From Micromonospora violae (lineage in GTDB: Bacteria > Actinomycetota > Actinomycetes > Mycobacteriales > Micromonosporaceae): a stretch of 64,000 bases of DNA. The translations under genes and the position numbers were made by a program. Below, piece after piece: positions 1 to 64,000 of the stretch. The notes below the pieces were generated by a model. It did no database searches and was not told the DNA's origin. It worked only from the letters and a program-made list of their open reading frames with translations. Numbering within the stretch: the first letter of the stretch is position 1; each line of letters opens with the position of its first letter. Where the stretch lies: the NCBI RefSeq assembly GCF_004217135.1, contig NZ_SHKK01000001.1, positions 2,480,001 to 2,544,000 on the forward strand, read 5' to 3'.

Positions 1-1475
1 TCCTTCGGGTCGCCGTTCTTGGCGACCTCGTAGAGCTGCTCGGTGGCGACGAAACCGGTGTACGACATCAGGCCCTCGTAGACCGCGCCGAGTTGGTTGA
101 TGCCGAGCTGGGCGTAGGAGATGAAACCGCCGCGGCGCTTCTTGCCGCCCTTGGTGAGCATCAGCCGGCGCAGCACCTCGTAGAGGACCTTGTTGCGCAG
201 CCGGGTGTCGATCTTCGGGGCGTCGTCGTCGTCGGGGTCGCTGCCGGGCACGGGGATCAGCCGGCCGATGAGCTTGGTCTTCTCCGGCAGGAACAGGTCC
301 GACTTCATGGGCTCGAAGCGCAGCCCTTCGCCCTCGCTGGCCTTGTCGGCGATCTCCGCGCCGCCGCGCTCCCGGTGCCCGTCGTTGACCATGCGGAAGA
401 GCAGGTCGAGCGACTCGTACAGGTGGGTGCCGTCCTCGGCGGACGGTGCCATCCGGCGGGAGACGAGGTCACCGAGGCGGGCGAGGCTGTAGCCCTCGAC
501 GTACTGGGGGTCGTTGACGGGCAGCACGCCCAGCTCGGGGCGGGCCTCGGCGTAGAGCAGGAACAGGATCCGGTACAGGTAGCGCAGCGACTCCCGGCCC
601 AGCTCCTTGGCCAGCTCGTCGAGGGCCATCACCTGCTGCGGTTGGTAGCCGGCCCGCCGGATCTGGTCGAGGACCTCGTTGGCGATGAGTTCGACGGAGA
701 CCTTCAGGCCCTCGCGGAGTTCGCTGGAGACACCGACGGCGTGCTGGCGGGAGCTGGCGACCAGGTCGGCGAGGGGTTCGCTGCCACCCTCGGCGGGCGG
801 GCGCAGCGAGTCGGCGCCGAAGAGCGCCGCGACGACGTCTAGTTCCTTGTCGTCGTTGCGGGCGTACGCGGTGTCGAGGCTGACGGCCAGGTAGCGGCCC
901 TCACCCCAGACCGTGCGGTCGGCGAGGGTGACCACGCCACCGCTGAGGATCAGCACGTAGCGGGGCTTCGGGCTGTCGGCGGCGAAGAGCAGGGAGGCGA
1001 GTTTGGCGCCCGTCTCGATGGTCTCGGTGCTCGACAGGGTGAGCGGGTCGAGCAGCCGGCCGGCGTCGTCCGGGTCCTGGGCGGCCTCGGTGTCGACCGC
1101 CCAGCCGCAGTCCAGTGCCACGATGCCGTGCGCGCTGGTCAGCTCGGCGTGGGCGACGTGGACCTCGTACTCCTGGGCGTTGCGCTCGACGGTGATGGTT
1201 TGCGGCTGCGGGTCGAAGCCGAGCGCCCGCAGCACGTCCTGGTGCTGCTTGCGCAGCCGCTCCGGGTCGAAGAAGTCGACGTCGGTCAGCTCGGTCTTCG
1301 CGTCGAAGTAGGTCCGGCGCATGCCGCGCAGCCCGGCGCGCGGCGTGACCCGGCCGGACTTCTCGTCCTCGGCCCACTGCTTGAGCAGGCCACCCTTGAG
1401 GGTGGTGGGCAGGATCTCGGCCAGGTAGTGCGCGGAGAGGTACTCGCCACGGTTGGTCAGCGACTCGAAGCTCAT
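1..1475 (-). CDS. Eco57I/PglX-like DNA adenine methyltransferase, N-terminal 491 residues (DrmMI-like), cut by window edge
   Basis: The frame opens with ATG at 1475 and stays open to base 1, so the C-terminal part, where the SAM-binding and NPPY motifs would lie, is outside the window. The visible part begins MSFESLTNRGEYLS and contains ISYAQLGINQLGAVYEGL about 35 residues before the edge. That short block resembles the LG-x-(I/V)-YEGLL element found ahead of the catalytic domain in Eco57I, PglX and other large adenine methyltransferases. The start overlaps the helicase stop as ATGA (1472-1475), so the two are translationally coupled. A SNF2 helicase followed by a large adenine methyltransferase is the DrmD-DrmMI arrangement of class 1 DISARM; that assignment is inference because DrmA, DrmB and DrmC would lie outside. 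No catalytic residue is visible here. Confidence 0.75.
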   Translation of the reverse strand, partial: MSFESLTNRGEYLSAHYLAEILPTTLKGGLLKQWAEDEKSGRVTPRAGLRGMRRTYFDAKTELTDVDFFDPERLRKQHQDVLRALGFDPQPQTITVERNAQEYEVHVAHAELTSAHGIVALDCGWAVDTEAAQDPDDAGRLLDPLTLSSTETIETGAKLASLLFAADSPKPRYVLILSGGVVTLADRTVWGEGRYLAVSLDTAYARNDDKELDVVAALFGADSLRPPAEGGSEPLADLVASSRQHAVGVSSELREGLKVSVELIANEVLDQIRRAGYQPQQVMALDELAKELGRESLRYLYRILFLLYAEARPELGVLPVNDPQYVEGYSLARLGDLVSRRMAPSAEDGTHLYESLDLLFRMVNDGHRERGGAEIADKASEGEGLRFEPMKSDLFLPEKTKLIGRLIPVPGSDPDDDDAPKIDTRLRNKVLYEVLRRLMLTKGGKKRRGGFISYAQLGINQLGAVYEGLMSYTGFVATEQLYEVAKNGDPK

Positions 1476-4273
1476 GCGGCGTTCTCCTGCGACGGTACGA
1501 GGACGGCGAGCACCCGCAGCAGCGGGTCGCCGGTGGTTTCCAAGCGGTCGAGCAGGTCGTGCTGCTCCTGGACGGTGGTGTCGACGCGCTGGCGTCGCTT
1601 CTCCCGATGCGCACCGGGCAGCTCATCGCGGATGCTGGCCTGCTGGAAGGTCCTCAACTGCTCGCGGTGCTTACGCAACGGCTCGGCGTTCGCCTCGGCC
1701 CACTCGTCGCGCTTGCCCTCCAGATGCTGCCGGGCCACCTGGACGGCCTCCGGCAGCAGCGCCTTCAGCGGGGCGATGGCGATGGTCTCCGCGCGGTTGA
1801 CCATCGTGGGGCCGACGTTCGCCTCCCGCAGCACCTCGTCCATGGCTCGGATGGTTGGCGCGGCTGGGAGGTCGGAGACGGCCATCCACTGCACGACGGT
1901 GGGTTGGCCGAGGCGGTTGGCGTAGACGCCCTGGATCAGGAACGTGGGCGCGGCCACGTCGGCGGTGAGCACCGGAGCTTGCTGGCGGCCGAGCCGGATC
2001 AGCACCTTGTCGACCAACCAGTCGACCATCGGGTGCACGTCGCTGAGGAAGGCGATGTCCGGCCACATCGGGGTCTTGCTCTGCCGGGCCTGGTCGAGTT
2101 TGCGCTGGGCGAGCGGACGGTCGAAGGTGACCTTGAGCCGCAGGTCCTCGCCCTCCCGGTGCGCCCGCAGGTAGGAGCGGGGCAGGTCGGTGAGCCGGTG
2201 CACCAGGTCGTCGGGCGCGAGGAAAGTCAGCAACTCGTCCTCGCGGCGCAGGTCGATGTGGTCCTCGGGGCGGTCCTCGTAGACCTCGTAGAGGGCCGTG
2301 TCGACGAAATCCCGGGTGGAGTCGAAGAGCTTGGGGACCCGGGCCTGCAACACGTCCGCCGTCACGGGCGCGGTGCCGACCTCACCGAAGAGGTCGGCCA
2401 TCACGTCGACCTCAGCGTGGGCGGCCTCGTAGGACTCGTCCACCGACTTGCCGGCGAGCAGGTCGCGGACCAGCCGGTCCTCCTCGGCCTTGGCGTCGAA
2501 CTGACCGGTCAGGGCCTCGACGCTGCCGAGGCTGCGGTGCGCGGTCTCCTCACGGTTGAGCAGCTTCTCGGCGACCGTCCGGTCGTCCTTCGCGTCGTCA
2601 CGGTCAGAGGTGAGGATCAACGCGCGGAACTGCGGTTGATGCTTCTGCCCGTACCGGTCGATGCGGCCGTTGCGCTGCTCGATCCGGATCAGGCTCCACG
2701 GAATGTCGTAGTGGATCAGGTGGTGGCACTGCTGGTGCAGGTTCACACCCTCGGAGGCGACGTCGCCGGTGAAGAGCAACCGGACGTCGCTGCCCGCCAG
2801 CTCGAACTCCTGCAGGATCGTCTGCTCGTCCTTGTCGGCCACGCCGCCGTGCAGCACCCGGATCGCGTTGGGCTTGAGGCCGAGCAGCCCGGGGACCACC
2901 TCGGCGAGCCACTTGATGGTCGGCACCCGCTCGGAGAAGACCACCGCCCGGGTGTCGCTGCCCTTACCGACGCCGATCTTCCGCAGCTCGTCGACCAGCC
3001 CCGTGAGCTTGCTGGAATCCTGGTCGGTCATCGCGGACGTCAGCTCCGCGAGCCGGTCCAGCGCCGCCCGCTCGGTGCCGGCGGCCTTCTTACGCCGGTT
3101 GGTCACCGTCTCGTGCAACGCCCGGTGCGAGGAGAGAAACGACTTCAACAAGGTGTACGGGAAGAGCCGGTGCTGACCGGTGATCGCCTCGTCGGTCCAC
3201 TTGCCGGCCAGCCACACGTCGGTCAGCTCGTCGAAGATCTGCTCCTCGATCGGTGTCGCCGCACAGTGCAGCGCCTGCGACGGGCCGCGGTCGGCCCAGC
3301 GGTCGCCGATCTGGTCGCGTACCTCTGGGCTGATCTTCGTGCGGCGCAGGTAGAGGTGCGCGATGTCGCTGGCCTGGTAGTCCTTCTCGTTGGCGATCGC
3401 CGCCGGGTCGAGCAGCGAGATCAACTGGGCGAACGACTCCTTGTCACCGTTGTGCGGGGTGGCGCTGGCCAACAGCAGCGCGTCGGTCTTCGCAGCCAGG
3501 CGGCGGGCCAGCTCGTTGCGCTGGGTGCCCTTGTTGATGAGGTTGTGCGACTCGTCGATGACGACCGCGTCCCAGGTCGTGGCGTCGAGGTGGTGGCCGA
3601 ACTGGCCGGCGTCCTTGAGGGTGTCGACCGAGATGATGGCCCGTTTGAAGTACGTGAACGGGTTGCGGCCGGCGGGGATCTCCTGCTGGATGCGCTGGAT
3701 GCCGGTCGAGTCGAGCCGCACGAGCGGGATGGCGAACCGCGTCCACAGCTCACGCTGGAACTGCTCAAGCACCTGCTGCGGCGAGACCACCAGGATGCGC
3801 TCACCGCGACCCCGGCGGATCAGCTCGGCGAGGATCAACCCGATCTCCAGGGTCTTGCCCAGACCGACCACATCCGCGAGCAGGATCCGCGGCCGCAGAC
3901 CGGACAGGGCCAGCTCCACCGGCCGCTGCTGGTAGGTCAACGGGTCGAGCAGGAACCGGTCAGCGAGGGCCAACCCGCGCTCGGTGCGGGGCAGCGGAGT
4001 ACGCCGCAGCACCGCCTCCAGGAAGAGGCGACTCTGCCGGAACCGCGACGAGGTGTCCTGGACGAGCTCCGTCTCCTCGGGCACCAGCGGCGTGATGGCC
4101 TCCAGCTCGGTGAAGAAGGTCGCCTCGACGTCCTGCACGAACTCGGAGACGCCGACCGCCTTCACCATCGTGCCGTCCGCGGTGCCGGTCTTGACGCTGC
4201 GAATCAGCCACTCCTCGTCGCGGACGACGATGCGGGAGCCCGGGGCGAAGGTAGCGGCCTGGGTGGTGGTCAT
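1472..4273 (-). CDS. SNF2/Rad54-type DEAD-like helicase (DISARM DrmD-like)
   Basis: This 933-residue ATP-dependent DNA translocase has the motifs of superfamily 2. Walker A is GLGKT at residues 137-141, the DEAH-equivalent is DESHN at 240-244, motif III is SATPHNGD near 270, and the C-lobe carries QRNGRIDRYGQ (motif VI). The N-terminal 60 residues form a small SH3-like module of the kind seen in bacterial SNF2 proteins. The ATG at 4273 has a GGAAGG ribosome site, and the gene begins 13 bases after the kinase stop. It overlaps the downstream methyltransferase by four bases. In class 1 DISARM the SNF2 protein DrmD precedes the methyltransferase DrmMI, which is what this order suggests. The function as phage defence is inferred from context only. 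Confidence 0.92.
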   Translation of the reverse strand: MTTTQAATFAPGSRIVVRDEEWLIRSVKTGTADGTMVKAVGVSEFVQDVEATFFTELEAITPLVPEETELVQDTSSRFRQSRLFLEAVLRRTPLPRTERGLALADRFLLDPLTYQQRPVELALSGLRPRILLADVVGLGKTLEIGLILAELIRRGRGERILVVSPQQVLEQFQRELWTRFAIPLVRLDSTGIQRIQQEIPAGRNPFTYFKRAIISVDTLKDAGQFGHHLDATTWDAVVIDESHNLINKGTQRNELARRLAAKTDALLLASATPHNGDKESFAQLISLLDPAAIANEKDYQASDIAHLYLRRTKISPEVRDQIGDRWADRGPSQALHCAATPIEEQIFDELTDVWLAGKWTDEAITGQHRLFPYTLLKSFLSSHRALHETVTNRRKKAAGTERAALDRLAELTSAMTDQDSSKLTGLVDELRKIGVGKGSDTRAVVFSERVPTIKWLAEVVPGLLGLKPNAIRVLHGGVADKDEQTILQEFELAGSDVRLLFTGDVASEGVNLHQQCHHLIHYDIPWSLIRIEQRNGRIDRYGQKHQPQFRALILTSDRDDAKDDRTVAEKLLNREETAHRSLGSVEALTGQFDAKAEEDRLVRDLLAGKSVDESYEAAHAEVDVMADLFGEVGTAPVTADVLQARVPKLFDSTRDFVDTALYEVYEDRPEDHIDLRREDELLTFLAPDDLVHRLTDLPRSYLRAHREGEDLRLKVTFDRPLAQRKLDQARQSKTPMWPDIAFLSDVHPMVDWLVDKVLIRLGRQQAPVLTADVAAPTFLIQGVYANRLGQPTVVQWMAVSDLPAAPTIRAMDEVLREANVGPTMVNRAETIAIAPLKALLPEAVQVARQHLEGKRDEWAEANAEPLRKHREQLRTFQQASIRDELPGAHREKRRQRVDTTVQEQHDLLDRLETTGDPLLRVLAVLVPSQENAA

Positions 4274-4286
4274 CGGTGGTGCCTTC

Positions 4287-5351
4287 CTACAGGGTGGAGC
4301 GGCGGGCGTACTGGCGGCGCATCTTGTCGACGAGCCACGTCACATCGGCTGGCTCTCTGGTGGGCCGCTCGGGGTCGCGCTTGTCGGGGTTTGGTGTCGG
4401 CTTCGGAGGGGTCTCGTCCTCGACGACCGCGCTGTCTTCCGGGTCCTGTCGTGGATCGTCCAGGTCCGGCGGGACCAGCAGCTCCGTGCCACCGTCGTAG
4501 GTGAGTTCGGCGACTTCCTGGCGCAGGGCGTGGACGCTCTTGCCGCTGGTGGCGGTGGCGACCGCGAGCAGCCGGGCGCGAATGTCGGTGAGGCCCGGTC
4601 GGGCGGTGGGGTCGAAGGCGAGCATCGCGCCGAGCAACTGCACCAGCTCGGCCGGCACCTCAGACAGATCGGGCAGGTCGCTCGGCTCGCTGATGCGCAG
4701 CAGCAGATTCCATGAGTTCGTCGACGGATAGAGCCCACGCCCCGTCAGCGCGAAGACCAGGGTCGCCGCGAGCGCATAGACGTCGACCGCCGGCGTCAGG
4801 TCCCGCTCACCCTTGACCTGCTCGGGTGACATGTAGGCGGGCGTGCCGACCAGTGCGCCCGGCTCGGTCAGGTAGTCATCCCGCTCAATCAACACCGCCA
4901 GCCCGAAATCGATCAGCTTGGGCCCATCCGGGCCGAGGATGATGTTCTGCGGCTTGAGGTCACGGTGCAGCAGCTTGACCTCGTGCACCTTGGCGAGGCC
5001 TTCGGCGAGCATCGCGCCGGCCATCGCCGCCAATGGCAGCGGAAGCGGCCCCCGGGCGTCGACGTGCTGGCGCAACGTGGCCCCGGGAACGTACTCCACC
5101 GCCAGCCAGGCCGGGTTCGCGTACGGGTCGGCGCCCTCCAGACGGGCCACCCGGGAGCCGAAGACCAGCTTGAGGCTGTCGACCTCGGCGGCGAAGCGCT
5201 CACGCACGGTCGGCGCCTCAATCAGGTGCTGTTTGATCACCTTGACGGCGACCCGCTCGGCGGTCGGCGACACCGCGAAGAACACGTCGCCCATGCCACC
5301 TGAGCCCAGCGGCCGGACCAGGTCATAGCCGCCGATTCTGCCCAGCGTCAT
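4287..5351 (-). CDS. Cytoplasmic Ser/Thr protein kinase (Hanks type) heading the helicase-methyltransferase operon
   Basis: The 354-residue protein is a complete eukaryotic-type kinase domain. The glycine loop GSGGMG is at 16-21, the ATP-anchoring lysine at 37 (VAVK), the catalytic loop HRDLKPQN at 129-136, the metal-binding DFG at 148-150 and the activation-segment SPEQ near 175. The C-terminal 90 residues are polar and proline-rich, with no transmembrane segment, unlike the usual PknB receptor architecture. It is the first gene of the operon with the SNF2 helicase and the methyltransferase, 13 bases apart. Kinases occur in PglW/BREX systems, but PglW is far larger, so this is not PglW. It may regulate or sense for the defence operon; that role is inference. 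Confidence 0.92.
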   Translation of the reverse strand: MTLGRIGGYDLVRPLGSGGMGDVFFAVSPTAERVAVKVIKQHLIEAPTVRERFAAEVDSLKLVFGSRVARLEGADPYANPAWLAVEYVPGATLRQHVDARGPLPLPLAAMAGAMLAEGLAKVHEVKLLHRDLKPQNIILGPDGPKLIDFGLAVLIERDDYLTEPGALVGTPAYMSPEQVKGERDLTPAVDVYALAATLVFALTGRGLYPSTNSWNLLLRISEPSDLPDLSEVPAELVQLLGAMLAFDPTARPGLTDIRARLLAVATATSGKSVHALRQEVAELTYDGGTELLVPPDLDDPRQDPEDSAVVEDETPPKPTPNPDKRDPERPTREPADVTWLVDKMRRQYARRSTL

Positions 5352-5499
5352 TCGTCCCCCTCACGATGACACCCACCTGAACTGCTCGTCCGCGCTGTCG
5401 GCTGGACGCCTCGGCGGACGCATGACCGTACAACTTTGCACGTTCAACCAGGAAGCGTCCGAACGGCGGTTCCTCCTGGGCCTTGAATTCATACTTTGT

Positions 5500-5505
5500 T
5501 AGGGT
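5500..5505 (+). promoter_or_regulatory. Probable -10 box for a leaderless antitoxin transcript
   Basis: TAGGGT lies 7 bases upstream of the chosen ATG at 5513. That spacing places the transcription start at or next to the start codon, as in many actinobacterial leaderless mRNAs. No good -35 box is visible. Confidence 0.45.
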
Positions 5506-5512
5506 CTGCTGT

Positions 5513-5824
5513 ATGAGTCGGCGTGTGACGATCTCCGTTCCCGATGACGTAGCCGAGCAGCTGGATGCGCTCCCGGCTCGTCAGGTTTCCGCGTATGTCA
5601 CCGAAACGCTGCGCCGCCGTCGGAAATCCGACGACATGCGCGCGGCCCTGCGGGCCGCTGGGCATGGCGAGTATCCGTACGACCCTGAGGGTGCGGTGCG
5701 GCGCCTCGCCTCCCGGCAGGTGACACCGGAGATGCGCGAGGCGGCTATTGCCCGAGTGGCAGAGCTGCTGGAGCGTCCGGTCGACGACGTCCACGCCGGC
5801 TTCGACCGGCCGAGTGCGGCGTGA
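5513..5824 (+). CDS. Ribbon-helix-helix antitoxin
   Basis: The 103-residue product begins MSRRVTISVPDDVAEQLDAL and continues into a typical ribbon-helix-helix DNA-binding fold, followed by a charged tail likely to bind the toxin. The ATG at 5513 is preferred over the upstream in-frame ATG at 5483, because the DNA-binding strand starts right after it and a TAGGGT -10 box sits at leaderless distance. The stop overlaps the start of the PIN gene as GTGA (5821-5824), the classic coupling of antitoxin and toxin. Such antitoxins normally autorepress with their toxin; no clear operator repeat was identified. Confidence 0.85.
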   Translation: MSRRVTISVPDDVAEQLDALPARQVSAYVTETLRRRRKSDDMRAALRAAGHGEYPYDPEGAVRRLASRQVTPEMREAAIARVAELLERPVDDVHAGFDRPSAA

Positions 5825-6222
5825 GCGCACCGGTCTACGTGCTCGACACCGGTGCCCTGATGGCCTACGCCCAGGGTGTCGACGCCATCGGTGAAGCGAT
5901 GGTGGATGCGGCCGACGCCGATGCGACTGTCGCCGTCCCGCTCGTCTGCCTGCTCGAGGCATACAGCCTGCTCGACCACACCGAGCACGAATACCTGTCC
6001 ATGCTGCGCCGCAACCCGGCCGTACGGATCATCACACCGGCCCTGCACGTCGATCGGGCCGACGACTGTCCAATGATCGGGGGCATGGCCCGGCAGACCG
6101 GCCGTCTCGGTGCCGGCAGCGCGGCCTTCCTCGCGATCAGCAACGCTGCCGGTGTGATCACCTCTCGGGCCGACCAGCTGCGAAAGGTGCTCGGCGACGA
6201 CTGGCCCATCATCGAGGTCTGA
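5821..6222 (+). CDS. PIN-domain toxin (VapC-like) with an atypical active site
   Basis: The 133-residue protein starts at GTG 5821 inside the antitoxin stop. It has the PIN opening YVLDTGALMAY with Asp9, a second acidic residue Glu46 in CLLEAYSL, and a C-terminal ITSRADQL with Asp118. At the place where VapC proteins have the third acidic residue (LADA-like), this protein reads GAGSAA, with Ser100. PIN toxins are ribonucleases using three to four acidic residues for Mg2+, so activity could be reduced or metal coordination altered. The pairing with the ribbon-helix-helix gene makes the toxin-antitoxin call firm even if the catalytic competence is uncertain. Confidence 0.85.
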   Translation: MSAPVYVLDTGALMAYAQGVDAIGEAMVDAADADATVAVPLVCLLEAYSLLDHTEHEYLSMLRRNPAVRIITPALHVDRADDCPMIGGMARQTGRLGAGSAAFLAISNAAGVITSRADQLRKVLGDDWPIIEV

Positions 6223-6264
6223 CCTGACCAAATAGCTGAGAACCTGGGTGAGGTCGGGCAGTTC

Positions 6265-6354
6265 CTAATCGGCGACGCTGTCGAAGATGCTCTCCTGCGG
6301 ATCGGCAAAGCGGACCGGCCCGAATTCGCGGAACATCCCCGCCGCGCCTTTCAT
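6265..6354 (-). CDS. 29-residue open frame translationally coupled to the methylase-like gene
   Basis: ATG at 6354 overlaps the stop of the methylase-like gene as ATGA and encodes MKGAAGMFREFGPVRFADP followed by ten more residues before TAG. The residue mix looks protein-like, and the coupling is the same type used by real genes elsewhere in the window. It could be a tiny partner protein or the surviving start of a longer deleted gene. I do not recognise a family. Confidence 0.35.
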   Translation of the reverse strand: MKGAAGMFREFGPVRFADPQESIFDSVAD

Positions 6355-8258
6355 CGGATGTCGGCGTCTGGCCGCAGAACCCCCCGCGCCAACCCGTCCG
6401 CGGTCAGTTGCGCCAGCTCGGCGCCCAGCGAGGCGGCCTGCCGGATCGCCGACTCGAAGGCGACGAGACGCCGGAACGCGTCGCCATGCACTCGCTGCGC
6501 GTCGATCGACAGTCGCCGCACCTGCGCCCGTCGGATGTCGAATCGCATCGTGCTCGACAGGCTCGACGCCTGCTTCTCGTTCGCTGACGTTCGCAGCTGA
6601 CCGGCCAGGTGCCACGGATCGAGTGCCGCCGGGTTGGGCCGCAGCAGATAGAGGTTGCGCCCCAACACCGCACCAGCGGTGGTGACCACTCGTGGGATGA
6701 GCTGCCGCGCGATCACCGGCACCACCACGTCACCCACTGCGAGGGGGATCTCCTGCCCGAATCGATCGTCGATCCGCCCGGACGCCTCCACCCCGGTGAG
6801 CACGTCCTGGACGGTGAGCACCGGCGGCCCGTCGGGTGCGGGTGTGGACGTGCCGGCACGGACCGGCCCGATCAGTTGCAGCGCTCCGGTCTTCGCCAGC
6901 TCCCCGACGGTGAGGAAGAGGCCGTCCGGCCCGTCGGGCGCGGGAGTGACCTGGGGCAGCAACGCCGGCAACTCGCCGACGATGGCGGCCAGCCGCTCTC
7001 TGGTGCGTACCAGATGCTCTCCGGAAGCCTCGCCCACGACGGCGGGTTGCCGGCGCGCGGGGGTGAGGTCGACGTCCTCGTCGAGCAGCTCGATGACCGG
7101 GACCGCGCGGGCGAACCCGGCCTCCTCGACGTCGCCGTCCGGGGCGGCGGCGAAGGCCCGCCACGCAGCCAGCACGCGCGGTGCGGTGTCGGCCAGGTCG
7201 CCGTTCGCGGCGTCGATCAGCAGCGTCCGCGCCGGTGGCGGCGCGTCGGTCGCGGCACGTCGCAGCACCCACATGTGCAGGGGTACGCCGTGCGGCGCCG
7301 CCACCCCCGGCGGAAGTGCGATGACGGCGCGCAGGTGACCGCGGCGCAGCAGTTCGCCGCGGATGCGTTTGCCGGCGCGGCGGCTGGCGACGGTGGGTGG
7401 CATCAGCAGGACGGCGTGCCCGCCGACCCGCAGGTGGGCCAGGGCGTGCTGCACCCAGGCCAGCTCCGGTTCGGTGCGGGGTGTGGTGCCGACGATCCAG
7501 CGGGGGTCGTGCCCGAGTTCGTCGTCGCCCCAGTTGGTGGCACCGAAGGGTGGGTGGCAGACGACGGCGTCGACGGCGCGGCCGGCGAAGGCGTCGGCGC
7601 GTAGCGAGTCACCGCCGCTGACTTCGCCGGTTACGTCGTGCAGGGCCAGCCACAGGCCGGCGAGCCGGGCCAACTCGTCGTCAAGTTCCTGCCCGTACAT
7701 CGAGGTGCTGCCTGCGCGCGCGGCGGCGCGCAGGATGGCGCCGGAGCCGGCGGCGGGGTCGAGCACGGAACCGCCGCCTACGTTGGCGAGCCCGATCATC
7801 AGGTCGGCGAGGTCGTCGGGGGTGGCGAAGGGCCGGCCGGGGCCTGGTGCGGAGAACCGCTGCCACAGCTCGTCGAACGCGCCCTGCGGGCCCAGCTCGT
7901 CGGTGAGGGCGTCGACGTCGGGCAGCAGCGGCGTGAGTTGGGCGTCGGTGCTGCCGCTGCGGGAGCCGCGTTGACGGGCCAGTAGCAGTGCGCCGACGGC
8001 GGCGAGGCCGGCGGCCGGGGAGTCGCTGGCCGCGGCGAGGTGTCGCCAGAGCCGGTCGGCGGTGGCGAGCTCGGGGAGCTTGCCCTGGGTGCGGAGCCAC
8101 TGCTCGACCTGGACCAGGTCGAACTCGGGGCTCGCCGTCGTCCCGCCCACCGGGGCGGGGAAGTCGGGATGCCGTTTACGCCAGTTGCTGACCGCAGCGC
8201 GACCGACACCGGCGAGCCGGGCGATCTCCGCTGCCGTGATGGTCGGGTTCTCCTGCAC
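6351..8258 (-). CDS. HTH-methylase-specificity fusion protein (type I M/S-like) with HPPF in place of NPPF
   Basis: The 635-residue protein has three parts. An N-terminal helix-turn-helix (residues 7-30, AEIARLAGVGRAAVSNWRK) comes first. An N6-adenine methyltransferase core follows, with SAM motif I DPAAGSG at 167-173. The last 200 residues resemble half of a type I specificity subunit (PVLTVQDVLTG, then GRNLYLLRP and SLSSTMRFDIRR). Motif IV, normally NPPF or DPPY and essential for methyl transfer, reads HPPF at 235-238 (codon CAC). The protein may therefore bind DNA and SAM without methylating, or have altered chemistry. No restriction subunit is adjacent. The start is GTG at 8258, divergent from the lipoprotein gene at 8361. 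Neighbouring defence-type genes suggest an accessory restriction-modification or regulatory role. Confidence 0.85.
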   Translation of the reverse strand: MQENPTITAAEIARLAGVGRAAVSNWRKRHPDFPAPVGGTTASPEFDLVQVEQWLRTQGKLPELATADRLWRHLAAASDSPAAGLAAVGALLLARQRGSRSGSTDAQLTPLLPDVDALTDELGPQGAFDELWQRFSAPGPGRPFATPDDLADLMIGLANVGGGSVLDPAAGSGAILRAAARAGSTSMYGQELDDELARLAGLWLALHDVTGEVSGGDSLRADAFAGRAVDAVVCHPPFGATNWGDDELGHDPRWIVGTTPRTEPELAWVQHALAHLRVGGHAVLLMPPTVASRRAGKRIRGELLRRGHLRAVIALPPGVAAPHGVPLHMWVLRRAATDAPPPARTLLIDAANGDLADTAPRVLAAWRAFAAAPDGDVEEAGFARAVPVIELLDEDVDLTPARRQPAVVGEASGEHLVRTRERLAAIVGELPALLPQVTPAPDGPDGLFLTVGELAKTGALQLIGPVRAGTSTPAPDGPPVLTVQDVLTGVEASGRIDDRFGQEIPLAVGDVVVPVIARQLIPRVVTTAGAVLGRNLYLLRPNPAALDPWHLAGQLRTSANEKQASSLSSTMRFDIRRAQVRRLSIDAQRVHGDAFRRLVAFESAIRQAASLGAELAQLTADGLARGVLRPDADIR

Positions 8259-8276
8259 GCCGAAAGTCTCGCACGT

Positions 8277-8327
8277 CTGTCAAGCACGAGATTGTCTGTT
8301 GACAGTGTTGTCAGACGATGCTCTTAT
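8277..8327 (+). promoter_or_regulatory. Divergent promoter region with a TGTCA-type operator and perfect TTGACA box
   Basis: CTGTCAA (8277-8283) and TTGACAG (8299-8305) form a 7-bp inverted repeat, and TGACA (8300-8304) pairs with TGTCA (8309-8313) as a second, tighter dyad. The right arm contains a perfect -35 TTGACA (8299-8304). It sits 17 bases from a TCTTAT -10 (8322-8327) and would drive the lipoprotein gene at 8361. The left arm is itself TTGACA on the minus strand, facing the HTH-methylase gene. A DNA-binding protein occupying the dyad would block the plus-strand promoter; the HTH-methylase is a candidate binder by proximity only. Confidence 0.55.
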
Positions 8328-8360
8328 TGACCCCGCAACGGTCAACTCAGGAGGACAACG

Positions 8361-8921
8361 ATGCGCAAGACCACGACTCTCGCTCTGCTCGCCACCGGCC
8401 TCATCGCCCTGGGCTGCGGCTCCGGTGCTGCCGACAAGGCGAGCGACTCCGGCAGCGACAACAAGGCGAGCAGCTCTGCCAACGACAAGGGCGACGCCAA
8501 GGCCGAGGAGAAGCCGGCGAAGACCGCCAAGATCGGGCAGCCGGCCCGGGACGGGAAGTTCGAGTTCACCGTCAAGTCGTCCAAGTGCGGCGTGGCCAAG
8601 ATCGGCAGCGACCTGCTCGGCCAGAAGGCGCAGGGCCAGTTCTGCCTGGTCACGCTCAACGTGAAGAACATCGGCAAGGAAGCGCAGATGTTCGACGGCA
8701 GCAGCCAGAAGGCGTATGCGGCCGACGGCACCGAGTACTCCGCCGACTCCGGCGCCGCGATCTACGCAAACAAGAACGCCGAGACGTTCCTCAACGACAT
8801 CAACCCCGGCAACCAGGTCAACGGCGTCGTCGTCTTCGACATCCCGAAGAACGTGAAGCTCACCAAGCTCGAGCTGCACGACTCGATGTTCTCCGGCGGC
8901 GTCGACGTCGCCCTCGGCTGA
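8361..8921 (+). CDS. Secreted lipoprotein with a DUF4352-like domain
   Basis: The 186-residue protein has a lipoprotein signal (LIALGC, lipidated Cys19), then a low-complexity Ser/Ala/Lys/Asp linker to about residue 58. A beta-rich domain follows with the DUF4352 pattern: DGKFEFTV, then FCLVTLNVKNIGK and a final GVVVFDIPK. DUF4352 domains are immunoglobulin-like extracytoplasmic modules of uncertain function. ATG at 8361 follows a GGAGGA ribosome site and a strong promoter overlapping an inverted repeat. A hairpin terminator follows at 8937. Two cysteines in the domain (Cys75 and Cys95 region) could form a disulphide. Confidence 0.85.
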   Translation: MRKTTTLALLATGLIALGCGSGAADKASDSGSDNKASSSANDKGDAKAEEKPAKTAKIGQPARDGKFEFTVKSSKCGVAKIGSDLLGQKAQGQFCLVTLNVKNIGKEAQMFDGSSQKAYAADGTEYSADSGAAIYANKNAETFLNDINPGNQVNGVVVFDIPKNVKLTKLELHDSMFSGGVDVALG

Positions 8922-8936
8922 CCTCTCCCCCACTGA

Positions 8937-8965
8937 CCGGGGCGGGTCTGGACGATCCGCCCCGG
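8937..8965 (+). terminator. Hairpin terminator after the DUF4352 lipoprotein gene
   Basis: CCGGGGCGG (8937-8945) and CCGCCCCGG (8957-8965) form a perfect 9-bp stem with an 11-base loop, 16 bases after the stop codon. As usual in high-GC actinomycetes there is no T tract. Confidence 0.65.
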
Positions 8966-9003
8966 CCGTTCACAGCCCATCCGTTCACAGAAGGAGCCCG
9001 GCG

Positions 9004-9504
9004 ATGACTGACCTGACCGATCCAGATCCGAACGAGAGCCCCGAGGATCCCAAGTCGACCGCTGGCGCCTCGGCCGGCAGCCCTGAGGGCGACGCCCCCA
9101 GGGCGAGCACAGCGCCGACCGGCAGACGTCGCTACCTGATCGTGGCGTCGGCAGTGGCGATTCTGCTAGCCGCGGCCACGAGCGTCGTCTTCCTGACGCA
9201 GCGCGATTCGCCGTTGGAGGAGGCCCGGCAAACCTGCGGTGCCGGCAGGGACGACTGGGCGATGTTGGGCGACGACGGCAACTCCCTCACCCTGCGCAGC
9301 GTCGGTAAGGAGCGAACCGGCCTGAAGCTGGAGCAGTTGCAGTGCTACTTGACCGAACTGAAAGTGCCCGACGCGGTCATTGCGGAGATCGAAGGCACGC
9401 GCGCGCTGGACGGACGACAGTCCGGTGAGTGGGAGGACATGGGCGCCTCGTGGATCTACCACCCGGATGACGGCCTCCAAATGATCATCACCCTCTCGGA
9501 CTAA
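9004..9504 (+). CDS. Single-pass membrane protein of unknown function
   Basis: The 166-residue protein has a 40-residue acidic, Pro/Ser-rich cytoplasmic start. One transmembrane helix follows (about residues 45-66, YLIVASAVAILLAAATSVVF), then a soluble extracytoplasmic domain of about 100 residues with two cysteines (CGAGRDD and QLQCYLTEL). ATG at 9004 has an AAGGAG ribosome site. Two copies of CCGTTCACAG (8966-8975 and 8981-8990) directly precede it. I do not recognise a family. Its neighbours are two lipoproteins, so it may act with them at the cell surface. Confidence 0.75.
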   Translation: MTDLTDPDPNESPEDPKSTAGASAGSPEGDAPRASTAPTGRRRYLIVASAVAILLAAATSVVFLTQRDSPLEEARQTCGAGRDDWAMLGDDGNSLTLRSVGKERTGLKLEQLQCYLTELKVPDAVIAEIEGTRALDGRQSGEWEDMGASWIYHPDDGLQMIITLSD

Positions 9505-9571
9505 CTCGTTGCTCCTTGTCGCGGTTCGCACTCGGCCGCACCGCTGTCCCTCCCACGCCCTGGAGACGACC

Positions 9572-10477
9572 ATGGCCCTCCCCCACCCGCACGCCACCCT
9601 CCGTTGCTCGGCTGGGAGCGTCCACCCGCGTCGAGCCGTCCGCACCACCGGCGCCCTGCTCACCACCGCCCTACTGACGATGACGCTCACCGGCTGCGGT
9701 GACGAGCAGAGCCCCACCGCCGCGCCGACGACGGCATCTCCAAGCATGTCCGCGTCTGCCAGCGCGTCGCCGTCTGCGACCCCGACGCCGGACCGGGACG
9801 GCGACGGCCTCCCCGACTCCAGCGACACCTACCCCGACGACCCCAAAAACACCCCGCAACAGCCGCCGGTCAGCCTTGAGTGCGACACGGGCAACGACTG
9901 GGATGCACTGCTCACGGTGCGGCCGGGCAAGGACGGCCGGCCGGACTTCAGTGAGGTGTGGGCGGCGAAACCGACGGCCTGCGACGCCCAGGCGGAAATC
10001 TATCCCGTGAGCGACACCGAGAAGGCCGCGCTGAAAACGTCGAAGTATGAGGACGGCGACATCACAACCCTGTACGAGATGTGCGCCGCCGTCGACCCCG
10101 AAGACACCTACCTGGAGGCCGACTTCGCCGCCAGCAGCGAGCAGATCCCGGAAATCAACGCAGCTCTCCTCCTCTGCCCCAGCTACCCGTACGCGAAGAA
10201 GTGGCGCGAGACGGTAAAGCGCGGGCAGGTCGACGTGGACCTGGCCGCCCAGGGTCGAATCTTCGGCGAGGGCACGTTCCGTGTTGGTAAGGAAATCAAG
10301 CCCGGCACGTACGTCACCACGGACGTGGACGGCTGCTATTGGGAGCGGCAGAACAGCTCCGGCGACACCATCGACAACTACTTCACCAACAGCGCCCGCC
10401 GGGTGCAGGTGACCATCCGCTCCTCCGACTACGCCTTCAGCTCTCAGAACTGCGGCGAGTGGCGCCCCGCGCGCTGA
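9572..10477 (+). CDS. Secreted lipoprotein with a calcium-binding thrombospondin-3-like repeat
   Basis: Starting at ATG 9572 behind GGAGACGA, the 301-residue protein has a long n-region and a lipobox ending TLTGC. A Thr/Ser/Ala linker follows, then one acidic repeat DRDGDGLPDSSDTYPDDP matching the calcium-binding thrombospondin type 3 pattern. The C-terminal third contains IKPGTYVTTDVDGCYWER, a pattern common in extracellular domains of secreted actinobacterial proteins. An upstream ATG at 9509 is less likely because the ribosome site and signal peptide fit 9572. Its leader (tggagacgaccat) is nearly repeated ahead of the ATPase gene at 10563. The function is unknown, and the exported location is well supported. 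Confidence 0.8.
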   Translation: MALPHPHATLRCSAGSVHPRRAVRTTGALLTTALLTMTLTGCGDEQSPTAAPTTASPSMSASASASPSATPTPDRDGDGLPDSSDTYPDDPKNTPQQPPVSLECDTGNDWDALLTVRPGKDGRPDFSEVWAAKPTACDAQAEIYPVSDTEKAALKTSKYEDGDITTLYEMCAAVDPEDTYLEADFAASSEQIPEINAALLLCPSYPYAKKWRETVKRGQVDVDLAAQGRIFGEGTFRVGKEIKPGTYVTTDVDGCYWERQNSSGDTIDNYFTNSARRVQVTIRSSDYAFSSQNCGEWRPAR

Positions 10478-10509
10478 ACCGAAGCACCGACATCCACCGC
10501 TCACCCCGG

Positions 10510-10534
10510 GCGGGCCGACGAGCCGTCGGCCCGC
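10510..10534 (+). terminator. Hairpin between the lipoprotein gene and the ATPase gene
   Basis: GCGGGCCGAC (10510-10519) and GTCGGCCCGC (10525-10534) form a perfect 10-bp stem with a 5-base loop, 33 bases after the lipoprotein stop. It separates the exported-protein genes from the ATPase pair. Confidence 0.65.
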
Positions 10535-10562
10535 GGACACCACACGCCTGGAGACGACCATC

Positions 10563-13013
10563 ATGACCCAGCCCGCGCAGACCACCGCTCCGCTGATCGA
10601 GCTGATCTTCGATCGGCTGGCAACTGACGACGTCCCGACCGCAACTGCCGAGTTGGTCCTCGCCGCACTGACCAGCGAGGAGGACCTGACTGCCGCGCTC
10701 GCCGGCGCTCCGACCCGGCTCGACCCCAGCTCCCCCACCGACGACGGTCCGGCGGAGCAGATCTGGTTGAAGTCGGTGACCGTGGCCGGGTTCCGCGGCG
10801 TCGGCCCGGAGCGGACCATCCAGATCGGCCCCGGGCCGGGTTTCACACTGGTCATCGGCCGCAACGGCTCCGGCAAGTCCAGCTTCGCCGAGGCCGCCGA
10901 ACTCGCCCTCACCGGGGACAGCGCCCGGTGGGCGGACAAGACCAGCGTCTGGCGTACGGGGTGGCGCAACCTGCACAACCCGGACCCGTGCTGGGTCGAC
11001 GTGGAGCTGCGCGTCGACGGGGTGGCCGCGCCGACCCGGGTGCACCGCGCCTGGCCGGCCGGGGCTGAACTGGCTGACGCCGAGGTGACCGTCACCAGCG
11101 CCGGGGGTCGGCACAGCGGCCTGTCCGACCTGGGTCTGGCCCGCCCGTTGGAGCTGTACCGGCCGTTCCTCACCGCCGCCGAGCTGGGCAAGCTCGCCGC
11201 CGGGACGCAGAGTCAGCTCTTCGACGCACTCTTTGCGATCCTCGGCCTGGACGCGCTCAGCGACGCCGACCAGCGTCTGCTGCGCGCCGCCCGGCCGCAC
11301 GACACCACCATCAAGGAGGTACGCGCACAGCGCACCACCCTGGTCGCCACGCTGGGCGGAATCGCCGACGACCGGGCCCGGCGGACCGCCGCGCTGCTGC
11401 GCGGCCGGGGCGCGGTCGACCTCGGCGCGGTGACGGCGATCCTCGACGAGCCGGACGACGCGACGACCGACCGGGAGGTGCTGCTCTGCCGGGAACTCGT
11501 CGCCCTCGCCCCGCCGCCGGTCGACGAGGTGACCCGGCTGGCCGGTCAGCTGCGGGACGCGGCGATTGAGGCGGTGCGCTACGACGGTGGTCGGTCCCGC
11601 GCCGCGCTGCGCAGCGCCGAGCTGCTCCGTCTCGCCCTCGAACACCACGAGGACGAGGGCGACGGGTCGTGCCCGGTCTGCGCCACCGGCACCCTCGACG
11701 GTGGCTGGCGCGCCGCCGCCGCACAGTCGCTCACTGACCTGCGGCAGCGCAGCGTCGCCGCCCAGGCTGCGACGAACCGGCTCACCGCTCTGCTGCGGCA
11801 GACGCACCACCTGATCGACGACCTCAGCGTGCCCGAGGGCCCCGGGTCGGAGCCGACGGTCGAGGCGCTGAGTGACGCCGTTGCGGCGCTGCGGCGCGTA
11901 CCCGGAGAACCGGCCGAGCTGGCCGACCACCTGGCGGCGCGGTACCCGGCGGTGGTGGCCGCGGCGGACGCGGCCCGCGCGTACGCCGAGGGGTTCCTGC
12001 GGCAGCGCGACACCGGTTGGCGGGCGGCGGCGGCCGACGTGCGCGCGTGGGTGGCCACCGCCGGCGGGCTGCCGGCGCGGGAGGCGACCCTGGCCCGGTT
12101 GAAGGCCGCGCGAGCCTGGTTGAAGGACGCCGGTGCGCAGATCCGCAACGAGCGGGTCGCGCCGTTCGCTGAGCACTCGCAGCGGATCTGGGCGCAGCTA
12201 CGGCAGGAGAGCAACGTCGAGCTGGGGTCGATGACGTTGGAGGGCACGAACACCCGGCGGCGGGTGGTCTTCCCGGTCAGCGTGGACGGCGCCGACAACG
12301 GCACGGCGCTGGGCGTGATGAGTCAGGGTGAGATGCAGGCGCTCGGGCTGGCGACGTTCCTGCCCCGCAGCTGCGCTGCGGAGAGCCCGTTCCGGTTCAT
12401 CGTGGTCGACGACCCGGTGCAGAGCATGGACCCGTCGAAGGTGGACGGGCTCGCCCGGGTCCTCGCCGAACCTGCCGAGCAGCGGCAGGTGGTCGTCTTC
12501 ACCCACGACACCCGGCTGCCCGATGCGGTCACCCGGCTTGGCCTCGGTGACGCCCGCATCGTCGAGGTGACCCGGGCGGAGAAGTCGGTGGTGACGCTGC
12601 GGCCCGGCTCCGACCCGGTGACCCGCTACCTCGACGACGCGCACGCGTTGGCACGCAACGACGAGATCCCCGCCGAGGTACGCGGGCCGGTGGTCACAGA
12701 GCTGTGCCGCTCGGCGATCGAGGCGTCCTGCCACCGTGCGGTGTGGCGGGCCCGGGTGGCACGGGGCGTCCCGCACAGCGACATCGAGGCGGCCATCGAG
12801 GACGCGTCGCGTCGGGTCGCCACCATCGTCGCCCTCGCGGTGTTCGACGACGCCGAGAAGGGTGGCGACGTGCTCGGCTGGCTGGGCCGCCGGCACGGAC
12901 GACGGGCTGTCAACGCGTACCAGGCGTGCCGGGAAGGTGTGCACGGCGCGTACCTGGCGGACCTGCCCGGACTGGTCGCGGACGCCCGCCTCCTCGCGGC
13001 GGCGCTGTCGTGA
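10563..13013 (+). CDS. SMC/Rad50-like zinc-hook ATPase with an extra C-terminal domain
   Basis: The 816-residue protein is an ABC-type ATPase of the SMC/RecF/Rad50 class. Walker A GRNGSGKS is at 99-106, a zinc-hook CPVC at 370-373 lies between two Ala/Arg/Leu-rich helical arms, the signature-like MSQGEMQALGLA at 586-597, Walker B FIVVDDPVQSMD at 612-623 and the H-loop THD at 647. The arms are short (about 110 residues each). The first 65 residues form a helical extension, and about 130 residues follow the ATPase head (from about 690). GTGA couples it to the small gene downstream. Lamassu-type defence also uses a zinc-hook SMC-like ATPase beside small partners, but the recognisable LmuA effector is absent. 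DNA-end or structure sensing with a toxic or scaffold partner is inference. Confidence 0.85.
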   Translation: MTQPAQTTAPLIELIFDRLATDDVPTATAELVLAALTSEEDLTAALAGAPTRLDPSSPTDDGPAEQIWLKSVTVAGFRGVGPERTIQIGPGPGFTLVIGRNGSGKSSFAEAAELALTGDSARWADKTSVWRTGWRNLHNPDPCWVDVELRVDGVAAPTRVHRAWPAGAELADAEVTVTSAGGRHSGLSDLGLARPLELYRPFLTAAELGKLAAGTQSQLFDALFAILGLDALSDADQRLLRAARPHDTTIKEVRAQRTTLVATLGGIADDRARRTAALLRGRGAVDLGAVTAILDEPDDATTDREVLLCRELVALAPPPVDEVTRLAGQLRDAAIEAVRYDGGRSRAALRSAELLRLALEHHEDEGDGSCPVCATGTLDGGWRAAAAQSLTDLRQRSVAAQAATNRLTALLRQTHHLIDDLSVPEGPGSEPTVEALSDAVAALRRVPGEPAELADHLAARYPAVVAAADAARAYAEGFLRQRDTGWRAAAADVRAWVATAGGLPAREATLARLKAARAWLKDAGAQIRNERVAPFAEHSQRIWAQLRQESNVELGSMTLEGTNTRRRVVFPVSVDGADNGTALGVMSQGEMQALGLATFLPRSCAAESPFRFIVVDDPVQSMDPSKVDGLARVLAEPAEQRQVVVFTHDTRLPDAVTRLGLGDARIVEVTRAEKSVVTLRPGSDPVTRYLDDAHALARNDEIPAEVRGPVVTELCRSAIEASCHRAVWRARVARGVPHSDIEAAIEDASRRVATIVALAVFDDAEKGGDVLGWLGRRHGRRAVNAYQACREGVHGAYLADLPGLVADARLLAAALS

Positions 13014-13471
13014 CCGCGCCGACGCCACAGTGCTGCCTGGCGGCGGCCGATCAACTGCTGCGCGGGGCTGGCCTGCTCGGTGCCGCGGCGGTCACTGCGG
13101 GCTGGTGGCCGCGGGCCTGCGCCTGCCTGATCCGACTCGCCCTCGAAGGAGGCATCGACGCCTACTGGCGGCGGGTAAAGCCGACCGTGGCGGCGTGCCG
13201 GCAGGGCCGCGCGAAGCAGCTGATGCTGCGTGGCCGGCTCGGCCCCGGCACCGAAACCGCCCGCCGGGTGGCGTTCGCCTGGGCGACGCTCTCCACCGCC
13301 ACGCACCACCACTGCTACGAGCTGGCCCCCACGGCGGCGGAGCTGCGACGCCTGCACACCGAAGTGAGCACCCTGCTCGCGCACCTCCAGCCGAGCGCCA
13401 GCACCGGCGACTGGTCCGAGGGATCGCTCTTCTCCTATCGGCCTGGACCCGACCGCGGCCGTCGACTCTGA
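13010..13471 (+). CDS. Small helical partner protein of the zinc-hook ATPase, unknown family
   Basis: The start is taken as GTG 13010, overlapping the ATPase stop (GTGA), giving 153 residues. An upstream in-frame GTG would run inside the ATPase and is rejected. The protein is helical and rich in Arg and Ala. It has CLIRLALEGGIDAYWRR near residue 45, a THHHCYELAPTAAELRRLH segment near 105, and a disordered tail. The order of an Arg/Glu helix with YWR, a spacer, then a H-x-x-Y-x-L-(x)-P segment resembles the C-terminal domain of the ATPase (residues about 705-815). The two may therefore share a fold. His/Arg pairs in such helices can be seen in HEPN RNases, but no canonical R-x4-6-H is present. 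Confidence 0.7.
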   Translation: MTAPTPQCCLAAADQLLRGAGLLGAAAVTAGWWPRACACLIRLALEGGIDAYWRRVKPTVAACRQGRAKQLMLRGRLGPGTETARRVAFAWATLSTATHHHCYELAPTAAELRRLHTEVSTLLAHLQPSASTGDWSEGSLFSYRPGPDRGRRL

Positions 13472-13598
13472 ACGCGCTAGACCTGTTCAGCCACGCGCGG
13501 CTGGACATTACGCGCGAGGAGGTGCCGCTCCGGTTGAGTCGGAGCGCCCGCATTGACACGTATTGTTTGCTCCCGTTGCCGATCATGAAGGATGTGGG

Positions 13599-15203
13599 AT
13601 GGCGCCCAAGGCTGACGGATTTGAGAACGAACTTCCCGTACCCGCTGACGCCCCCGGCACCGCTGCGCCGTCGGACGCTGACCCGGCGGTCAGCCTGGTC
13701 GAGGTCGAGCCGGGAGTGGCCGTACTCTTCGCGGACGAGCTGCCCGTCGGCTTGGATCTGATTCCGTTCGAGATGTTGAGCACGCAGGTCAGCCAAGGCT
13801 TGACCGACAAGCTCGCGGTGGCCTCCGGCATCGCCAATCTGGCGGCACAGGGCGCCCAAGCTGCGACCAACGTGCAAGGGCTGGTGCGTCTGGCGCCCCA
13901 GACTCTGCAGGCGCTCAAGACCGCGCAACCGATGACGTCGGGCGGCTGGAACCTGGGGTCGCTGGTCACGGGCAACGGGAAGATCGCCGCCTCGGTGCGC
14001 TGGGCACCCGTGACGGGTGCGCAGACCGCGTCCATACTGTCCGCTCTCGGGCCGGCCGCCGCGCTCCTAGCCCTGCAGGTGCAGTTGGCGTCGATCTCGC
14101 GTCGTATCGACGAGAACGTCCAACTCACCCGTGACGTTCTTCAGGCGCTACACGAGGATCAGTGGGCGACGCTGGTCGGCCTGCACGAGACGACGATGCG
14201 CGCGGTACGTGAGTCCCGGGCGGCGGGCACGGTCAACGATCACATCTTCGCCTCCATCGCCACCAGGGACGCGGACCTACGCAAACAGCGACTTCTCTTC
14301 CGGTCCTTCGTCCGTGGCCACATCAAGGCACTCGATACTGACGCACAGAGCCGTCGCACCCACATCCAGAAGAACATCGAGCAGATTCTCGCCGACACGC
14401 ACGGCATGCTCATGGCGGAGTGGTCCTGGTATCGCTCGCAGGTGCTGCGCGCCGGTCACATCAGCCGCGACGAGGCGAACGCTGTCGAAAACGAACGACT
14501 GCTGGCCGAGTTGGTCGCCGAGACTCAGCGCGAGCACACAATGGCCATGGACGAAGTGGCGAATCTTCTCGCCGACCTCGAACGTCAGTGCCGCCTGATC
14601 GGCGAACTGCCGGCCGAACTCAGTCTGCCGTTCACCGCCAAGCGTCAGAGCATCCGAGACAGTGTCCGCATGGCCGAGGCGTTGGCCGAGCGGGTGGCGG
14701 CGCTGCGCAACCGCGCTCACACGCAACCCGCACCGCTGGATCCGCCGATCACGGTGTTCAGTGACGCCGTGCCGGACGAGCTGCTGCGGATCCTCCGTTG
14801 GGTCGTGCCCGGCGAGGAACCCTTGCTGGCCATCGCCGATGTCAACCTCGACCGCCTCGTCGGCGACGACGCCTACCTCGGAGTGACACCCGAACGCTTC
14901 TTCATCTCGACGCAGAACGCGGTGCGCAAGCAGGGCACGATCGAGCGCGAGTTCCCGCTATCGGAGATTCGCTACGTACGGTTCCGTGAGCGCGACAAGC
15001 GCGGCCCGGTCCTGGACGTCATCACCACGGACGAGAACATCAGGCTCACCTTCGATGACTGGGCAGGCAAGGGGAAAGGGCTGGACGACGCCTACCGGCT
15101 CGGCAATCTCCTGGCCGCAGCGATGGACCTGCCCGAAAGCGAGCGGCGTACCGACCCGCTGCTGAGCGGCGAGTCCCCGACAAGGGAAGCCATAGCAAAC
15201 TGA
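13599..15203 (+). CDS. Unknown protein with central hydrophobic segment, coiled coil and PH-like C-terminal domain
   Basis: ATG at 13599, preceded by AAGGA, gives 534 residues. The layout is an acidic start, a region with ANLAAQGAQAATNVQGLV, a hydrophobic stretch SILSALGPAAALLALQVQLA (about 155-174), then a long charged helix-rich part (about 175-390). The last 120 residues (VTPERFFISTQNAV then FPLSEIRYVRFRERD) look like a bacterial PH-like domain. It stands alone, 127 bases after the ATPase pair and on the same strand. A hydrophobic centre followed by a coiled coil and a PH-like tail would suit membrane recruitment. I do not recognise a family; a role in the neighbouring defence-type module is speculative. 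Confidence 0.7.
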   Translation: MAPKADGFENELPVPADAPGTAAPSDADPAVSLVEVEPGVAVLFADELPVGLDLIPFEMLSTQVSQGLTDKLAVASGIANLAAQGAQAATNVQGLVRLAPQTLQALKTAQPMTSGGWNLGSLVTGNGKIAASVRWAPVTGAQTASILSALGPAAALLALQVQLASISRRIDENVQLTRDVLQALHEDQWATLVGLHETTMRAVRESRAAGTVNDHIFASIATRDADLRKQRLLFRSFVRGHIKALDTDAQSRRTHIQKNIEQILADTHGMLMAEWSWYRSQVLRAGHISRDEANAVENERLLAELVAETQREHTMAMDEVANLLADLERQCRLIGELPAELSLPFTAKRQSIRDSVRMAEALAERVAALRNRAHTQPAPLDPPITVFSDAVPDELLRILRWVVPGEEPLLAIADVNLDRLVGDDAYLGVTPERFFISTQNAVRKQGTIEREFPLSEIRYVRFRERDKRGPVLDVITTDENIRLTFDDWAGKGKGLDDAYRLGNLLAAAMDLPESERRTDPLLSGESPTREAIAN

Positions 15204-15429
15204 CCCCGGGAGGGCGGGGCGGCGATCGTCGAGGGCTGAGTCAGCGGTCCCGGTGTCAACTCGTCAAGGGACGTCTGGGCGAGCGGGTCAGCGCGACAGG
15301 TCCGGTGGCTTATGGTGATAAACCGGGCGCCCGGTGAGCGGGTGTCCGGTCCGGGCCGTGGGATTCACGCTGTTCAGCCGGAGGGTGGATCGATGACCGA
15401 GTACGCCCGCGACGTCGCCGACTGCTGAG
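15204..15429. other. Intergenic stretch with a possible 11-residue upstream frame
   Basis: This 226-base stretch contains no full gene. At 15393-15428 ATG-TGA encodes MTEYARDVADC behind GGAGGG, ending one base before the ATG of the next gene. It may be a leader peptide or a chance frame. Confidence 0.3.
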
Positions 15430-15906
15430 ATGGACTGGGCCGGATGGGCGTTGTTCGGGTTGGTCGCCACCGCGGCGCTCACCGCGGCGATGATCACCGC
15501 TCAACTGGCCGGTCTCACTCGGCTCGATTTTCCGCTGGTGCTCGGGGCGTTCGTCGCCGAGGATCCCGACCGGGCCCGGGTCTTCGGGTTCTTGCTGCAC
15601 CTCTGCATCGGTCAGGGGTTCGCGCTCGGTTACGCGGCCACGTTCGCGTTGTTGCACCGGGCCACCTGGTGGATCGGGGCGGTGCTCGGGATCGTGCACG
15701 TCGGGCTCGCGCTGACGGTGATTCTGCCGTTGCTTCCGGGTGTGCACCCGCGGATGGCGTCGCAGCGGGCGGGGCCGGCCAGCACGGCGGTGTTGGAGCC
15801 GCCCGGGTTGTTCGCCGTGAACTACGGCATCCAGACTCCCGTGGTCACGGTTGTCGTCCACGTCGTCTACGGGGCGCTTCTCGGGCTGCTCCTCCAACCT
15901 CGGTGA
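15430..15906 (+). CDS. Small four-helix integral membrane protein
   Basis: The 158-residue protein is hydrophobic, with about four membrane segments: residues 4-26, 47-72, 80-103 and 133-156. A conserved-looking polar loop MASQRAGPASTAVLEPPG lies between the third and fourth. The ATG at 15430 follows the short frame at 15393-15428, so initiation may occur by re-initiation from GGAGGG upstream. It precedes the GH15 gene by 33 bases and may be co-transcribed. I do not recognise a named family. Confidence 0.75.
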   Translation: MDWAGWALFGLVATAALTAAMITAQLAGLTRLDFPLVLGAFVAEDPDRARVFGFLLHLCIGQGFALGYAATFALLHRATWWIGAVLGIVHVGLALTVILPLLPGVHPRMASQRAGPASTAVLEPPGLFAVNYGIQTPVVTVVVHVVYGALLGLLLQPR

Positions 15907-15939
15907 CCCGCCCCCGCCTGCGGCCGAGGAGCGATCTGA

Positions 15940-17730
15940 ATGACTGATGGGCGGCCCATCAGCGACTACGGTCTGCTGGGCGACACCCGCACCGCAGCCT
16001 TGGTCGGGAGTGACGGCGCGATGGACTGGCTCTGCGTGCCACGCTTCGACGGCGATCCTCTGTTCGGCCGGCTGGTCGGGGGCCGGGACGCTGGCACGTT
16101 CCGGGTCGGTCCGGCCCGGCCGGCCACGGTGGTCGAGCGCCGTTACCGGCGGCACACCGCCACCTTGGAGACCACGTGGGCGGTGGGCGGCGGTCGGCTG
16201 CGCCTCACGGAGGCGATGGTGGCCGAGGTGAGTGGTCGCCTGCTGCCGACGACGCTGATCGTGCGGCGGCTGTCGGCGGAGCAGGCGGCGGTCGACGCGG
16301 TGGTGGAGTTCGATCCGCGCCTTGGCGTACGGCACCGCCGGCCCCGGGTCCACCACCGGCGGCAGGCCCTCGTGTGTGAGTGGGGTGCGGTCGCGGTCGC
16401 GTTGGACAGCACTCCCGCGTTCAGAATTGAACCGGGTCGACCCACGTCGATCAGGGTTCAGCCGGGCCGTCCGGTCACCGTCGTGCTGGCCGTGGCGCAC
16501 CACGAACCGGTGATCCACGTTGAGCCGACGGCCGCCTGGGACGTGCTCATGCAGGACGAGGCCCGGTGGCGGGCCTGGACCGCGGAGATCGACGAGCGGC
16601 TGCCGTTTCGGGAACACGTCGCCCGAAGCCTGCTCACATTGCGGTTGCTGACCTACTCCCCCTCGGGTGCGCCGGTGGCCGCGCCCACCACGTCACTGCC
16701 TGAGGATCCTGGCGGGGAACGGAACTGGGACTACCGCTACGTCTGGCCCCGCGACGCCAGCATCGGCGTCAGCGCGTTCCTCAGCGTCGGCAAGGCCGCC
16801 GAGGCCCGGGGTTTCCTCGCGTGGTTGTTGCACGCCAGCCGGTTGCAACGGCCACGCCTGCCGGCGCTGCTCACCCTGCACGGTCGGCGGGTACCAGCGG
16901 AACGGGAGCTGCCCGGCTGGCCCGGCTACCTGGACAGCCGCCCGGTACGGGTGGGCAACGACGCCGCCGGTCAACATCAGCTCGACGGCTACGGCTGGGT
17001 GGTCGACGCCGCCTGGGCGTTCGCTCAGGCCGGGCACCGCCTTCCCGCCGAGACGTGGCGGGCGGTGCGCGGGTTCGCCGACGTGGTCGCCCGTTGTTGG
17101 CAGGAGCCCGACGCCGGTATCTGGGAGGTGCGGAAGCCCGGCCAACACGTCCATTCCAAGCTCATGGGCTGGCTCGCGCTGGACCGTGCCCTGGCCATCG
17201 CCGACACCCACCCCCTGTCGGAGCGTCAACGTCGACGCTGGCAGGAATCGCGGGATGCCCTCGCCGCGGAGGTTCGGACGCGCGGCTTCGACGAGGCGGC
17301 GGCGAGTTACATGCGCGGCTACGGCTCGCAGGATCTCGACGCGGCCCTGCTCGTCCTGCCGCTGCTCGACATGGACCGGGCCGATTCACCACGGGTACGG
17401 GGCACCGTCGACGCCATCCGGGACAGGCTCTCCGCCGGTGGTCCCCTGCTCTACCGCTACCCGCCCGGGCAGGACGGCCTGCCCGGCACCGAGGGTGCGT
17501 TCCTGCCGTGCTCGTTCTGGCTCGTTCAGGCCCTCGCCCGTACCGGGCGTCGCGGCGAGGCCGTCGAGCTGTTCCAATCCATGGTCGACCTTGCCAGCCC
17601 GCTCGGCCTGTACGCCGAGGAGTTGAATCCCGCGACGGGTGCCCACCTCGGCAACTACCCGCAGACGCTGACCCATGCCGCGCTCATCCAAGCCGCGCTC
17701 GCCATCCGAGACGCCCCCACGCCCGGGTAG
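15940..17730 (+). CDS. GH15 family glycosidase (trehalase/glucoamylase-like)
   Basis: The 596-residue cytoplasmic enzyme has the GH15 layout: an N-terminal beta-sandwich beginning ISDYGLLGDTRTAALV, then an (alpha/alpha)6 barrel. Family motifs include NWDYRYVWPRDAS at 262-274 and VGNDAAGQHQLDGYG near 338-352. The general acid Glu is in GIWEVR (Glu396) and the base is in YAEELNP (Glu560 or Glu561). GH15 proteins of this bacterial subgroup include inverting trehalases and glucoamylases; the substrate cannot be decided here. There is no signal peptide, which favours an intracellular substrate such as trehalose or glycogen fragments. The stop codon forms part of the -10 box of the next gene. Confidence 0.9.
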   Translation: MTDGRPISDYGLLGDTRTAALVGSDGAMDWLCVPRFDGDPLFGRLVGGRDAGTFRVGPARPATVVERRYRRHTATLETTWAVGGGRLRLTEAMVAEVSGRLLPTTLIVRRLSAEQAAVDAVVEFDPRLGVRHRRPRVHHRRQALVCEWGAVAVALDSTPAFRIEPGRPTSIRVQPGRPVTVVLAVAHHEPVIHVEPTAAWDVLMQDEARWRAWTAEIDERLPFREHVARSLLTLRLLTYSPSGAPVAAPTTSLPEDPGGERNWDYRYVWPRDASIGVSAFLSVGKAAEARGFLAWLLHASRLQRPRLPALLTLHGRRVPAERELPGWPGYLDSRPVRVGNDAAGQHQLDGYGWVVDAAWAFAQAGHRLPAETWRAVRGFADVVARCWQEPDAGIWEVRKPGQHVHSKLMGWLALDRALAIADTHPLSERQRRRWQESRDALAAEVRTRGFDEAAASYMRGYGSQDLDAALLVLPLLDMDRADSPRVRGTVDAIRDRLSAGGPLLYRYPPGQDGLPGTEGAFLPCSFWLVQALARTGRRGEAVELFQSMVDLASPLGLYAEELNPATGAHLGNYPQTLTHAALIQAALAIRDAPTPG

Positions 17731-17733
17731 GGT
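17728..17733 (+). promoter_or_regulatory. Probable leaderless promoter (-10 box) of the aldo/keto reductase gene
   Basis: TAGGGT ends 7 bases before ATG 17741 and includes the TAG stop of the GH15 gene. The position fits a leaderless transcript. No ribosome site is present. Confidence 0.45.
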
Positions 17734-17740
17734 CCCCATC

Positions 17741-18577
17741 ATGACGATTCCGCACCTGACGGCTGCCGACGGCACTGCCCTGCCGGCGATCGGGCTCGGC
17801 ACGTACCAACTCAACGGTTCGGCGGGTGTCGACGCGATCGGTCAGGCGATCCGGGCGGGCTATCGGTTGCTCGACTCGGCGGTGAACTACGAGAACGAGG
17901 GCGCGGTGGGCCGGGCGGCCCGGGCGGCCGGCGACGTACGGGACGAGCTGATCGTCACGTCGAAGCTGCCGGGGCGGCACCACCGCTACGACGAGGCGCT
18001 GACCACCATCGAGGAGAGCGTGTTCCGCACCGGCCTCGACCGCGTCGACCTGTATCTGATCCACTGGCCGAACCCGAAGGAAGACCTGTACGTGCAGGCG
18101 TGGCGGGCGCTGATCGAGGCCCGCGAGCGGGGCCTGGTCCGGCACATCGGGCTCTCCAACTTCCTGCCGGAGCACATCGAGCGGCTGGTGGCCGAGACCG
18201 GGGTCGCCCCGGTGGTCAACCAGATCGAGGTGCATCCGTACTTCCCGCAGCAGGAGGCGCTCGACTACCACCGTGAGCACGGGATCCTGGTGCAGGGGTG
18301 GAGCCCGCTCGGGCACGGCAACGACCTGCAACGGCACTCGGTCATCACCGAGATCGCGGCGGCGCACGGTGTCAGCCCGGCGCAGACGATCCTCGCCTGG
18401 CATGTGGCACGTCAGGCGATTCCGCTGCCCAAGGCCGCTTCCCCGCAGCGGCAGGTCGAGAACCTGGACGTCTTCGACATCACGCTCACCGACGCCGAGG
18501 TGGAGGCCATCACCGCGCTGGGCCGCCCGGACGGGCGTCTCTCGGATCAGGACCCGGCGGTGTACGAGGAGTTCTGA
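17741..18577 (+). CDS. Aldo/keto reductase (AKR5-like, NADPH-dependent)
   Basis: The 278-residue product is a compact aldo/keto reductase TIM barrel. It shows the full catalytic tetrad: Asp45 (RLLDSAVNY), Tyr50, Lys75 (VTSKLPG) and His108 (YLIHWPNP). The NADPH-binding loop IPLPKAASPQRQ lies near the C-terminus. It resembles 2,5-diketo-D-gluconate reductase-type enzymes, which reduce aldehydes and ketones with NADPH; the natural substrate is unknown. ATG 17741 is chosen over an upstream in-frame start inside the GH15 gene because homologous enzymes start near this point and a -10 box is placed for leaderless expression. Confidence 0.92.
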   Translation: MTIPHLTAADGTALPAIGLGTYQLNGSAGVDAIGQAIRAGYRLLDSAVNYENEGAVGRAARAAGDVRDELIVTSKLPGRHHRYDEALTTIEESVFRTGLDRVDLYLIHWPNPKEDLYVQAWRALIEARERGLVRHIGLSNFLPEHIERLVAETGVAPVVNQIEVHPYFPQQEALDYHREHGILVQGWSPLGHGNDLQRHSVITEIAAAHGVSPAQTILAWHVARQAIPLPKAASPQRQVENLDVFDITLTDAEVEAITALGRPDGRLSDQDPAVYEEF

Positions 18578-18622
18578 GCGACCCCTTCCCCGGACTGTCA
18601 GGGGGTCAGGAGAGCATGGGCC

Positions 18623-19897
18623 ATGCTCGACGGACTCAACGACATCGACTGGGCGCGGCTGGGCCACGCCTACGGGGCAGCCGACGACGTGCCCGGCCAG
18701 CTCCGCGCGCTGCGCTCCCCCGACCCGGCCACCCGGGACGAGGCCCTGGGCGACCTGTACACCAACGTGTTCCACCAGGGCAGCCGGTTCGAGGCGAGCG
18801 CGTACGCGGTGCCGTTCCTGCTGGAGCTGCTCGGCGACCCGGCCACCCCGGACCCGGCTGCGGTGCTCGGGCTGCTGAGCGCCCTGGCCATCGGGTATGA
18901 CGAGGGTGTCCTGCCGGAGGGCTTCCCGGTGGCCGAACACCGCCGGTCCGCCGAGGGCGGGCGGGAGCTGCTCGCCGCGAAGCCGGCACCGTGGAGCGGC
19001 GACGACGAGTCGGAGAAGGAGTACGTCGAGTACGCCTACGTCGAGTCGCTGTCGGCGGCGGATCAGGGGCGGCTGTGGGCGTACACCGAGCTGTCGGTCT
19101 ACGACGCGGTGCGCGCCGGCGTGCCGGTGTTCCGCACCTTGCTGACACACTCCGATCCGGGTGTGCGGACGGGGGCGGCGTACACCCTGGCCTGGTTTCC
19201 GGAGGAGGCTGACGGCAGTGTGCCGGCGTTGGCCGGTGCGATCGACGCCGCTCGGGAGGCCGGCGTCGGGGCGGCGTCCGGTGAGGTGGCGACGATGCTG
19301 GTGGCGTCCGGGCTGCTCGGTGCCGCGCCGGACGAACGGTGGCTGGCTGATCCGCGCCCGGTTGTTCGGTGGGCCGCCGCGATCGGTCGGGCCCGCGTCC
19401 TCGGTTCGGGGGCCGACGAGGCGACCGTGGAGGAGCTGCTGAGCTGGGCGGCGAACCCGTCCGATGACGCGGTGTTCCCGCCCGCCGGCGGCGTCGCCGA
19501 GCCGGGCGGGGACGCGGTGATGGCACCCGCCCCCGACGGGTGGGTGCCGTTCCTCGACGGCGACCTCGGCGGTTACGCGGGCCTGGCCCTGCGGCAGCTC
19601 GGCCCGCAGCACACCGAGCGCGCGTTCGACGCGCTGCTCGACCGGCTGCCCACCGTCAGCGGCGACCGGTCGTTGACGGTGTTGGGCACGGCGCTGCGCG
19701 TCGCCTTCCCGGACGGTCCCGCACCGAGGGGGACGCCGCTCGCGGCGTTGGCGCCCCGGCAGCGGCGGCTCGCCGAGGTGCTGGGACGGTCGACCGAGCC
19801 GTGGCTGATCGACGGGCAGGAGTTCGGCAACGTCTGCATGCTGCTCGGGGAGTACGGCCTGCCGCAGAGCCGCACGGCGATGCTCGCGTACCTGTAG
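18623..19897 (+). CDS. HEAT-repeat-like protein
   Basis: The 424-residue soluble protein is made of repeated helical pairs such as RALRSPDPATRDEALGDLY, VPFLLELLGDP, FRTLLTHSDPGVRTGAAYTLAWFP and VPALAGAIDAAREAG. This is the pattern of bacterial HEAT-like repeat proteins, which act as protein-binding scaffolds. No enzymatic motif is visible. ATG 18623 has a GGAG ribosome site. It is a stand-alone gene between the aldo/keto reductase and a luciferase-family fragment. Confidence 0.8.
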   Translation: MLDGLNDIDWARLGHAYGAADDVPGQLRALRSPDPATRDEALGDLYTNVFHQGSRFEASAYAVPFLLELLGDPATPDPAAVLGLLSALAIGYDEGVLPEGFPVAEHRRSAEGGRELLAAKPAPWSGDDESEKEYVEYAYVESLSAADQGRLWAYTELSVYDAVRAGVPVFRTLLTHSDPGVRTGAAYTLAWFPEEADGSVPALAGAIDAAREAGVGAASGEVATMLVASGLLGAAPDERWLADPRPVVRWAAAIGRARVLGSGADEATVEELLSWAANPSDDAVFPPAGGVAEPGGDAVMAPAPDGWVPFLDGDLGGYAGLALRQLGPQHTERAFDALLDRLPTVSGDRSLTVLGTALRVAFPDGPAPRGTPLAALAPRQRRLAEVLGRSTEPWLIDGQEFGNVCMLLGEYGLPQSRTAMLAYL

Positions 19898-19976
19898 GCG
19901 CCCGGCCCGTCGTCGGAGCCCATCGGGTGTCGCTTACCACCCCCAGGACTGGGAATTCGAGCCGACGACATCGCCG

Positions 19977-20450
19977 TTGAACTGCCGGAAGCAGCGGAAA
20001 AACGGGTGCGACGGACGCATCGTGATCGGGGGTGACCCGGCCCGGTTCGCGCCCTACGTCGAGCTGTACCACCGTGCCCTGGACCAGTTCGGTCAGGAAC
20101 GCCTTCCGGTCAGCGCGCACGTGCCCGGCTTCGTGGCCGACACCGACAAGGAGGCGGCCGATCGGCTCTGGCCGCACGCCCGGAACATGTTGAACCGGAT
20201 CGGCCGGGAGCGCGGGTGGCCGCCGGCCACCCGGGCCCGGTTCGAAGCCGACATCGCCGAGAGGGCCTGGCACGTCGGTTCACCGGAGACGGTGGCCCGC
20301 AAGGTCGCCGATACGGTGCGGACGCTCGGTCTGCACCGTATCGACCTCAAGTACGCCACCGGCACCCTCGCGCACGAGCACCTGATGAGCAGCATCGAGC
20401 TGTACGCCACGAAGGTGATCCCCCGGGTTCGGGAGCTCCTGGCCGAGTAG
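19977..20450 (+). pseudogene. 5'-truncated luciferase-like (LLM) flavin monooxygenase fragment
   Basis: The reading frame encodes at most 157 residues. From residue 15 it matches the C-terminal part of F420/FMN-dependent luciferase-like oxidoreductases: IGGDPARFAPYVELYHRALDQFG, HVGSPETVARKVADTV, then a C-terminal LYATKVIPRVRELL. Members are normally 320-350 residues. The N-terminal half carrying the flavin or F420 site is missing, and no matching frame is found in the 79 bases before it. The first 14 residues (MNCRKQRKNGCDGR) are unlike the family. It is best explained as a deletion remnant. Confidence 0.75.
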
Positions 20451-20477
20451 TCCGCCGGCCGCGTCGCCGGGCGGGCC

Positions 20478-21551
20478 TCAGGCGGCCTGTCCGGCGGCCG
20501 CCGGCTCCTGCGACGACCCGGCGAAGTGGCAGCCGGCCGCGTGGCTGTCACCCACCTGGAGCAACGGCGGGGTGGTCGTCGCGCAGATCTCCTCGGCCTT
20601 CCAGCAGCGGCTGCGGAACCGGCAGCCGGTCGGCGGGTCCATCGGACCGGGCACGTCGCCGGCCAGCCGGATCCGCGGCTTCGGTGTCGCGCCGCGCACC
20701 ACTCCCAGGTCAGGTACGGCGGAGAGCAGCGCCTGGGTGTACGGGTGCGCGGGCGTGCCGTAGAGCGAGTCGCGGTCGCCGATCTCGACGACCCGACCGA
20801 GGTACATCACCGCCACCCGGTCGCAGAAGTGCCGCACCACGCCCAGGTCGTGGGCGATGAAGACGAACGCGATGGTGAACTCCTTGCGCAGGTCTTCGAG
20901 GAGGTTCATCACCTGCGCCTGGATCGACACGTCGAGGGCGCTGACCGGTTCGTCGGCGACGATCACCTTGGGCTGTACGGCCAGCGCACGGGCGATGCCG
21001 ATGCGCTGCCGTTGGCCGCCGGAGAACTCGTGCGGGTAGCGGTTGTAGTGCTCGGGGTTGAGCCCCACCACCTCCAGCAACTCCCGGACCCGGTCCAGTT
21101 CCTTGCCCTTGCGCACGATGTTGTGCACCCGCAGGGGCGCGCCGATGATGGTGCCCACCGTGTGCCGCGGGTTGAGCGACGAGTACGGGTCCTGGAAGAT
21201 CAGCTGCAGCTCCCGCCGGTACGGCCGCAGGTCCTTCTCCTTCAGGTGGGTGATGTCCGTGCCCTGGTAGAGGACCTGCCCACCGGTCGGTTCCAGCAAC
21301 CGGGTGATGAGACGCCCGGTGGTGGTCTTGCCGCAGCCGGATTCGCCGACCAGTCCGAGTGTCTCGCCCGCGCGCAGTTGCAGTGACACCCCGTCGACGG
21401 CCCGAATCTGGTGGGCGTTGCGGCCGAGCCATCCCTCGCCCCGAGCGGTGAAGTGCATCTGCAGGTCGCGCAGCTCCAGCAGCGGCGTACCGTCCCCGCC
21501 CGGCTGGTCGGCCGGGGCGGGGCGGGTCGCGCTGTCGGTGGTGGTGCTCAT
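20478..21551 (-). CDS. Peptide ABC transporter ATP-binding subunit (OppF/DppF type)
   Basis: The 357-residue ATPase energises oligopeptide import. Walker [10 protein letters not shown], signature [10 protein letters not shown], Walker [13 protein letters not shown] and the OppF C-terminal cysteine block ([15 protein letters not shown]) are all present. The cysteine block is linked to an iron-sulphur or structural role in this family. It is the last gene of the operon, 11 bases after the OppD-type gene. ATG 21551 has a GGAG site. Together with the paired OppD it forms the heterodimeric ATPase. Confidence 0.95.
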
Positions 21552-21562
21552 CTCGTGCTCCT

Positions 21563-22672
21563 TCAGGGCAGCCGGGGCAGGATGTCGGTGGCGAAGATCC
21601 CGGCCGGGTCAGTCAGGTGGCAGCGGGAGGTCCGGGTGGTGTCCTCGGTGCGGGAGGCCAGGTCGGGCAGGTCGACCGAGCACGCGGCGCCGGGCACCCG
21701 GCCGGCGAACTCGCAGCGGGGGTGGAACGAGCACCCGGTGGGCAGCGCGAGCAGGCTGGGCGGGGTGCCGGGGATGGGGTGCAGGCGGGCCGGTTCGCCG
21801 GAGACCGCCGGGATGCTCTCCAGCAGACCCCAGGTGTACGGGTGCAGTGGCTGGCCGAGGATCGAATCGGCCCGGCCGTACTCGACGCCGCGTCCGCCGT
21901 ACATGACCAGCACGTCGTCGGCGATTTCGGCGACGACACCGAGGTCGTGGGTGATGAAGAGGACCGCGGAGCCGAAGTCCTGCTGCAAGTCCATGATCAG
22001 ATCGAGGATCTGCGCCTGCACGGTGACGTCCAGCGCGGTGGTGGGTTCGTCGGCGATCAGCAGCTTGGGGTCGTTGACCAGCGCCATCGCGATCATGGCG
22101 CGTTGCCGCATGCCGCCGGAGAACTGGTGCGGGTAGTCGTCCAGGCGGCGGCGCGGGTTGGGGATGCCGACCCGGCCGAGCATGTCGACCGCCCGGTCCC
22201 GGGCCACCCGCTTGGACACCCGGTGGTGCGCGCGGTACGCCTCGATGATCTGGTCGCCGACGGTGAAGTACGGGTGCAGCGACGACTGCGGGTCCTGGAA
22301 GATCATCGCGGCGTTGGCGCCCCGCCGCTTGCGCAGTTCGGCGGGTGACATACCGACGATCTCCTCGCCGCCGACCGTGATCGAGCCGGTCATCCGGGTG
22401 CTGCGCGGGTCGTGCAGGCCCATGATGGCCATGCTGGACACGCTCTTGCCGGAGCCGGATTCGCCGACCACCGCGAGGGTGCGGCCCAGCGGCAGGGAGT
22501 AGCTGAGCCCCTGGACCGCCCGCACGAGCCCGTCGGCGGTGGGGAAGGTGACGGTGAGGTCGGTGACCTCCAGGTAGGACTCCCCGGCGGTCCGGTCGGC
22601 GGCCACCCGGCGAGCGCGGGAAACCGTCTCGGGCCGGCGGTCCGGCGTCGGCAGCAGCTGCGGTTCGGTCAT
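21563..22672 (-). CDS. Peptide ABC transporter ATP-binding subunit (OppD/DppD type)
   Basis: Starting at ATG 22672 the gene encodes 369 residues. It has Walker A GESGSGKS, signature [11 protein letters not shown], Walker [13 protein letters not shown] and the OppD C-terminal zone with [11 protein letters not shown]. The start overlaps the permease stop as ATGA (22669-22672). The open frame continues far upstream through the permease gene, but that part is an antiparallel-type artefact. It pairs with the OppF-type ATPase downstream. Confidence 0.95.
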
Positions 22673-23646
22673 CCCAGCCTCACTCGCGGGTCGAGAATCG
22701 TGTAGAGGATGTCGACGAGCAGGTTCATCGCGACCAGCACCACCGAGCCGATCAGCACCCCGCCCATCAGCACCGGCAGGTCGTACTGGTTGAACGCGCG
22801 CAGGGTGAGCACGCCGAGGCCGGGCAACCCGAACATCGCCTCGGTGAAGATCGCACCGGTCAGCTGGAACGCCAGGTCGAGGCCGAAGATGGTGGCGATC
22901 GGGGTGATCGCGGCGCGCAGGCCGTGGCGGTAGACGACCCGGCGCTCGCTGATGCCCTTCGCGCGGGCGGTACGGATGTAGTCCTCGCCCAGCGTTTCGA
23001 TCATGGACGCGCGGGCGTAGCGGGTGTACGAGGCGGCGTTGGCCAGGCCCAGCGTCAGCCACGCGGCCAGGAGCCCGGCCGCCCAGGTGAACGGGTTCTC
23101 CAGCAGCGGGTGGTAGCCGGCGTGCGGCAGGAACGTCGCGTACAGCGAGACGAGCAGCGCCACCACGAAGTACGGCACGGCGTTGATGCCGAGCGAGGTG
23201 CCGACCATGAGCCGGTCCAGGTAGGTGCCTCGTCTTCGGGCCGCGATGATGCCACCGAGGATGCCGGCGATCAGGTAGACCACCGCGCCGCCGAGGACGA
23301 TCGAGACGGTGACCGGCAACGCCTGCCCGATCAGCTTGGTCACCGGCTGACCGAGGGTGTACGAGTAGCCGAGGCAGGGCGCGGCACACTCGATGGTGAG
23401 CCCGCCGGAGTGGTACGTCCGCCCGACCGCGAGCCCCTTGAGATACTCGCCGACCTGCTGCGCCACGGGCTGGTCGAGGTTGAGGCTGGCGCTGATGTCG
23501 GCGTAGCGCTCCGGGGTGCAGCGCTGGCCGCAGATCGTCCCGGCCGGGTCGGTGGGGGCGACGAAGAACAGGCCGAAGCTGGCGACCAGCGTCACGATGA
23601 CGACGGAGACCGCGCTGGCGATCCGTCGCAGGATGTAGATGAGCAC
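22669..23646 (-). CDS. Peptide ABC transporter permease (OppB/DppB type)
   Basis: The 325-residue protein starts at GTG 23646 and has six membrane helices. The first begins at YILRRIASAVSVVIVTL, and the EAA coupling motif is YIRTARAKGISERRVVYRHGLR. The extracytoplasmic loop after helix 1 is unusually cysteine-rich (TICGQRCTP and ECAAPCLGYS), so two disulphides are possible. It lies 121 bases downstream of the binding-protein gene, behind a strong hairpin, and is coupled to the ATPase gene by ATGA. Confidence 0.93.
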   Translation of the reverse strand: MLIYILRRIASAVSVVIVTLVASFGLFFVAPTDPAGTICGQRCTPERYADISASLNLDQPVAQQVGEYLKGLAVGRTYHSGGLTIECAAPCLGYSYTLGQPVTKLIGQALPVTVSIVLGGAVVYLIAGILGGIIAARRRGTYLDRLMVGTSLGINAVPYFVVALLVSLYATFLPHAGYHPLLENPFTWAAGLLAAWLTLGLANAASYTRYARASMIETLGEDYIRTARAKGISERRVVYRHGLRAAITPIATIFGLDLAFQLTGAIFTEAMFGLPGLGVLTLRAFNQYDLPVLMGGVLIGSVVLVAMNLLVDILYTILDPRVRLG

Positions 23647-23710
23647 CGCCGAGGCTCCTGGTGGCAGCGGGCCAGGGCTGGGAAGCCCAAGCCGGAACGG
23701 GGAAGGGGGC

Positions 23711-23750
23711 GGACGCCGGCCGGCACGGTGCCGGAGGCCGGCCGGCGTCC
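23711..23750 (-). terminator. Strong hairpin just after the binding-protein gene, inside the operon
   Basis: Arms at 23711-23724 and 23737-23750 are perfect 14-bp complements (GGACGCCGGCCGGC and its reverse complement) around a 12-base loop. It begins 18 bases after the binding-protein stop on the minus strand. Hairpins at this place commonly stabilise or partly terminate the transcript, giving more binding protein than permease. That effect is inference. Confidence 0.65.
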
Positions 23751-23767
23751 ACGAATGGGTGCGAGGG

Positions 23768-25507
23768 TCAGTTCTTCAGGAACATGTTCAGGTAGAACGG
23801 CTCACCCGCAGAGGCGTCGCCCTCGGCGCCACCGATGTTCGTGCCGATGGCGAAGGCGAGCTTGCCGTAGTAGCGCGGCAGCGCCACGTACTGGCCCAGG
23901 ATCTCCTTGTCCAGCTCGCCCCACTTGGCGACGGCCTGGTCGGCCGGGAGGTTGCCGATCTCGTCGATCTTGGCGTCCAGCGCCTTGTCGGTGAGCTGGC
24001 CCCAGCTGGTGCCGTCGGTGATGCTGTGCGACTGGAAGAGCACCGGGAACCAGCTGCCACCGCTCGGCCAGTCCGAGCACCAACCCTGCGGCGCCTGGCC
24101 CATGTTGACCGGAGCGTCGTAGTCGGCGATCTTGGAGCGCAGCTCGGCGGTGGTGACACCGATCGGCTTGACGGTGAAGCCGGCCGCCTTGAACGCGTCG
24201 ACCCGGATCTGGTTGGTCTGCTGCGGGATCGGCTTGGTGTTGTCGTAGTACCAGCTGAGCTCGAAGCCCACCTTGCCGGCGGCCTCCAGGTCGGCCTTGG
24301 CCGCGGCCGGGTCGCCCTGGCCGACACCGCTCAGGCCCGGCAGCACGTCGTACTTGGTGTAACCCGGCACGCTCGGCGGCAGGATGGTGCTGGCCGGCTG
24401 GGAGTTGAAGCTGTTCAGACCGGCGGCCTTGTTGACCTGGTCGTACGGGTACGCCTTGGCGATCGCCTTGCGGATCTCCAGCGGGATCTTGCGGGTGTCC
24501 ATCTGCACGGAGTAGGTGCAGGGCTGCTCACCCTGGACCAGCTGGGCCTTCTTGTCGCCGGTCAGCTGCGGGATCAGCGAGGCGTCGACGGGGCCGTAGT
24601 TGAGGGCGTTGGCGTCCTCGCCGGCGCTGTTGAGCACCTGCTGCTGGGTCTTCGGGTCCTCACCGCCCCACTTGAAGGTGAAGCCGTCCGGGTACTGGTG
24701 GCGCACCGCGTCGGTGTTCGGGTCCCAGTTCGGGTTCTTCTTCAGCTTCAGCTCGGTGCCCGGGGTGTAGGTGTCGAACTGGTACGGCCCGGTCGCCAGG
24801 GGGTTGTTCTTGTAGTTCTCCTTGGTGTCCTTGGCCTTGGGGATCGGCGTGAACACCGGGAAGGTCATGTAGAGCGGCAGGTCCGCGAAGGGCCGGGCCA
24901 GGTGGATGACCAGGGTGGTCGCGTCCGGGGTCTCCACGCCAGCGAAGTCGTCGCCGCTGGTGTAGGGGCCCTTGTACTTGTCGCCGTCCTTGAAGTTGGC
25001 CAGCTGGTACGTCGGGCCGTTGGCGTACACGTCGTGGGCGAACGAACGCTTGATCGCGTACGCCAGGTCCTCGACCTTGACCTCGCTGCCGTCGGCGTAC
25101 TTGATGCCCGACTGCATCTTGAACGTCCAGGTCAGCTTGTCCGCCGAGACGGTGCCGAGGTCGGTCAGGTCCGGCACGAGCACCGGCTTGCCGTTGCGGA
25201 TCGCGAACTGGGTCGGGCTGCGGAAGATCAGCTTCTCGATCGCCAGCGCGTCGGCGTAGTAGGTGTCGGTCGGGTCGAACGTGTTCGGGGTCAGCTGGGA
25301 GTAGACCGTGATCACGCCGCCCTTCTTGGCGCCGGGCACCTCGGCCGCCGGGCCCTTGGCGGTCGGGTCGAGCGCGCTCTGCTGGGTCTCGATGCCCTTG
25401 GCGTCACCCCCGCCGTTGCTGCCGTTGTTCGACGACGGGCTGCCGCAGCCGGCGACCGCCATGGTGGCGGCCAGTGCGGCGGCGAGACCAACCTTCAGTT
25501 GCCTCAC
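23768..25507 (-). CDS. Peptide ABC transporter substrate-binding lipoprotein (SBP_bac_5)
   Basis: The chosen GTG 25507 has AGGAG 8 bases upstream and starts directly with a lipoprotein signal, VRQLKVGLAAALAATMAVAGC, lipidated at Cys21. The product is 579 residues. After a Ser/Asn/Gly linker it follows the family-5 binding-protein fold (GVITVYSQLTPNTFDPTDTY, then LTWTFKMQSGIKYADGSEV). Longer in-frame starts upstream lack a signal peptide. It captures peptides or similar cationic or nucleophilic compounds for the adjacent permease. The gene lies second in the operon, after the OppC-type permease. Confidence 0.94.
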   Translation of the reverse strand: MRQLKVGLAAALAATMAVAGCGSPSSNNGSNGGGDAKGIETQQSALDPTAKGPAAEVPGAKKGGVITVYSQLTPNTFDPTDTYYADALAIEKLIFRSPTQFAIRNGKPVLVPDLTDLGTVSADKLTWTFKMQSGIKYADGSEVKVEDLAYAIKRSFAHDVYANGPTYQLANFKDGDKYKGPYTSGDDFAGVETPDATTLVIHLARPFADLPLYMTFPVFTPIPKAKDTKENYKNNPLATGPYQFDTYTPGTELKLKKNPNWDPNTDAVRHQYPDGFTFKWGGEDPKTQQQVLNSAGEDANALNYGPVDASLIPQLTGDKKAQLVQGEQPCTYSVQMDTRKIPLEIRKAIAKAYPYDQVNKAAGLNSFNSQPASTILPPSVPGYTKYDVLPGLSGVGQGDPAAAKADLEAAGKVGFELSWYYDNTKPIPQQTNQIRVDAFKAAGFTVKPIGVTTAELRSKIADYDAPVNMGQAPQGWCSDWPSGGSWFPVLFQSHSITDGTSWGQLTDKALDAKIDEIGNLPADQAVAKWGELDKEILGQYVALPRYYGKLAFAIGTNIGGAEGDASAGEPFYLNMFLKN

Positions 25508-25536
25508 AGACGTACTCCTGTCTTTTCTTTCAGTCA

Positions 25537-25562
25537 GCGGACCCCCGAGGTGCGGGGTCCGC
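25537..25562 (-). other. Hairpin between the OppC-type permease and the binding-protein gene
   Basis: GCGGACCCC (25537-25545) pairs with GGGGTCCGC (25554-25562) over an 8-base loop. On the coding strand it is followed by a purine-rich stretch leading to the binding-protein ribosome site. It may act as a partial terminator or a 5' stabiliser. Confidence 0.5.
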
Positions 25563-25587
25563 GGTTCTCCTCCGGCCCGGGGCGTCC

Positions 25588-26610
25588 TCATCGACGGGTC
25601 CGGGGGTCGAAGGCGTCGCGCACGGCGTCGCCGAGCAGGCTCAGGGCGAGCACCAGGATCGTGATGCCGAGTACGGGCAGCCACAGGTAGAGCGGATCGG
25701 CCCGGTAGTACGTGGTCGCCGCGGAGATCGTCAGACCCCAGGACGGCGTGGGCTCGATCAACCCGGCGCCGAGCACGGTGAGACCGGCCTCGGCCACCAC
25801 GTAGCCGGGCAGGGCCAGTGACACGGAGACGACGATCGGCGCGACCAGGTTGGGCAGCAGCTCCTTGAAGAGCACCTGCCGGGTGGGGATGCCGAGCACC
25901 TTGGCGGCGGCGACGAACTCACGCTCGCGCAGCGAGAGCACCTGCCCCCGCACCAGCCGGGCGAGGCTCGCCCAGCCGAAGAACGACAGCACGCAGATCA
26001 GCGAGATGAAGCGGATCTGGGCGACGTCCTCGGCCCCGGCACCGTCGGCACCACCGAAGATCGCGACCAGGACGGCGGAGCTCGCGATCGCGAACAGCAG
26101 GTACGGCAGGCTGAGCACCAGGTCGATCAGCCAGGAGAGCACCCGGTCGACCCAGCCTCCGGTGAAACCGGCGACGAGGCCCACCACCACACCGATGATC
26201 GTGGTGATGGTGGTGACCGCGACCGCGACGATCAGCGACGGGCGGGCGCCGTACACCCAGCGGGCGAAGAGGTCGCGGCCCAGGCGGGGCTCCACCCCGA
26301 ACCAGTGCTCGCCGGTCGGGCCGATCATCGGGAAGCCGAACTCGTCGATCAGGTCCTGGTGCAGGTCGGTGGCGTTCTGCCCCTCCAACCCGGCGAGCAG
26401 CGGCGCGAAGATCGCGATCAGGATGTAGGCGACGCAGATCGCGGCGCAGATCATCGCGATCCGGTCGCGGCGTAGCCGGGCCAGGGCGATCCGGGTCGGC
26501 GACTTGCTGACCGTCCGGACCGGGGCGGCGGGCGACGCCACGCTCTGCACCCGTCCGTCGTCCGGCTCTCCGGCGCGGAGTGCCTGGGGCTCCGTGACCA
26601 TCGGCTCCAC
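25588..26610 (-). CDS. Peptide ABC transporter permease (OppC/DppC type)
   Basis: GTG 26610 is chosen because a full AGGAGG lies 9 bases upstream, giving 340 residues; ATG 26601 is an alternative. The N-terminal 60 residues are a cytoplasmic tail, followed by helix 1 (AAICVAYILIAIFAPLL). The OppC extracytoplasmic segment has HWFGVEPRLGRDLFARWVYGAR, five more helices follow, and the EAA motif is EFVAAAKVLGIPTRQVLFKELLP. It is the first gene of the operon. Having OppC before the binding protein and OppB after it is an uncommon order. Confidence 0.94.
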   Translation of the reverse strand: MEPMVTEPQALRAGEPDDGRVQSVASPAAPVRTVSKSPTRIALARLRRDRIAMICAAICVAYILIAIFAPLLAGLEGQNATDLHQDLIDEFGFPMIGPTGEHWFGVEPRLGRDLFARWVYGARPSLIVAVAVTTITTIIGVVVGLVAGFTGGWVDRVLSWLIDLVLSLPYLLFAIASSAVLVAIFGGADGAGAEDVAQIRFISLICVLSFFGWASLARLVRGQVLSLREREFVAAAKVLGIPTRQVLFKELLPNLVAPIVVSVSLALPGYVVAEAGLTVLGAGLIEPTPSWGLTISAATTYYRADPLYLWLPVLGITILVLALSLLGDAVRDAFDPRTRR

Positions 26611-26647
26611 GCGCGACGACCTCCTCATCGTGCTGACACATGACACC

Positions 26648-26673
26648 GCCACCCGGACGGGTGTCCGGATGGC
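26648..26673 (-). promoter_or_regulatory. Near-perfect dyad in the leader of the first peptide-transport operon
   Basis: GCCACCCGGAC (26648-26658) and GTCCGGATGGC (26663-26673) pair with one mismatch over a GGGT loop. It lies 38 bases before the operon start and just inside a possible -10 TAGCGT on the minus strand (26689-26694). It could be an operator or a 5' leader hairpin. Confidence 0.45.
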
Positions 26674-27178
26674 GGCTCCAGGGCAGGAACGCTAGTCGGA
26701 AAATTGATTTCTTCGTGGGTCAGTTGTGTAACAGGCTTGTTTCCTGAACGACCGTTTATCCAGTCGTTCGGGCGACCGGATGTCGATTCCCACCACGAGG
26801 CGACCGGCATTCGAGTGATCACTGACAGTGACCAGTGCGACCCACCCCTGCTCGTTGCTGTAGGCAACCATCTATGTATTAGCAGTTCAATGCGTCGATG
26901 CAACGGCCCGCCCTGGGCGCAGCGCCGACGCGAGCAATACACGCCATCACCTGACGTAACAGCCCCCGATTGCCCGGAAGCGCCAAAGCCCACCGCCACT
27001 GCCTGCCCAGAACCCCGAATAGGCACATGTCGTCAGACTATTTAGAATAGACGTCAGTCACTGCGGATAAATGCGCGGCGACGGCGCTGTCGCGGCTCCG
27101 GCGGGCCGGGAGGGTTGCGCACGGGGGCAGGAGAGCTGCGTAAAGGCGATCTGCCGGCAGGCCGGGAGCCCCGCGACG

Positions 27179-27184
27179 TACCGT
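27179..27184 (+). promoter_or_regulatory. Probable leaderless -10 box of the SEC-C gene
   Basis: TACCGT ends 6 bases before GTG 27191, consistent with transcription starting at the start codon. No ribosome site is seen. Confidence 0.4.
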
Positions 27185-27190
27185 GAGATC

Positions 27191-28234
27191 GTGCCGACGA
27201 AAGACGTACTCACCAAGTCTGACCTCGCCGAACTTCGCCGCTCGGCGCTCGGGACCGCCAATCCGCTCGGCGTCGCCGCCGATCTTGCCGAGGCGGCCGA
27301 GCAGGGCCGACTGGAGGATCCGGACGACGCCGGCGACGCGTTGACCCTCGCCGCCGAGATCGCCGAGATCCGGGCCCGGCCCGAGGCCGCGCTGCGGTAC
27401 GCGGAGCAGGCGCTGGCGGCGTACCCGTCCGCAGATGATCCGCGCGCCGGGTTCGCCCGCGCGCTGCGGGCCCGGGCCCTGTTCCGGGCCGGCGGTCGCG
27501 ACGACGAGGCGATGGCGGAGCTGACCGCGCTACGGCCCCTGCTGTCCGTCCAGCCCGACGCCCCCGCCTACGTCAGTGCCGCGCTGGACGTCGGTGGGCG
27601 TTCGGCGCTCGCCGAGACGTGGCTGAGCGAGGCGGTCGACACCCTGCTCAGCGAGCGTGCGACCGGAGCGTCCGGGGCGGCCAGCACCACCATCGACCCG
27701 GTCGTCGATCTCGGCCCGCCGGACGCGCCCGGCGTCGCCTTCTTCCTGCTGCAGCAACGGCATCGGGTACGCCGCAACCTCAACCTGCCGCACGACCGGC
27801 AGGACGACCTGGCGGACCGGCTGGAGACCCAGCTCGTGCGTCGGGCCGGGGAGCGCAGAGACGCCGAGTCGGATCTGCTCTTCTGGCCGCGGGCCGAGTT
27901 CGATCGCCTGCTCGCCGAGCATCCCGCTCTCACCGAGGTGTACGGGCCGGACTGGGACGCGCACCGGGGCCGGCTGGAGACCGAGCTGGTTCGGCTGCGC
28001 AGCGCCGGTCAGGCCGGGTTGGGTGTGTTCGGCGCGACAGTCGCCGGGTTGACCGCGTTCGCCGGTCGACGGGGCGGCGATCCGGCCGACACAGCGGTCC
28101 GGGCGGGCTACGCGGCCGAGGTGTCGGCGCGGCCCAGCGCACGGATCGCCTGGCCTCCGGAGCGCAACGACCCCTGCTGGTGTGGGTCGGGCCTGAAGTA
28201 CAAGAAGGACTGCCTGCCGCGTTCCCGCGGCTGA
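27191..28234 (+). CDS. Helical-repeat protein with C-terminal SEC-C zinc motif
   Basis: GTG 27191 gives 347 residues. The first half is helical and TPR-like (LRYAEQALAAYPSADD, LRARALFRAGGRDDEAMAEL). The C-terminus ends with a SEC-C zinc-binding motif, RNDPCWCGSGLKYKKDCL. SEC-C motifs, first known from SecA, are also found on many bacterial proteins of unrelated function, where they bind zinc and mediate interactions. The upstream in-frame ATG at 27071 is rejected because the extra segment is Arg/Gly-rich and low-quality. The role is unknown. Confidence 0.82.
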   Translation: MPTKDVLTKSDLAELRRSALGTANPLGVAADLAEAAEQGRLEDPDDAGDALTLAAEIAEIRARPEAALRYAEQALAAYPSADDPRAGFARALRARALFRAGGRDDEAMAELTALRPLLSVQPDAPAYVSAALDVGGRSALAETWLSEAVDTLLSERATGASGAASTTIDPVVDLGPPDAPGVAFFLLQQRHRVRRNLNLPHDRQDDLADRLETQLVRRAGERRDAESDLLFWPRAEFDRLLAEHPALTEVYGPDWDAHRGRLETELVRLRSAGQAGLGVFGATVAGLTAFAGRRGGDPADTAVRAGYAAEVSARPSARIAWPPERNDPCWCGSGLKYKKDCLPRSRG

Positions 28235-28243
28235 GGGTGGCGG

Positions 28244-28852
28244 CTACCGCGCTGTGGTGTGGCGTTGGTAGTGGCGGGCGACCCGGGCCCGGTTGCCGCA
28301 GGATGGCTTGCACCATTCCTGCCGCGGGTGGTCCTTGACGAAGTAGCGCACACAGCGGGGTGCGGGGCAGGCGCGCAACAGGTCGCGGGTCGGGCTGGCG
28401 AGGAGTTCGATGACCGCCCGCGCCAACCCGGCGGTGATCGCGAGCCGCGCGTCGGCCGCCGCCTCGCCACGCCAGGCGAGCGAGGGCGTGGTCCCCTGCG
28501 CCCAGTTCAGCACCGGCCGGACCGGCAACGCCCCGGCGGCCTGGTTGAGCTGGGCGACCGCCTCCTGGCAGGAGAGCAGCGAGGCCGAGTCGGCCCGGCT
28601 CGGCGGGCCTGGGCGGACCGCCACGGCGAAGAGGCTCCGCGCGGCGCGGCGCACCGCCACCACGTCGAGCCGGGTCCGCTCGTCGGCGGCGCTGGCGACC
28701 AGGTCGAGGTCGCCGACGTACTCCCGCAGTGGCTCCGCCTGCTCGTGGAGCCAGGTGGTCAGGCCGGCCAGGTCGTCGAGGTCGTCGGCGACGCCGCCGT
28801 TGCCGTCGTGCCGAACGGTGCTGACCAGGGCGAGCGCGAGCTGCGTTGACAT
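28244..28852 (-). CDS. CGNR zinc-finger (ABATE-domain) transcriptional regulator
   Basis: ATG 28852, behind AGGAGG, gives 202 residues. An N-terminal ABATE (putative stress-induced regulator) domain is followed by the CGNR zinc finger: CPAPRCVRYF, then WCKPSCGNRARVARHYQRH. CGNR proteins are DNA-binding regulators common in actinomycetes. Much longer in-frame starts are rejected, because they would read through the divergent phosphodiesterase gene. It likely controls itself and the divergent phosphodiesterase/LysE genes from the 90-base shared intergenic region, which contains a 6-bp inverted repeat. Confidence 0.9.
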   Translation of the reverse strand: MSTQLALALVSTVRHDGNGGVADDLDDLAGLTTWLHEQAEPLREYVGDLDLVASAADERTRLDVVAVRRAARSLFAVAVRPGPPSRADSASLLSCQEAVAQLNQAAGALPVRPVLNWAQGTTPSLAWRGEAAADARLAITAGLARAVIELLASPTRDLLRACPAPRCVRYFVKDHPRQEWCKPSCGNRARVARHYQRHTTAR

Positions 28853-28904
28853 CGGTCCCCTCCTGCGCCGAGTTGTGCGGCCGATGCTGCCAAGAGTAGC
28901 TTCC

Positions 28905-28933
28905 CTAATGCCTCGTTCCTTTACAACCATTAG
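28905..28933. promoter_or_regulatory. Inverted repeat in the divergent CGNR/phosphodiesterase promoter region
   Basis: CTAATG (28905-28910) and CATTAG (28928-28933) are perfect inverted copies 17 bases apart, in an AT-richer patch just before ATG 28943. This is a candidate operator for the CGNR regulator. Confidence 0.4.
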
Positions 28934-28942
28934 TGGGCGCCC

Positions 28943-29689
28943 ATGTTGGTCATCGCGCATCTCAGTGACACCCACCTCGACAGCCACCCCCGATCGGCCG
29001 AGCGGACCGCCCGGGTCATGGACTACCTGCACAGCCTGCCCCGACCGGTCGACGCGATCCTGATCACCGGGGACATCGCCGACCACGGCGAGGTGGCCGA
29101 GTACGAGATCGCCGCGAAGCTCTTCGACTCCCCGCTGCCGGTCATGGTCTGCCCCGGCAACCACGATGTGCGCGACGCGTACCGCAAGGGTCTGCTCGGT
29201 GCCGACCACGGCGGCACCGGCCCGATCAACACCCGCCACGACGTGGCGGGGGCGGTCTTCCTCCTCGCCGACTCCTCCGTGCCCGGTGCGGACGAGGGCC
29301 ACCTGGACGAGGAGACCATGGCCTGGCTCGCGGACGAGTTGGCTTCGGTGCCGGCCGGGACGCCGACGTTCATCGCCCTGCATCACCCGCCGGTGATTTT
29401 GCACCACCCGGTCATCGACCCGATGCGCCTTCTGCCGGCCGACCCGCTGGCCGCGCTCGTCGCCGCCCACCCACCGGTCGTCGCCGTGCTGACCGGGCAT
29501 TTCCACACCGCCGCCGCGAGCACCTTCGCGGGCCGTCCACTGCGGATCGCGCCGGGGGTGGTCTCCACCCTGCGGATGCCCTGGGAGGGTGAGGGCGCGT
29601 TGACCACCCAGACCCAGCCGCCCGGCGTCGCGTTCCACGTGTACGACGACGCCGGACTGCTCACCACCCACTACCGGGTGGTGGTCTGA
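28943..29689 (+). CDS. Calcineurin-like metallophosphoesterase (CpdA-type cyclic-nucleotide phosphodiesterase family)
   Basis: The 248-residue enzyme has all dimetal-site motifs of the family in order: SDTH near residue 8, GDIAD near 43, GNHD near 73, HHPP near 147 and GHFHT near 183. The closest recognised type is the 3',5'-cAMP phosphodiesterase CpdA/Rv0805 group, though substrates vary. ATG 28943 is only 90 bases from the divergent CGNR gene. The LysE-family exporter gene follows after 2 bases, so the two are co-transcribed. Confidence 0.9.
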   Translation: MLVIAHLSDTHLDSHPRSAERTARVMDYLHSLPRPVDAILITGDIADHGEVAEYEIAAKLFDSPLPVMVCPGNHDVRDAYRKGLLGADHGGTGPINTRHDVAGAVFLLADSSVPGADEGHLDEETMAWLADELASVPAGTPTFIALHHPPVILHHPVIDPMRLLPADPLAALVAAHPPVVAVLTGHFHTAAASTFAGRPLRIAPGVVSTLRMPWEGEGALTTQTQPPGVAFHVYDDAGLLTTHYRVVV

Positions 29690-29691
29690 GC

Positions 29692-30327
29692 ATGCACGGA
29701 GTCGCGGTGCTCGGCTTCCTGATCGCCGTCGCGCCGATCACCGCCACGCCGGGCGCGAGCCTGACCCTGGTCGTCTCGCGGGTCGCCACCGGCGGACGAC
29801 GGCAGGGCTGGTGGGTGATCCTGGGTACGGTGACCGGGCTCTACGTGCACGCCACCCTGGCCGCTGTCGGGCTGGCCGCACTGGTGCTCCGCTCGTCGCA
29901 GGCGTTCTGGGTGGTCAAGCTCGTCGGTGCCGCCTACCTGGTCGGGCTGGGGCTCTGGCTGCTCTGGTCCGCGTCCCGCCGTCGGACGGGGGCCGGGCAG
30001 CGACCGACGGTCCGCCCCCGGAGGCTGCCCTGGCGGGTGGACCACCCGTACCTGCAGGGGCTGCTCGGCAACGTCCTGAACCCCAAGGCCGCGGCCATCT
30101 ACCTCACCCTGGCGCCGCAGTTCCTCGAACCGGGTCGACCGGTGCTGGTGCCGATGCTGCTCCTCGCCACGGCGCACGCCGCGCTGCACACCTGCTGGCT
30201 CGCTGGCTGGACCGCGGTCTCCGGTGCCGCCGCCCGGCTGCTGCGCACCGCGGCGGTGCGGCGAATGCTCGATCGGCTGACCGGCGTGATCCTGGTCGGC
30301 CTCGGTGTCCGGGCGGCGACGACCTGA
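29692..30327 (+). CDS. LysE/RhtB-family amino-acid exporter
   Basis: The 211-residue membrane protein has the LysE family start FLIAVAPITATPGASLTLVVSR, five to six transmembrane helices and the conserved GNVLNPKAAAIYLTLAPQF segment. Members export basic amino acids, homoserine/threonine or related metabolites using the proton gradient. It starts two bases after the phosphodiesterase stop. The substrate is unknown. Confidence 0.92.
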   Translation: MHGVAVLGFLIAVAPITATPGASLTLVVSRVATGGRRQGWWVILGTVTGLYVHATLAAVGLAALVLRSSQAFWVVKLVGAAYLVGLGLWLLWSASRRRTGAGQRPTVRPRRLPWRVDHPYLQGLLGNVLNPKAAAIYLTLAPQFLEPGRPVLVPMLLLATAHAALHTCWLAGWTAVSGAAARLLRTAAVRRMLDRLTGVILVGLGVRAATT

Positions 30328-30465
30328 GCCTGATTCGGCCGGCGCGCCGCCCACGCCAGGGCGGCGCGTTCAGACACATCGGCGGGGATGACACGCTCGC
30401 CCGGTACCGATAACGTCCCTCTGTGGACGATCAACGTCCAGCTGATCTCACCGGAGGAGACGCGG

Positions 30466-30960
30466 ATGTTCGAGGAGTTCATGGGCATCCCCGCCCACCC
30501 TCTGCTGCTGCACGCCGCGGTCGTGTTCGTGCCGCTGCTGGCCCTGCTGACGGTCGGTTACGCGCTCGTCGCGCCGATCCGCCCGCACACCCGCTGGGTG
30601 CTGGGTTTGCTCGCGGTGGGCGCGCCGGTCGCCGCCCTGCTGACGAAGCTCTCCGGCGACGCCTTCCTCGAACGCATGCAGGCGGCCAACCGGGTCACCC
30701 CCGAGTTCCTCCCGAAGCTCCAGGCGCATCAGGACTTCGGCGACATCACGCTCTACGCGACGATCGGGTTGGCGGTCGTCGCGCTGGCACTGGTCTGGTT
30801 CGTGGCACCGGGGTCCGCCGGGACCAGCACGGCTCGGCGGCCCGGTCGTCCGCTGACCCTGGCGTTGCAGGTGTTGTCGGTGGTGGCCGCCGGCGTCGCC
30901 GTCTACTACGTATTCCGCACCGGCGACTCCGGGGCGAAGGCGGTCTGGGAGGGCCAGTGA
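30466..30960 (+). CDS. DUF2231 four-helix membrane protein
   Basis: ATG 30466, behind GGAGGAGA, gives 164 residues beginning MFEEFMGIPAHPLLLHAAVVFVPL. The start GIPAHPLLLHA is the DUF2231 hallmark, with paired histidines in helix 1. Four helices are predicted: about 14-34, 44-62, 90-110 and 128-148. Some family members are linked to haem or redox functions, but none is established here. It converges on the luciferase-like gene with a 14-base gap. Confidence 0.88.
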   Translation: MFEEFMGIPAHPLLLHAAVVFVPLLALLTVGYALVAPIRPHTRWVLGLLAVGAPVAALLTKLSGDAFLERMQAANRVTPEFLPKLQAHQDFGDITLYATIGLAVVALALVWFVAPGSAGTSTARRPGRPLTLALQVLSVVAAGVAVYYVFRTGDSGAKAVWEGQ

Positions 30961-30974
30961 CCGGCACCCGGGGT

Positions 30975-31967
30975 TCACGCCCGTAACAACGGGAGCACCC
31001 GCCGGCCGAGCAGATCGATCCCGCCGTACGGCGTCAACCCGTGCGGGGTGCCGAACTCCACCCGACTCGCCCCCGCGTCGAACACGGCCGCGGCCTGCCC
31101 CGCGACCTGCTCGGGCGTACCGGAGAAGGCGAACAGGTCGAGCAGGTCATCGCCGATGAGCGCGCCGGCGAGGTCGTCCTCCCGGCGGGCGACGTGCTGC
31201 TGGATCCGGGCCAGCAGCTCCGGGTCCACCTCGATCGTCGGATCGAGGGCGGCGACCACCGCCAGATACATGGCCACCTCCCGGCGCGCCACCCGGCGGG
31301 CCAGCACACCGTCCTCGTCGACGACGGTGACCGCGCCGAGCACGACACCCGTGCGGTCGGGGTGCGCCACCGCCGCGTCGTCCAGCCAGGCGAGCATCAT
31401 CCGGGCCATCGCCGGGTTGGCCGACCCGCCGACCTTGACCTCGCCGGCGAACCCCGCCGCCGCCCGCGCGGTCTGCCGTCCCCAGGTGCCGACCAGGACC
31501 GGCACGTCGGCGCGCGCCGGGGTGTACCGCAGCGACGTGCCCGGCGCCACGGTGAACTCCCCGCCCTGGAAACCGCTGTCGTCGCCGGCCAGCAGCAACC
31601 GAACGACGGCGACCGTCTCGACGATGCGCCGGATGGGACGGACCTGCGGCACACCGATCTCGTCGAGCCAGGTGCCCCGGGCCAGACCCAGGTAGGCCCG
31701 ACCCCCCGAGGCCAGATCCAGCGCGGCCACCTGACCGGCGACCTCCACCGGGTGCATGGTGAACGGGTTGAGACACGCCGCGCCCAGCCGGATCCGCCGG
31801 GTGTGCCGGGCCGCCACCAGCAGCGGGAAGACCGGCGGTTGGTACATCAGGTCCCCGAAGACCGACAGCACGTCGAAGCCGTGCCGCTCGGTCAGCTCGG
31901 CCAGCTCCGCGTACTCGTCGGCGGACTTGTCGGACTGCAGGCCGATGCCGACCAGCCCAGCGCTCAT
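30975..31967 (-). CDS. Luciferase-like (LLM) flavin/F420-dependent oxidoreductase
   Basis: ATG 31967 overlaps the preceding stop as ATGA and gives 330 residues. The protein has the LLM TIM-barrel pattern: VGIGLQSDKSADEYAELAELTER, ARHTRRIRLGAACLNPFTMHPVEVAGQVAALDLAS in part, RAYLGLARGTW, and a final VEFGTPHG. These enzymes use FMN or F420 for oxidations of varied substrates, including nitrogen heterocycles and sulphonates. It is the last gene of the ten-gene peptide-uptake operon, which suggests an oxidative step on the imported substrate or its product. Confidence 0.9.
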   Translation of the reverse strand: MSAGLVGIGLQSDKSADEYAELAELTERHGFDVLSVFGDLMYQPPVFPLLVAARHTRRIRLGAACLNPFTMHPVEVAGQVAALDLASGGRAYLGLARGTWLDEIGVPQVRPIRRIVETVAVVRLLLAGDDSGFQGGEFTVAPGTSLRYTPARADVPVLVGTWGRQTARAAAGFAGEVKVGGSANPAMARMMLAWLDDAAVAHPDRTGVVLGAVTVVDEDGVLARRVARREVAMYLAVVAALDPTIEVDPELLARIQQHVARREDDLAGALIGDDLLDLFAFSGTPEQVAGQAAAVFDAGASRVEFGTPHGLTPYGGIDLLGRRVLPLLRA

Positions 31968-32290
31968 GTCAACTCCTCGGTGGGAATGCGCTGGAGGCCG
32001 GCCCGTTCGATGCGCATGATGAGCCGCTCCTCCGGGTCCGGGCAGGCCACATGGCTGTCCTGGGCCATCCAGTCGCCCTCGGCCAACGCCCGCTGTTTGG
32101 CCGGAAGCAGCGGCAGGCACGCCGCCAGGGCGTACAGGCAGAAGTGCTTGCCGGCGGGGATGCTGAGCCGGTTGGAACCGGTCACGTCGAAGTGGTCGCC
32201 CGGCTCCAGGCCGCACACCGAACGGCCCTCGATCCGCTCCACCACGACACGCAGGTCGTAGAGGTCGGTGGTGGGTTCCTCGGCGCTCAT
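31964..32290 (-). CDS. TIGR04076-family small protein
   Basis: ATG 32290 gives 108 residues. The sequence follows the TIGR04076 pattern: VERIEGRSVCGLEPGDHFDV, SIPAGKHFCLYALAACLPLLPAKQR and a C-terminal ACPDPEERLIMRIER. Cysteines at the three conserved places suggest metal or cofactor binding. The family has no assigned reaction and often lies near oxidoreductases. It is coupled to both neighbours by ATGA overlaps (31964-31967 and 32287-32290). Confidence 0.85.
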   Translation of the reverse strand: MSAEEPTTDLYDLRVVVERIEGRSVCGLEPGDHFDVTGSNRLSIPAGKHFCLYALAACLPLLPAKQRALAEGDWMAQDSHVACPDPEERLIMRIERAGLQRIPTEELT

Positions 32291-32658
32291 CGCACCGCCT
32301 CGGCGTGGTGGTGCACGATCCGCCAGGAGCCATCCTCGCGGCGCAGCACGTCGGTCACCCGGAAACACTCGTCCGGCCGGGCGTCGGCGAAGCGGGCCCG
32401 CAGCACGTAGCGGACCAGACCGGTGTCGCCCCAGGCGTCGGTGTGCAGGTGTTCCGGCGCCACCGAGATCGGCGCCGACCCCGTCGCCCGGGTCGCCCGC
32501 CGGTCCCGCAGGTCGTCCAACGCCCCCAGGCCGGACAGCAGGCCATCGGCGTCGGACTCCCAGAAAGTCAGGTCGGGGTGCAGGTGCGCGTCGAAGGCGG
32601 GCCGGTCGCCGAGGGACCGGTACAGGTCGGTGATGGTGGTGGCGAGCTCATCGCTCAT
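32287..32658 (-). CDS. NTF2/SnoaL-like small protein
   Basis: The 123-residue protein has the cone-shaped NTF2 pattern: LYRSLGDRPAFDAHLHPDLTFWE at the start, FRVTDVLRREDGSWRIVHHHA at the end. Such proteins are small enzymes (isomerases, cyclases or dehydratases) or ligand carriers. The stop overlaps the next start (ATGA 32287-32290). A 39-base gap separates it from the DUF885 gene, the only non-overlapping join of this kind in the lower operon. Confidence 0.85.
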   Translation of the reverse strand: MSDELATTITDLYRSLGDRPAFDAHLHPDLTFWESDADGLLSGLGALDDLRDRRATRATGSAPISVAPEHLHTDAWGDTGLVRYVLRARFADARPDECFRVTDVLRREDGSWRIVHHHAEAVR

Positions 32659-32697
32659 CGGCGGTCACTTCCGATCGGGGTGCGGCGGTACGGGCGG

Positions 32698-34341
32698 TCA
32701 GGGCAGATCTGCCAGGCGGGCGCGCAGCGGATCCAGTCCCATGGGTCCGAGCGCCAACGCGGTGTGGTGGAAACGTTTCCGGTCGAACGCCGCGCCCTCG
32801 CGTCGCTCGGCGTCCCGACGGGCCTGCTGCCACAGCCGCGCGCCGACCTTGAAGGCCAGGGCCTGCGCCGGCCAGCCCAGATAGCGGTCGACCTCGAAGT
32901 GCGCGGTCTCGGCGTCCAGACCGGCGACGCGGGTGAGGACGTCCACCGCGAGGGCGGGCGTCCACCGCCGTGCCGCGGTGAAACCGTTGCCGGCCGGGAT
33001 CGGCAACCCGAGGTGCAGACCCAGGTCGATGACCACCCGGGCGGCCCGCCACATCTGACCGTCGAGCATGCCGAGCCGCTCGGCGGGGTCGGTGTACAGG
33101 CCGACCTCGTCGGCGAGACGCTCGGCGTAGTGCGCCCACCCCTCGGCGTACCCGTGCACCTGGCAGAGGTTGCGCTGCCACGGGTGCAGGGCGCCGGTGG
33201 TGAGGGTGACGGCGTGCTGGAGGTGGTGGCCGGGCAGCCCTTCGTGGCACAGCGTGCCCACGTGCCGCCACACCGGCACCGTCGACTCACCCGAGGGCAC
33301 CGACCACCAGATCGCGCCGGGGCGCGTCAACGCCGGGTCGGGCGGCGTGTAGTACATGACTCCGGAGGTGGCGGGGCTGATCCGGCACACCACCCGCCGC
33401 AGGACGGCCGGGATGTCGAAGTGGGTGCCGTCGAGCGCGTCGGTCAGCTGCTCGGTGCGCTGGCGCAGCCACTCCTCCAGGGCCGGGCCGGCGGACACCC
33501 GGCCGGTCGGGTCGGCGTCCAGGGCCGCCCGCGCGGACTCCACCCGCGGGTGGCCCAGCTCGGCCGCGACGGTCCGCAGCTCGGTGGCGGTGCGGTCCAA
33601 CTCCGCCCAGCCGTACGCGTACACCTCGTCGAGGTCGACGGTGGCACCGAGGAAGCTGCGGGCGGTGACCCGGTACAGGTCCGCGCCGACACCGTCGACG
33701 TCGGACGCGACGGGTGCCAGGTCGGCCCGGAGGAACGCGGCGAAACCGGCGGTGGCGGCGGTCGCCAGCTGCGCGCCCCGGTGCAGCCGCGCGGCGAGCG
33801 GGCCACCGGGATAGGCGTCCACCAACCGCCCGTAGAAGTCGGCGGTGGTCCAGGCCGTGCACTGGTCGGCGACCACCAGCACCTGGCGGCGGGCCACCAG
33901 CTGTCCCCGCTGCGCCGAGCGGCGCAGCGTCGCGGCGTACCGGTCGAGGGCGTCGGGCACCTGGCGCAGGTGGTCGGCGACCACCGCCCAGTCCCCCTCG
34001 GTGTTGCGGGGCAGGTTGTCGAAGATCTGCCGGAGCAGGTGCACCGGCGTGGCCAGCGGGGCGAGCAGTCGGGTGGTGAACCCCGCGTCGTACAGGTCGA
34101 CCTCGCTGGCCAGCCGGTCGCGCAGAGCGCCGGCGAGGGACCGCTCGCCGGGGTCGTTTGTGGTCGCCACGGCGGCGGCCGTCGCGGTGCGTCGGGCCAG
34201 CTCCGCCCGGGCGTCGAACCCGTCGGGTGAGAGGTCCGGGACGTGCGATCCAGGTGTACGCCCCACCGCTTCGGCCGCCTGCGGGTCCAGCTCCGCCAAC
34301 GCGTCGAGGTACCCGTCGGCGACCTCGGTGATGCTGGTCAT
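32698..34341 (-). CDS. DUF885 family metallopeptidase-like protein
   Basis: ATG 34341 overlaps the amidohydrolase stop as ATGA and gives 547 residues without a signal peptide. The DUF885 signature HEGLPGHHLQ lies at 366-375 and is a likely zinc-binding, gluzincin-like motif. A second cluster, YAEGWAHYAERLA, follows about 30 residues later, as in other DUF885 proteins. The family is presumed to hold metallopeptidases acting on short peptides. Position after a peptide ABC transporter and next to a dipeptidase-like amidohydrolase supports that. Confidence 0.9.
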   Translation of the reverse strand: MTSITEVADGYLDALAELDPQAAEAVGRTPGSHVPDLSPDGFDARAELARRTATAAAVATTNDPGERSLAGALRDRLASEVDLYDAGFTTRLLAPLATPVHLLRQIFDNLPRNTEGDWAVVADHLRQVPDALDRYAATLRRSAQRGQLVARRQVLVVADQCTAWTTADFYGRLVDAYPGGPLAARLHRGAQLATAATAGFAAFLRADLAPVASDVDGVGADLYRVTARSFLGATVDLDEVYAYGWAELDRTATELRTVAAELGHPRVESARAALDADPTGRVSAGPALEEWLRQRTEQLTDALDGTHFDIPAVLRRVVCRISPATSGVMYYTPPDPALTRPGAIWWSVPSGESTVPVWRHVGTLCHEGLPGHHLQHAVTLTTGALHPWQRNLCQVHGYAEGWAHYAERLADEVGLYTDPAERLGMLDGQMWRAARVVIDLGLHLGLPIPAGNGFTAARRWTPALAVDVLTRVAGLDAETAHFEVDRYLGWPAQALAFKVGARLWQQARRDAERREGAAFDRKRFHHTALALGPMGLDPLRARLADLP

Positions 34342-35576
34342 CGCGGTACGCCGAACCGGCCGCGGTCGTCGCGGTACGCCACCCCGCCCTTGAGTACGGC
34401 GTGCAGGGTGCGCAAGGCGGACACCGAGCGGGTCGGGTCGTCGCGGAGCACCAGCAGGTCGGCGTGCTTGCCGGCCTCGACGGTGCCGAGGGTGTCGGCA
34501 CGACCCAGCCACTGGGCGGGGCGGGTGGTGGCGGCCTTGAGCGCGTCCGCGACGGGCATGCCCGCGTCCACCATGAACTCCAGTTCGCGGATGGTCGCGG
34601 TGGTCTCGTCGTAGCCGGCGTGCGGGGGCATGTCGCTGCCCAGGGCGATCGGCACCCCGTTACGGATGGCGTGCTGAAGGCTCTCCCAGTGCCGGGGCCC
34701 GGCCGCGAGGGCCCGATCCATCAGCCAACCGGGCACCCCCGAGTCACGGAAGAACTGCTCGCACCGGCTCACCACGATCGTCGGCACGTACCAGACGCCC
34801 CGCTCGGCCATCAGCCGCGTCACGTCGTCGGTCAGCTCGTACCCGTGCTCGACGCAGTCGAGACCCAGCTCCACGGCACGACGGACCGAGTCGGCCGGGC
34901 CGGCGTGGGCGGTGACCTTGCGTCCCCAGTCGTGGGCGACCCGGATGACGGCGGCCATCTCGTCGTCGAGCAGTTGCGGGGTGTCGATCGCCTCGTGCTG
35001 GCCGGCGATCCCCCCGGAGATGCAGACCTTGATCAGGTCGGCGCCGGCGCGCAGCTGTTCGCGGGTGACCCGGCGGAACCCGTCCGCCCCGTCGGCCTCC
35101 AGCGCGTCGGCCTCCCAACCGTGCCCGCCGGTGCAGCAGAGCGCGTGCCCCGCCGTGAAGATGCGCGGGCCGTCGACCGCGCCGGCCTCGATTCCCTTGC
35201 GCAGGGCGAAGTCCGCGTACCGGCTCTCCCCGACGAGTCGGGCGGTGGTGACACCGGAGTGCAGGGTGCGCCGCGCCGAGTCGGCCATCAACAGCACCAG
35301 CTCGGCCAGGTTCGCGCCGTGGACCGTGTCGGCGAGGTGGCCGGGCAGCCCCAGCGAGAGGTGGACGTGCATGTTGGTCAGACCCGGCATGACGTGCTCG
35401 CCGCCCAGGTCGACCACCCGGGCGTCGCCGGCCTCGGCGAGGACGTCGTCGACCTGGCCGACGGCACGGATCATCCCGTCGGCGTCGATCCAGATGCCGC
35501 GATCCGGTTGGAGGGTGTCCTGGACACCGTCGTAGAGGGCGAGGTTGACCAGGACCTGTTCGGTGGGCATGCGCAT
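34338..35576 (-). CDS. Amidohydrolase, Xaa-Pro dipeptidase/imidazolonepropionase-like
   Basis: The 412-residue enzyme has the subtype-I metal site of the amidohydrolase superfamily: H70 and H72 in NMHVH, probable carboxylated Lys183 (LIKVCISGG), His224 (TAHAG), His244 (VEHGYEL) and Asp315 (GSDMPPH). Members of this subgroup hydrolyse Xaa-Pro, Xaa-Arg or Xaa-Lys dipeptides, N-acyl amino acids or imidazolone rings. Context favours an intracellular dipeptidase acting on the imported substrate. ATG 35576 has a GAGGA site; the in-frame ATG at 35570 is an alternative. Confidence 0.9.
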   Translation of the reverse strand: MRMPTEQVLVNLALYDGVQDTLQPDRGIWIDADGMIRAVGQVDDVLAEAGDARVVDLGGEHVMPGLTNMHVHLSLGLPGHLADTVHGANLAELVLLMADSARRTLHSGVTTARLVGESRYADFALRKGIEAGAVDGPRIFTAGHALCCTGGHGWEADALEADGADGFRRVTREQLRAGADLIKVCISGGIAGQHEAIDTPQLLDDEMAAVIRVAHDWGRKVTAHAGPADSVRRAVELGLDCVEHGYELTDDVTRLMAERGVWYVPTIVVSRCEQFFRDSGVPGWLMDRALAAGPRHWESLQHAIRNGVPIALGSDMPPHAGYDETTATIRELEFMVDAGMPVADALKAATTRPAQWLGRADTLGTVEAGKHADLLVLRDDPTRSVSALRTLHAVLKGGVAYRDDRGRFGVPR

Positions 35577-35586
35577 TGGGGCGTCC

Positions 35587-36564
35587 TCAGCGTGAGCGCG
35601 CCACGGTCGGGGCCGTGGCGGAGTCGGTGAGCCAGCAGGCGACGCTGCGGCCGCCCAGGTCGACGGTGGGCGGCTGGTCCCCGCAGCGCGCGAACGCGTG
35701 CGGGCAGCGCGGCCGGAAACGGCACCCGGTGGGCGCGTTGGCCGGGTCGGGCACCTCCCCGGCGAGGATGGCGGGCAGGCGTGGGGTGGGCCCGATCTGC
35801 GGCACCGCGTCGATCAGCGCCCGGGTGTACGGGTGCCGGGGCTCGCGCCACAGCTCACGGGTGGGTGCCGCCTCGACGATCCGACCCAGGTACATCACGG
35901 CGGTCACGTCGGCGATCTCGTGCACCAGCGCCAGGTCGTGGGAGATGAAGAGCATGCCCATGTCGAGGTCGCGCACCAGCCCGACGAGCAGGTTGACCAC
36001 CTGGGCCTGGGACGAGGCGTCCAACGCGGTGACCGGTTCGTCCGCGATGATCATCCGGGGTTCCGGGGCGAGCGCGCGGGCGATCGCCAGGCGCTGACGC
36101 TGACCGCCGGAGAACTGGTGCGGGTACCGCTGGGCGGCGCTGGCCGGCATGGCCACCCGGTCGAGCAGCTCGTGCACCCGGGCCCGGCGGGCCGCCCCGG
36201 TGACCGCCGCCGGCACGCCGTCGAGGAGTTGGGAGCCGATGGTGCGCCGGGGGTTCAGCGAGGCGTACGGATTCTGGAAGACCATCTGGAGGGCGACCTC
36301 GGCGCCGGAGCGGGGCCGCCAACCCAGCGGGGTGACCGGCCGGTCGGCGTACCGGACGGTGCCGGCGCTCGGTGCGCTGAGACCGACCGCGACGCGGGCC
36401 AACGAGGACTTGCCGCACCCGGACTCGCCGACCAACCCGACGATCTGACCGGGCGACACCTCCAGGCTGACCCCGGCGACCGCCCGTACCCGACCGCGTC
36501 CGCGGGAGCGGTACTCGACCTCGACGTCGGTGAAGGAGAGCCGTGCCGGCGCGCTCGCGGTCAT
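35587..36564 (-). CDS. Peptide ABC transporter ATP-binding subunit (OppF type), second operon
   Basis: ATG 36564 overlaps the OppD-type stop as ATGA, giving 325 residues. Walker A GESGCGKSS, signature [10 protein letters not shown], Walker B MIIADEPVTALD and the C-terminal GCRFRPRCPHAFARC are present. The upstream extension of the frame into the OppD gene is rejected. It works with the OppD-type subunit as the importer motor. Confidence 0.95.
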   Translation of the reverse strand: MTASAPARLSFTDVEVEYRSRGRGRVRAVAGVSLEVSPGQIVGLVGESGCGKSSLARVAVGLSAPSAGTVRYADRPVTPLGWRPRSGAEVALQMVFQNPYASLNPRRTIGSQLLDGVPAAVTGAARRARVHELLDRVAMPASAAQRYPHQFSGGQRQRLAIARALAPEPRMIIADEPVTALDASSQAQVVNLLVGLVRDLDMGMLFISHDLALVHEIADVTAVMYLGRIVEAAPTRELWREPRHPYTRALIDAVPQIGPTPRLPAILAGEVPDPANAPTGCRFRPRCPHAFARCGDQPPTVDLGGRSVACWLTDSATAPTVARSR

Positions 36565-37538
36565 GCGGCCACCTCCAGGTGCGGACGGACCACACAGGCC
36601 ACCGACCGGTCCGTACCGGCGGGGGTGAGCGGGGGTGGGGCGGTGCCGCAGGACGGTTCGGCGTACCCGCACCGGGGTTGGAACGGGCAGCCCGGCGGTG
36701 CCTCGCCGGGTGCCGGCGGAGCGCCCGGGATGGGCCGCAACGTGCCACCGGTCTGGGTGCCGTGCGGTCGGGCGCCGAGCAACGCGGCCGTGTACGGGTG
36801 TGTGGGTGCGGTGAGCAGCGCTCCCGTCGGCCCGGTCTCGACGACCCGCCCGGCGTAGAAGATGTACCCACGGGTGGTGAGGGCGCTGAGCACGCCGAGG
36901 TCGTGGGTGATGAACGCGACGGCCAACCCGGTCTCGGCGCGCAGTCGTTCCAGCAGGGCGAGGATGCCGGCCTGCACGGTGACGTCGAGGGCGGTCGTCG
37001 GTTCGTCGGCGATCAGCAGTCGGGGCCGGGCGGCCAGGGCGATGGCGATGGCCACCCGTTGCCGCATCCCGCCGGAGAACTGGTGCGGGTACGCGCGCAG
37101 CGCCCGCTCCGGGTCCGGAATGCGGACCTGATCGAGCAGCTCCACCGCGCGCCGGTCGGCGGCTCGGCGGTCCATCCGCAGGTGCACCCGCATGTGTTCG
37201 GTGAGCTGCCGGCCGACGGTGAGCATCGGGTGCAGCGCGGCGCTCGGGTCCTGGAACACCATCGCGATGCCGGCGCCGCGCACCCGCTGCCAGCCCCGGG
37301 AGTCCAGGCTCAGCAGCTCGGTGCCGGCGTACCGGGCCGAACCGGTGACCGTCGCACCCGGGGGCAGCAGCCCGAGCAGGGTCTGCGCGGTGAGGCTCTT
37401 GCCGCAGCCGCTCTCCCCCGCGATACCGACCAGTTCGCCCTCGTCGACGGTCAACGACACGTCGTGCAGGATCGGCAGCGGGCCACGCGGTGAGGGCAGG
37501 GTGACGGCCAGGGAGTCGACGTCGAGCAGCGGTGCCAC
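36561..37538 (-). CDS. Peptide ABC transporter ATP-binding subunit (OppD type), second operon
   Basis: GTG 37538 is chosen because GAAGGGA lies 10 bases upstream and it follows the permease stop by one base (TGAGGTG); an upstream GTG at 37577 is less likely. The 325 residues contain Walker A GESGCGKS, signature [10 protein letters not shown], Walker [13 protein letters not shown] and C-terminal GCPFQPRCGYAEPSC. Confidence 0.94.
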   Translation of the reverse strand: MAPLLDVDSLAVTLPSPRGPLPILHDVSLTVDEGELVGIAGESGCGKSLTAQTLLGLLPPGATVTGSARYAGTELLSLDSRGWQRVRGAGIAMVFQDPSAALHPMLTVGRQLTEHMRVHLRMDRRAADRRAVELLDQVRIPDPERALRAYPHQFSGGMRQRVAIAIALAARPRLLIADEPTTALDVTVQAGILALLERLRAETGLAVAFITHDLGVLSALTTRGYIFYAGRVVETGPTGALLTAPTHPYTAALLGARPHGTQTGGTLRPIPGAPPAPGEAPPGCPFQPRCGYAEPSCGTAPPPLTPAGTDRSVACVVRPHLEVAA

Positions 37539-37539
37539 C

Positions 37540-38439
37540 TCAGCGTCCCTTCGAGTAGCGGGGGTCGAGCCGGTCACGCAGCGCGTCGCCGAGCACGTTG
37601 AACGCCATCACCACGGTCAGAATGGCCAGGCCGGGAAACACGCTGACCCACCACATCGACAGGTCCTGCGCGCCGAGGGCCACCATCGAGCCCCACTCGG
37701 CGGCCGGCGGGCGGGGGCCCAGACCGAGGAACGACAGCGCGGCGAGCAGCAGCACCGCGTTGCCCAACTCCAGGGTGGCCAGCACGATCGCCGGGCCGAT
37801 GCTGTTGGGCAGCACGTCGCGGCGCAACGCGCGGATCGGCCCGACGCCGAGCAGGCGGGCGGCGTTGAGGTAGTCGTCGCCGCGCATGCTCAGCACGGCG
37901 CTGCGGATCACCCGGGCGTAGACCGGCCAGGAGACGATGACCAGGGCCAGCACCGCGTTGCGGGTGTTCGGGCCGAACGCCGCCGTCACCGCCATGGCCA
38001 GGATGATCTGCGGGAACGCGAACACCAGGTCGGTCAGGCGCATCAGCGCCTCGTCGACGAACCGGCCGACGTATCCGGCGACCAGCCCGAGCAGCCCGCC
38101 GACCAGCAGGGCCAGCGCGACGATGGCCAGGGCCAGCGGGATGGACAGGCGGGCACCGTGCACGACCCGGCTGAGGATGTCCCGACCGAGGGAGTCGGTG
38201 CCGAACCAGTGCGCCCCGGAGGGCGACGCGTACGCGTCGGGGCTCTGCGCCAACGGGTCGTACGGTGCGAGAACGTCGGCGAGCAACGCCAGCAGCAACC
38301 ATCCACCGAGGATGGTCAACGCCGCCACGGTGATCGGTTGACGCCAGACCGGTCTGCCGGCCGAGCCGCCGCGCAGTCGGCCGAGCCAACGGCGTCGGCC
38401 CAGGGCCCGCTGCGCCTTCGGGTCTGCAAGTGCCGTCAT
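37540..38439 (-). CDS. Peptide ABC transporter permease (OppC/DppC type), second operon
   Basis: ATG 38439 overlaps the OppB-type stop (ATGA) and gives 299 residues. It has the OppC family loop HWFGTDSLGRDILSRVVHGAR, six helices, and the EAA motif DYLNAARLLGVGPIRALRRDVLP. A short cytoplasmic tail precedes helix 1. Confidence 0.95.
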   Translation of the reverse strand: MTALADPKAQRALGRRRWLGRLRGGSAGRPVWRQPITVAALTILGGWLLLALLADVLAPYDPLAQSPDAYASPSGAHWFGTDSLGRDILSRVVHGARLSIPLALAIVALALLVGGLLGLVAGYVGRFVDEALMRLTDLVFAFPQIILAMAVTAAFGPNTRNAVLALVIVSWPVYARVIRSAVLSMRGDDYLNAARLLGVGPIRALRRDVLPNSIGPAIVLATLELGNAVLLLAALSFLGLGPRPPAAEWGSMVALGAQDLSMWWVSVFPGLAILTVVMAFNVLGDALRDRLDPRYSKGR

Positions 38440-39521
38440 GACAACCGGATCCTCGGATCGATGAGCCCGTACAGCAGGTCGACGGTCAGGTTGACCAGCG
38501 TGTAGACCAGCGCCACGAACAGGCTGACGCCGAGGATCGCGGGCAGGTCCAGCGCCGTGGCGCTGCGGTACGCGTACTGGCCGACGCCGGGCCAGCCGAA
38601 GATGCTCTCGACCAGCACCGTCCCGGACAGCAGCGAGGCGAACGCCAGGCCGGAGACGGTGACCACCGGGACGAGGCCGGCGCGCAGCAGGTGCCGGCGC
38701 AGCACCACCCGGGTCGGCAGACCCTTGGCGTACGCGGCCCGGATGTAGTCCTGCTGGAGCACCTCGAGCATCGCCGAGCGGACGAACCGGACCAGCATCG
38801 CCACGGTCAGCGAGGTCAGCACGAGCACCGGAAGGGACAGGTGCTGGGCGGCGTCCCAGGCGAGATCCCACTGCCCGGCCAACGCACCGTCGACCGTGTA
38901 CATGCCGGTGACGGTGGGTGGCGGGCTGAAGTCGGTGGAGAGCCGCCCGCCGCTGGGCGCCAGCCCCAACTGGTAGAAGAAGACGTAGAGCACCACCAGG
39001 GACAGCCAGAACGGCGGGGTGGAGAGCCCGAGCAGGGCACCGACCCGGACGAGCTGGTCGGTGAGCCGGCCGTTACGGACCGCCGCGAGCATGCCGATCC
39101 CGGTGCCGATGAGCAACGCCAGCACCATGCTCGGAAGGGCCAGCTCCAGGGTCGCCGGCACGTAGTGCAGCAGGTCGTCCAGGACGGCTCGGCTGGTCTG
39201 CTGGGAGTGGCCCAGGTCGCCATGCAGCAGGTTGCCCAGGTAGTGCAGGTACTGGGCCCAGAGCGGCTGGTCCAGGCCCCACTTCTCGCGGAACGCGGCC
39301 ACCGCGGCGGGGTCGTTGAGCGCCTGGTCGGAGAGGTTGGCGGTCACCGGGTCACCGGGGACCACGTTGACCAGACCGAACGTCACCACCGTGACGCCCA
39401 GCAGCAGGCCGGCGGTGACGGCCACCCGCTTGGCCAGGAAGGTCAGCAGCGGGTGGGCACCCCGGGGCCGGGACGCGGTCGTGGCGACCGCGCCCGGCTC
39501 ACCGTCGTGGACTGTCGTCAT
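38436..39521 (-). CDS. Peptide ABC transporter permease (OppB/DppB type), second operon
   Basis: ATG 39521 gives 361 residues, beginning 11 bases after the binding-protein stop. A 27-residue cytoplasmic tail is followed by helix 1 (FLAKRVAVTAGLLLGVTVV), the VPGDPVTANL motif typical of OppB and the EAA loop YIRAAYAKGLPTRVVLRRHLLR. It is coupled to the OppC-type gene by ATGA. Confidence 0.95.
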   Translation of the reverse strand: MTTVHDGEPGAVATTASRPRGAHPLLTFLAKRVAVTAGLLLGVTVVTFGLVNVVPGDPVTANLSDQALNDPAAVAAFREKWGLDQPLWAQYLHYLGNLLHGDLGHSQQTSRAVLDDLLHYVPATLELALPSMVLALLIGTGIGMLAAVRNGRLTDQLVRVGALLGLSTPPFWLSLVVLYVFFYQLGLAPSGGRLSTDFSPPPTVTGMYTVDGALAGQWDLAWDAAQHLSLPVLVLTSLTVAMLVRFVRSAMLEVLQQDYIRAAYAKGLPTRVVLRRHLLRAGLVPVVTVSGLAFASLLSGTVLVESIFGWPGVGQYAYRSATALDLPAILGVSLFVALVYTLVNLTVDLLYGLIDPRIRLS

Positions 39522-39532
39522 GTGGTCGCCGA

Positions 39533-41137
39533 CTACTTGCGGCCGACCGCGGCGACGTCCACCTGCCAACCGGCGGCGGTGTAGTCCGCCCCGGTCAGGT
39601 CGGCGGTCGCCACGACGATGGAGGAGTTGCTGGCCAGCACGAGGTACGGCGAGGACGCGTTCATCAGGCGCTGCCACTCCTGCATGGCGGTGGCCCGCCC
39701 GGCCAGGTCGAGCGTCGCGGTGACCTTCTTGCCGGCGGCCACGACGGCCGGGTCGGCCCGCTCGACCGTCCAACCGGAGCGCAGCGCGGTCGCCTGCCCC
39801 GGCGCCATGTTGTTGATCAGCGAGTCGGCGACCGGGTAGTTCAGGCTCTGCGGGGTGAATCCGAGGGGTGACTTCCCGCCGCGCATCTCGTCGAGGAAGG
39901 TGGTCAGCGGCTGCGGGTTCAGCTCCAGCTTGATGCCGGCCTCGGCGGCGTCGCCCTGCACCTTGGTGGCCACCGTGCCGAGGTCGACACCCTTGTAGGT
40001 GATGGCCGGGTAGGTGAACTTCACCGTCGGGTTGGTCAGGCCGCCCTCGGCGAGCAGCGCCTTGGCCCTGGCCACGTCCCGCTTGGACTCCTCGCCGGCC
40101 GGCAGCGCGCCCGGGAAGGCGGGCGCGACCAGCCCGGCGCCGGGGGCGGCGCCCTTGCCGTACAGGGCGGCGATCCCCTGGTAGTCGATGGCGGCACGCA
40201 GGGCCTGGTTGAACTTCGGGTTCGCGGTGACCGCCGAGACGCCCGGGTCGGCGTTGAGGAAGAGGAAGTAGACGGTGTCCTGCACGCCGGAGGTTTGCAG
40301 GCTGCCGGACAGTCCGTCGAGGAGCTTGCCGGAGATGTCGAGGGAGATCTCGGCGGCCTCGGCCCGCTGCATGGTCAGCTTCTGGGTCTGCACATCCATG
40401 TTGCGCAGCACCACCCGGGAGAACTGCGGTTTCGGGCCCCAGTACGTCGGGTTCGCCTCCAGCACCACCTGCGACGAGGGGTCGTAGGACTTCAGCACGT
40501 ACGGCCCACTGCCGACGGAGTTCGTGTCCAGGTACTGCTGGGCGGTGTCGCCCTGGGCGGCGTCGGCGCCGTCGCGGGCGCCGTGCTCCTTGGCGACCTT
40601 GGAGTTGAGCACCGCGGTCGACGGCATCGACAGCACCACCGGGATGTTCGGATCGGGGGCGGCCGAGGTGACCACCACGGTGCTGTCGTCGGTCTTGGTC
40701 ACGGTCAGGCCGCTGACGGTGACCGCGGGGCTGGCCTTGATGTTCTTCAGGCGGTTGAGCGAGAAGACGACGTCGTCGGCCGTGAGCGGGCTGCCGTCGG
40801 CGAACGTGACGCCCTGGCGGAGCTTGAAGGTGAACGTGGTGGCGTCCGCCGACGCCTGGTACGACTCGGCCAGCGCGGGGACCGGCTTGCTCACGTCCGA
40901 ACCCTTGAAGGTGAGCAGGGTGTCGTAGAGGGCGTGCACGGCGGTCAGGCCGGTTGCCTCGTAGACCCGGCCGGGGTCGAGGGTCTTGAGCACGAACGAG
41001 GTGTTCACGGTGAGGGTCTTGGCCGCACCGTTCGCGTTTCCACCACTGCCGCCCGCGCTACAGGCGCTGACGGAGAGGACGGCCAGCGTCGCCAGAGCGG
41101 ACGCTCCGGCGAGGAGCCGGCGGCGGGACACCGACAT
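39533..41137 (-). CDS. Peptide ABC transporter substrate-binding lipoprotein, second operon
   Basis: ATG 41137, behind TAGGAAC, gives 534 residues. The signal starts MSVSRRRLLAG, with two to three arginines, and ends VSACSAGGS, so Tat or Sec export with lipidation at the first Cys is likely. The rest is a family-5 binding protein (TTFTFKLRQGVTFADGSPL, VGSGPYVLKSYDPSS). It is the first gene of the ten-gene operon and has a leader of about 215 bases from the predicted promoter. Confidence 0.95.
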   Translation of the reverse strand: MSVSRRRLLAGASALATLAVLSVSACSAGGSGGNANGAAKTLTVNTSFVLKTLDPGRVYEATGLTAVHALYDTLLTFKGSDVSKPVPALAESYQASADATTFTFKLRQGVTFADGSPLTADDVVFSLNRLKNIKASPAVTVSGLTVTKTDDSTVVVTSAAPDPNIPVVLSMPSTAVLNSKVAKEHGARDGADAAQGDTAQQYLDTNSVGSGPYVLKSYDPSSQVVLEANPTYWGPKPQFSRVVLRNMDVQTQKLTMQRAEAAEISLDISGKLLDGLSGSLQTSGVQDTVYFLFLNADPGVSAVTANPKFNQALRAAIDYQGIAALYGKGAAPGAGLVAPAFPGALPAGEESKRDVARAKALLAEGGLTNPTVKFTYPAITYKGVDLGTVATKVQGDAAEAGIKLELNPQPLTTFLDEMRGGKSPLGFTPQSLNYPVADSLINNMAPGQATALRSGWTVERADPAVVAAGKKVTATLDLAGRATAMQEWQRLMNASSPYLVLASNSSIVVATADLTGADYTAAGWQVDVAAVGRK

Positions 41138-41351
41138 GCTGTTCCTACCTTCGTATCGCGCGGCCCGCCGGGCGGGATCCGCGGGGTGTCGACGCCCGGC
41201 GGGCGACGCCACGCAGCGGCCGGGCCGATGCGATGACGGTGTCGCGGGCTTCTCGGGGGAGTCGTATCGGGGTTGGATGTAGGCCGGACGGTGAGGCGTC
41301 CGGCCTACGCCTTCCACGGCATGTTCACTTACTTCGAACATTGCCGCCTGA

Positions 41352-41370
41352 TGTTTAGTGATCCTAAACA
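41352..41370. promoter_or_regulatory. Perfect 19-bp dyad operator for the XRE-cupin regulator
   Basis: TGTTTAG (41352-41358), a 5-base spacer and CTAAACA (41364-41370) form a perfect inverted repeat. It covers the minus-strand -10 box of the operon and abuts the regulator promoter. This makes it a strong candidate for the binding site of the regulator encoded at 41427. Confidence 0.7.
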
Positions 41371-41390
41371 GGGCCGTATAGTTTGGTCAA
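41361..41390 (-). promoter_or_regulatory. Predicted promoter of the ten-gene peptide operon
   Basis: On the minus strand TTGACC (41390-41385) and TAGGAT (41366-41361) are separated by 18 bases. The -10 box lies within the dyad at 41352-41370. Confidence 0.55.
41377..41382 (+). promoter_or_regulatory. Predicted -10 box of the XRE-cupin gene
   Basis: TATAGT lies 44 bases before ATG 41427. The corresponding -35 position (about 41354-41359) falls inside the 19-bp dyad, so the regulator would repress itself and the operon from one site. Confidence 0.5.
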
Positions 41391-41426
41391 TCAAGATTCA
41401 GCCACACTGTTCTGGAACGAGGACCC

Positions 41427-41963
41427 ATGCTCGGTGACCGACTCCGCGACCTGCGTCAGCAGCACTCCCTCACGCTGCGTCAGCTCGCCACAGCCGCCGA
41501 CGTGTCCCCCGCCCTGCTCAGCCAGATCGAGAACGGCGCGACCGACCCCAGCCTGTCCACCCTGCGGAAACTCGCCCAGGTCTTCGACACCTCGATCGCG
41601 GAGCTGTTCTCCGAGCCCGAGGCGCCACCCGTGCACGTCAGCCGCGTCGGCGCGCGGACCAGGCTGGCCGCACCACCCGGCCAGATCACCTACGAACGAC
41701 TCACCCCCGGCCGTGGCGACCTGGAGGTGCTCCAAGCCCACCTCGCGCCCGGCGACGCCAGCTCGGCGGAGCCGTGGGCGCACCCGTCGACCGAATGCGC
41801 GATCGTCATCACCGGCGCGGTCGTCGCCGAAATCGGCGGCGAGTCGTACACCCTCACCGCCGGCGAGTCGGTCACCTTCGACTCCCGCCTGGCACACCTT
41901 TACCGCAACGCCAGCGACCAGCCCGCCCACCTGATCATCGCGGTGACGCCACCGACTCCCTGA
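41427..41963 (+). CDS. XRE-cupin transcriptional regulator
   Basis: The 178-residue protein has an N-terminal XRE helix-turn-helix (residues 4-58, LRDLRQQHSLTLRQLATAADVS, then LLSQIENGATDPSLSTLRKLA). It ends with a cupin barrel (about 75-175, LTAGESVTFDSRLAHLYRN). Regulators of this build sense small metabolites through the cupin and commonly control nearby transport and catabolic genes. It diverges from the ten-gene peptide operon, and the perfect dyad between them is its likely operator. An amino-acid or dipeptide ligand is inference. Confidence 0.92.
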   Translation: MLGDRLRDLRQQHSLTLRQLATAADVSPALLSQIENGATDPSLSTLRKLAQVFDTSIAELFSEPEAPPVHVSRVGARTRLAAPPGQITYERLTPGRGDLEVLQAHLAPGDASSAEPWAHPSTECAIVITGAVVAEIGGESYTLTAGESVTFDSRLAHLYRNASDQPAHLIIAVTPPTP

Positions 41964-42012
41964 CCGGCCACCATGGACATCCGAAGGGATCGACGGGACG
42001 CCGCCGTCGACC

Positions 42013-42018
42013 TAGCAT
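42013..42018 (+). promoter_or_regulatory. Possible -10 box of the Xaa-Pro dipeptidyl-peptidase gene
   Basis: TAGCAT would start transcription near 42025, giving a leader of about 65 bases to ATG 42090. An in-frame ATG at 42027 could alternatively be used from this start, but it has no ribosome site. Confidence 0.35.
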
Positions 42019-42089
42019 GTCGACGAATGGATCTTCGAGATCGACCCCTGCCGACCCCCGGCAACCAGCCCAACCGAAGGGAGACGCGC

Positions 42090-43973
42090 ATGCGTCGACC
42101 CCGTCATCCGGCACTCCTGAGCGTCGGCGTAGCCGGCGCCCTGGTCCTCAGCGCAGCCCCACCAGCGGCTGCGGCTCCGCCCTCGCCCACCACGCCCACC
42201 GGCATCGTGGTCAGCGACGGCATGACCCAACCGGTGTTCTCGCTCGCCGACGCGATCGAGGAGCGGGTGTTCGTCCAGACCCCGGTGGACACCGACCACG
42301 ACGGTCGACCCGACCGGGTGGCGATCGACATCTCCCGCCCCCGGGAGACCGCCACGCAGGGCTTCAAGGTGCCGGTCATCTTCGAGCACAGCCCGTACCG
42401 CAAGGGCACCTGGGGTGACGTGCCGTACCCGAGCGTGCTCGTCGACGACCTGCCGCAGAACGGCCTGACCGACCGCTCCGGCCGTCGCGCACTCGACGCC
42501 GGCGCACAGCGGGCCCAGGCGAAGGCCAACCTGCCCGGCTCGCTGGACGACTACTACGTGCCCCGTGGGTACGCGGTGGTGCTCGGCCAGAGCGTCGGCA
42601 CCGGCGACTCGGACGGCTGCCCGACCAGCGGCGACCAGGCCGAAACGCTCGGCACCAAGGCGGTCATCGACTGGCTCAACGGCCGGGCGAAGGGGTACGA
42701 CGCGAACGGCGCCCCGGTCGCCGCCGGCTGGAGCACCGGCGCGGTCGGCATGACCGGTGTCTCCTACAACGGGACGCTGCCCAACCAGGTGGCCACCACC
42801 GGCGTCAAGGGGCTCAAGACCATCGTCCCGGTCTCCGCGATCAGCAGCTGGTACGACTACTACCGGGCCAACGGCCTGGTCGTCGCGCCCGGGACGTTCC
42901 AGGGCGAGGACCTCGACATCCTGGCCCAGTACACCGCCGGGCAGGCACGCGCCGAGGGGCCCTGCGCCGACGAGCTCGCGGACATCACCGCGAAGCAGGA
43001 CCGGGTCACCGGCGACTACTCGACGTTCTGGCAGGACCGTGACTACCTCGACGCCCGCGACGTCAAGGCCAGCGTCTTCGTCGTCCACGGCCTCAACGAC
43101 TGGAACGTGAAGACCGAGCACTTCGCCGGCTGGTGGGACCAGCTCGCCAAGCGCGACGTACCGCGCAAGATCTGGCTGCACCAGGGCGGGCACGGCGGCC
43201 CCGGCAACACCGCATCGGTGACCCTGCCGGACGGCCGGACGTGGACGTACAAGCAGACCGAGAACCGCTGGTTCGACTTCTGGCTGTGGAACGTGCGCAA
43301 CGGCATCATGGACGAGCCGACGGCGGTGCTCCAGCGCGAGGACCGCGCCTACACCACGTACGCCAACTGGCCCGACCCGGCCGCCCGGGAGGTCGGCCTG
43401 CGCTTCGCGGCCACCGACGCCACCACGCCGGGCGCGCTCACCACCGGCAAGCCCCCCAAGGGCAAGGTGGAGCAGAGCTTCGTCGACGAGGGCCGGACCA
43501 TCCACCCGGACACCCTGGTGTCCAACCCGGACACCGCCAGCGCCAACCGGCTCGCCTACCGTTCCCCCGAGCTGACGCGGAGCGTGCGCATCTCCGGGCG
43601 GCCCGAGATGCGGCTGCGGATGGCGATCGACAACAAGCCGGACGCGAACCTCACCGCGTACCTCGTCGACTACGGCCCGGCCGGCTCGACCGCCGCCCCG
43701 ACCGTGGTGACGCGAGGCTGGATGGACCCGCAGAACCGTAAGAGCGCCGCGCGCACCGAACCGGTCAAGCAGGGCAAGCTGTACGACTACCGGTGGACCA
43801 TGGAGCCGAAGGACTACGTCTTCCCGGCTGGGCACCGGATCGGCGTGGTCGTCTTCTCCAGCGACCAGGAGTACACCCTGCTGCCGTTGGGCGGCACCGA
43901 ACTGCGGGTCGCGCCGAACGACAGCGAGCTGCGACTGCCGGTGGTCGGCGGGCGGGCCGTACTCGGCTTCTGA
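42090..43973 (+). CDS. Secreted Xaa-Pro dipeptidyl-peptidase (S15/PepX-like)
   Basis: ATG 42090, behind AAGGGAGA, gives 627 residues with a signal peptide ending near AAPPAAAA. The alpha/beta-hydrolase core has the nucleophile Ser225 in GMTGVSYNG, Asp337 in GLNDWN and His368 in HQGGHGG. These are followed by the C-terminal jelly-roll domain of the X-Pro peptidase S15 family. Such enzymes release N-terminal Xaa-Pro dipeptides. Its place next to the dipeptide-uptake operon suggests an external supply step. It shares a TGATCA junction of stop codons with the convergent XRE gene. Confidence 0.92.
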   Translation: MRRPRHPALLSVGVAGALVLSAAPPAAAAPPSPTTPTGIVVSDGMTQPVFSLADAIEERVFVQTPVDTDHDGRPDRVAIDISRPRETATQGFKVPVIFEHSPYRKGTWGDVPYPSVLVDDLPQNGLTDRSGRRALDAGAQRAQAKANLPGSLDDYYVPRGYAVVLGQSVGTGDSDGCPTSGDQAETLGTKAVIDWLNGRAKGYDANGAPVAAGWSTGAVGMTGVSYNGTLPNQVATTGVKGLKTIVPVSAISSWYDYYRANGLVVAPGTFQGEDLDILAQYTAGQARAEGPCADELADITAKQDRVTGDYSTFWQDRDYLDARDVKASVFVVHGLNDWNVKTEHFAGWWDQLAKRDVPRKIWLHQGGHGGPGNTASVTLPDGRTWTYKQTENRWFDFWLWNVRNGIMDEPTAVLQREDRAYTTYANWPDPAAREVGLRFAATDATTPGALTTGKPPKGKVEQSFVDEGRTIHPDTLVSNPDTASANRLAYRSPELTRSVRISGRPEMRLRMAIDNKPDANLTAYLVDYGPAGSTAAPTVVTRGWMDPQNRKSAARTEPVKQGKLYDYRWTMEPKDYVFPAGHRIGVVVFSSDQEYTLLPLGGTELRVAPNDSELRLPVVGGRAVLGF

Positions 43974-44867
43974 TCAGCGCTGCGAACGGGTGGGGCGGTC
44001 CGACGACGCGTCGGGCTGCCCCACCGGTGCGTGGCCGGCGGCGGTCTCGGTTTGTGCGAGTGCCGCCAGGAGCCGCAGCTTCTCGTCGCTGTCGCTGTCC
44101 TTGTCCGGGTAGTAGACGACGAGGATGACGTCGCCGATGGGGAGTTTGTCCCGGTGCAGGCGCAGTTCACCGACGACGGGATGGTGGACCGTGGTCGTGC
44201 CGCCGTCGAGACTGCGGACATCGTGCCGCGCCCACAGGGTGCGAAACCGTTGACTGGACAGGGCGAGTTCTCCGACCAGCTCGACGAACCGAGGGTTGTC
44301 GATGTCGTCGCCGATGGTGGTGCGGAGGGTGGCGATGAAGTCGGCGGTGGCCTTCGTCCAGTCCTGGTGGAAGGCTTGTTCCTCGGGATCAAGCAGGAGC
44401 GAACGAAGCCGGTTCTGACCCGGCCGCAGGCGCGGGGACAGCGCGACGGCCATCGGGTTGGAAGCCAGCACGTCGAACGCGCGTCCTTCGACGAACGCGG
44501 GGATCTGCAGGTGGGCGAGCAGTTCGTAGACCCGCGCCGGTACGTGCTCGGACCGTTTGCGGCGCGGCGCCCTGGGGCGCGCCGCGGCGAGGTCGAGCAG
44601 ATACGTCCGCTCGATGTCATCGAGTTGCAGGACGCGCGCGAGTGATTCGAGGACCTGTGGTGAGGGGTTCTTGTCCCGGCCCCGCTCCAGGCGCAGGTAG
44701 TAGTCGGGGCTGATGCCGGCGAGCAGGGCGACTTCCTCACGTCGCAGGCCGGGCACGCGGCGCTTACCGCCGGTCGGGAGGCCCACCTGCGCCGGTGAGA
44801 CCAACTCGCGCCGGGCACGAAGGTAGCTACCCAGCCGGTGGCCGTCGCCCGGTTCCTCATCCCTCAT
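43974..44867 (-). CDS. XRE regulator with MmyB-like ligand-binding domain
   Basis: ATG 44867 gives 297 residues; a GTG 9 bases upstream is an alternative. The N-terminal HTH (LGSYLRARRELVSPAQVGLP, then VPGLRREEVALLAGISPDYYLRLERG) and the C-terminal PAS-like MmyB ligand-binding domain mark a widespread actinomycete regulator type. Members often control a divergent SDR oxidoreductase gene, which fits the SDR at 45053. A TACGGT box 7 bases upstream of the ATG suggests leaderless expression. Confidence 0.92.
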   Translation of the reverse strand: MRDEEPGDGHRLGSYLRARRELVSPAQVGLPTGGKRRVPGLRREEVALLAGISPDYYLRLERGRDKNPSPQVLESLARVLQLDDIERTYLLDLAAARPRAPRRKRSEHVPARVYELLAHLQIPAFVEGRAFDVLASNPMAVALSPRLRPGQNRLRSLLLDPEEQAFHQDWTKATADFIATLRTTIGDDIDNPRFVELVGELALSSQRFRTLWARHDVRSLDGGTTTVHHPVVGELRLHRDKLPIGDVILVVYYPDKDSDSDEKLRLLAALAQTETAAGHAPVGQPDASSDRPTRSQR

Positions 44868-44874
44868 GTTCACC

Positions 44875-44880
44875 ACCGTA
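44875..44880 (-). promoter_or_regulatory. Probable leaderless -10 box of the MmyB-type regulator
   Basis: TACGGT on the minus strand ends 7 bases before ATG 44867. This spacing matches the other leaderless starts in the window. Confidence 0.4.
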
Positions 44881-45052
44881 ATGCGGTGCGCGTGCCGCAG
44901 AGGGGCCCTGGTAGGACCTGGTCAAACGGGGGCCCTGCCACATCCAGCCAGCTGCGTCAAGACTGTGGTTGCCCTGTTCGAAGGACAGCGAGCAGCACTG
45001 TTTGCGCCGCGAATTCAACCGTCGGCGCCCTCTGAATTGAAGGGAAGATCTC

Positions 45053-45814
45053 GTGGATCTCTCCAACCGCACCGTTCTCATCGTCGGCGGAACCTCGGGT
45101 ATCGGGCGGGAGCTGGCCCGGCGGTTCGCCGCGGCGGGCAGCACCGTGGCCGTTGGCGGCCGCAGCCCCGAGGCACTCTCGGAGCTCGCCGGGGAAGGTT
45201 TCGGCACGTTCAGCATCGACGTCACCGATGGTGCCTCTGTCGCCTCTGTTCGGGATGCCGTGCTGGCCCGTTACCCCGAGCTGGACACGGTGGTGACGAT
45301 GTCGGGTGTCATGCTCCTGGAGGACCTGCGCGACCCGGAGCACTTCGGGGCGGCGCAGGCGACGATCGACACCAACCTGCTCGGCACCATCCGGGTCATC
45401 GACGCCTTCACCCCGCACCTGGTTCGTCGGGGCGCCGGCACCTTCATCACCGTCACCTCCGGCATCGCCTTCCTGCCGTTTCCGCCCATGCCGAGCTACG
45501 CCGCCTCCAAGGCCGCGGTGCACGCCTACACCGAGGCGCTGCGCGCGCAGCTCGACGGCACCGGGGTCGGCGTCGTCGAGCTCGTTCCCCCGGCCGTCGC
45601 CACCGCGGGCCAGGAGAAGGTGAACCCGCACGCGCTGCCACTCGACGACTTCGCCACCGAGGTCATGCACCTGCTCTCGGCGAATCCCACCCCGCACGAG
45701 ATCCTGGTGAAGGGTGTTCTCATGCACCGTTGGGCCGAGCGTGACGGCACATACGACGATCTCGTCGCGCAGCGCTCGAAGGCCCTGGCGATGCTCCCCG
45801 GCCGCGAAGGCTGA
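45053..45814 (+). CDS. Short-chain dehydrogenase/reductase (DltE-like)
   Basis: GTG 45053, behind AAGGGAAG, gives 253 residues. The NAD(P)-binding motif GGTSGIGRE is at 12-20, the catalytic Ser in TVTSGIAF, and the YAASK catalytic pair follows. It resembles the SDR group named DltE in actinomycetes, but no teichoic-acid genes are nearby. It diverges from the MmyB-type regulator (186-base shared region), which probably controls it. The substrate is unknown. Confidence 0.92.
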   Translation: MDLSNRTVLIVGGTSGIGRELARRFAAAGSTVAVGGRSPEALSELAGEGFGTFSIDVTDGASVASVRDAVLARYPELDTVVTMSGVMLLEDLRDPEHFGAAQATIDTNLLGTIRVIDAFTPHLVRRGAGTFITVTSGIAFLPFPPMPSYAASKAAVHAYTEALRAQLDGTGVGVVELVPPAVATAGQEKVNPHALPLDDFATEVMHLLSANPTPHEILVKGVLMHRWAERDGTYDDLVAQRSKALAMLPGREG

Positions 45815-46175
45815 CACCCGTCCCCGATCGCCGGTTGCACCCCGGATCAGGCCGAAGGCCCAGCGATGGCCGAATGTTCGGTTCGCCACGGGGTCAGCTG
45901 GGCCTGCTGTCCGGTTTCGGCGGTGCTGTCCGGTGGTCGGGGCCACCCTCAGCGTGGAATCGCCGGCCGGGCGGGGTCGTTATACCTGGCAGATCACCGT
46001 GGCCCCCGGCCCGGTGCGGCAGCCGCCGGGAACACCCGGCCGGCCGCCCCGGTTACATCCCCTGCGACGCCCGAGCAGGTCCCTGCGGATCGCCGGCGTT
46101 GCCGTGAACTTCCCCCCGCACGACAACACCCCCGACCTCGTGTGGGCATCCCCCGATGCAGAGGAGCACGCCATC
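45815..46175. other. 361-base gene-free stretch upstream of the C39-like protease gene
   Basis: No supported coding frame or strong dyad is seen. Open frames here (for example plus 45866-46198) are Arg/Pro/Gly-rich and overlap the signal-peptide region of the next gene in another frame. The stretch presumably contains the protease promoter. Confidence 0.5.
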
Positions 46176-46835
46176 ATGCGTACCGATCTGATCCGTAAGA
46201 CCGCCCTGACCGCTGCTGGTCTCGCGTTCACCGGCGGCGCCATCGCCGGCCCCGTCACCGCCGCCTACGCCATGTCGGACGCCAAGCCGACCACCCAGAC
46301 CCAGACCGACCGCAAGGGTCACGGTGAGCGTCAGCTGGGCGTGCGCTACGAAGCCCAACCGAACTTCTACTACTGCGGCCCCGCCGCGACCCGTAACGCC
46401 CTGTCCGTGCAGGGCAAGGACATCAACGTTGACGACATGGCCAAGGAGATGGGCACCACCGAGGCCGGCACCAACTCCATCAACGACATCACCCCCGTAC
46501 TGAACAAGGAAACCGGCAAGGCGGACGCCTACCACTCCGTCGAGATCAGCTCCCCGGACGCCGACGCGAAGCAGACCGACCAACTGCGCACCGACATCGT
46601 CCGCACCGTGGACGACGGGCGGGCCGTGGTCGCGAACATCGCCGGCACCAGCACCGACACCAACGGCGTCAACCACTCCTACGAAGGCGGGCACTACATC
46701 AGCGTCGTCGGCTACCACGACAACGGCAACACCGTCACCATCGCCGACTCCGCCGACCCCAACCAGGCCGCCTACCAGATCAGCGTCGAACACCTCGCCG
46801 ACTGGATCGCCACCCGCGGCTACGCCACCAGCTGA
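46176..46835 (+). CDS. Secreted C39-like cysteine peptidase
   Basis: ATG 46176, behind GAGGAG, gives 219 residues. The signal peptide (RKTALTAAGLAFTGGAIAGP) is cleaved near AYA. The papain-like domain has Cys67 in YYCGPAATRNAL, His in GGHYISVVGYHD and Asp in IADSAD, the triad of Peptidase_C39_2. It is a secreted, stand-alone form without an ABC transporter, so a role in extracellular peptide or wall processing is more likely than bacteriocin export. The target is unknown. Confidence 0.88.
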   Translation: MRTDLIRKTALTAAGLAFTGGAIAGPVTAAYAMSDAKPTTQTQTDRKGHGERQLGVRYEAQPNFYYCGPAATRNALSVQGKDINVDDMAKEMGTTEAGTNSINDITPVLNKETGKADAYHSVEISSPDADAKQTDQLRTDIVRTVDDGRAVVANIAGTSTDTNGVNHSYEGGHYISVVGYHDNGNTVTIADSADPNQAAYQISVEHLADWIATRGYATS

Positions 46836-46861
46836 CAACCGCACCACCACACACCAACCGA

Positions 46862-46895
46862 AAGGGCCGGACCCCACCACCGGGGCCCGGCCCTT
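46862..46895 (+). terminator. Hairpin terminator after the C39-like gene
   Basis: AAGGGCCGG (46862-46870) and CCGGCCCTT (46887-46895) form a perfect 9-bp stem, extended inside by CCCC/GGGG. It starts 26 bases after the stop codon. Confidence 0.7.
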
Positions 46896-47077
46896 CGGCA
46901 TGACCGGGTCACTGCCCACGCGGCCCACACGAACCAAGTCGAGCTGACCAGCCCACCGCCAGCCGCCAGCCGCCACACCAAACCGCCCCGCCAGGCCGCT
47001 CCGCCAGGCCGCCGCCCCGCCGCCCGGGACCACCGCGCTGACCGAGCCACGGACCCACCCCCACGGACCGAGTCACG

Positions 47078-47172
47078 GGCCCTTTGGAGCTGATGTCGTA
47101 GGCGAATCAGCCATGGCCGACGAGCGACGAGCCGCGCGGGTGATTCGTTCACGACATCAGCTCCAAAGGGCC
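47078..47172. repeat. 95-bp intergenic palindrome with 22-bp perfect arms
   Basis: Arms 47078-47099 and 47151-47172 are exact inverted copies (containing TTTGGAGCTGATGTCGT). A second pair, CGAATCA (47103-47109) and TGATTCG (47141-47147), nests inside after three unmatched bases, leaving a 31-base centre. It could be a small non-autonomous mobile element or extragenic repeat. It does not look like a terminator placed for a gene, since the nearest gene ended 242 bases earlier with its own hairpin. Confidence 0.75.
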
Positions 47173-47207
47173 GAACAAAGGTGCCGGGGGTCGAGCCCGC
47201 GTTCTGC

Positions 47208-47246
47208 GGGGTGGTCGCGAGGGGTGGTCGCAAGGGGTGGTCGCGA
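47208..47246. repeat. Three tandem copies of a 13-bp unit
   Basis: GGGGTGGTCGCGA occurs at 47208-47220, 47221-47233 (one change) and 47234-47246. It is a short perfect tandem array, likely variable in copy number. Confidence 0.8.
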
Positions 47247-47322
47247 GGCGGGCACGTAACCGATCTGCCGGCGCGGCGGCGCTGGCCGCGAAGCGTCCCC
47301 CGCCGGCCGGCCAAGGGGCTCA

Positions 47323-47414
47323 ACCCACCACCGGGGCCCGGTTCCCTCGTCGCCACCCACCGGGGCCCGGCCCCTTCGTCGTCACCCACCACAGGGCCGG
47401 TCCCTTCGTCGGCG
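47323..47414. repeat. Three imperfect tandem units of 29-32 bp related to the upstream terminator
   Basis: Units at 47323-47354, 47355-47383 and 47384-47414 each contain ACCCACC, a GGGCC core and a CCTTCG- or CCTCG-type end. The terminator at 46862-46895 has the same core words, so the units may have arisen from duplicated terminator-like sequence. Confidence 0.65.
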
Positions 47415-47476
47415 TCATGTCCACCAATTGCGGCACGTATTGACAAGTTTCGACATCGGGGTGACGCTTGACCTAC

Positions 47477-47490
47477 TGAGAGCGCTCTCT
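47477..47490. promoter_or_regulatory. LacI-type operator upstream of the DUF1996 gene
   Basis: GAGAGCGCTCTC (47478-47489) is a perfect palindrome centred on the GCGC typical of LacI/CebR-type operators in actinomycetes. It lies just downstream of TTGACC (47468-47473) and TTGACA (47440-47445), about 106 bases before the start codon. Confidence 0.5.
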
Positions 47491-47595
47491 CGCGATGGCC
47501 CCAACCGGCCACCACCAGTCTGGCCAGGACAGACTCCGCTGTCTTCGGCGGCGGCGCCGGAGCTGTCCCTGACCCGTCCCCCGACAGGAGTCACG

Positions 47596-48531
47596 ATGGA
47601 CAGGGCCGCACCCCTCTCCCGCATCCCCCGCCGACTGCGCCTCGCCACGGCGATCGGCGGTCTGCTGGTGCTACTCGGCACGTACCTGGTCTCCGCCACC
47701 GACCGGGCCGACGCCGCCCCCGGAGGAGCCACCGCCACCCCCGGAGAAGCCGCCGCCGACTTCGGCGTCAACGTCATCCGGGTCGCCGAGTTCCCCGCCG
47801 ACTGCACCTACAGCCACCGGCTGCCGGACGACCCGATCATCTTCCCCGGGCTGCCCGGGGCCTCGCACATGCACAGCTTCTTCGGCAGCACGGTGACGAA
47901 CGCCAACACCACCCTCCCCGACCTGGTCAGCTCCCCCACCACCTGCAATCCCCAGGTGGACGTCTCGTCGTACTGGGTGCCGACCCTGTACCGGGACAAC
48001 GTCGCGGTGGAACCGGCGATCGCCACGTTCTACTACCTGGGTGAGGGCGTACGCGCCGACGTCGTCGCGAACACCCAACCGTTTCCGCAGGGGCTGCGAC
48101 TCGTCGCCGGCAACGCGAAGGCCACCGGGCCGAACGACAGCATCGCCCGCTGGTCGTGCCTGCACGCCGGGCACGTGCCACCGTCGAAGGACTTCGTCAA
48201 CTGCCCGTCCGGCACGATGTTGGAGTCGTACCTGGACTTCCCGCAGTGTTGGAACGGTCGGGACCTCGACTCGCCGGATCACAAGAGTCACCTGGCGTAC
48301 CCGGTGAACCAGGCCTGCCCCAGCACTCACCCGGTGCCCGTGCCGAAGTTGCGCCAGGTGCTGCGGTACCCGGTCACCGGCGATCCGTCACGGTTCCGGC
48401 TGGCCTCCGGGCCGGGCTACACAATGCACGGCGACTTCTTCAACGCCTGGCCGGTGGCCGAGCTGGCCCGTCGGGTCCAGGACTGCATCCGTCCCGTCAT
48501 CAAGTGCGGTCACGACGGTCGGCCGATCTGA
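47596..48531 (+). CDS. Secreted DUF1996 protein
   Basis: ATG 47596, behind CAGGAG, gives 311 residues with a signal anchor (LATAIGGLLVLLGTYLVSATDRADAAPGG). The DUF1996 domain shows its hallmarks: DDPIIFPGLPGASHMHSFFG, SSYWVPTLY, WNGRDLDSPDHKSHLAYP and a C-terminal TMHGDFFNAW. His and Asp residues in these blocks suggest a metal or carbohydrate site. DUF1996 proteins occur in fungi and actinomycetes as secreted proteins of unknown reaction. A LacI-type palindrome upstream hints at sugar control. Confidence 0.9.
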   Translation: MDRAAPLSRIPRRLRLATAIGGLLVLLGTYLVSATDRADAAPGGATATPGEAAADFGVNVIRVAEFPADCTYSHRLPDDPIIFPGLPGASHMHSFFGSTVTNANTTLPDLVSSPTTCNPQVDVSSYWVPTLYRDNVAVEPAIATFYYLGEGVRADVVANTQPFPQGLRLVAGNAKATGPNDSIARWSCLHAGHVPPSKDFVNCPSGTMLESYLDFPQCWNGRDLDSPDHKSHLAYPVNQACPSTHPVPVPKLRQVLRYPVTGDPSRFRLASGPGYTMHGDFFNAWPVAELARRVQDCIRPVIKCGHDGRPI

Positions 48532-48594
48532 GCGACAGACGCACAGGCGGCGGGTCCGGTCACGGGCCCGCCGCCCCGGGCGGAAGGGAGTCGG

Positions 48595-49212
48595 ATGCGT
48601 CAGGCCACAGCCCGCACCCTGCTCGTCGTCGTGCTGCTGGTCGCCGGCTGCGGCGCCGGATCACGGGACGCGGCCCGCACCGCCACACCACCGGCGACCG
48701 CGCCACCGGCGACGGCCGCGCCGACACCGCCGGGTACGGCGGGGTCGTTCAACCCGACCGACATCGCCTGGCTGCAACTGACGGCCGCCATGGCCGAACG
48801 TCTGCTGCCCGTACTCGATCTGGTGCCGGCACGCACCACCGACCCGGCCTGGCGGGCAACGGCCGCCCGGGTCGCGGCCACCCAGCGCGCGGACCTGGAC
48901 CGGGCCCACCGGCTACTGGCCGAGGCTGGCGCGCCAACAACCAATCCGCACGAGGGACACGACATGCCGGGCATGGTCACCGCCGAGCAGTTGGCGGCGC
49001 TGCGGGGGGCCAGCGGTGCGCCGCTTCACCGTCTGCTCGCCGGGCACCTGCGGGCGCACCTGACGCAGTCGGTCCGAATCGCCGCCTCGGAGCAGCAGAA
49101 CGGAGTCCAGCCGGCGACCGTCGCGCTCGCTGCCGCCGTGGCCCGCAACGCCACCGCCAACCTCGCCCGCCTCAACAAGCTGCCCCCACCCCCCCACCCC
49201 CCACCCGCGTGA
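48595..49212 (+). CDS. DUF305-like lipoprotein
   Basis: The 205-residue protein has a lipobox (VVLLVAGC) and a Thr/Pro/Ala linker to about residue 50. A DUF305-type four-helix domain follows, but with weakened motifs: the usual HH and M-rich sites appear as NPHEGHDMPGMVTAEQLAAL and ASGAPLHRLLAGHLRAH. DUF305 proteins bind metals, often copper, at the surface. It lies 63 bases after the DUF1996 gene. Its stop codon is inside the long hairpin at 49209. Confidence 0.82.
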   Translation: MRQATARTLLVVVLLVAGCGAGSRDAARTATPPATAPPATAAPTPPGTAGSFNPTDIAWLQLTAAMAERLLPVLDLVPARTTDPAWRATAARVAATQRADLDRAHRLLAEAGAPTTNPHEGHDMPGMVTAEQLAALRGASGAPLHRLLAGHLRAHLTQSVRIAASEQQNGVQPATVALAAAVARNATANLARLNKLPPPPHPPPA

Positions 49213-49267
49213 TCAAGAGGTTTGCGTCACGACCCGCCGAGCGGGATGACGCAAACCTCTTGATCAC
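49209..49267. terminator. Bidirectional terminator: 21-bp perfect inverted repeat between convergent genes
   Basis: Arms 49209-49229 and 49247-49267 are exact 21-bp inverted copies beginning GTGATCAAGAGGTTTGCG. The 17-base loop holds an inner CCCGC/GCGGG stem. It separates the DUF305 gene from the convergent TetR gene. The sequence may belong to a genome-wide extragenic repeat family. Confidence 0.75.
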
Positions 49268-49323
49268 CGCTGGCGGGAGGGCTCGGGCGTGTCGGCCGAC
49301 CGGGCGGGCGGGTCCTGACGCGA

Positions 49324-49929
49324 TCAGGCGGTTTGGGCACCTGCCCGCAGCGAGTCGATGGTGAGGTCGAGGACGGCTTCCAGATGGTCGATCTTTCCGG
49401 TGGAGAGCAGCAGCAGCACGCCGCCCTGGATGCCGGCGAGTAGCGCCGCGGCGGCGCGGTCGGCGTCGACGTCCGGGGCGATGTCGCCGGTGGACTGCAT
49501 GCTCCGGATGCCCTCGGTGATCGCCTTCTGCCAGCGCCACATGAGCCCGGTCACGATCGCCTGCGCGCCGGGCGCCCGCCGGCCGGTCTGGCCGAGCAGA
49601 CCGTTGAGCGGGCACTTAACCCCCTGGGCGAGGTAGCGCTCGATCAGTCGGTCGCGCCAGGCGAGCCAGACCGGCCAGGACGTCAGGTTGCTGAGCATCG
49701 GTTCCTGGTCGATGAGCACCTGGTCGGCCTCGTGTTGGGCGACCGCGAGCAGCAGCCCCTCCTTCCCGTCCGGGAAGTAGTGGAAGAGCTGCCCCTTGCT
49801 GGTGCCGGTGTGGGCCATCACGTCCTCGAGGCGTACCTCGTCGACGCCGCGTTCGCGGATCTCGGCGGCCGCGCCGGCGACGATCCGCGCCCGGGTCGCC
49901 GCGCCCTTGCGGGTCAACGCCCGTGTCAT
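49324..49929 (-). CDS. TetR-family repressor of the adjacent aldo/keto reductase
   Basis: The 201-residue protein has the N-terminal TetR helix-turn-helix (RIVAGAAAEIRERGVDEVRLEDVMAHTG, then SKGQLFHYFPDGKEGLL). A C-terminal ligand domain of the TetR_C type used by YxaF/LmrA-like regulators (RDRLIERYLAQGVKCPLNGLLGQ) completes it. A conserved-type Cys in VKCPLNG may be redox-sensitive. ATG 49929 has AGGAGG. Two 16-bp dyads lie between it and the divergent aldo/keto reductase gene. Confidence 0.92.
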   Translation of the reverse strand: MTRALTRKGAATRARIVAGAAAEIRERGVDEVRLEDVMAHTGTSKGQLFHYFPDGKEGLLLAVAQHEADQVLIDQEPMLSNLTSWPVWLAWRDRLIERYLAQGVKCPLNGLLGQTGRRAPGAQAIVTGLMWRWQKAITEGIRSMQSTGDIAPDVDADRAAAALLAGIQGGVLLLLSTGKIDHLEAVLDLTIDSLRAGAQTA

Positions 49930-49943
49930 CGCACCTCCTGTGC

Positions 49944-49991
49944 TGGACCTGCGGGTCCAACACTACCCACGGTTTTGGACTTGTGGGTCCA
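49944..49991. promoter_or_regulatory. Twin TetR operators between tetR and the aldo/keto reductase gene
   Basis: Operator 1 TGGACC-TGCG-GGTCCA is at 49944-49959 and operator 2 TGGACT-TGTG-GGTCCA at 49976-49991. The sites are 32 bases apart, about three helical turns. A minus-strand -10 TAGTGT (49960-49965) lies between them. Both divergent genes should be repressed. Confidence 0.75.
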
Positions 49992-50059
49992 TTTTTGGCG
50001 AGCAAAGGTCGGGAACGCGCGGTCCGCCCGGGCCGACGCGCGATCGGGAGGACACCACG

Positions 50060-51163
50060 ATGAACCACTACTACCTGCTCGGGCGCTCCGGCCTGCGGGT
50101 GAGCCGGCTGGCGCTGGGCACCATGAACTTCGGCGTGGACGGGTTCCACGCCGCGTACGGCAAGATTGAGGAGGAAGCCGAGCCGATCTTCCGGCAGTAC
50201 CTGGAAGCGGGTGGGAACTTCATCGACACGGCGGACTTCTACACCGCCGGCGAGAGCGAGAAGATCCTCGGCCGGCTGATCAAGCGGGCCGGCGTACGCG
50301 AGCGGCTCGTGCTCACCAGCAAGGCCACCAACACCGTCGACCCGTCCGACCCGAACGCCAGCGGCAACGGTCGTAAGCACATCATGCGGGCCGTGGAGGC
50401 GTCGCTGCGCCGGCTCGACACCGACTACATCGATCTGTACCTGCTGCACACCTGGGACCGGATCACCCCGGTCGAAGAGGTCGTGCACACCTTCGACGAC
50501 CTGGTGCGCGCCGGCAAGATCCGGTACGCCGGGCTCTCCGACGTACCGGCCTGGTACGCCGCCCGGGCGCAGAGCTACGCCGAAACGCACGGGCTGGCCC
50601 CGATGATCAACGTACAGCTGCCGTACTCCCTGGTCAGCCGGGACATCGAGGCGGAGTACGTGACGATGGCCCAGACCCTGGGGATGGGACTCACCGCGTG
50701 GAGCCCGATCGGTGGCGGCCTGCTCAGCGGCAAGTACCGGCGGACCGGTGGCGGCATGAGCGGGACCGGCCGGTTGACGAACCCGGAGGCCGCGGGCCGG
50801 GAGATCAGCCCCACCGACTGGACGGTCATCGAGGCGCTGGAGAGCGTCGCCACCGAGTTGGGGCACAGCATGGCGCAGGTCGCGATCAACTGGGTGGCCA
50901 CCCAGCCCGCCGTCGCCTCGGTGATCATCGGGGCGAGCAGCCCCGAACAGCTCGCCAGCAACATCAGCGCGCTCGACTTCGAGATCCCGGCCGACGCTCG
51001 ACGCCGGCTCGACGAGGCCAGCGCACCGCGGCTCGGGCTGCCCTATCCGATGTTCACCCCGCAGTACCAGTCCTGGGTGGTGAGCCCCGGACTCGGCATC
51101 GGCGACAAGCCGGCGGGCTATGCGCCTCCGGTGTTCAACGCCGTCATCGAGCCCGGCAGGTAG
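50060..51163 (+). CDS. Aldo/keto reductase (YajO/Tas-like)
   Basis: ATG 50060, behind GGGAGGA, gives 367 residues. The aldo/keto reductase start YYLLGRSGLRVSRLALGTMNFG is followed by Asp in NFIDTADFY, Lys in LTSKATN and His in YLLHTWD. The GASSPEQLASN cofactor loop lies near the end. It belongs to the larger AKR group acting on aldehydes, quinones or xenobiotics. Control by the divergent TetR suggests induction by a reactive carbonyl or drug-like compound. Confidence 0.93.
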   Translation: MNHYYLLGRSGLRVSRLALGTMNFGVDGFHAAYGKIEEEAEPIFRQYLEAGGNFIDTADFYTAGESEKILGRLIKRAGVRERLVLTSKATNTVDPSDPNASGNGRKHIMRAVEASLRRLDTDYIDLYLLHTWDRITPVEEVVHTFDDLVRAGKIRYAGLSDVPAWYAARAQSYAETHGLAPMINVQLPYSLVSRDIEAEYVTMAQTLGMGLTAWSPIGGGLLSGKYRRTGGGMSGTGRLTNPEAAGREISPTDWTVIEALESVATELGHSMAQVAINWVATQPAVASVIIGASSPEQLASNISALDFEIPADARRRLDEASAPRLGLPYPMFTPQYQSWVVSPGLGIGDKPAGYAPPVFNAVIEPGR

Positions 51164-51166
51164 CGG

Positions 51167-52141
51167 CTACGACGGTGTCGGCGCGTCGCTCGCCGACACC
51201 GTCTCCCCCTCGTAGAGGGCGACGTACCGCCGGCGCCACTGGTCGCCATCGGTGCCGAGGGCCGCGAGGTTGAGGGTGTTGTGTTCGATGCCCAACTCCT
51301 CCGGCAGGGTGCACACCCGCAGCGGTATCGCGTTCGCGTCGGCGATCCGGCGTGGCACCTGGACCGCCGCCCTGAGGTCCACCACACCGTCGAGCGGACT
51401 GACCGCGACCGCCGCGGTCCGCAGACCGCTGCGCCGGGGCCGACTCGGCAGGGTACGGGCGATCGTCAGGTACTGGGCGACGGCGGCGAGGGAGTACCCC
51501 CGCGACGTGACACGGTCGCGGAGGATGCGCCGCCCGTACAGCAGGATGAGCGGCCTGATCGCGTAGGCCGGCGCCTGTCGCGGGTTCGGGCCGAAGAAGG
51601 GCGACAGCAACAGCAGATGCCGTACGACGGTGCCGGGCACCTGGGCCAGCCAGGCGGCCAGCACGGCGCCGCCGGAGATGCCCACGATGCCGACCTCGTC
51701 TCCCAGGGCCGCCGCGACGGCCCACCCCTGCGCGGCGTACGTCGTCAGCTCACCGGCCTGGACCCGGTGGTGGGCCCGCCGGTCGGCGGTCCCGTGCTGG
51801 GGGGCCCGGGGAATCCAGACGTTGTACCCGCGGTCGAAGAACTCCTCGGCCAACCCGGCGTACTGCTCGGGCGCGAGGGTGTACCCGTGTAGCAGCAGCA
51901 CGGCCCTGCCGGTCCGGGAGCCGTGGCTCAGGAGGCGGCTGCGCGACTCCGGCCGGACCTGCGGGTCGGCCGCCTCGGCGGCGATGACGGCCTCGGCGGC
52001 GCGGGTGGCGGTGTCGAAGTCGAGCGGTCGGGCCGCCGCGACCGGTAGCCCTCGGCGGCCCACCGGCCAGAGATAGAGCCCGGCGACCGCCGCCGCGACC
52101 AGCGCCAACCCGCCGACGACAAGCTCGATGATCTCCGGCAT
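51167..52141 (-). CDS. Membrane-anchored alpha/beta hydrolase
   Basis: The 324-residue protein starts with one hydrophobic anchor (residues 6-26, ELVVGGLALVAAAVAGLYLW). The hydrolase domain has VLLLHGYTLAPEQYAGLA as oxyanion strand, nucleophile Ser in GIVGISGGAV, Asp in SPLDGVVDL and a C-terminal His in IEHNTLN. Carboxylesterase or lipase activity is likely; the substrate is unknown. It converges on the aldo/keto reductase gene with 3 bases between stop codons. Confidence 0.88.
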   Translation of the reverse strand: MPEIIELVVGGLALVAAAVAGLYLWPVGRRGLPVAAARPLDFDTATRAAEAVIAAEAADPQVRPESRSRLLSHGSRTGRAVLLLHGYTLAPEQYAGLAEEFFDRGYNVWIPRAPQHGTADRRAHHRVQAGELTTYAAQGWAVAAALGDEVGIVGISGGAVLAAWLAQVPGTVVRHLLLLSPFFGPNPRQAPAYAIRPLILLYGRRILRDRVTSRGYSLAAVAQYLTIARTLPSRPRRSGLRTAAVAVSPLDGVVDLRAAVQVPRRIADANAIPLRVCTLPEELGIEHNTLNLAALGTDGDQWRRRYVALYEGETVSASDAPTPS

Positions 52142-52216
52142 GGTCAGATGCTGGCAGGGGCCGGGGTCGGCGCTGGCGTACGGGGTGCGCCCGGGTGACC
52201 GGGCGCACCCGGTCAG

Positions 52217-53113
52217 CTATTCCTGGCTGTTCGGTGGCGCGAAGGTGACCCTGGAACGCAACTGTCGAAAGCCGGTCCGTTCCAACTCCGCCAGCACCGC
52301 CACCCGGTGGGACTCCACGTCGGCGATGACCTCGCGGGCTCCGCCGGCGGCCAGCACCCGGACCGCCTCGGCCAGCAGCTCGGGCCGGGCCGCCTCGTCG
52401 AGCAGGCCGAGATAGGCGAGCAGCGGGTAGCAGGCGTCGCCGGCCGTGCCGACCAGCCCGACCGGGTCGCCGGCCGCCAGGGCGATGCGCCACTCCTCGG
52501 TGGCGTCGCCCAACCAGGCCAGCGGGTCGGTGGCGAGGTCGACGCCGCCGACCACCCGGGCGATCTCGACGCCGGTCAGCACGTCCGGGGCGGCGATCCG
52601 GGCGACCAGGGCGTTGATCTCCGCCGCGTCGACGGGTGGACGGAAGTCGTACCGCCCGGCGGACGCCGGCAGCGGGGTGCCCGCCCAGGAGCAGCGGAGC
52701 CGCTCTCCCCGCTCGACCAGCCCGGCCAGCCGGGCGGCCGCCATGGGTGCCCGCACCACGGCCAACACCTCGGGCCGGCGACGCCAGTGCGCCGGCAGAG
52801 CGGCGTAGTACAGACCGGGACCGCCCAGCGCCTCGTGGGCGGCGTGCAGCAACTCGGCGCCCACCTCCGGCTCGGCGTCGAGATCGAACCGGTCCAGCCA
52901 GGGGGCACCGACAGCGCCCGGCGGGAGGAGCCAGGCGGCCCGGGCCACCAACCGGCCGGCGCGCAACGCGACCCAGGTGTTCTCGGGCCGGTAGCCGCCG
53001 CCGGCGACCCCGTCGGCGTACGCGACCTGACGCAGTTGGGGCAGCGGATCGGGCATGCAGTCGAACAGGTTTTCCTCGCCCGCGACGAGCGGACGAATGA
53101 CCAGATCAGTCAT
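52217..53113 (-). CDS. GNAT-family N-acetyltransferase-like protein
   Basis: ATG 53113 gives 298 residues; the frame open further upstream through the LtrA gene is rejected. The C-terminal part has a GNAT-like pattern (IALAAGDPVGLVGTAGD, ILL-type strand YPLLAYLGLLDEAA, then HRVAVLAELERTGFRQLRSRVTF). The N-terminal part duplicates a similar strand-helix order. The acetyl-CoA loop Q/R-x-x-G-x-G/A is weak. GGAGG-type ribosome site upstream; a 16-residue leader frame and a 22-bp dyad lie before it. Confidence 0.75.
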   Translation of the reverse strand: MTDLVIRPLVAGEENLFDCMPDPLPQLRQVAYADGVAGGGYRPENTWVALRAGRLVARAAWLLPPGAVGAPWLDRFDLDAEPEVGAELLHAAHEALGGPGLYYAALPAHWRRRPEVLAVVRAPMAAARLAGLVERGERLRCSWAGTPLPASAGRYDFRPPVDAAEINALVARIAAPDVLTGVEIARVVGGVDLATDPLAWLGDATEEWRIALAAGDPVGLVGTAGDACYPLLAYLGLLDEAARPELLAEAVRVLAAGGAREVIADVESHRVAVLAELERTGFRQLRSRVTFAPPNSQE

Positions 53114-53145
53114 GGGTTGGTCCTCCGGGAAGCGAGCGCCCCGGG

Positions 53146-53196
53146 TCAGATCCGCGCGGACGCCGGAGCGCGGAGGGGGCGCAGAACATCGGACAT
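53146..53196 (-). CDS. Possible 16-residue leader peptide upstream of the GNAT gene
   Basis: ATG 53196, with GGAGG 8 bases upstream, encodes MSDVLRPLRAPASARI and stops 32 bases before the GNAT start. The good ribosome site, position and Arg/Pro content suggest an attenuator-like peptide, but a chance frame is possible. Confidence 0.4.
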   Translation of the reverse strand: MSDVLRPLRAPASARI

Positions 53197-53203
53197 TGTT
53201 CTG
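53182..53203. promoter_or_regulatory. 22-bp dyad over the leader-peptide start
   Basis: CAGAACA (53182-53188) and TGTTCTG (53197-53203) are perfect inverted copies with 8 bases between. The start codon of the leader frame lies in the spacer, so the dyad could act as an operator or as an RNA hairpin hiding the start. Confidence 0.45.
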
Positions 53204-53271
53204 ACCTCCCTCCAGCTCGACGGCGTGCCCGACGACCATACGCGCGGTGGTCGCCGGCTGGCAATGATGGG

Positions 53272-54483
53272 TCACAGCGTGGGGTTGGCCTCCAATCCAC
53301 GCTGGTGGGCTTGCCGGTGGGCTCGCTGGTCGAACATCGTGATGCCGGCCAGGATCACGGCCACGGCGGCCGCCACGGCGACCGGCGGGAGTAGCACCAT
53401 CACCGGGGCCGCCACGATCAACGCCACCGCGCCGAGGTACAGCACCCGGCAGCGTGGCGCGGTCCGGCTCGCCTTCTCCAGGGAGCTGCGCCCGATGAGG
53501 AACAGCACCGGCCCGCCGAAGAGGATGGCCACCAGAGCCCAGTCGACCGGCGGGTGCGGATCCTCGATGACCTGCCCGAAGCCGACGGCGGTGCAGATGA
53601 TGCCACCGACGATCAGCAGCAGGCTGTAGCTCGCCCACCGCGACAACATGATCCCCTCCCCACTCGGGGACGAGGCGCGGCCGGTTCTGACGTGGTAGAA
53701 GTAGATCCGCCAGAACGAGACGACCGCCACGAACGAGGCGACGAGGGTGATGGTTCCCGCGGTCGAGAAGCCCGGGAAGCTGACCGCCGCACCGGCCTCG
53801 AGCACCACCTCGGCGAGAGCGATCATGAAGAACTGGTTGAACCGCTCGGCGAGGTGCTCCTGCGAGACGGTGACCCCCAGTCTGTCGATCTGTCTCGGGC
53901 CCAGTCGGGGCAGGGGGTAGGTGGTGGCGGCGCCGATCATCTCGATGCCGAGAGCGATGGTCCAGAAGATGCCTCGACCGAGACCACCACTGATGCCGCC
54001 ACTGATCCAGAGCACGCCGGACGCCAGGTGCCAGGTCAGCACCCGGAGTGCGAACACGTGCACCGGGTGGCCGCGCAGGGCGAACGACAGGAAGAGCGGT
54101 CGGCCAACCTGGATGACGACGTAGGTGCAGGCGAAGATCACGCCACGTTGACCGAAGGCCTGCGGCAGGCTGACAGCCAGCACCAGCGTGCCGAACATCG
54201 TCGCCAGCAGGATGGCCTGCAGATCGGGGCGTCGAGGGTCGTAGGTGCTGGCCAGCAGAGCGCTGAGCGACCAGATCATCCACATTGCGGTGAAGAACAG
54301 GACGGTCTGGCCCGCCTCGGAGAGCAGCGTCTCCCGAACGATGGTCAGGTCGTCCGCGACCCGCCCGGCGAGGCGGGCGAGCGCGAAGACGTAGACGATG
54401 TCGAAGAGCAGTTCCAGGACGGTCGCCGAGGGTGGGCTCTTGCTGTCCCCGAGCCCACGGAAGAACTCGGTGCGCCTCAGCAC
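53272..54483 (-). CDS. Low-temperature requirement protein A (LtrA) family membrane protein
   Basis: The 403-residue protein starts at GTG 54483 and has ten to twelve membrane helices. LtrA family features include VLELLFDIVYVFALARLA at the start, HLAERFNQFFMIALAEVVLEAG in the middle and regular helices to the end. LtrA-like proteins were named from cold-growth mutants of Listeria; their transported substance is unknown. It has no strong ribosome site, so the start is provisional. Confidence 0.9.
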   Translation of the reverse strand: MLRRTEFFRGLGDSKSPPSATVLELLFDIVYVFALARLAGRVADDLTIVRETLLSEAGQTVLFFTAMWMIWSLSALLASTYDPRRPDLQAILLATMFGTLVLAVSLPQAFGQRGVIFACTYVVIQVGRPLFLSFALRGHPVHVFALRVLTWHLASGVLWISGGISGGLGRGIFWTIALGIEMIGAATTYPLPRLGPRQIDRLGVTVSQEHLAERFNQFFMIALAEVVLEAGAAVSFPGFSTAGTITLVASFVAVVSFWRIYFYHVRTGRASSPSGEGIMLSRWASYSLLLIVGGIICTAVGFGQVIEDPHPPVDWALVAILFGGPVLFLIGRSSLEKASRTAPRCRVLYLGAVALIVAAPVMVLLPPVAVAAAVAVILAGITMFDQRAHRQAHQRGLEANPTL

Positions 54484-54588
54484 GGACGGCGAGACTGCTC
54501 AGCCGGCCAGGGCCGCCGGCACGGGCACTGCGACGTGGTGATCCTGTTCCGCTGCCATCGCCCCCGAGCCCCCTCACCGACCAGTCCC

Positions 54589-56130
54589 CTATCTGCGCAC
54601 TTTATCCAGTTTCATCGGGTCGTCGTCGTTGATGGCGGATACCGGGTCGGCGGTACGCCTGATCATCTGTGCCGTCACCCTGCGGTACGAGCCCGGGGCG
54701 ACGGGGAGCAGCCACTGCCGAGCCCGGGTCAGCGGGCCGACGTTGAGCCGGAGCTCGTCGAGCACCTCGTCGATGTTGTGCATCGAGAACGGGATGATGT
54801 TCGTGCCGCGCGCGTGCCGCCCGTTGGTCCGCGCGGTCATCCAGGCCAGCCGGGCGCGTACCTCGTCACGCATCCGACCCTCGGTCGGCAGGGTGATCCC
54901 ACCGCGCAGGTACGCGGCCGTCCAGACCGCCGCCATCTCCGCGCTGAGCGGGCTGAAGAACGACGAGTTGTAGCCGGCGAACGTCAGCCGCGGTACGCCG
55001 ACCGGCAGGATCTGCCGGTAGAGCATGAAGTTGCCGGCCTCGTCCTGGAGCCGGGCGTGCAGCGCGTCGTCGAAGAACGGCACGTGCTGGCGGAAGCCGG
55101 TGCCACAGATCACCAGGTCGGCGGCGAGCACCGTGCCGTCGGCCAGGCGCGCGGCGGGCCGGCCACCGTCGACCAGCAGCTCGGTGATCACCTGGTCCCG
55201 GTGCACGGTGATGCGGCCGTCGGTGGCCCGCTCGAAGAACCCCTCGGTGGCGAGGCTGACCGTGCTGCGGGCGATGTCCTGGAAGCTGCCGGCGGGCACG
55301 AGACCCAGTTCGCGCAACTTGAACTGGCGGGTCGCGACCGAGCCGACGCTGTCGACCATGCGTTGGCGCAGACCGTTGCCCGGGCCGTGCAGGAACCGCT
55401 CGAAGCCCTTCAGGTGCAGGTAGCGGAAGAGCGCCTCCCCCATCCGGGTGAGCAGCAGGTACTTGTAGTTGAGCGCACCACCGAGCTTGCGGGGCATCTT
55501 CCAGAGCAGTTCGCGCGCCACCACGTGGGTCTGGGTGGCGACCTCACTCACCGGGACGGCCACATCGCAGGACGATTTGCCGTACCCGACCACGAGGACG
55601 TTCTTGCCTCGGGCCGTCTCGATGTCGTGGAACTCCCCCGTCGCCAGTACCCGCCCGCCGGCGGCGGCGAAGCTCGCGTGCCCCTCGAAGGACGGGACGA
55701 GGGGGTCGGAGAAGATGCCGTTGGCGACGACCAGGTGGTCGTACCGCTCCACCGTCAGTGGGTCCTGGGCGCCCGCCGGCCGGGACGCGACCAACCACCC
55801 GGTCTCGTCGTTGACGAGTTCGGCGGAGGCGACCTCCGTGCCCAGGCGCAGCGTGCTGGCCAGCCCGAACTTCTCCACATAGCTCTCCAGGTACTGCTGG
55901 ACCTGCTCGCCGGACGGCCACTGCGGGTAGTGGGCGGGCATCGGCAGGTCGGAGAGGTGGTAGGTGCCCTTGTCGTTCTGGGTGTGCAGGCCCGGGTAAC
56001 GCCGGGTCCGACTCCACACCCCACCGACGTCCGGTGCCCGTTCGAACACGGTGACGTCGAATCCGCTCTGCCGCAGCACCTTCGCTGCGCTCACACCGGC
56101 AAATCCGGCACCAACGACGGCAATCCTCAT
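54589..56130 (-). CDS. Flavin-containing monooxygenase (Baeyer-Villiger/FMO type)
   Basis: ATG 56130 gives 513 residues. The FAD-binding GAGFAG lies at residue 8, an FMO-like segment WPSGEQVQQYLESYVEKFGL follows, and a second NADPH-binding GYGKSS precedes the late ICGTGFRQHVPFF motif. Enzymes of this group oxygenate ketones, amines or sulphides with NADPH and O2. The longer frame upstream is rejected because GAG/GGAGG ribosome sequence precedes ATG 56130. The divergent AraC regulator is a likely controller. Confidence 0.9.
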   Translation of the reverse strand: MRIAVVGAGFAGVSAAKVLRQSGFDVTVFERAPDVGGVWSRTRRYPGLHTQNDKGTYHLSDLPMPAHYPQWPSGEQVQQYLESYVEKFGLASTLRLGTEVASAELVNDETGWLVASRPAGAQDPLTVERYDHLVVANGIFSDPLVPSFEGHASFAAAGGRVLATGEFHDIETARGKNVLVVGYGKSSCDVAVPVSEVATQTHVVARELLWKMPRKLGGALNYKYLLLTRMGEALFRYLHLKGFERFLHGPGNGLRQRMVDSVGSVATRQFKLRELGLVPAGSFQDIARSTVSLATEGFFERATDGRITVHRDQVITELLVDGGRPAARLADGTVLAADLVICGTGFRQHVPFFDDALHARLQDEAGNFMLYRQILPVGVPRLTFAGYNSSFFSPLSAEMAAVWTAAYLRGGITLPTEGRMRDEVRARLAWMTARTNGRHARGTNIIPFSMHNIDEVLDELRLNVGPLTRARQWLLPVAPGSYRRVTAQMIRRTADPVSAINDDDPMKLDKVRR

Positions 56131-56356
56131 GGTCTCCTCCGTAGGACGCGAACCCCTGCCGAGCACCGCGCCGGCCCTGACCGCGCGCGGTGCTCGCACG
56201 CTAGCCACCAGACCGAAGGGGTCGCTATCCGCGCGGCGCGGGCGGTATCCGCAGTACGCGGACAGACCCTTTTCCTGTCGGGTCGACGGCTTTCGGGTCT
56301 GCTCGGGCCCGCGCACCGTCTACGGTCAGCGCGACGGGACGCCCGGGAGGTGTCGG

Positions 56357-57319
56357 ATGGATGCGGTCACGGTCCGGACGGACGACGTCGACCAGGCGCG
56401 CGCCGAGGTGGGCCGGGTCTTCTGTCCGCACCGGCTCACCCCGCAGGCGGGTGTGCACAGCGTGCGACTGCGGATGTCGGCTCGCCGGGCCGGTGGGGTG
56501 GGCGTCGTCGACCTCGACTACGGGCAGACCGTCCGCATTCAACCGCCCGCGCTGGAGACCTTCTACCTCGTCCAGATTCCGCACGCGGGCAGCACCCAGG
56601 TCCGGCACGCCGGTCAGACCGTGACCTCGACACCCGAGGTCGCCTCGGTTCTGTCCCCGTACGACAGCTCGGACATGCGGTGGTCCGAGGGGTCGCCGCA
56701 CCGGATCTTCTACGCCGACCGGCGCGCCGTCGACCGGGAACTCGCCCGCCTGCTGGGCCGCCCGGTGGACGACCCGGTCCGTCTCGACGTCGGCATGCTC
56801 ATGACCACGCCGACGGCGCAGGCGTGGGCGCGCGGGGTGGCGTTCCTCGCCGACGAGCTGTCGCAGCCGGCGGACGCGTCCCTGTTCGACCACCCGCAGG
56901 TCGCCGCCCGTTTTGAGCAGGCACTCATCGGCAAGCTGTTGCTGGCCCACCGGCACAGCCACTCCCACCTTCTGGCCGAACCGGGTCGGCACGTCCACCC
57001 CGGTCGTCTCGTCCGTCGGGCCTGCGCCCTGATCTCCGAGCACCACGGCGAGGCGCTGACCGTCGGTGACGTCGCCGAGGCGTTGCGGGTGAGCGTACGA
57101 ACGCTGCAGGACTGTTTCCGTCGTGACATGCAGACCACCCCGACGGCGTACCTGCGGGCGTGCCGGCTCGACGCGGCGCACCGCACGCTCCGCGCGGCCG
57201 CGCCGGGGGTGTCCGTCACGGCGGTCGCGCTGCAACACGGTTTCGTGCACCTCGGACGGTTCGCGACCGAGTATCGGAGCCGGTTCGGCGAGACGCCGTC
57301 GACGACCCTGCGGCGGTGA
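56357..57319 (+). CDS. AraC-family regulator
   Basis: ATG 56357, behind GGGAGG, gives 320 residues. An N-terminal AraC-binding-like cupin (residues about 40-200) precedes two C-terminal helix-turn-helix units (LTVGDVAEALRVSVRTLQDCFR and VSVTAVALQHGFVHLGRFATEYR, then FGETPSTTLRR). It is divergent from the FMO gene across 226 bases and probably activates it in response to its substrate; that link is inference. Confidence 0.92.
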   Translation: MDAVTVRTDDVDQARAEVGRVFCPHRLTPQAGVHSVRLRMSARRAGGVGVVDLDYGQTVRIQPPALETFYLVQIPHAGSTQVRHAGQTVTSTPEVASVLSPYDSSDMRWSEGSPHRIFYADRRAVDRELARLLGRPVDDPVRLDVGMLMTTPTAQAWARGVAFLADELSQPADASLFDHPQVAARFEQALIGKLLLAHRHSHSHLLAEPGRHVHPGRLVRRACALISEHHGEALTVGDVAEALRVSVRTLQDCFRRDMQTTPTAYLRACRLDAAHRTLRAAAPGVSVTAVALQHGFVHLGRFATEYRSRFGETPSTTLRR

Positions 57320-57396
57320 CGAGCCTCGCCTCGTCCCGGAATCACGACCCCAAAAGGGGCATCTCTGGCCGCCACCCGCGCCTCGCCCGGCGCTTG

Positions 57397-57429
57397 CCTT
57401 GACGCCGACGACAAGGTTTAGCGTAGTCG
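57397..57429 (+). promoter_or_regulatory. MerR-type promoter with 19-base spacer and central dyad
   Basis: TTGACG (57399-57404) and TAGTCG (57424-57429) are 19 bases apart, the long spacing typical of MerR-activated promoters. CCTTG (57397-57401) and CAAGG (57412-57416) form a dyad in it. Transcription would reach ATG 57454 after about 20 bases. Confidence 0.5.
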
Positions 57430-57453
57430 CGACGGGCCGATGGAGGAGGTCAG

Positions 57454-57837
57454 ATGCTCATTGGCGAGTTGGCTGAGCGGGCCGGCACGAGCCCTCGCAC
57501 GCTGCGCTACTACGAGGCGCACGGGTTGGTACGGGCGCAGCGCTCCGCCAACGGCTACCGCATCTACGACGAGGCGGAGCTGCGGGTCGTACGGGAGATC
57601 CGGGCGCTGCTCGATGTCGGCTTCGGCCTCGACGATGTCCGTCCGTTCGTCGCCTGCCTGCGGGCCGGCAACAGCTCCGGCGACGTCTGCCCGGACTCGG
57701 TCGTGGTGCTGCGGCGCAAGATCGCCGAGGTCGACGCCGTCATCGACCGGCTCGGCGCGGTGCGCCACCAACTGCACGGTCAACTCACCCACGCGATCGC
57801 CCATCGGGAGAAGACATGTCTCAGAAGTTGGAAGTAG
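57454..57837 (+). CDS. MerR-family regulator coupled to a thioredoxin
   Basis: The 127-residue protein has the winged-helix start LIGELAERAGTSPRTLRYYEAHGLVRAQR and the long dimerisation helix. Cys68 and Cys79 flank the helix start, and Cys123 lies near the end, so thiol or metal sensing is possible. Its last 22 bases overlap the thioredoxin gene. The predicted long-spacer promoter suggests autoregulated activation of both genes under redox or thiol stress. Confidence 0.92.
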   Translation: MLIGELAERAGTSPRTLRYYEAHGLVRAQRSANGYRIYDEAELRVVREIRALLDVGFGLDDVRPFVACLRAGNSSGDVCPDSVVVLRRKIAEVDAVIDRLGAVRHQLHGQLTHAIAHREKTCLRSWK

Positions 57838-58163
57838 GTTCGCTGGTCACCGTGACCGACGACACGTTCGCGGAACTGGTGCTGGCCAGTGACCGGCCCG
57901 TGGTCGTCGACTTCTGGGCGAACTGGTGCCCGCCCTGCAAGGCCATCGAGAAGAGCCTCGTCGAACTGGCCCAGGAGTTCGGTGACCGGATGGTCGTGGC
58001 GAAGATCAACTCCGACGAGAACCCGGTAGCGACCCGTAGCTACCGGGTGATGTCCCTGCCCACGCTGCTGGTGTTCCGTCAGGGCGAGGTGGTCGGCTCG
58101 ACCGTGGGGTCCCGGCCGAAGACGTACCTGCGACAGACCCTGACCGCACAGGCCGGGTGGTAG
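57816..58163 (+). CDS. trxA: Thioredoxin with WCPPC active site
   Basis: The 115-residue protein is a full thioredoxin: VVVDFWANWCPPCKAIE carries the active site, the cis-Pro is in MSLPTLLVF, and G-rich GSRPKTYLRQTL ends the fold. The active site is CPPC rather than the usual CGPC, which alters redox potential. ATG 57816 is inside the MerR gene. It should act as a cytoplasmic disulphide reductant regulated by its MerR partner. Confidence 0.92.
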   Translation: MSQKLEVGSLVTVTDDTFAELVLASDRPVVVDFWANWCPPCKAIEKSLVELAQEFGDRMVVAKINSDENPVATRSYRVMSLPTLLVFRQGEVVGSTVGSRPKTYLRQTLTAQAGW

Positions 58164-58323
58164 CGGCCGGCAGCGCGCCCGGGGACAGCCCTCCCGGCCA
58201 CCATCAGCCGCGGAAATCGTTATCCCGGTCCGGCCGGCCAGTCTCCTGAGGGGAGGCAGCTGGCGGTTCGTCCGTCAGCGCCCCCGTCAGGTAGCGGTAC
58301 GACCAGGTGAGGGAGTCGAGACG

Positions 58324-59433
58324 ATGCGCGCAACCGGCCCGGGTGAAGCGGACGCCGCGAGGGGAAGACGAGGCCTCCACGCGGAACCCCGATGCGGGGC
58401 GCTCGGCAGTCTCCCGGTCGGCGCGCGGCGGCTGTTGTGGCCGCTCCTGGTGGCCGCCGTGGTCGCCGTACTGGTGACCGGGGTGATCGTCGTGGTGCAG
58501 CCGACCGGGCCGACGCCCGCCCCGGCGGCGACCCAGGCCCTCGACGCGCCCACGCCCCCGAGTTCGCAGCCCGGCGCACCCAGCGCGACCGCACCCACCG
58601 CCACGGCGAGCCCGGCGGGGGCGACCCCGACCCCGACCCCGACGCCGGCGGTGCGGCCGACAACCGGGCGTCCGGTCGCCCCGGCGAACCCGGTGGCGAC
58701 CTCGAAGCGCAAGGGTGTCGGGGTGTGGACCTTCGACGGCGTCAGCCAGGCGCTGGCCAACTCCGGGGCGAGTTGGTACTACACCTGGGACGTGAAGCAC
58801 CAGGGCGTCACCAGCCCGCAGGGCACCGAGTTCGTCCCGATGATCTGGGGGGCGAAGAGCGTCACCGCCACCAACCTGCAACAGGCCAAGCAGAACGGCC
58901 GCTACCTGCTCGGGTTCAACGAGCCGGACCTGCAGGGCCAGGCGGAGATGACCGTCGAGCAGGCGTTGGACCTGTGGCCGCAGTTGCAGGCCACCGGCCT
59001 TCCGCTGGGCAGCCCGGCGGTGGCCTGGGGCGGCGACCGGCCGGGCGAATGGCTAGACCGGTTCATGTCCGGGGCCAAGCAGCGCGGCTACCGCGTCGAC
59101 TTCATCGCCCTGCACTGGTACGGCGGCGACTTCACCACCGCCAACGCGGTCAACCAGCTCACGTCGTACCTGCGGGCCGTGCACGACAGGTACCGGCTGC
59201 CGATCTGGCTCACCGAGTTCGCCCTGATCGACTTCTCCAACGGCGTGCGCTTCCCCACCCAGGCGCAGCAGGCCGCGTTCCTCACCGCGGCGACCCGGAT
59301 GCTGGGCGGCCTGTCCTGGCTCCAGCGGTACGCGTGGTTCGGCCTGCCCGCCACGGACAAGGACCAGACCGGGCTGTTCCGTACCGGCAGCACGCCCACC
59401 GCCGTGGGCCGCGCCTACCAGGCGGCGCGCTGA
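58324..59433 (+). CDS. Membrane-anchored GH128 endo-beta-1,3-glucanase-like protein
   Basis: The 369-residue protein has a basic cytoplasmic start, one transmembrane anchor (residues 37-58) and a long Pro/Thr/Ala linker (60-125). A glycosyl-hydrolase catalytic core of the PF11790/GH128 type follows. The proposed acid is Glu200 in LLGFNEPD, and the nucleophile is Glu298 in WLTEFAL. GH128 enzymes cut beta-1,3-glucans, such as those of fungal walls. It converges on the epimerase gene with one base between stop codons. Confidence 0.9.
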   Translation: MRATGPGEADAARGRRGLHAEPRCGALGSLPVGARRLLWPLLVAAVVAVLVTGVIVVVQPTGPTPAPAATQALDAPTPPSSQPGAPSATAPTATASPAGATPTPTPTPAVRPTTGRPVAPANPVATSKRKGVGVWTFDGVSQALANSGASWYYTWDVKHQGVTSPQGTEFVPMIWGAKSVTATNLQQAKQNGRYLLGFNEPDLQGQAEMTVEQALDLWPQLQATGLPLGSPAVAWGGDRPGEWLDRFMSGAKQRGYRVDFIALHWYGGDFTTANAVNQLTSYLRAVHDRYRLPIWLTEFALIDFSNGVRFPTQAQQAAFLTAATRMLGGLSWLQRYAWFGLPATDKDQTGLFRTGSTPTAVGRAYQAAR

Positions 59434-59434
59434 C

Positions 59435-60328
59435 CTACGTCTGGTCGACGTGGTTCCGCCAGGAGTGCTGCGGCTCGTAGCCCAGCACCCGGCGGGCCTT
59501 GTCGATGCTGAGCAGGGTCTCGTGCTCGCCGAGTTCCTTACGGACCTCGACACCCGGGTAGACCTCGGCCATCAGGCTGGCGCTGGACCTCGTCATCACG
59601 GTGTCGGCGTTGGCGATGATGAAGACGTCGGCACCGGGCCGGTCGTGGGCGAGCGAACGCTCGACCGCCTGCGCGCCGTCGCGGGCGTCGATGTAGCCCC
59701 ACAGGTTCCACCGGCGCAGCCGCGGGTCCGCGTCGAACGACGGGAACGGGGCGTAGTCCTCGACGTCCATCACGTTGGAGAAGCGCAAGCCCACCATGAC
59801 CAGCTCCGGGTCCCAGCGGCAGAAGTGCCGCGCCATCTCCTCCTCAAGTGCCTTGTTCAGGGAGTACGTCGACTCGGGACGGGGCGCGTACTCCTCGTCG
59901 ACCGGCGCATACGGCGGCGGGGTGTCGAACGGCAGCCCGAGCACCGTCTCGCTGGAGGCCCAGACGACCCGTTTGATCCCGGCCGCCCGGGCGGCGGAGA
60001 AGACGTTGTACGTGGCGGCGGAGTTGTTCGCGAAGGTCGTCGCGTTCGACATCAGCCCGGGGGCCGGGACCGCCGCCAGGTGCACGACCGCGTCGATGCC
60101 GCCGGCGTGCTCGTCAGCGCCGCCGGTGAACGCCTCGACCACCTGCCCGTAGTCGGTGAGGTCGACCAGGAGGAACTCACCGTGCACGTCGCGCGGGTCG
60201 CGGCCACCGGCGCGGTCGACGGCCAGCACGTCGACGCCCACGGCGCGCAGATGGGCGACGACGGCGCGGCCGAGCTTGCCGGTCGCACCGGTGACGACGA
60301 CACGTCTGGGCAGTGCGGAGTTGGTCAT
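59435..60328 (-). CDS. NAD-dependent epimerase/dehydratase (extended SDR)
   Basis: ATG 60328 gives 297 residues. The NAD site TGATGKLGR is at residues 13-21, the substrate loop has VHLAAVPAP, and the catalytic Tyr-Lys pair is in STYSLNKALEE. The C-terminal domain ends with KARRVLGYEPQHSWR, typical of uronate dehydrogenase-like and nucleoside-sugar epimerase enzymes. The substrate is not defined. The longer frame upstream is rejected because it overlaps the divergent VOC promoter. Confidence 0.9.
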   Translation of the reverse strand: MTNSALPRRVVVTGATGKLGRAVVAHLRAVGVDVLAVDRAGGRDPRDVHGEFLLVDLTDYGQVVEAFTGGADEHAGGIDAVVHLAAVPAPGLMSNATTFANNSAATYNVFSAARAAGIKRVVWASSETVLGLPFDTPPPYAPVDEEYAPRPESTYSLNKALEEEMARHFCRWDPELVMVGLRFSNVMDVEDYAPFPSFDADPRLRRWNLWGYIDARDGAQAVERSLAHDRPGADVFIIANADTVMTRSSASLMAEVYPGVEVRKELGEHETLLSIDKARRVLGYEPQHSWRNHVDQT

Positions 60329-60385
60329 GACCACATCTTTGCCGGGTGCGGACGGAGACCCCACACGCGGGTACGCCGTTGCCCC

Positions 60386-60391
60386 TAGCAT
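60386..60391 (+). promoter_or_regulatory. Leaderless -10 box of the first VOC gene
   Basis: TAGCAT is followed by seven bases (GATCGAC) and ATG 60399. The same arrangement recurs before the second VOC gene. Confidence 0.6.
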
Positions 60392-60398
60392 GATCGAC

Positions 60399-60809
60399 AT
60401 GGACATCACGATTCACACCTGCGCCCTGCCACACACCGACCCGGACGCCTCCCTGGCGTTCTACCGCGACGCCCTCGGCTTCGAGGTCCGCAGCGACGTC
60501 GGTCAGGGCACGATGCGTTGGATCACGGTCGGTCCGGCCGATCAGCCCGGCACGTCCATCCTCCTGGCGCCGCCGGGCGCGGACCCCGGGACCACCGAGG
60601 ACGAGCGCCGCGCCATCACCGAGATGATGGCCAAGGGCACCTACGGCTGGATCCTGCTGGCCACACGGGACCTCGACACCACTTTCGAGAAGGTGCAGGC
60701 CGGCGACGCCGAGGTCATCCAGGAGCCGACCGAGCAGCCGTACGGCATCCGCGACTGCGCCTTCCGCGATCCCGCCGGCAACCTGGTCCGCATCCAGGAG
60801 CTCCGCTGA
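60399..60809 (+). CDS. VOC (glyoxalase/bleomycin-resistance) fold protein
   Basis: ATG 60399 is preferred over ATG 60390, because the latter overlaps the -10 box. The 136-residue protein shows two beta-alpha-beta-beta-beta units: SLAFYRDALGFEVRSD, then ILLATRDLDTTFEKVQ and AFRDPAGNLVRIQEL. The metal ligands His10 or His13, Glu and C-terminal Glu are present. VOC proteins are metal-dependent enzymes (glyoxalase, dioxygenase, epimerase) or drug-binding proteins. The specific function is unknown. Confidence 0.9.
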   Translation: MDITIHTCALPHTDPDASLAFYRDALGFEVRSDVGQGTMRWITVGPADQPGTSILLAPPGADPGTTEDERRAITEMMAKGTYGWILLATRDLDTTFEKVQAGDAEVIQEPTEQPYGIRDCAFRDPAGNLVRIQELR

Positions 60810-60889
60810 GCCGTCCGGTCCTCCACGCCGTCCGGGACAGCTGACGAGACCGGTCAGGAATCAAGAAGCGCCGGTCATCGGGCCGCGAA

Positions 60890-60895
60890 TAGCGT
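60890..60895 (+). promoter_or_regulatory. Leaderless -10 box of the second VOC gene
   Basis: TAGCGT is followed by seven bases (GATCGTC) and ATG 60903, nearly identical to the element before the first VOC gene. The shared words suggest a duplicated promoter. Confidence 0.6.
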
Positions 60896-60902
60896 GATCG
60901 TC

Positions 60903-61529
60903 ATGACATCCATCGCATCCGTCACCCTCGACGTGGCCGACCTCGCGGCCGCCCAGCGCTTCTACACCGCCGCCTTCGGTCTGGACGAGCAGATTCGCCT
61001 GCGGGCCTCGGACGCACCGACGAGCGGCTTCCGTGGGTTCACGCTGGCGCTCACGGTCGCCCAGCCGGCCACCGTCGACAGCCTCATCGGCACCGCCCTG
61101 GACGCCGGTGCCACGTCGCTGAAACCTGCTGCGAAGTCACTCTGGGGCTACGGTGGTGTCGTGCAGGCCCCGGACGGGACGATCTGGAAGATCGCGACCT
61201 CGGCGAAGAAGGACAGCGGCCCGGCTACCCGGCAGATCGACGAGATCGTGCTCCTGCTCGGAGTCGCGGACGTGGCGGCGAGCAAGCGGTTCTACGTGGA
61301 GCGCGGCCTTGCCGTGGCGAAGAGCTTCAGCCGCATGTACGTCGAGTTCGCAGCTGGGTCCAGCCCGGTGAAGCTGGCGCTGTACCGACGTCGTGCCCTC
61401 GCCAGGGACCTCGGCGTCACCCCCGACGGCACCGGGTCGCACCGACTCACGATCGGCGGCGACGCCGGGCAGTTCACCGACCCGGACGGGTTCGCCTGGG
61501 AAGCCGCGTCGCTGGCGACCGCGAAGTGA
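60903..61529 (+). CDS. Two-domain VOC-like glyoxalase protein
   Basis: ATG 60903 gives 208 residues with two VOC modules: residues about 1-105 (DLAAAQRFYTAAFGLDEQIR) and 115-208 (DVAASKRFYVERGLAVAKSF, ending FTDPDGFAWE). Few metal-ligand residues are conserved, so it may bind a ligand instead of acting as an enzyme. An ATG at 60894 in the same frame overlaps the -10 box and is rejected. The split-barrel gene starts 11 bases after its stop. Confidence 0.88.
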   Translation: MTSIASVTLDVADLAAAQRFYTAAFGLDEQIRLRASDAPTSGFRGFTLALTVAQPATVDSLIGTALDAGATSLKPAAKSLWGYGGVVQAPDGTIWKIATSAKKDSGPATRQIDEIVLLLGVADVAASKRFYVERGLAVAKSFSRMYVEFAAGSSPVKLALYRRRALARDLGVTPDGTGSHRLTIGGDAGQFTDPDGFAWEAASLATAK

Positions 61530-61540
61530 CGGGAGGAAGC

Positions 61541-61996
61541 ATGACTGACGTTGCGCCGCGTGGGCTTGAGCAGAGACTTCGGGACACTCGCACCAGACTG
61601 GAGAGCGACGTCGACCTCTGGGTCGCGACGGCGGGCTCCTCCGAGGGCGTCCATCTCATCCCCCTCTCGTTCCTCTGGGACGGGACCGCCTTCCTCGTCT
61701 CGACGGCGCGCGACTCGGTCACCGCCCGCAACCTGGTGGCGGATCGCCGGGTACGGCTCAGCCTCGGGCCGACGCGCGACGTCGTCATCGTCGAGGGCAC
61801 CGCTGAGCCGGTGGACATCGCCGAGCTCGGCCCGGAGACGGGTGACGCGTTCGCGACCAAGACGGGCTTCGACCCGAGGGCTCTCAATGAGCCCTACCAG
61901 TACTTTCTGATCCGACCGCAGCGCATCCAGGCCTGGCGGGAGGCGAACGAGCTGAAGGGACGCGTCCTCATGCGGGACGGCCGCTGGCTCGGCTGA
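61541..61996 (+). CDS. Pyridoxamine-5'-phosphate-oxidase-like split-barrel protein (F420 type)
   Basis: ATG 61541, behind GGGAGGAAG, gives 151 residues. The split-barrel fold shows VDLWVATAGSSEGVHLIPLSFLW, then TAFLVSTARDSVTARNL, VRLSLGPTRDVVIVEG and a C-terminal RIQAWREANEL. In actinomycetes such proteins commonly bind F420 or FMN and reduce small molecules. It is probably in one transcript with the two-domain VOC gene. Confidence 0.87.
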   Translation: MTDVAPRGLEQRLRDTRTRLESDVDLWVATAGSSEGVHLIPLSFLWDGTAFLVSTARDSVTARNLVADRRVRLSLGPTRDVVIVEGTAEPVDIAELGPETGDAFATKTGFDPRALNEPYQYFLIRPQRIQAWREANELKGRVLMRDGRWLG

Positions 61997-62085
61997 GCGC
62001 GCGACGTACCCGCGCGTACCACCATGATCGGGGCCTGCGGGTGCGTAACGTGCAGGGGTAAACGATGTCGCGACGAGGAGACCTC

Positions 62086-62505
62086 ATGTCCAAGCCACCG
62101 CTTCCCGAGGCCGCGGTCGCCATGCTCCAGAAGCCGAACCCCGCCGTCATGACCACCCTCCGCAACGGTGGTCAGCCGGTCTCGGCCGCCACCTGGTACC
62201 TGTGGCAGGACGGTCGGATCCTGGTCAACATGGACGCGAGCCGCCGCCGGCTGGAGCACGTCCGCAACGACCCACGGGTGTCCCTGACCGTGCTCGACGA
62301 GGCCGGCTGGTACACCCACGTCAGCATCATCGGGCACGTCGTCGAGCTGCGCGCCGACGAGGGTCTCGCGGACATCGACCGGTTGTCGGAGCACTACACG
62401 GGCAACGCGTACCCCCGCCGGGAACGTGCCCGGGTCAGCGCTCTGATCGAGATCGACCGCTGGCACGGCTGGGGCTCGCTCAAGGACAACAACCAGGTCG
62501 GCTGA
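62086..62505 (+). CDS. F420-dependent PPOX-class split-barrel protein
   Basis: ATG 62086, behind CGAGGAG, gives 139 residues. It matches F420H2-dependent PPOX proteins: NPAVMTTLRNGGQPVSAATWYLW, GRILVNMDASRRRLEHVRNDPRVSLTVLD and IEIDRWHGWG at the end. Relatives reduce biliverdin or other enones with F420H2. It is separated by 89 bases from the previous gene. An in-frame ATG at 62065 is an alternative start with no ribosome site. Confidence 0.9.
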   Translation: MSKPPLPEAAVAMLQKPNPAVMTTLRNGGQPVSAATWYLWQDGRILVNMDASRRRLEHVRNDPRVSLTVLDEAGWYTHVSIIGHVVELRADEGLADIDRLSEHYTGNAYPRRERARVSALIEIDRWHGWGSLKDNNQVG

Positions 62506-62542
62506 GGCGAACCAAGCACCGGAGCTTCTGGTTCCGTTTCGG

Positions 62543-62548
62543 TAGGCT
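62543..62548 (+). promoter_or_regulatory. Leaderless -10 box of the TetR gene
   Basis: TAGGCT is followed by six bases and ATG 62555. No ribosome site is present, so translation likely starts at the transcript end. Confidence 0.5.
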
Positions 62549-62554
62549 CCGGCA

Positions 62555-63268
62555 ATGGCCACGTCCCCTCCCGCCCCGCCCGCCTCGGGCTCCTCCGGCA
62601 CTCCCCTTCGCAAGGACGCTGAACGAAACCGGCAGCGGATCATCGACGCGGCCCGAGAGGTCTTCGGGGAGCAGGGTGCCCACGCACCGGTGGAGGAGAT
62701 CGCGAAGCGGGCGGGCGTGGGCATGGGGACGCTGTACCGGCGCTTCCCTGATCGCACCGAGTTGGTTGAGGCCGTGTTCCTCGAACGCGCGCAGCGCTAC
62801 CTCGATGCCGCGAACGAGTCTCTCCGGCACGAGGACGCGTGGCAGGGCTTCCGGAGCTACCTGGAACGGCTCTGTGCGATGCAGAGCGAGGATCGACTGG
62901 TGACGGACGTACTGACCCTCACCCTGCCGACCTCACCGACGCTGCAGCAGCTGCGCGAGCGGCTGTACGCGACGCAGAACCGGTTGATCCGCGCGGCGAA
63001 GCGACACGGCGGTCTGCGCGCTGACTTCGTCCCGGAGGACGTGGTCCTGCTCCTCGTCGCCAACTCCGCCATCGTCCGCGCCGTCGGTGACGAGATCCCG
63101 GAGAGTTCGAGCCGCTTCCTCGCCCTCACCCTCGACGCCCTGCGAACCGACCGGCCGAGCCCGCTACCGGCCCCGCCCTCGTCGGAGCGCCTGCTCCGGG
63201 CGATGCAGCGACCTGCGGTCCGGACGCGTCGCCGGGCCAACGCTGGCCGACCCACCACCTCGAGTTAA
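62555..63268 (+). CDS. TetR-family regulator
   Basis: The 237-residue protein has a disordered start. The TetR helix-turn-helix (RIIDAAREVFGEQGAHAPVEEIAKRAGVGMGTLYRRFPDRTELVEAV in part) and a ligand domain of the SbtR/TetR_C_33 type (RAAKRHGGLRADFVPEDVVLLL) follow. The last 40 residues are Arg/Pro-rich. It precedes a secreted NTF2-like gene by 96 bases, with a 9-bp inverted repeat across the gap that could hold its operator. Confidence 0.9.
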   Translation: MATSPPAPPASGSSGTPLRKDAERNRQRIIDAAREVFGEQGAHAPVEEIAKRAGVGMGTLYRRFPDRTELVEAVFLERAQRYLDAANESLRHEDAWQGFRSYLERLCAMQSEDRLVTDVLTLTLPTSPTLQQLRERLYATQNRLIRAAKRHGGLRADFVPEDVVLLLVANSAIVRAVGDEIPESSSRFLALTLDALRTDRPSPLPAPPSSERLLRAMQRPAVRTRRRANAGRPTTSS

Positions 63269-63335
63269 GCGGAACACACTACTCCACTTCCCTCGCCACG
63301 CGTGTTACGTTCAAACGGAGGAAGAAGTTCCGCTT
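63267..63335. promoter_or_regulatory. 9-bp inverted repeat flanking the promoter of the Tat-signal NTF2 gene
   Basis: AAGCGGAAC (63267-63275) and GTTCCGCTT (63327-63335) are perfect inverted copies 51 bases apart. The left arm begins at the TetR stop codon. TACGTT (63306-63311) between them may be a -10 box. The repeat may be a split operator of the TetR regulator. Confidence 0.4.
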
Positions 63336-63364
63336 TGGCGAGTCAGAAGTGAGGTAGGACCAAC

Positions 63365-64000
63365 GTGAGCCACGATGATGCGACCCTGAGCGACGGATCC
63401 GCGCCGACCGCGGGGACCGCCCGACGGAGCCTGCTGCGCAACGTCGCACTGGCCGGCGCGGCCGCCACCGCGTCGGCCCTCATTCCGGCGGGTACCGCCG
63501 CCGCCAGCGCCCGGGGCCACCACGGCGCCCCGGCGCCAGCGACCAACGCCGACCTCGACACCAGCCACGCCACCCCGGAGGTGGCGAAGCTGTTCGTTCG
63601 ATACTTCCAGGACAAGACCCGGGCCGACGTCGACGCGACGATGTCCTACTTCTCCCGCCCCAAGATCACCTACATCGACGCCACGCTGGGCTGGCCGTGG
63701 TACACCTGGGACGAACTCAAGGCGCTGTTCGCCCAGTACATGCCGACCTGGCCGGCCACCGCCAAGTCGTACCCCACCCGGATCCTGGGAGACGCCCGGA
63801 GCGCCGTCGTGATCTTCACCGACACGCCCGAGCTCTTCGGCCACGAGATCCGTCCGCTCGGTTTCGTGAACTTCGAGCGCGGCAAGATCGTGCGCTGGAT
63901 CGACTACTGGGACGGTCGCGACTTCACGATGGCCGACATCGTCGCGCAGCGCACCCCGGCCGACAAGTTCCCGCACGACTTCAAGGAGCCGACGGTCGGC
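63365..64000 (+). CDS. Tat-exported NTF2/SnoaL-like protein, cut by the right window edge
   Basis: GTG 63365, behind GAGGTAGGA, opens a frame that is still open at base 64000 (212 residues visible). The start has a twin-arginine signal (ARRSLLRNVALAGAA, then ASALIPAGTAAAS). The mature domain shows the NTF2 pattern: VAKLFVRYFQDKTRADVDATM, SYFSRPKITYIDATLGWPWY, then GFVNFERGKIVRWIDYWDGRDF. Exported NTF2-like proteins are enzymes or ligand binders. It may be controlled by the TetR encoded just upstream. Confidence 0.88.
   Translation, partial: MSHDDATLSDGSAPTAGTARRSLLRNVALAGAAATASALIPAGTAAASARGHHGAPAPATNADLDTSHATPEVAKLFVRYFQDKTRADVDATMSYFSRPKITYIDATLGWPWYTWDELKALFAQYMPTWPATAKSYPTRILGDARSAVVIFTDTPELFGHEIRPLGFVNFERGKIVRWIDYWDGRDFTMADIVAQRTPADKFPHDFKEPTVG

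Follow-up and report, generated by a model that had tools for sequence, protein, structure and literature searches.

Suicide RNases that are under the control of an ATPase and linked to restriction or DNA damage are well exemplified by PrrC and RloC, in each of which sensor and nuclease share one chain. According to PMC2610378, they share the catalytic triad Arg-X3-Glu...His, with X36-52 in RloC; RloC is a Rad50-like zinc-hook ATPase with a C-terminal R-x3-E...H and occasional linkage to restriction–modification (R-M) genes, and PrrC has no zinc-hook insert. PrrC is kept silent by the type I enzyme to which it is linked until a phage factor inhibits this enzyme, RloC of A. baylyi needed no R-M protein, and Lamassu (LmuABC) joins an SMC/Rad50-like ATPase with short arms, and often a hook, to a small partner. 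Here we describe a gene pair of Micromonospora violae that resembles each of these in part. The preliminary description had proposed an undescribed module; no description of such an ATPase/HEPN gene pair turned up in the literature searched, and no described family was found for it.

The ATPase

The window is a 64,000-nucleotide stretch of the M. violae genome. The ATPase gene (10563..13013, + strand, as are all features of the pair) encodes 816 residues, with Walker A GRNGSGKSS (residues 99-107, 10857..10883), a CPVC zinc hook (370-373, 11670..11681), the ABC signature VMSQGE (585-590, 12315..12332) and a Walker B/D-loop DDPVQSMD (616-623, 12408..12431), all conserved in relatives; it also contains an FTHD motif. 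The CxxC was present in all 123 relatives with letters at the site (124 distinct rows). Above the Pfam cut-off it matched SMC_N (1.6e-12), AAA_21 and AAA_23, and a VIA run with the whole ATPase, in which the aligned span was residues 66-689 in most rows and so short of the C-terminal domain, placed the heads in the Rad50/SMC type. The complete SMC/Rad50-like ATPase that had been described, and the reading frame that follows it, are therefore as reported, and its arms are indeed very short (predicted helices 230-265, 320-365, 380-420 and 450-547).

Two further parts flank this core. The extra C-terminal domain of ~130 residues proved real and is predicted to be helical (residues ~685-816, 12615..13010); its R716, E720 and H794 are near-invariant (99, 97 and 95%, respectively, across 119 distinct rows), with the spacing R716-x3-E720-x73-H794. 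The N-terminal segment (residues 1-64, 10563..10754), absent from the preliminary description, has predicted helices at 11-21, 26-37 and 39-46, residues 1-9 and 56-63 being modelled at low confidence. ATPase and partner are both under purifying selection (dN/dS ~0.22 each; 45 pairs from 10 loci).

The partner

The partner gene (13010..13471, + strand) has a GTG start, encodes 153 residues and overlaps the ATPase gene by GTGA (13010..13013). This four-base overlap is conserved at 33 of 41 Micromonospora loci (starts chosen by script), and it is to this overlap that the earlier phrase "translationally fused in expression" amounts. The M. violae protein ends in a ~20-residue tail, previously unremarked, that most of the other 40 Micromonospora loci lack.

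The partner had been assigned to no recognised family; structure prediction instead gives it a HEPN-like four-helix fold. For the partner Foldseek returned no match at E <= 0.001, and its profile, searched against PDB sequences, gave no match below 0.34. Pfam gave no match above cut-off, SAV_6107-like HEPN included, for the window partner and seven relatives; that label occurs among partner relatives in some UniRef names only. In 120 distinct sequences R42 (115/116), E46 (114/116) and H101 (114/118) are near-invariant, and H99 is common (106/118). The Glu is separated by x52 from H99 and by x54 from H101 in an R-x3-E...H arrangement. Position 96 is R in 61 of 118 relatives, giving R-x4-H with H101, and T in M. 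violae, whose partner thus does not have the HEPN R-x4-6-H motif. This motif is a majority feature of the superfamily and not universal.

Apart from the partner's extra short helix (26-29), the predicted helix order is identical in the partner (6-18, 33-56, 58-61, 66-72, 81-98, 109-126) and the ATPase C-terminal domain (685-697, 704-733, 738-748, 752-761, 764-794, 801-815). Comparison of their profiles by hhalign gave p values of 0.12 and 0.077, and of 0.0033 and 0.0016 with deeper sets, for which the lowest of 60 column shuffles gave 0.037 and 0.036 and the reversed profile 0.034-0.035. A control coil segment of the ATPase (260-360) scored as well as the C-terminal domain (0.0018 and 0.003), so the profile comparison is no proof of homology and we do not claim it. 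Distances in partner and C-terminal domain co-varied given the heads (r 0.34, reached in 0 of 2000 label permutations; 49 of 113 loci after thinning at 80% identity, with shared ancestry still contained in r).

Comparison with described systems

The ATPase resembles RloC in its zinc hook and C-terminal R-x3-E...H. In RloC, however, the triad lies in one chain as R-x3-E-x36-52-H, compared with x73 in our C-terminal domain, and RloC has no separate HEPN partner gene; the spacing in the partner (x52/x54) is near that of RloC, whereas that of the C-terminal domain is not. The ATPase scored 16.5 bits against AAA_13 (cut-off 36), the family to which we take RloC to belong. As both triad spacing and AAA_13 match failed, we rejected membership of RloC. 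PrrC, found with type Ic R-M, is likewise an ABC ATPase, there controlling a HEPN nuclease as we propose below for the pair, and hsd genes occur near some pair loci. Unlike the pair's ATPase it lacks a hook, and it is one chain, whereas the pair is two genes in mixed contexts.

A search of defence-system models found partial matches for the ATPase, which has no model of its own in the library used. The best PADLOC matches were to MADS: the ATPase to mad3 (2.6e-21) and a neighbouring kinase to mad6 (4.4e-54). A neighbouring methylase matched mad2 (9.7e-25) behind MTase_I (1.5e-104). The ATPase, however, matches mad3, a 374-position model, in two partial stretches, and MADS-like methylase and kinase also occur without the pair. 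From the mad1-mad8 set we saw mad2-, mad3- and mad6-like matches and a weak mad8-like one, the genes at 8361, 9004 and 9572 lying outside the PADLOC scan. The candidate PDC-S06 (~858 residues) is of similar length and its ATPase part matched at 2.2e-15, but the best matching stretch is only ~80 residues. We know of no partner for PDC-S06. LmuB models matched short stretches of the lobes (best E 1e-11), behind mad3 and PDC-S06. The kinship with Lamassu suggested earlier was therefore not supported: a full-length LmuB match is absent, the pair's partner is HEPN-like, and we rejected membership.

Distribution and co-inheritance

Sequence of both genes was found in 47 of 121 Micromonospora genomes, a few copies being broken or fragmentary (e.g. 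G014, G061, G118); G106 has an intact ATPase and an apparently broken partner. ATPase sequence (E < 1e-13) occurred without a partner in six genomes (G003, G020, G028, G051, G100, G117), in all of which it is truncated, fragmentary or distant, and G108 held a partner fragment only. This tally excludes five further genomes with weak partner matches alone (E > 1e-5) and the short P-loop matches that bring ATPase matches to 86 of 121 genomes overall; coverage of second copies is incomplete, the searches having scored few candidates per genome (<=10 in some, those of the class sample below included). Two or three divergent copies occur in some genomes.

In a sample of 394 genomes from the class, 41 had the partner, 63 the ATPase and 39 both, some of the last carrying fragments (e.g. 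G231, G380, G445). The partner of G443 is diverged and was found by HMM, and that of G421 is a fragment at a contig edge. The ATPase match stops at 678-684 in 21 genomes of family f30 and spans merely 153 and 170 residues in G234 and G504. An orphan partner gene was seen in G242 (L323, 7374-7928), with no ATPase found within ~8 kb either side.

The pair is thus found across actinobacteria, patchily. Among GTDB representatives the partner lies directly downstream at 78 of 80 named loci (the best 80 of 561 relatives, overlapping in part with the genomes of the Micromonospora and class samples), and where it is missing (L197, L205) the ATPase end is missing too. The partner is almost never alone, against the possibility raised earlier that it occurs mostly without the ATPase. 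As partner and C-terminal domain co-occur, we infer that the two are physically coupled.

A strain-variable island

In G056 (L319), 1.7 kb separates a left flank homologous to window positions -14364..-7544 from the aldo-keto reductase gene; in G000 this distance is 25 kb. Right-hand homology resumes at 15251 in G030 (L314) and 15247 in G039 (L318), just beyond orf13599. The pair therefore sits in a strain-variable stretch from ~-7.5 kb to 15.2 kb, whose left edge is uncertain, being a composite from several genomes.

The same stretch holds a DUF3644 protein (L320:14190-15368; PDC-S19, 9.4e-84), a type IIG-like restriction-methylase (-3441 to 452, L320:15560-19453; REase_MTase_IIG, 1.7e-242) and an SNF2 helicase (DrmD model, 8.9e-85) adjoining the mad6-matching Ser/Thr kinase (4.4e-54; both at 1472-5351). 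The stretch also includes an N6-adenine methylase, beside which helicase and kinase occur in genomes without the pair too (L305, L310). A 133-residue ORF (5821-6222) looks by eye like a PIN-type toxin and had no match in Pfam at 0.001 or PADLOC at 1e-6. The last gene before the right edge (13599-15203) encodes a protein of 534 residues that neither Pfam nor PADLOC matched; of 31 genomes searched, one had it, its own.

A search of 50,697 phage records gave no match to the pair, and one of 72,556 plasmid records gave three. On two Streptomyces plasmids the ATPase and partner genes are followed directly by a helicase gene, UvrD-like by Pfam in one and by annotation in the other. On a conjugative plasmid of Streptomyces anthocyanicus (L326, 6818-9695), the ATPase, either broken or split, has two annotated ORFs (6818-9064 and 9061-9279), followed by the partner.

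Neighbouring genes

Within ~4 kb of the pair, methylase-like genes were found at 28 of 41 Micromonospora loci and in 0 of 40 arbitrary control regions from genomes of the G series. Any restriction-type reference was found at 34/41 Micromonospora loci, 7/16 of the class sample and 10/52 other named loci, compared with 0/40 controls (one had a kinase match); as the references were drawn from pair loci, Micromonospora loci share ancestry and the class and named sets overlap, these counts are descriptive and uncalibrated. The defence-island setting proposed earlier is supported in that the pair is patchy, lies in an island and has restriction-type neighbours; outside Micromonospora, only 17 of 68 loci had a neighbour similar to the references. 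No such reference was found at most Nocardia loci or at any of 11 Lentzea loci.

In the window the neighbour is an N6-adenine DNA methylase (6351..8258, - strand) with an N-terminus that looks HTH-like by eye. It is frequent beside the pair in Micromonospora, but we rejected an obligate partnership because orthologues (at least 70% identity; three of them fragmentary or partial) occur in 12 pair-less Micromonospora genomes; L306 retains methylase, lipoprotein, orf9004 and orf9572 without the pair. Elsewhere we found HsdM (L088) and HsdR (L093) by PADLOC, and both by similarity at L168 and L175; Azaca ZacA-C (L174, and L172 by a ZacC-like match); GmrSD-N (L082); a DUF4011/MTES_1575 helicase-nuclease matching PDC-S37 (L093); an Orf5-type gene (L176); and SngC and PDC-S48 genes (L217, L219, L225).

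Two other clusters were observed. At L082, L084, L085 and L087 a conserved divergent cluster of 376- and ~504-residue proteins, beside a GmrSD-N-type protein, adjoins the pair; the L082 copies had no Pfam match, and similar sequence occurs in L207, L210, L211 and L212. At four f30 loci (L163-L166; G361, G335, G396, G301) a short ATPase relative, its match ending at ~680, follows JetA2-JetB2-JetC2-like genes (scanned in L165, with the same clusters in the other three). No partner match was found there, and by eye the four seem to share one chromosomal site, near secE/nusG- and murB-like genes.

A possible split relative of RloC and PrrC

A defence role for the pair is plausible. Our tentative reading, to which we give nearly an even chance, is a two-gene conflict module that works like RloC or PrrC but is split in two chains. 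The ATPase would pair by way of its hook and its heads in the ATP-bound state, and would sense abnormal DNA, the likeliest kinds being ends or unmodified DNA that a neighbouring restriction system handles. Sensing would switch on a HEPN unit formed by partner and ATPase C-terminal domain, which would cut RNA, perhaps tRNA, and stop growth when restriction fails.

Because R96 is missing in about half of the partner family, M. violae included, the partner may instead be an adaptor or brake, catalytically dead, with another gene cutting; ATPase and partner would then be a sensor cassette licensing separate DNA effectors (HsdR, SF1 helicase-REase, Zac proteins). It is for this reason that we hold the split module short of even and consider the adaptor somewhat unlikely. 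Non-catalytic HEPN domains are described in the HEPN survey, where SAV_6107 is apparently tabled without the motif, and an SF1 helicase gene follows downstream in the same orientation at 11 of 41 Micromonospora loci as well as on 2 of 2 plasmids examined (references from such loci). However, such genes were found at only 2 of 15 and 1 of 52 loci outside Micromonospora, and R42, E46 and H101 of the partner are conserved as strongly as the ATPase motifs.

A Lamassu- or Wadjet-like SMC defence system, with the HEPN protein in place of LmuA or JetD, is improbable. It would fit an ABC ATPase that has coiled coils, a hook and a small partner, JetB2/JetC2-like sequence <4 kb from the pair in L211, and the short ATPase relatives behind Jet-like genes at the four f30 loci examined; a short relative of this kind matched one LmuB model over 312-652 at 9.3e-19. 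The pair's own ATPase, by contrast, matches LmuB in short stretches behind mad3 and PDC-S06, and no LmuA or JetD match was found among the selected neighbours scanned, nor JetD in seven further genes (six of L165, one of L163). Least probable is an SbcCD-like DNA-repair complex with a helical accessory subunit: the heads are of Rad50/SMC type, Metallophos and AAA_27 genes lie downstream at L228 (the sole Lentzea locus examined for this) and DnaQ-type exonuclease genes upstream at L219 and L225, but these exonucleases match the candidate-defence model PDC-S48, and the pair is not core, being patchy within the genus, multi-copy and divergent in some genomes, strain-variable in site and plasmid-borne.

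Within the RloC/PrrC-like reading, a bolder form seems to us unlikely. The C-terminal domain and partner would be two diverged HEPN domains whose dimer forms a single, composite RNase site, with R/E/H residues contributed by both, so that neither chain would be toxic alone. The module would then act as a plug-in alarm, passing among different restriction-type systems (methylase clusters, type I R-M, Azaca, helicase-nucleases) and going off when these are overrun. If the split module is correct, it would provide a tractable version of such systems, with DNA sensing open to study apart from RNA cutting, and would add to knowledge of phage defence in actinomycetes.
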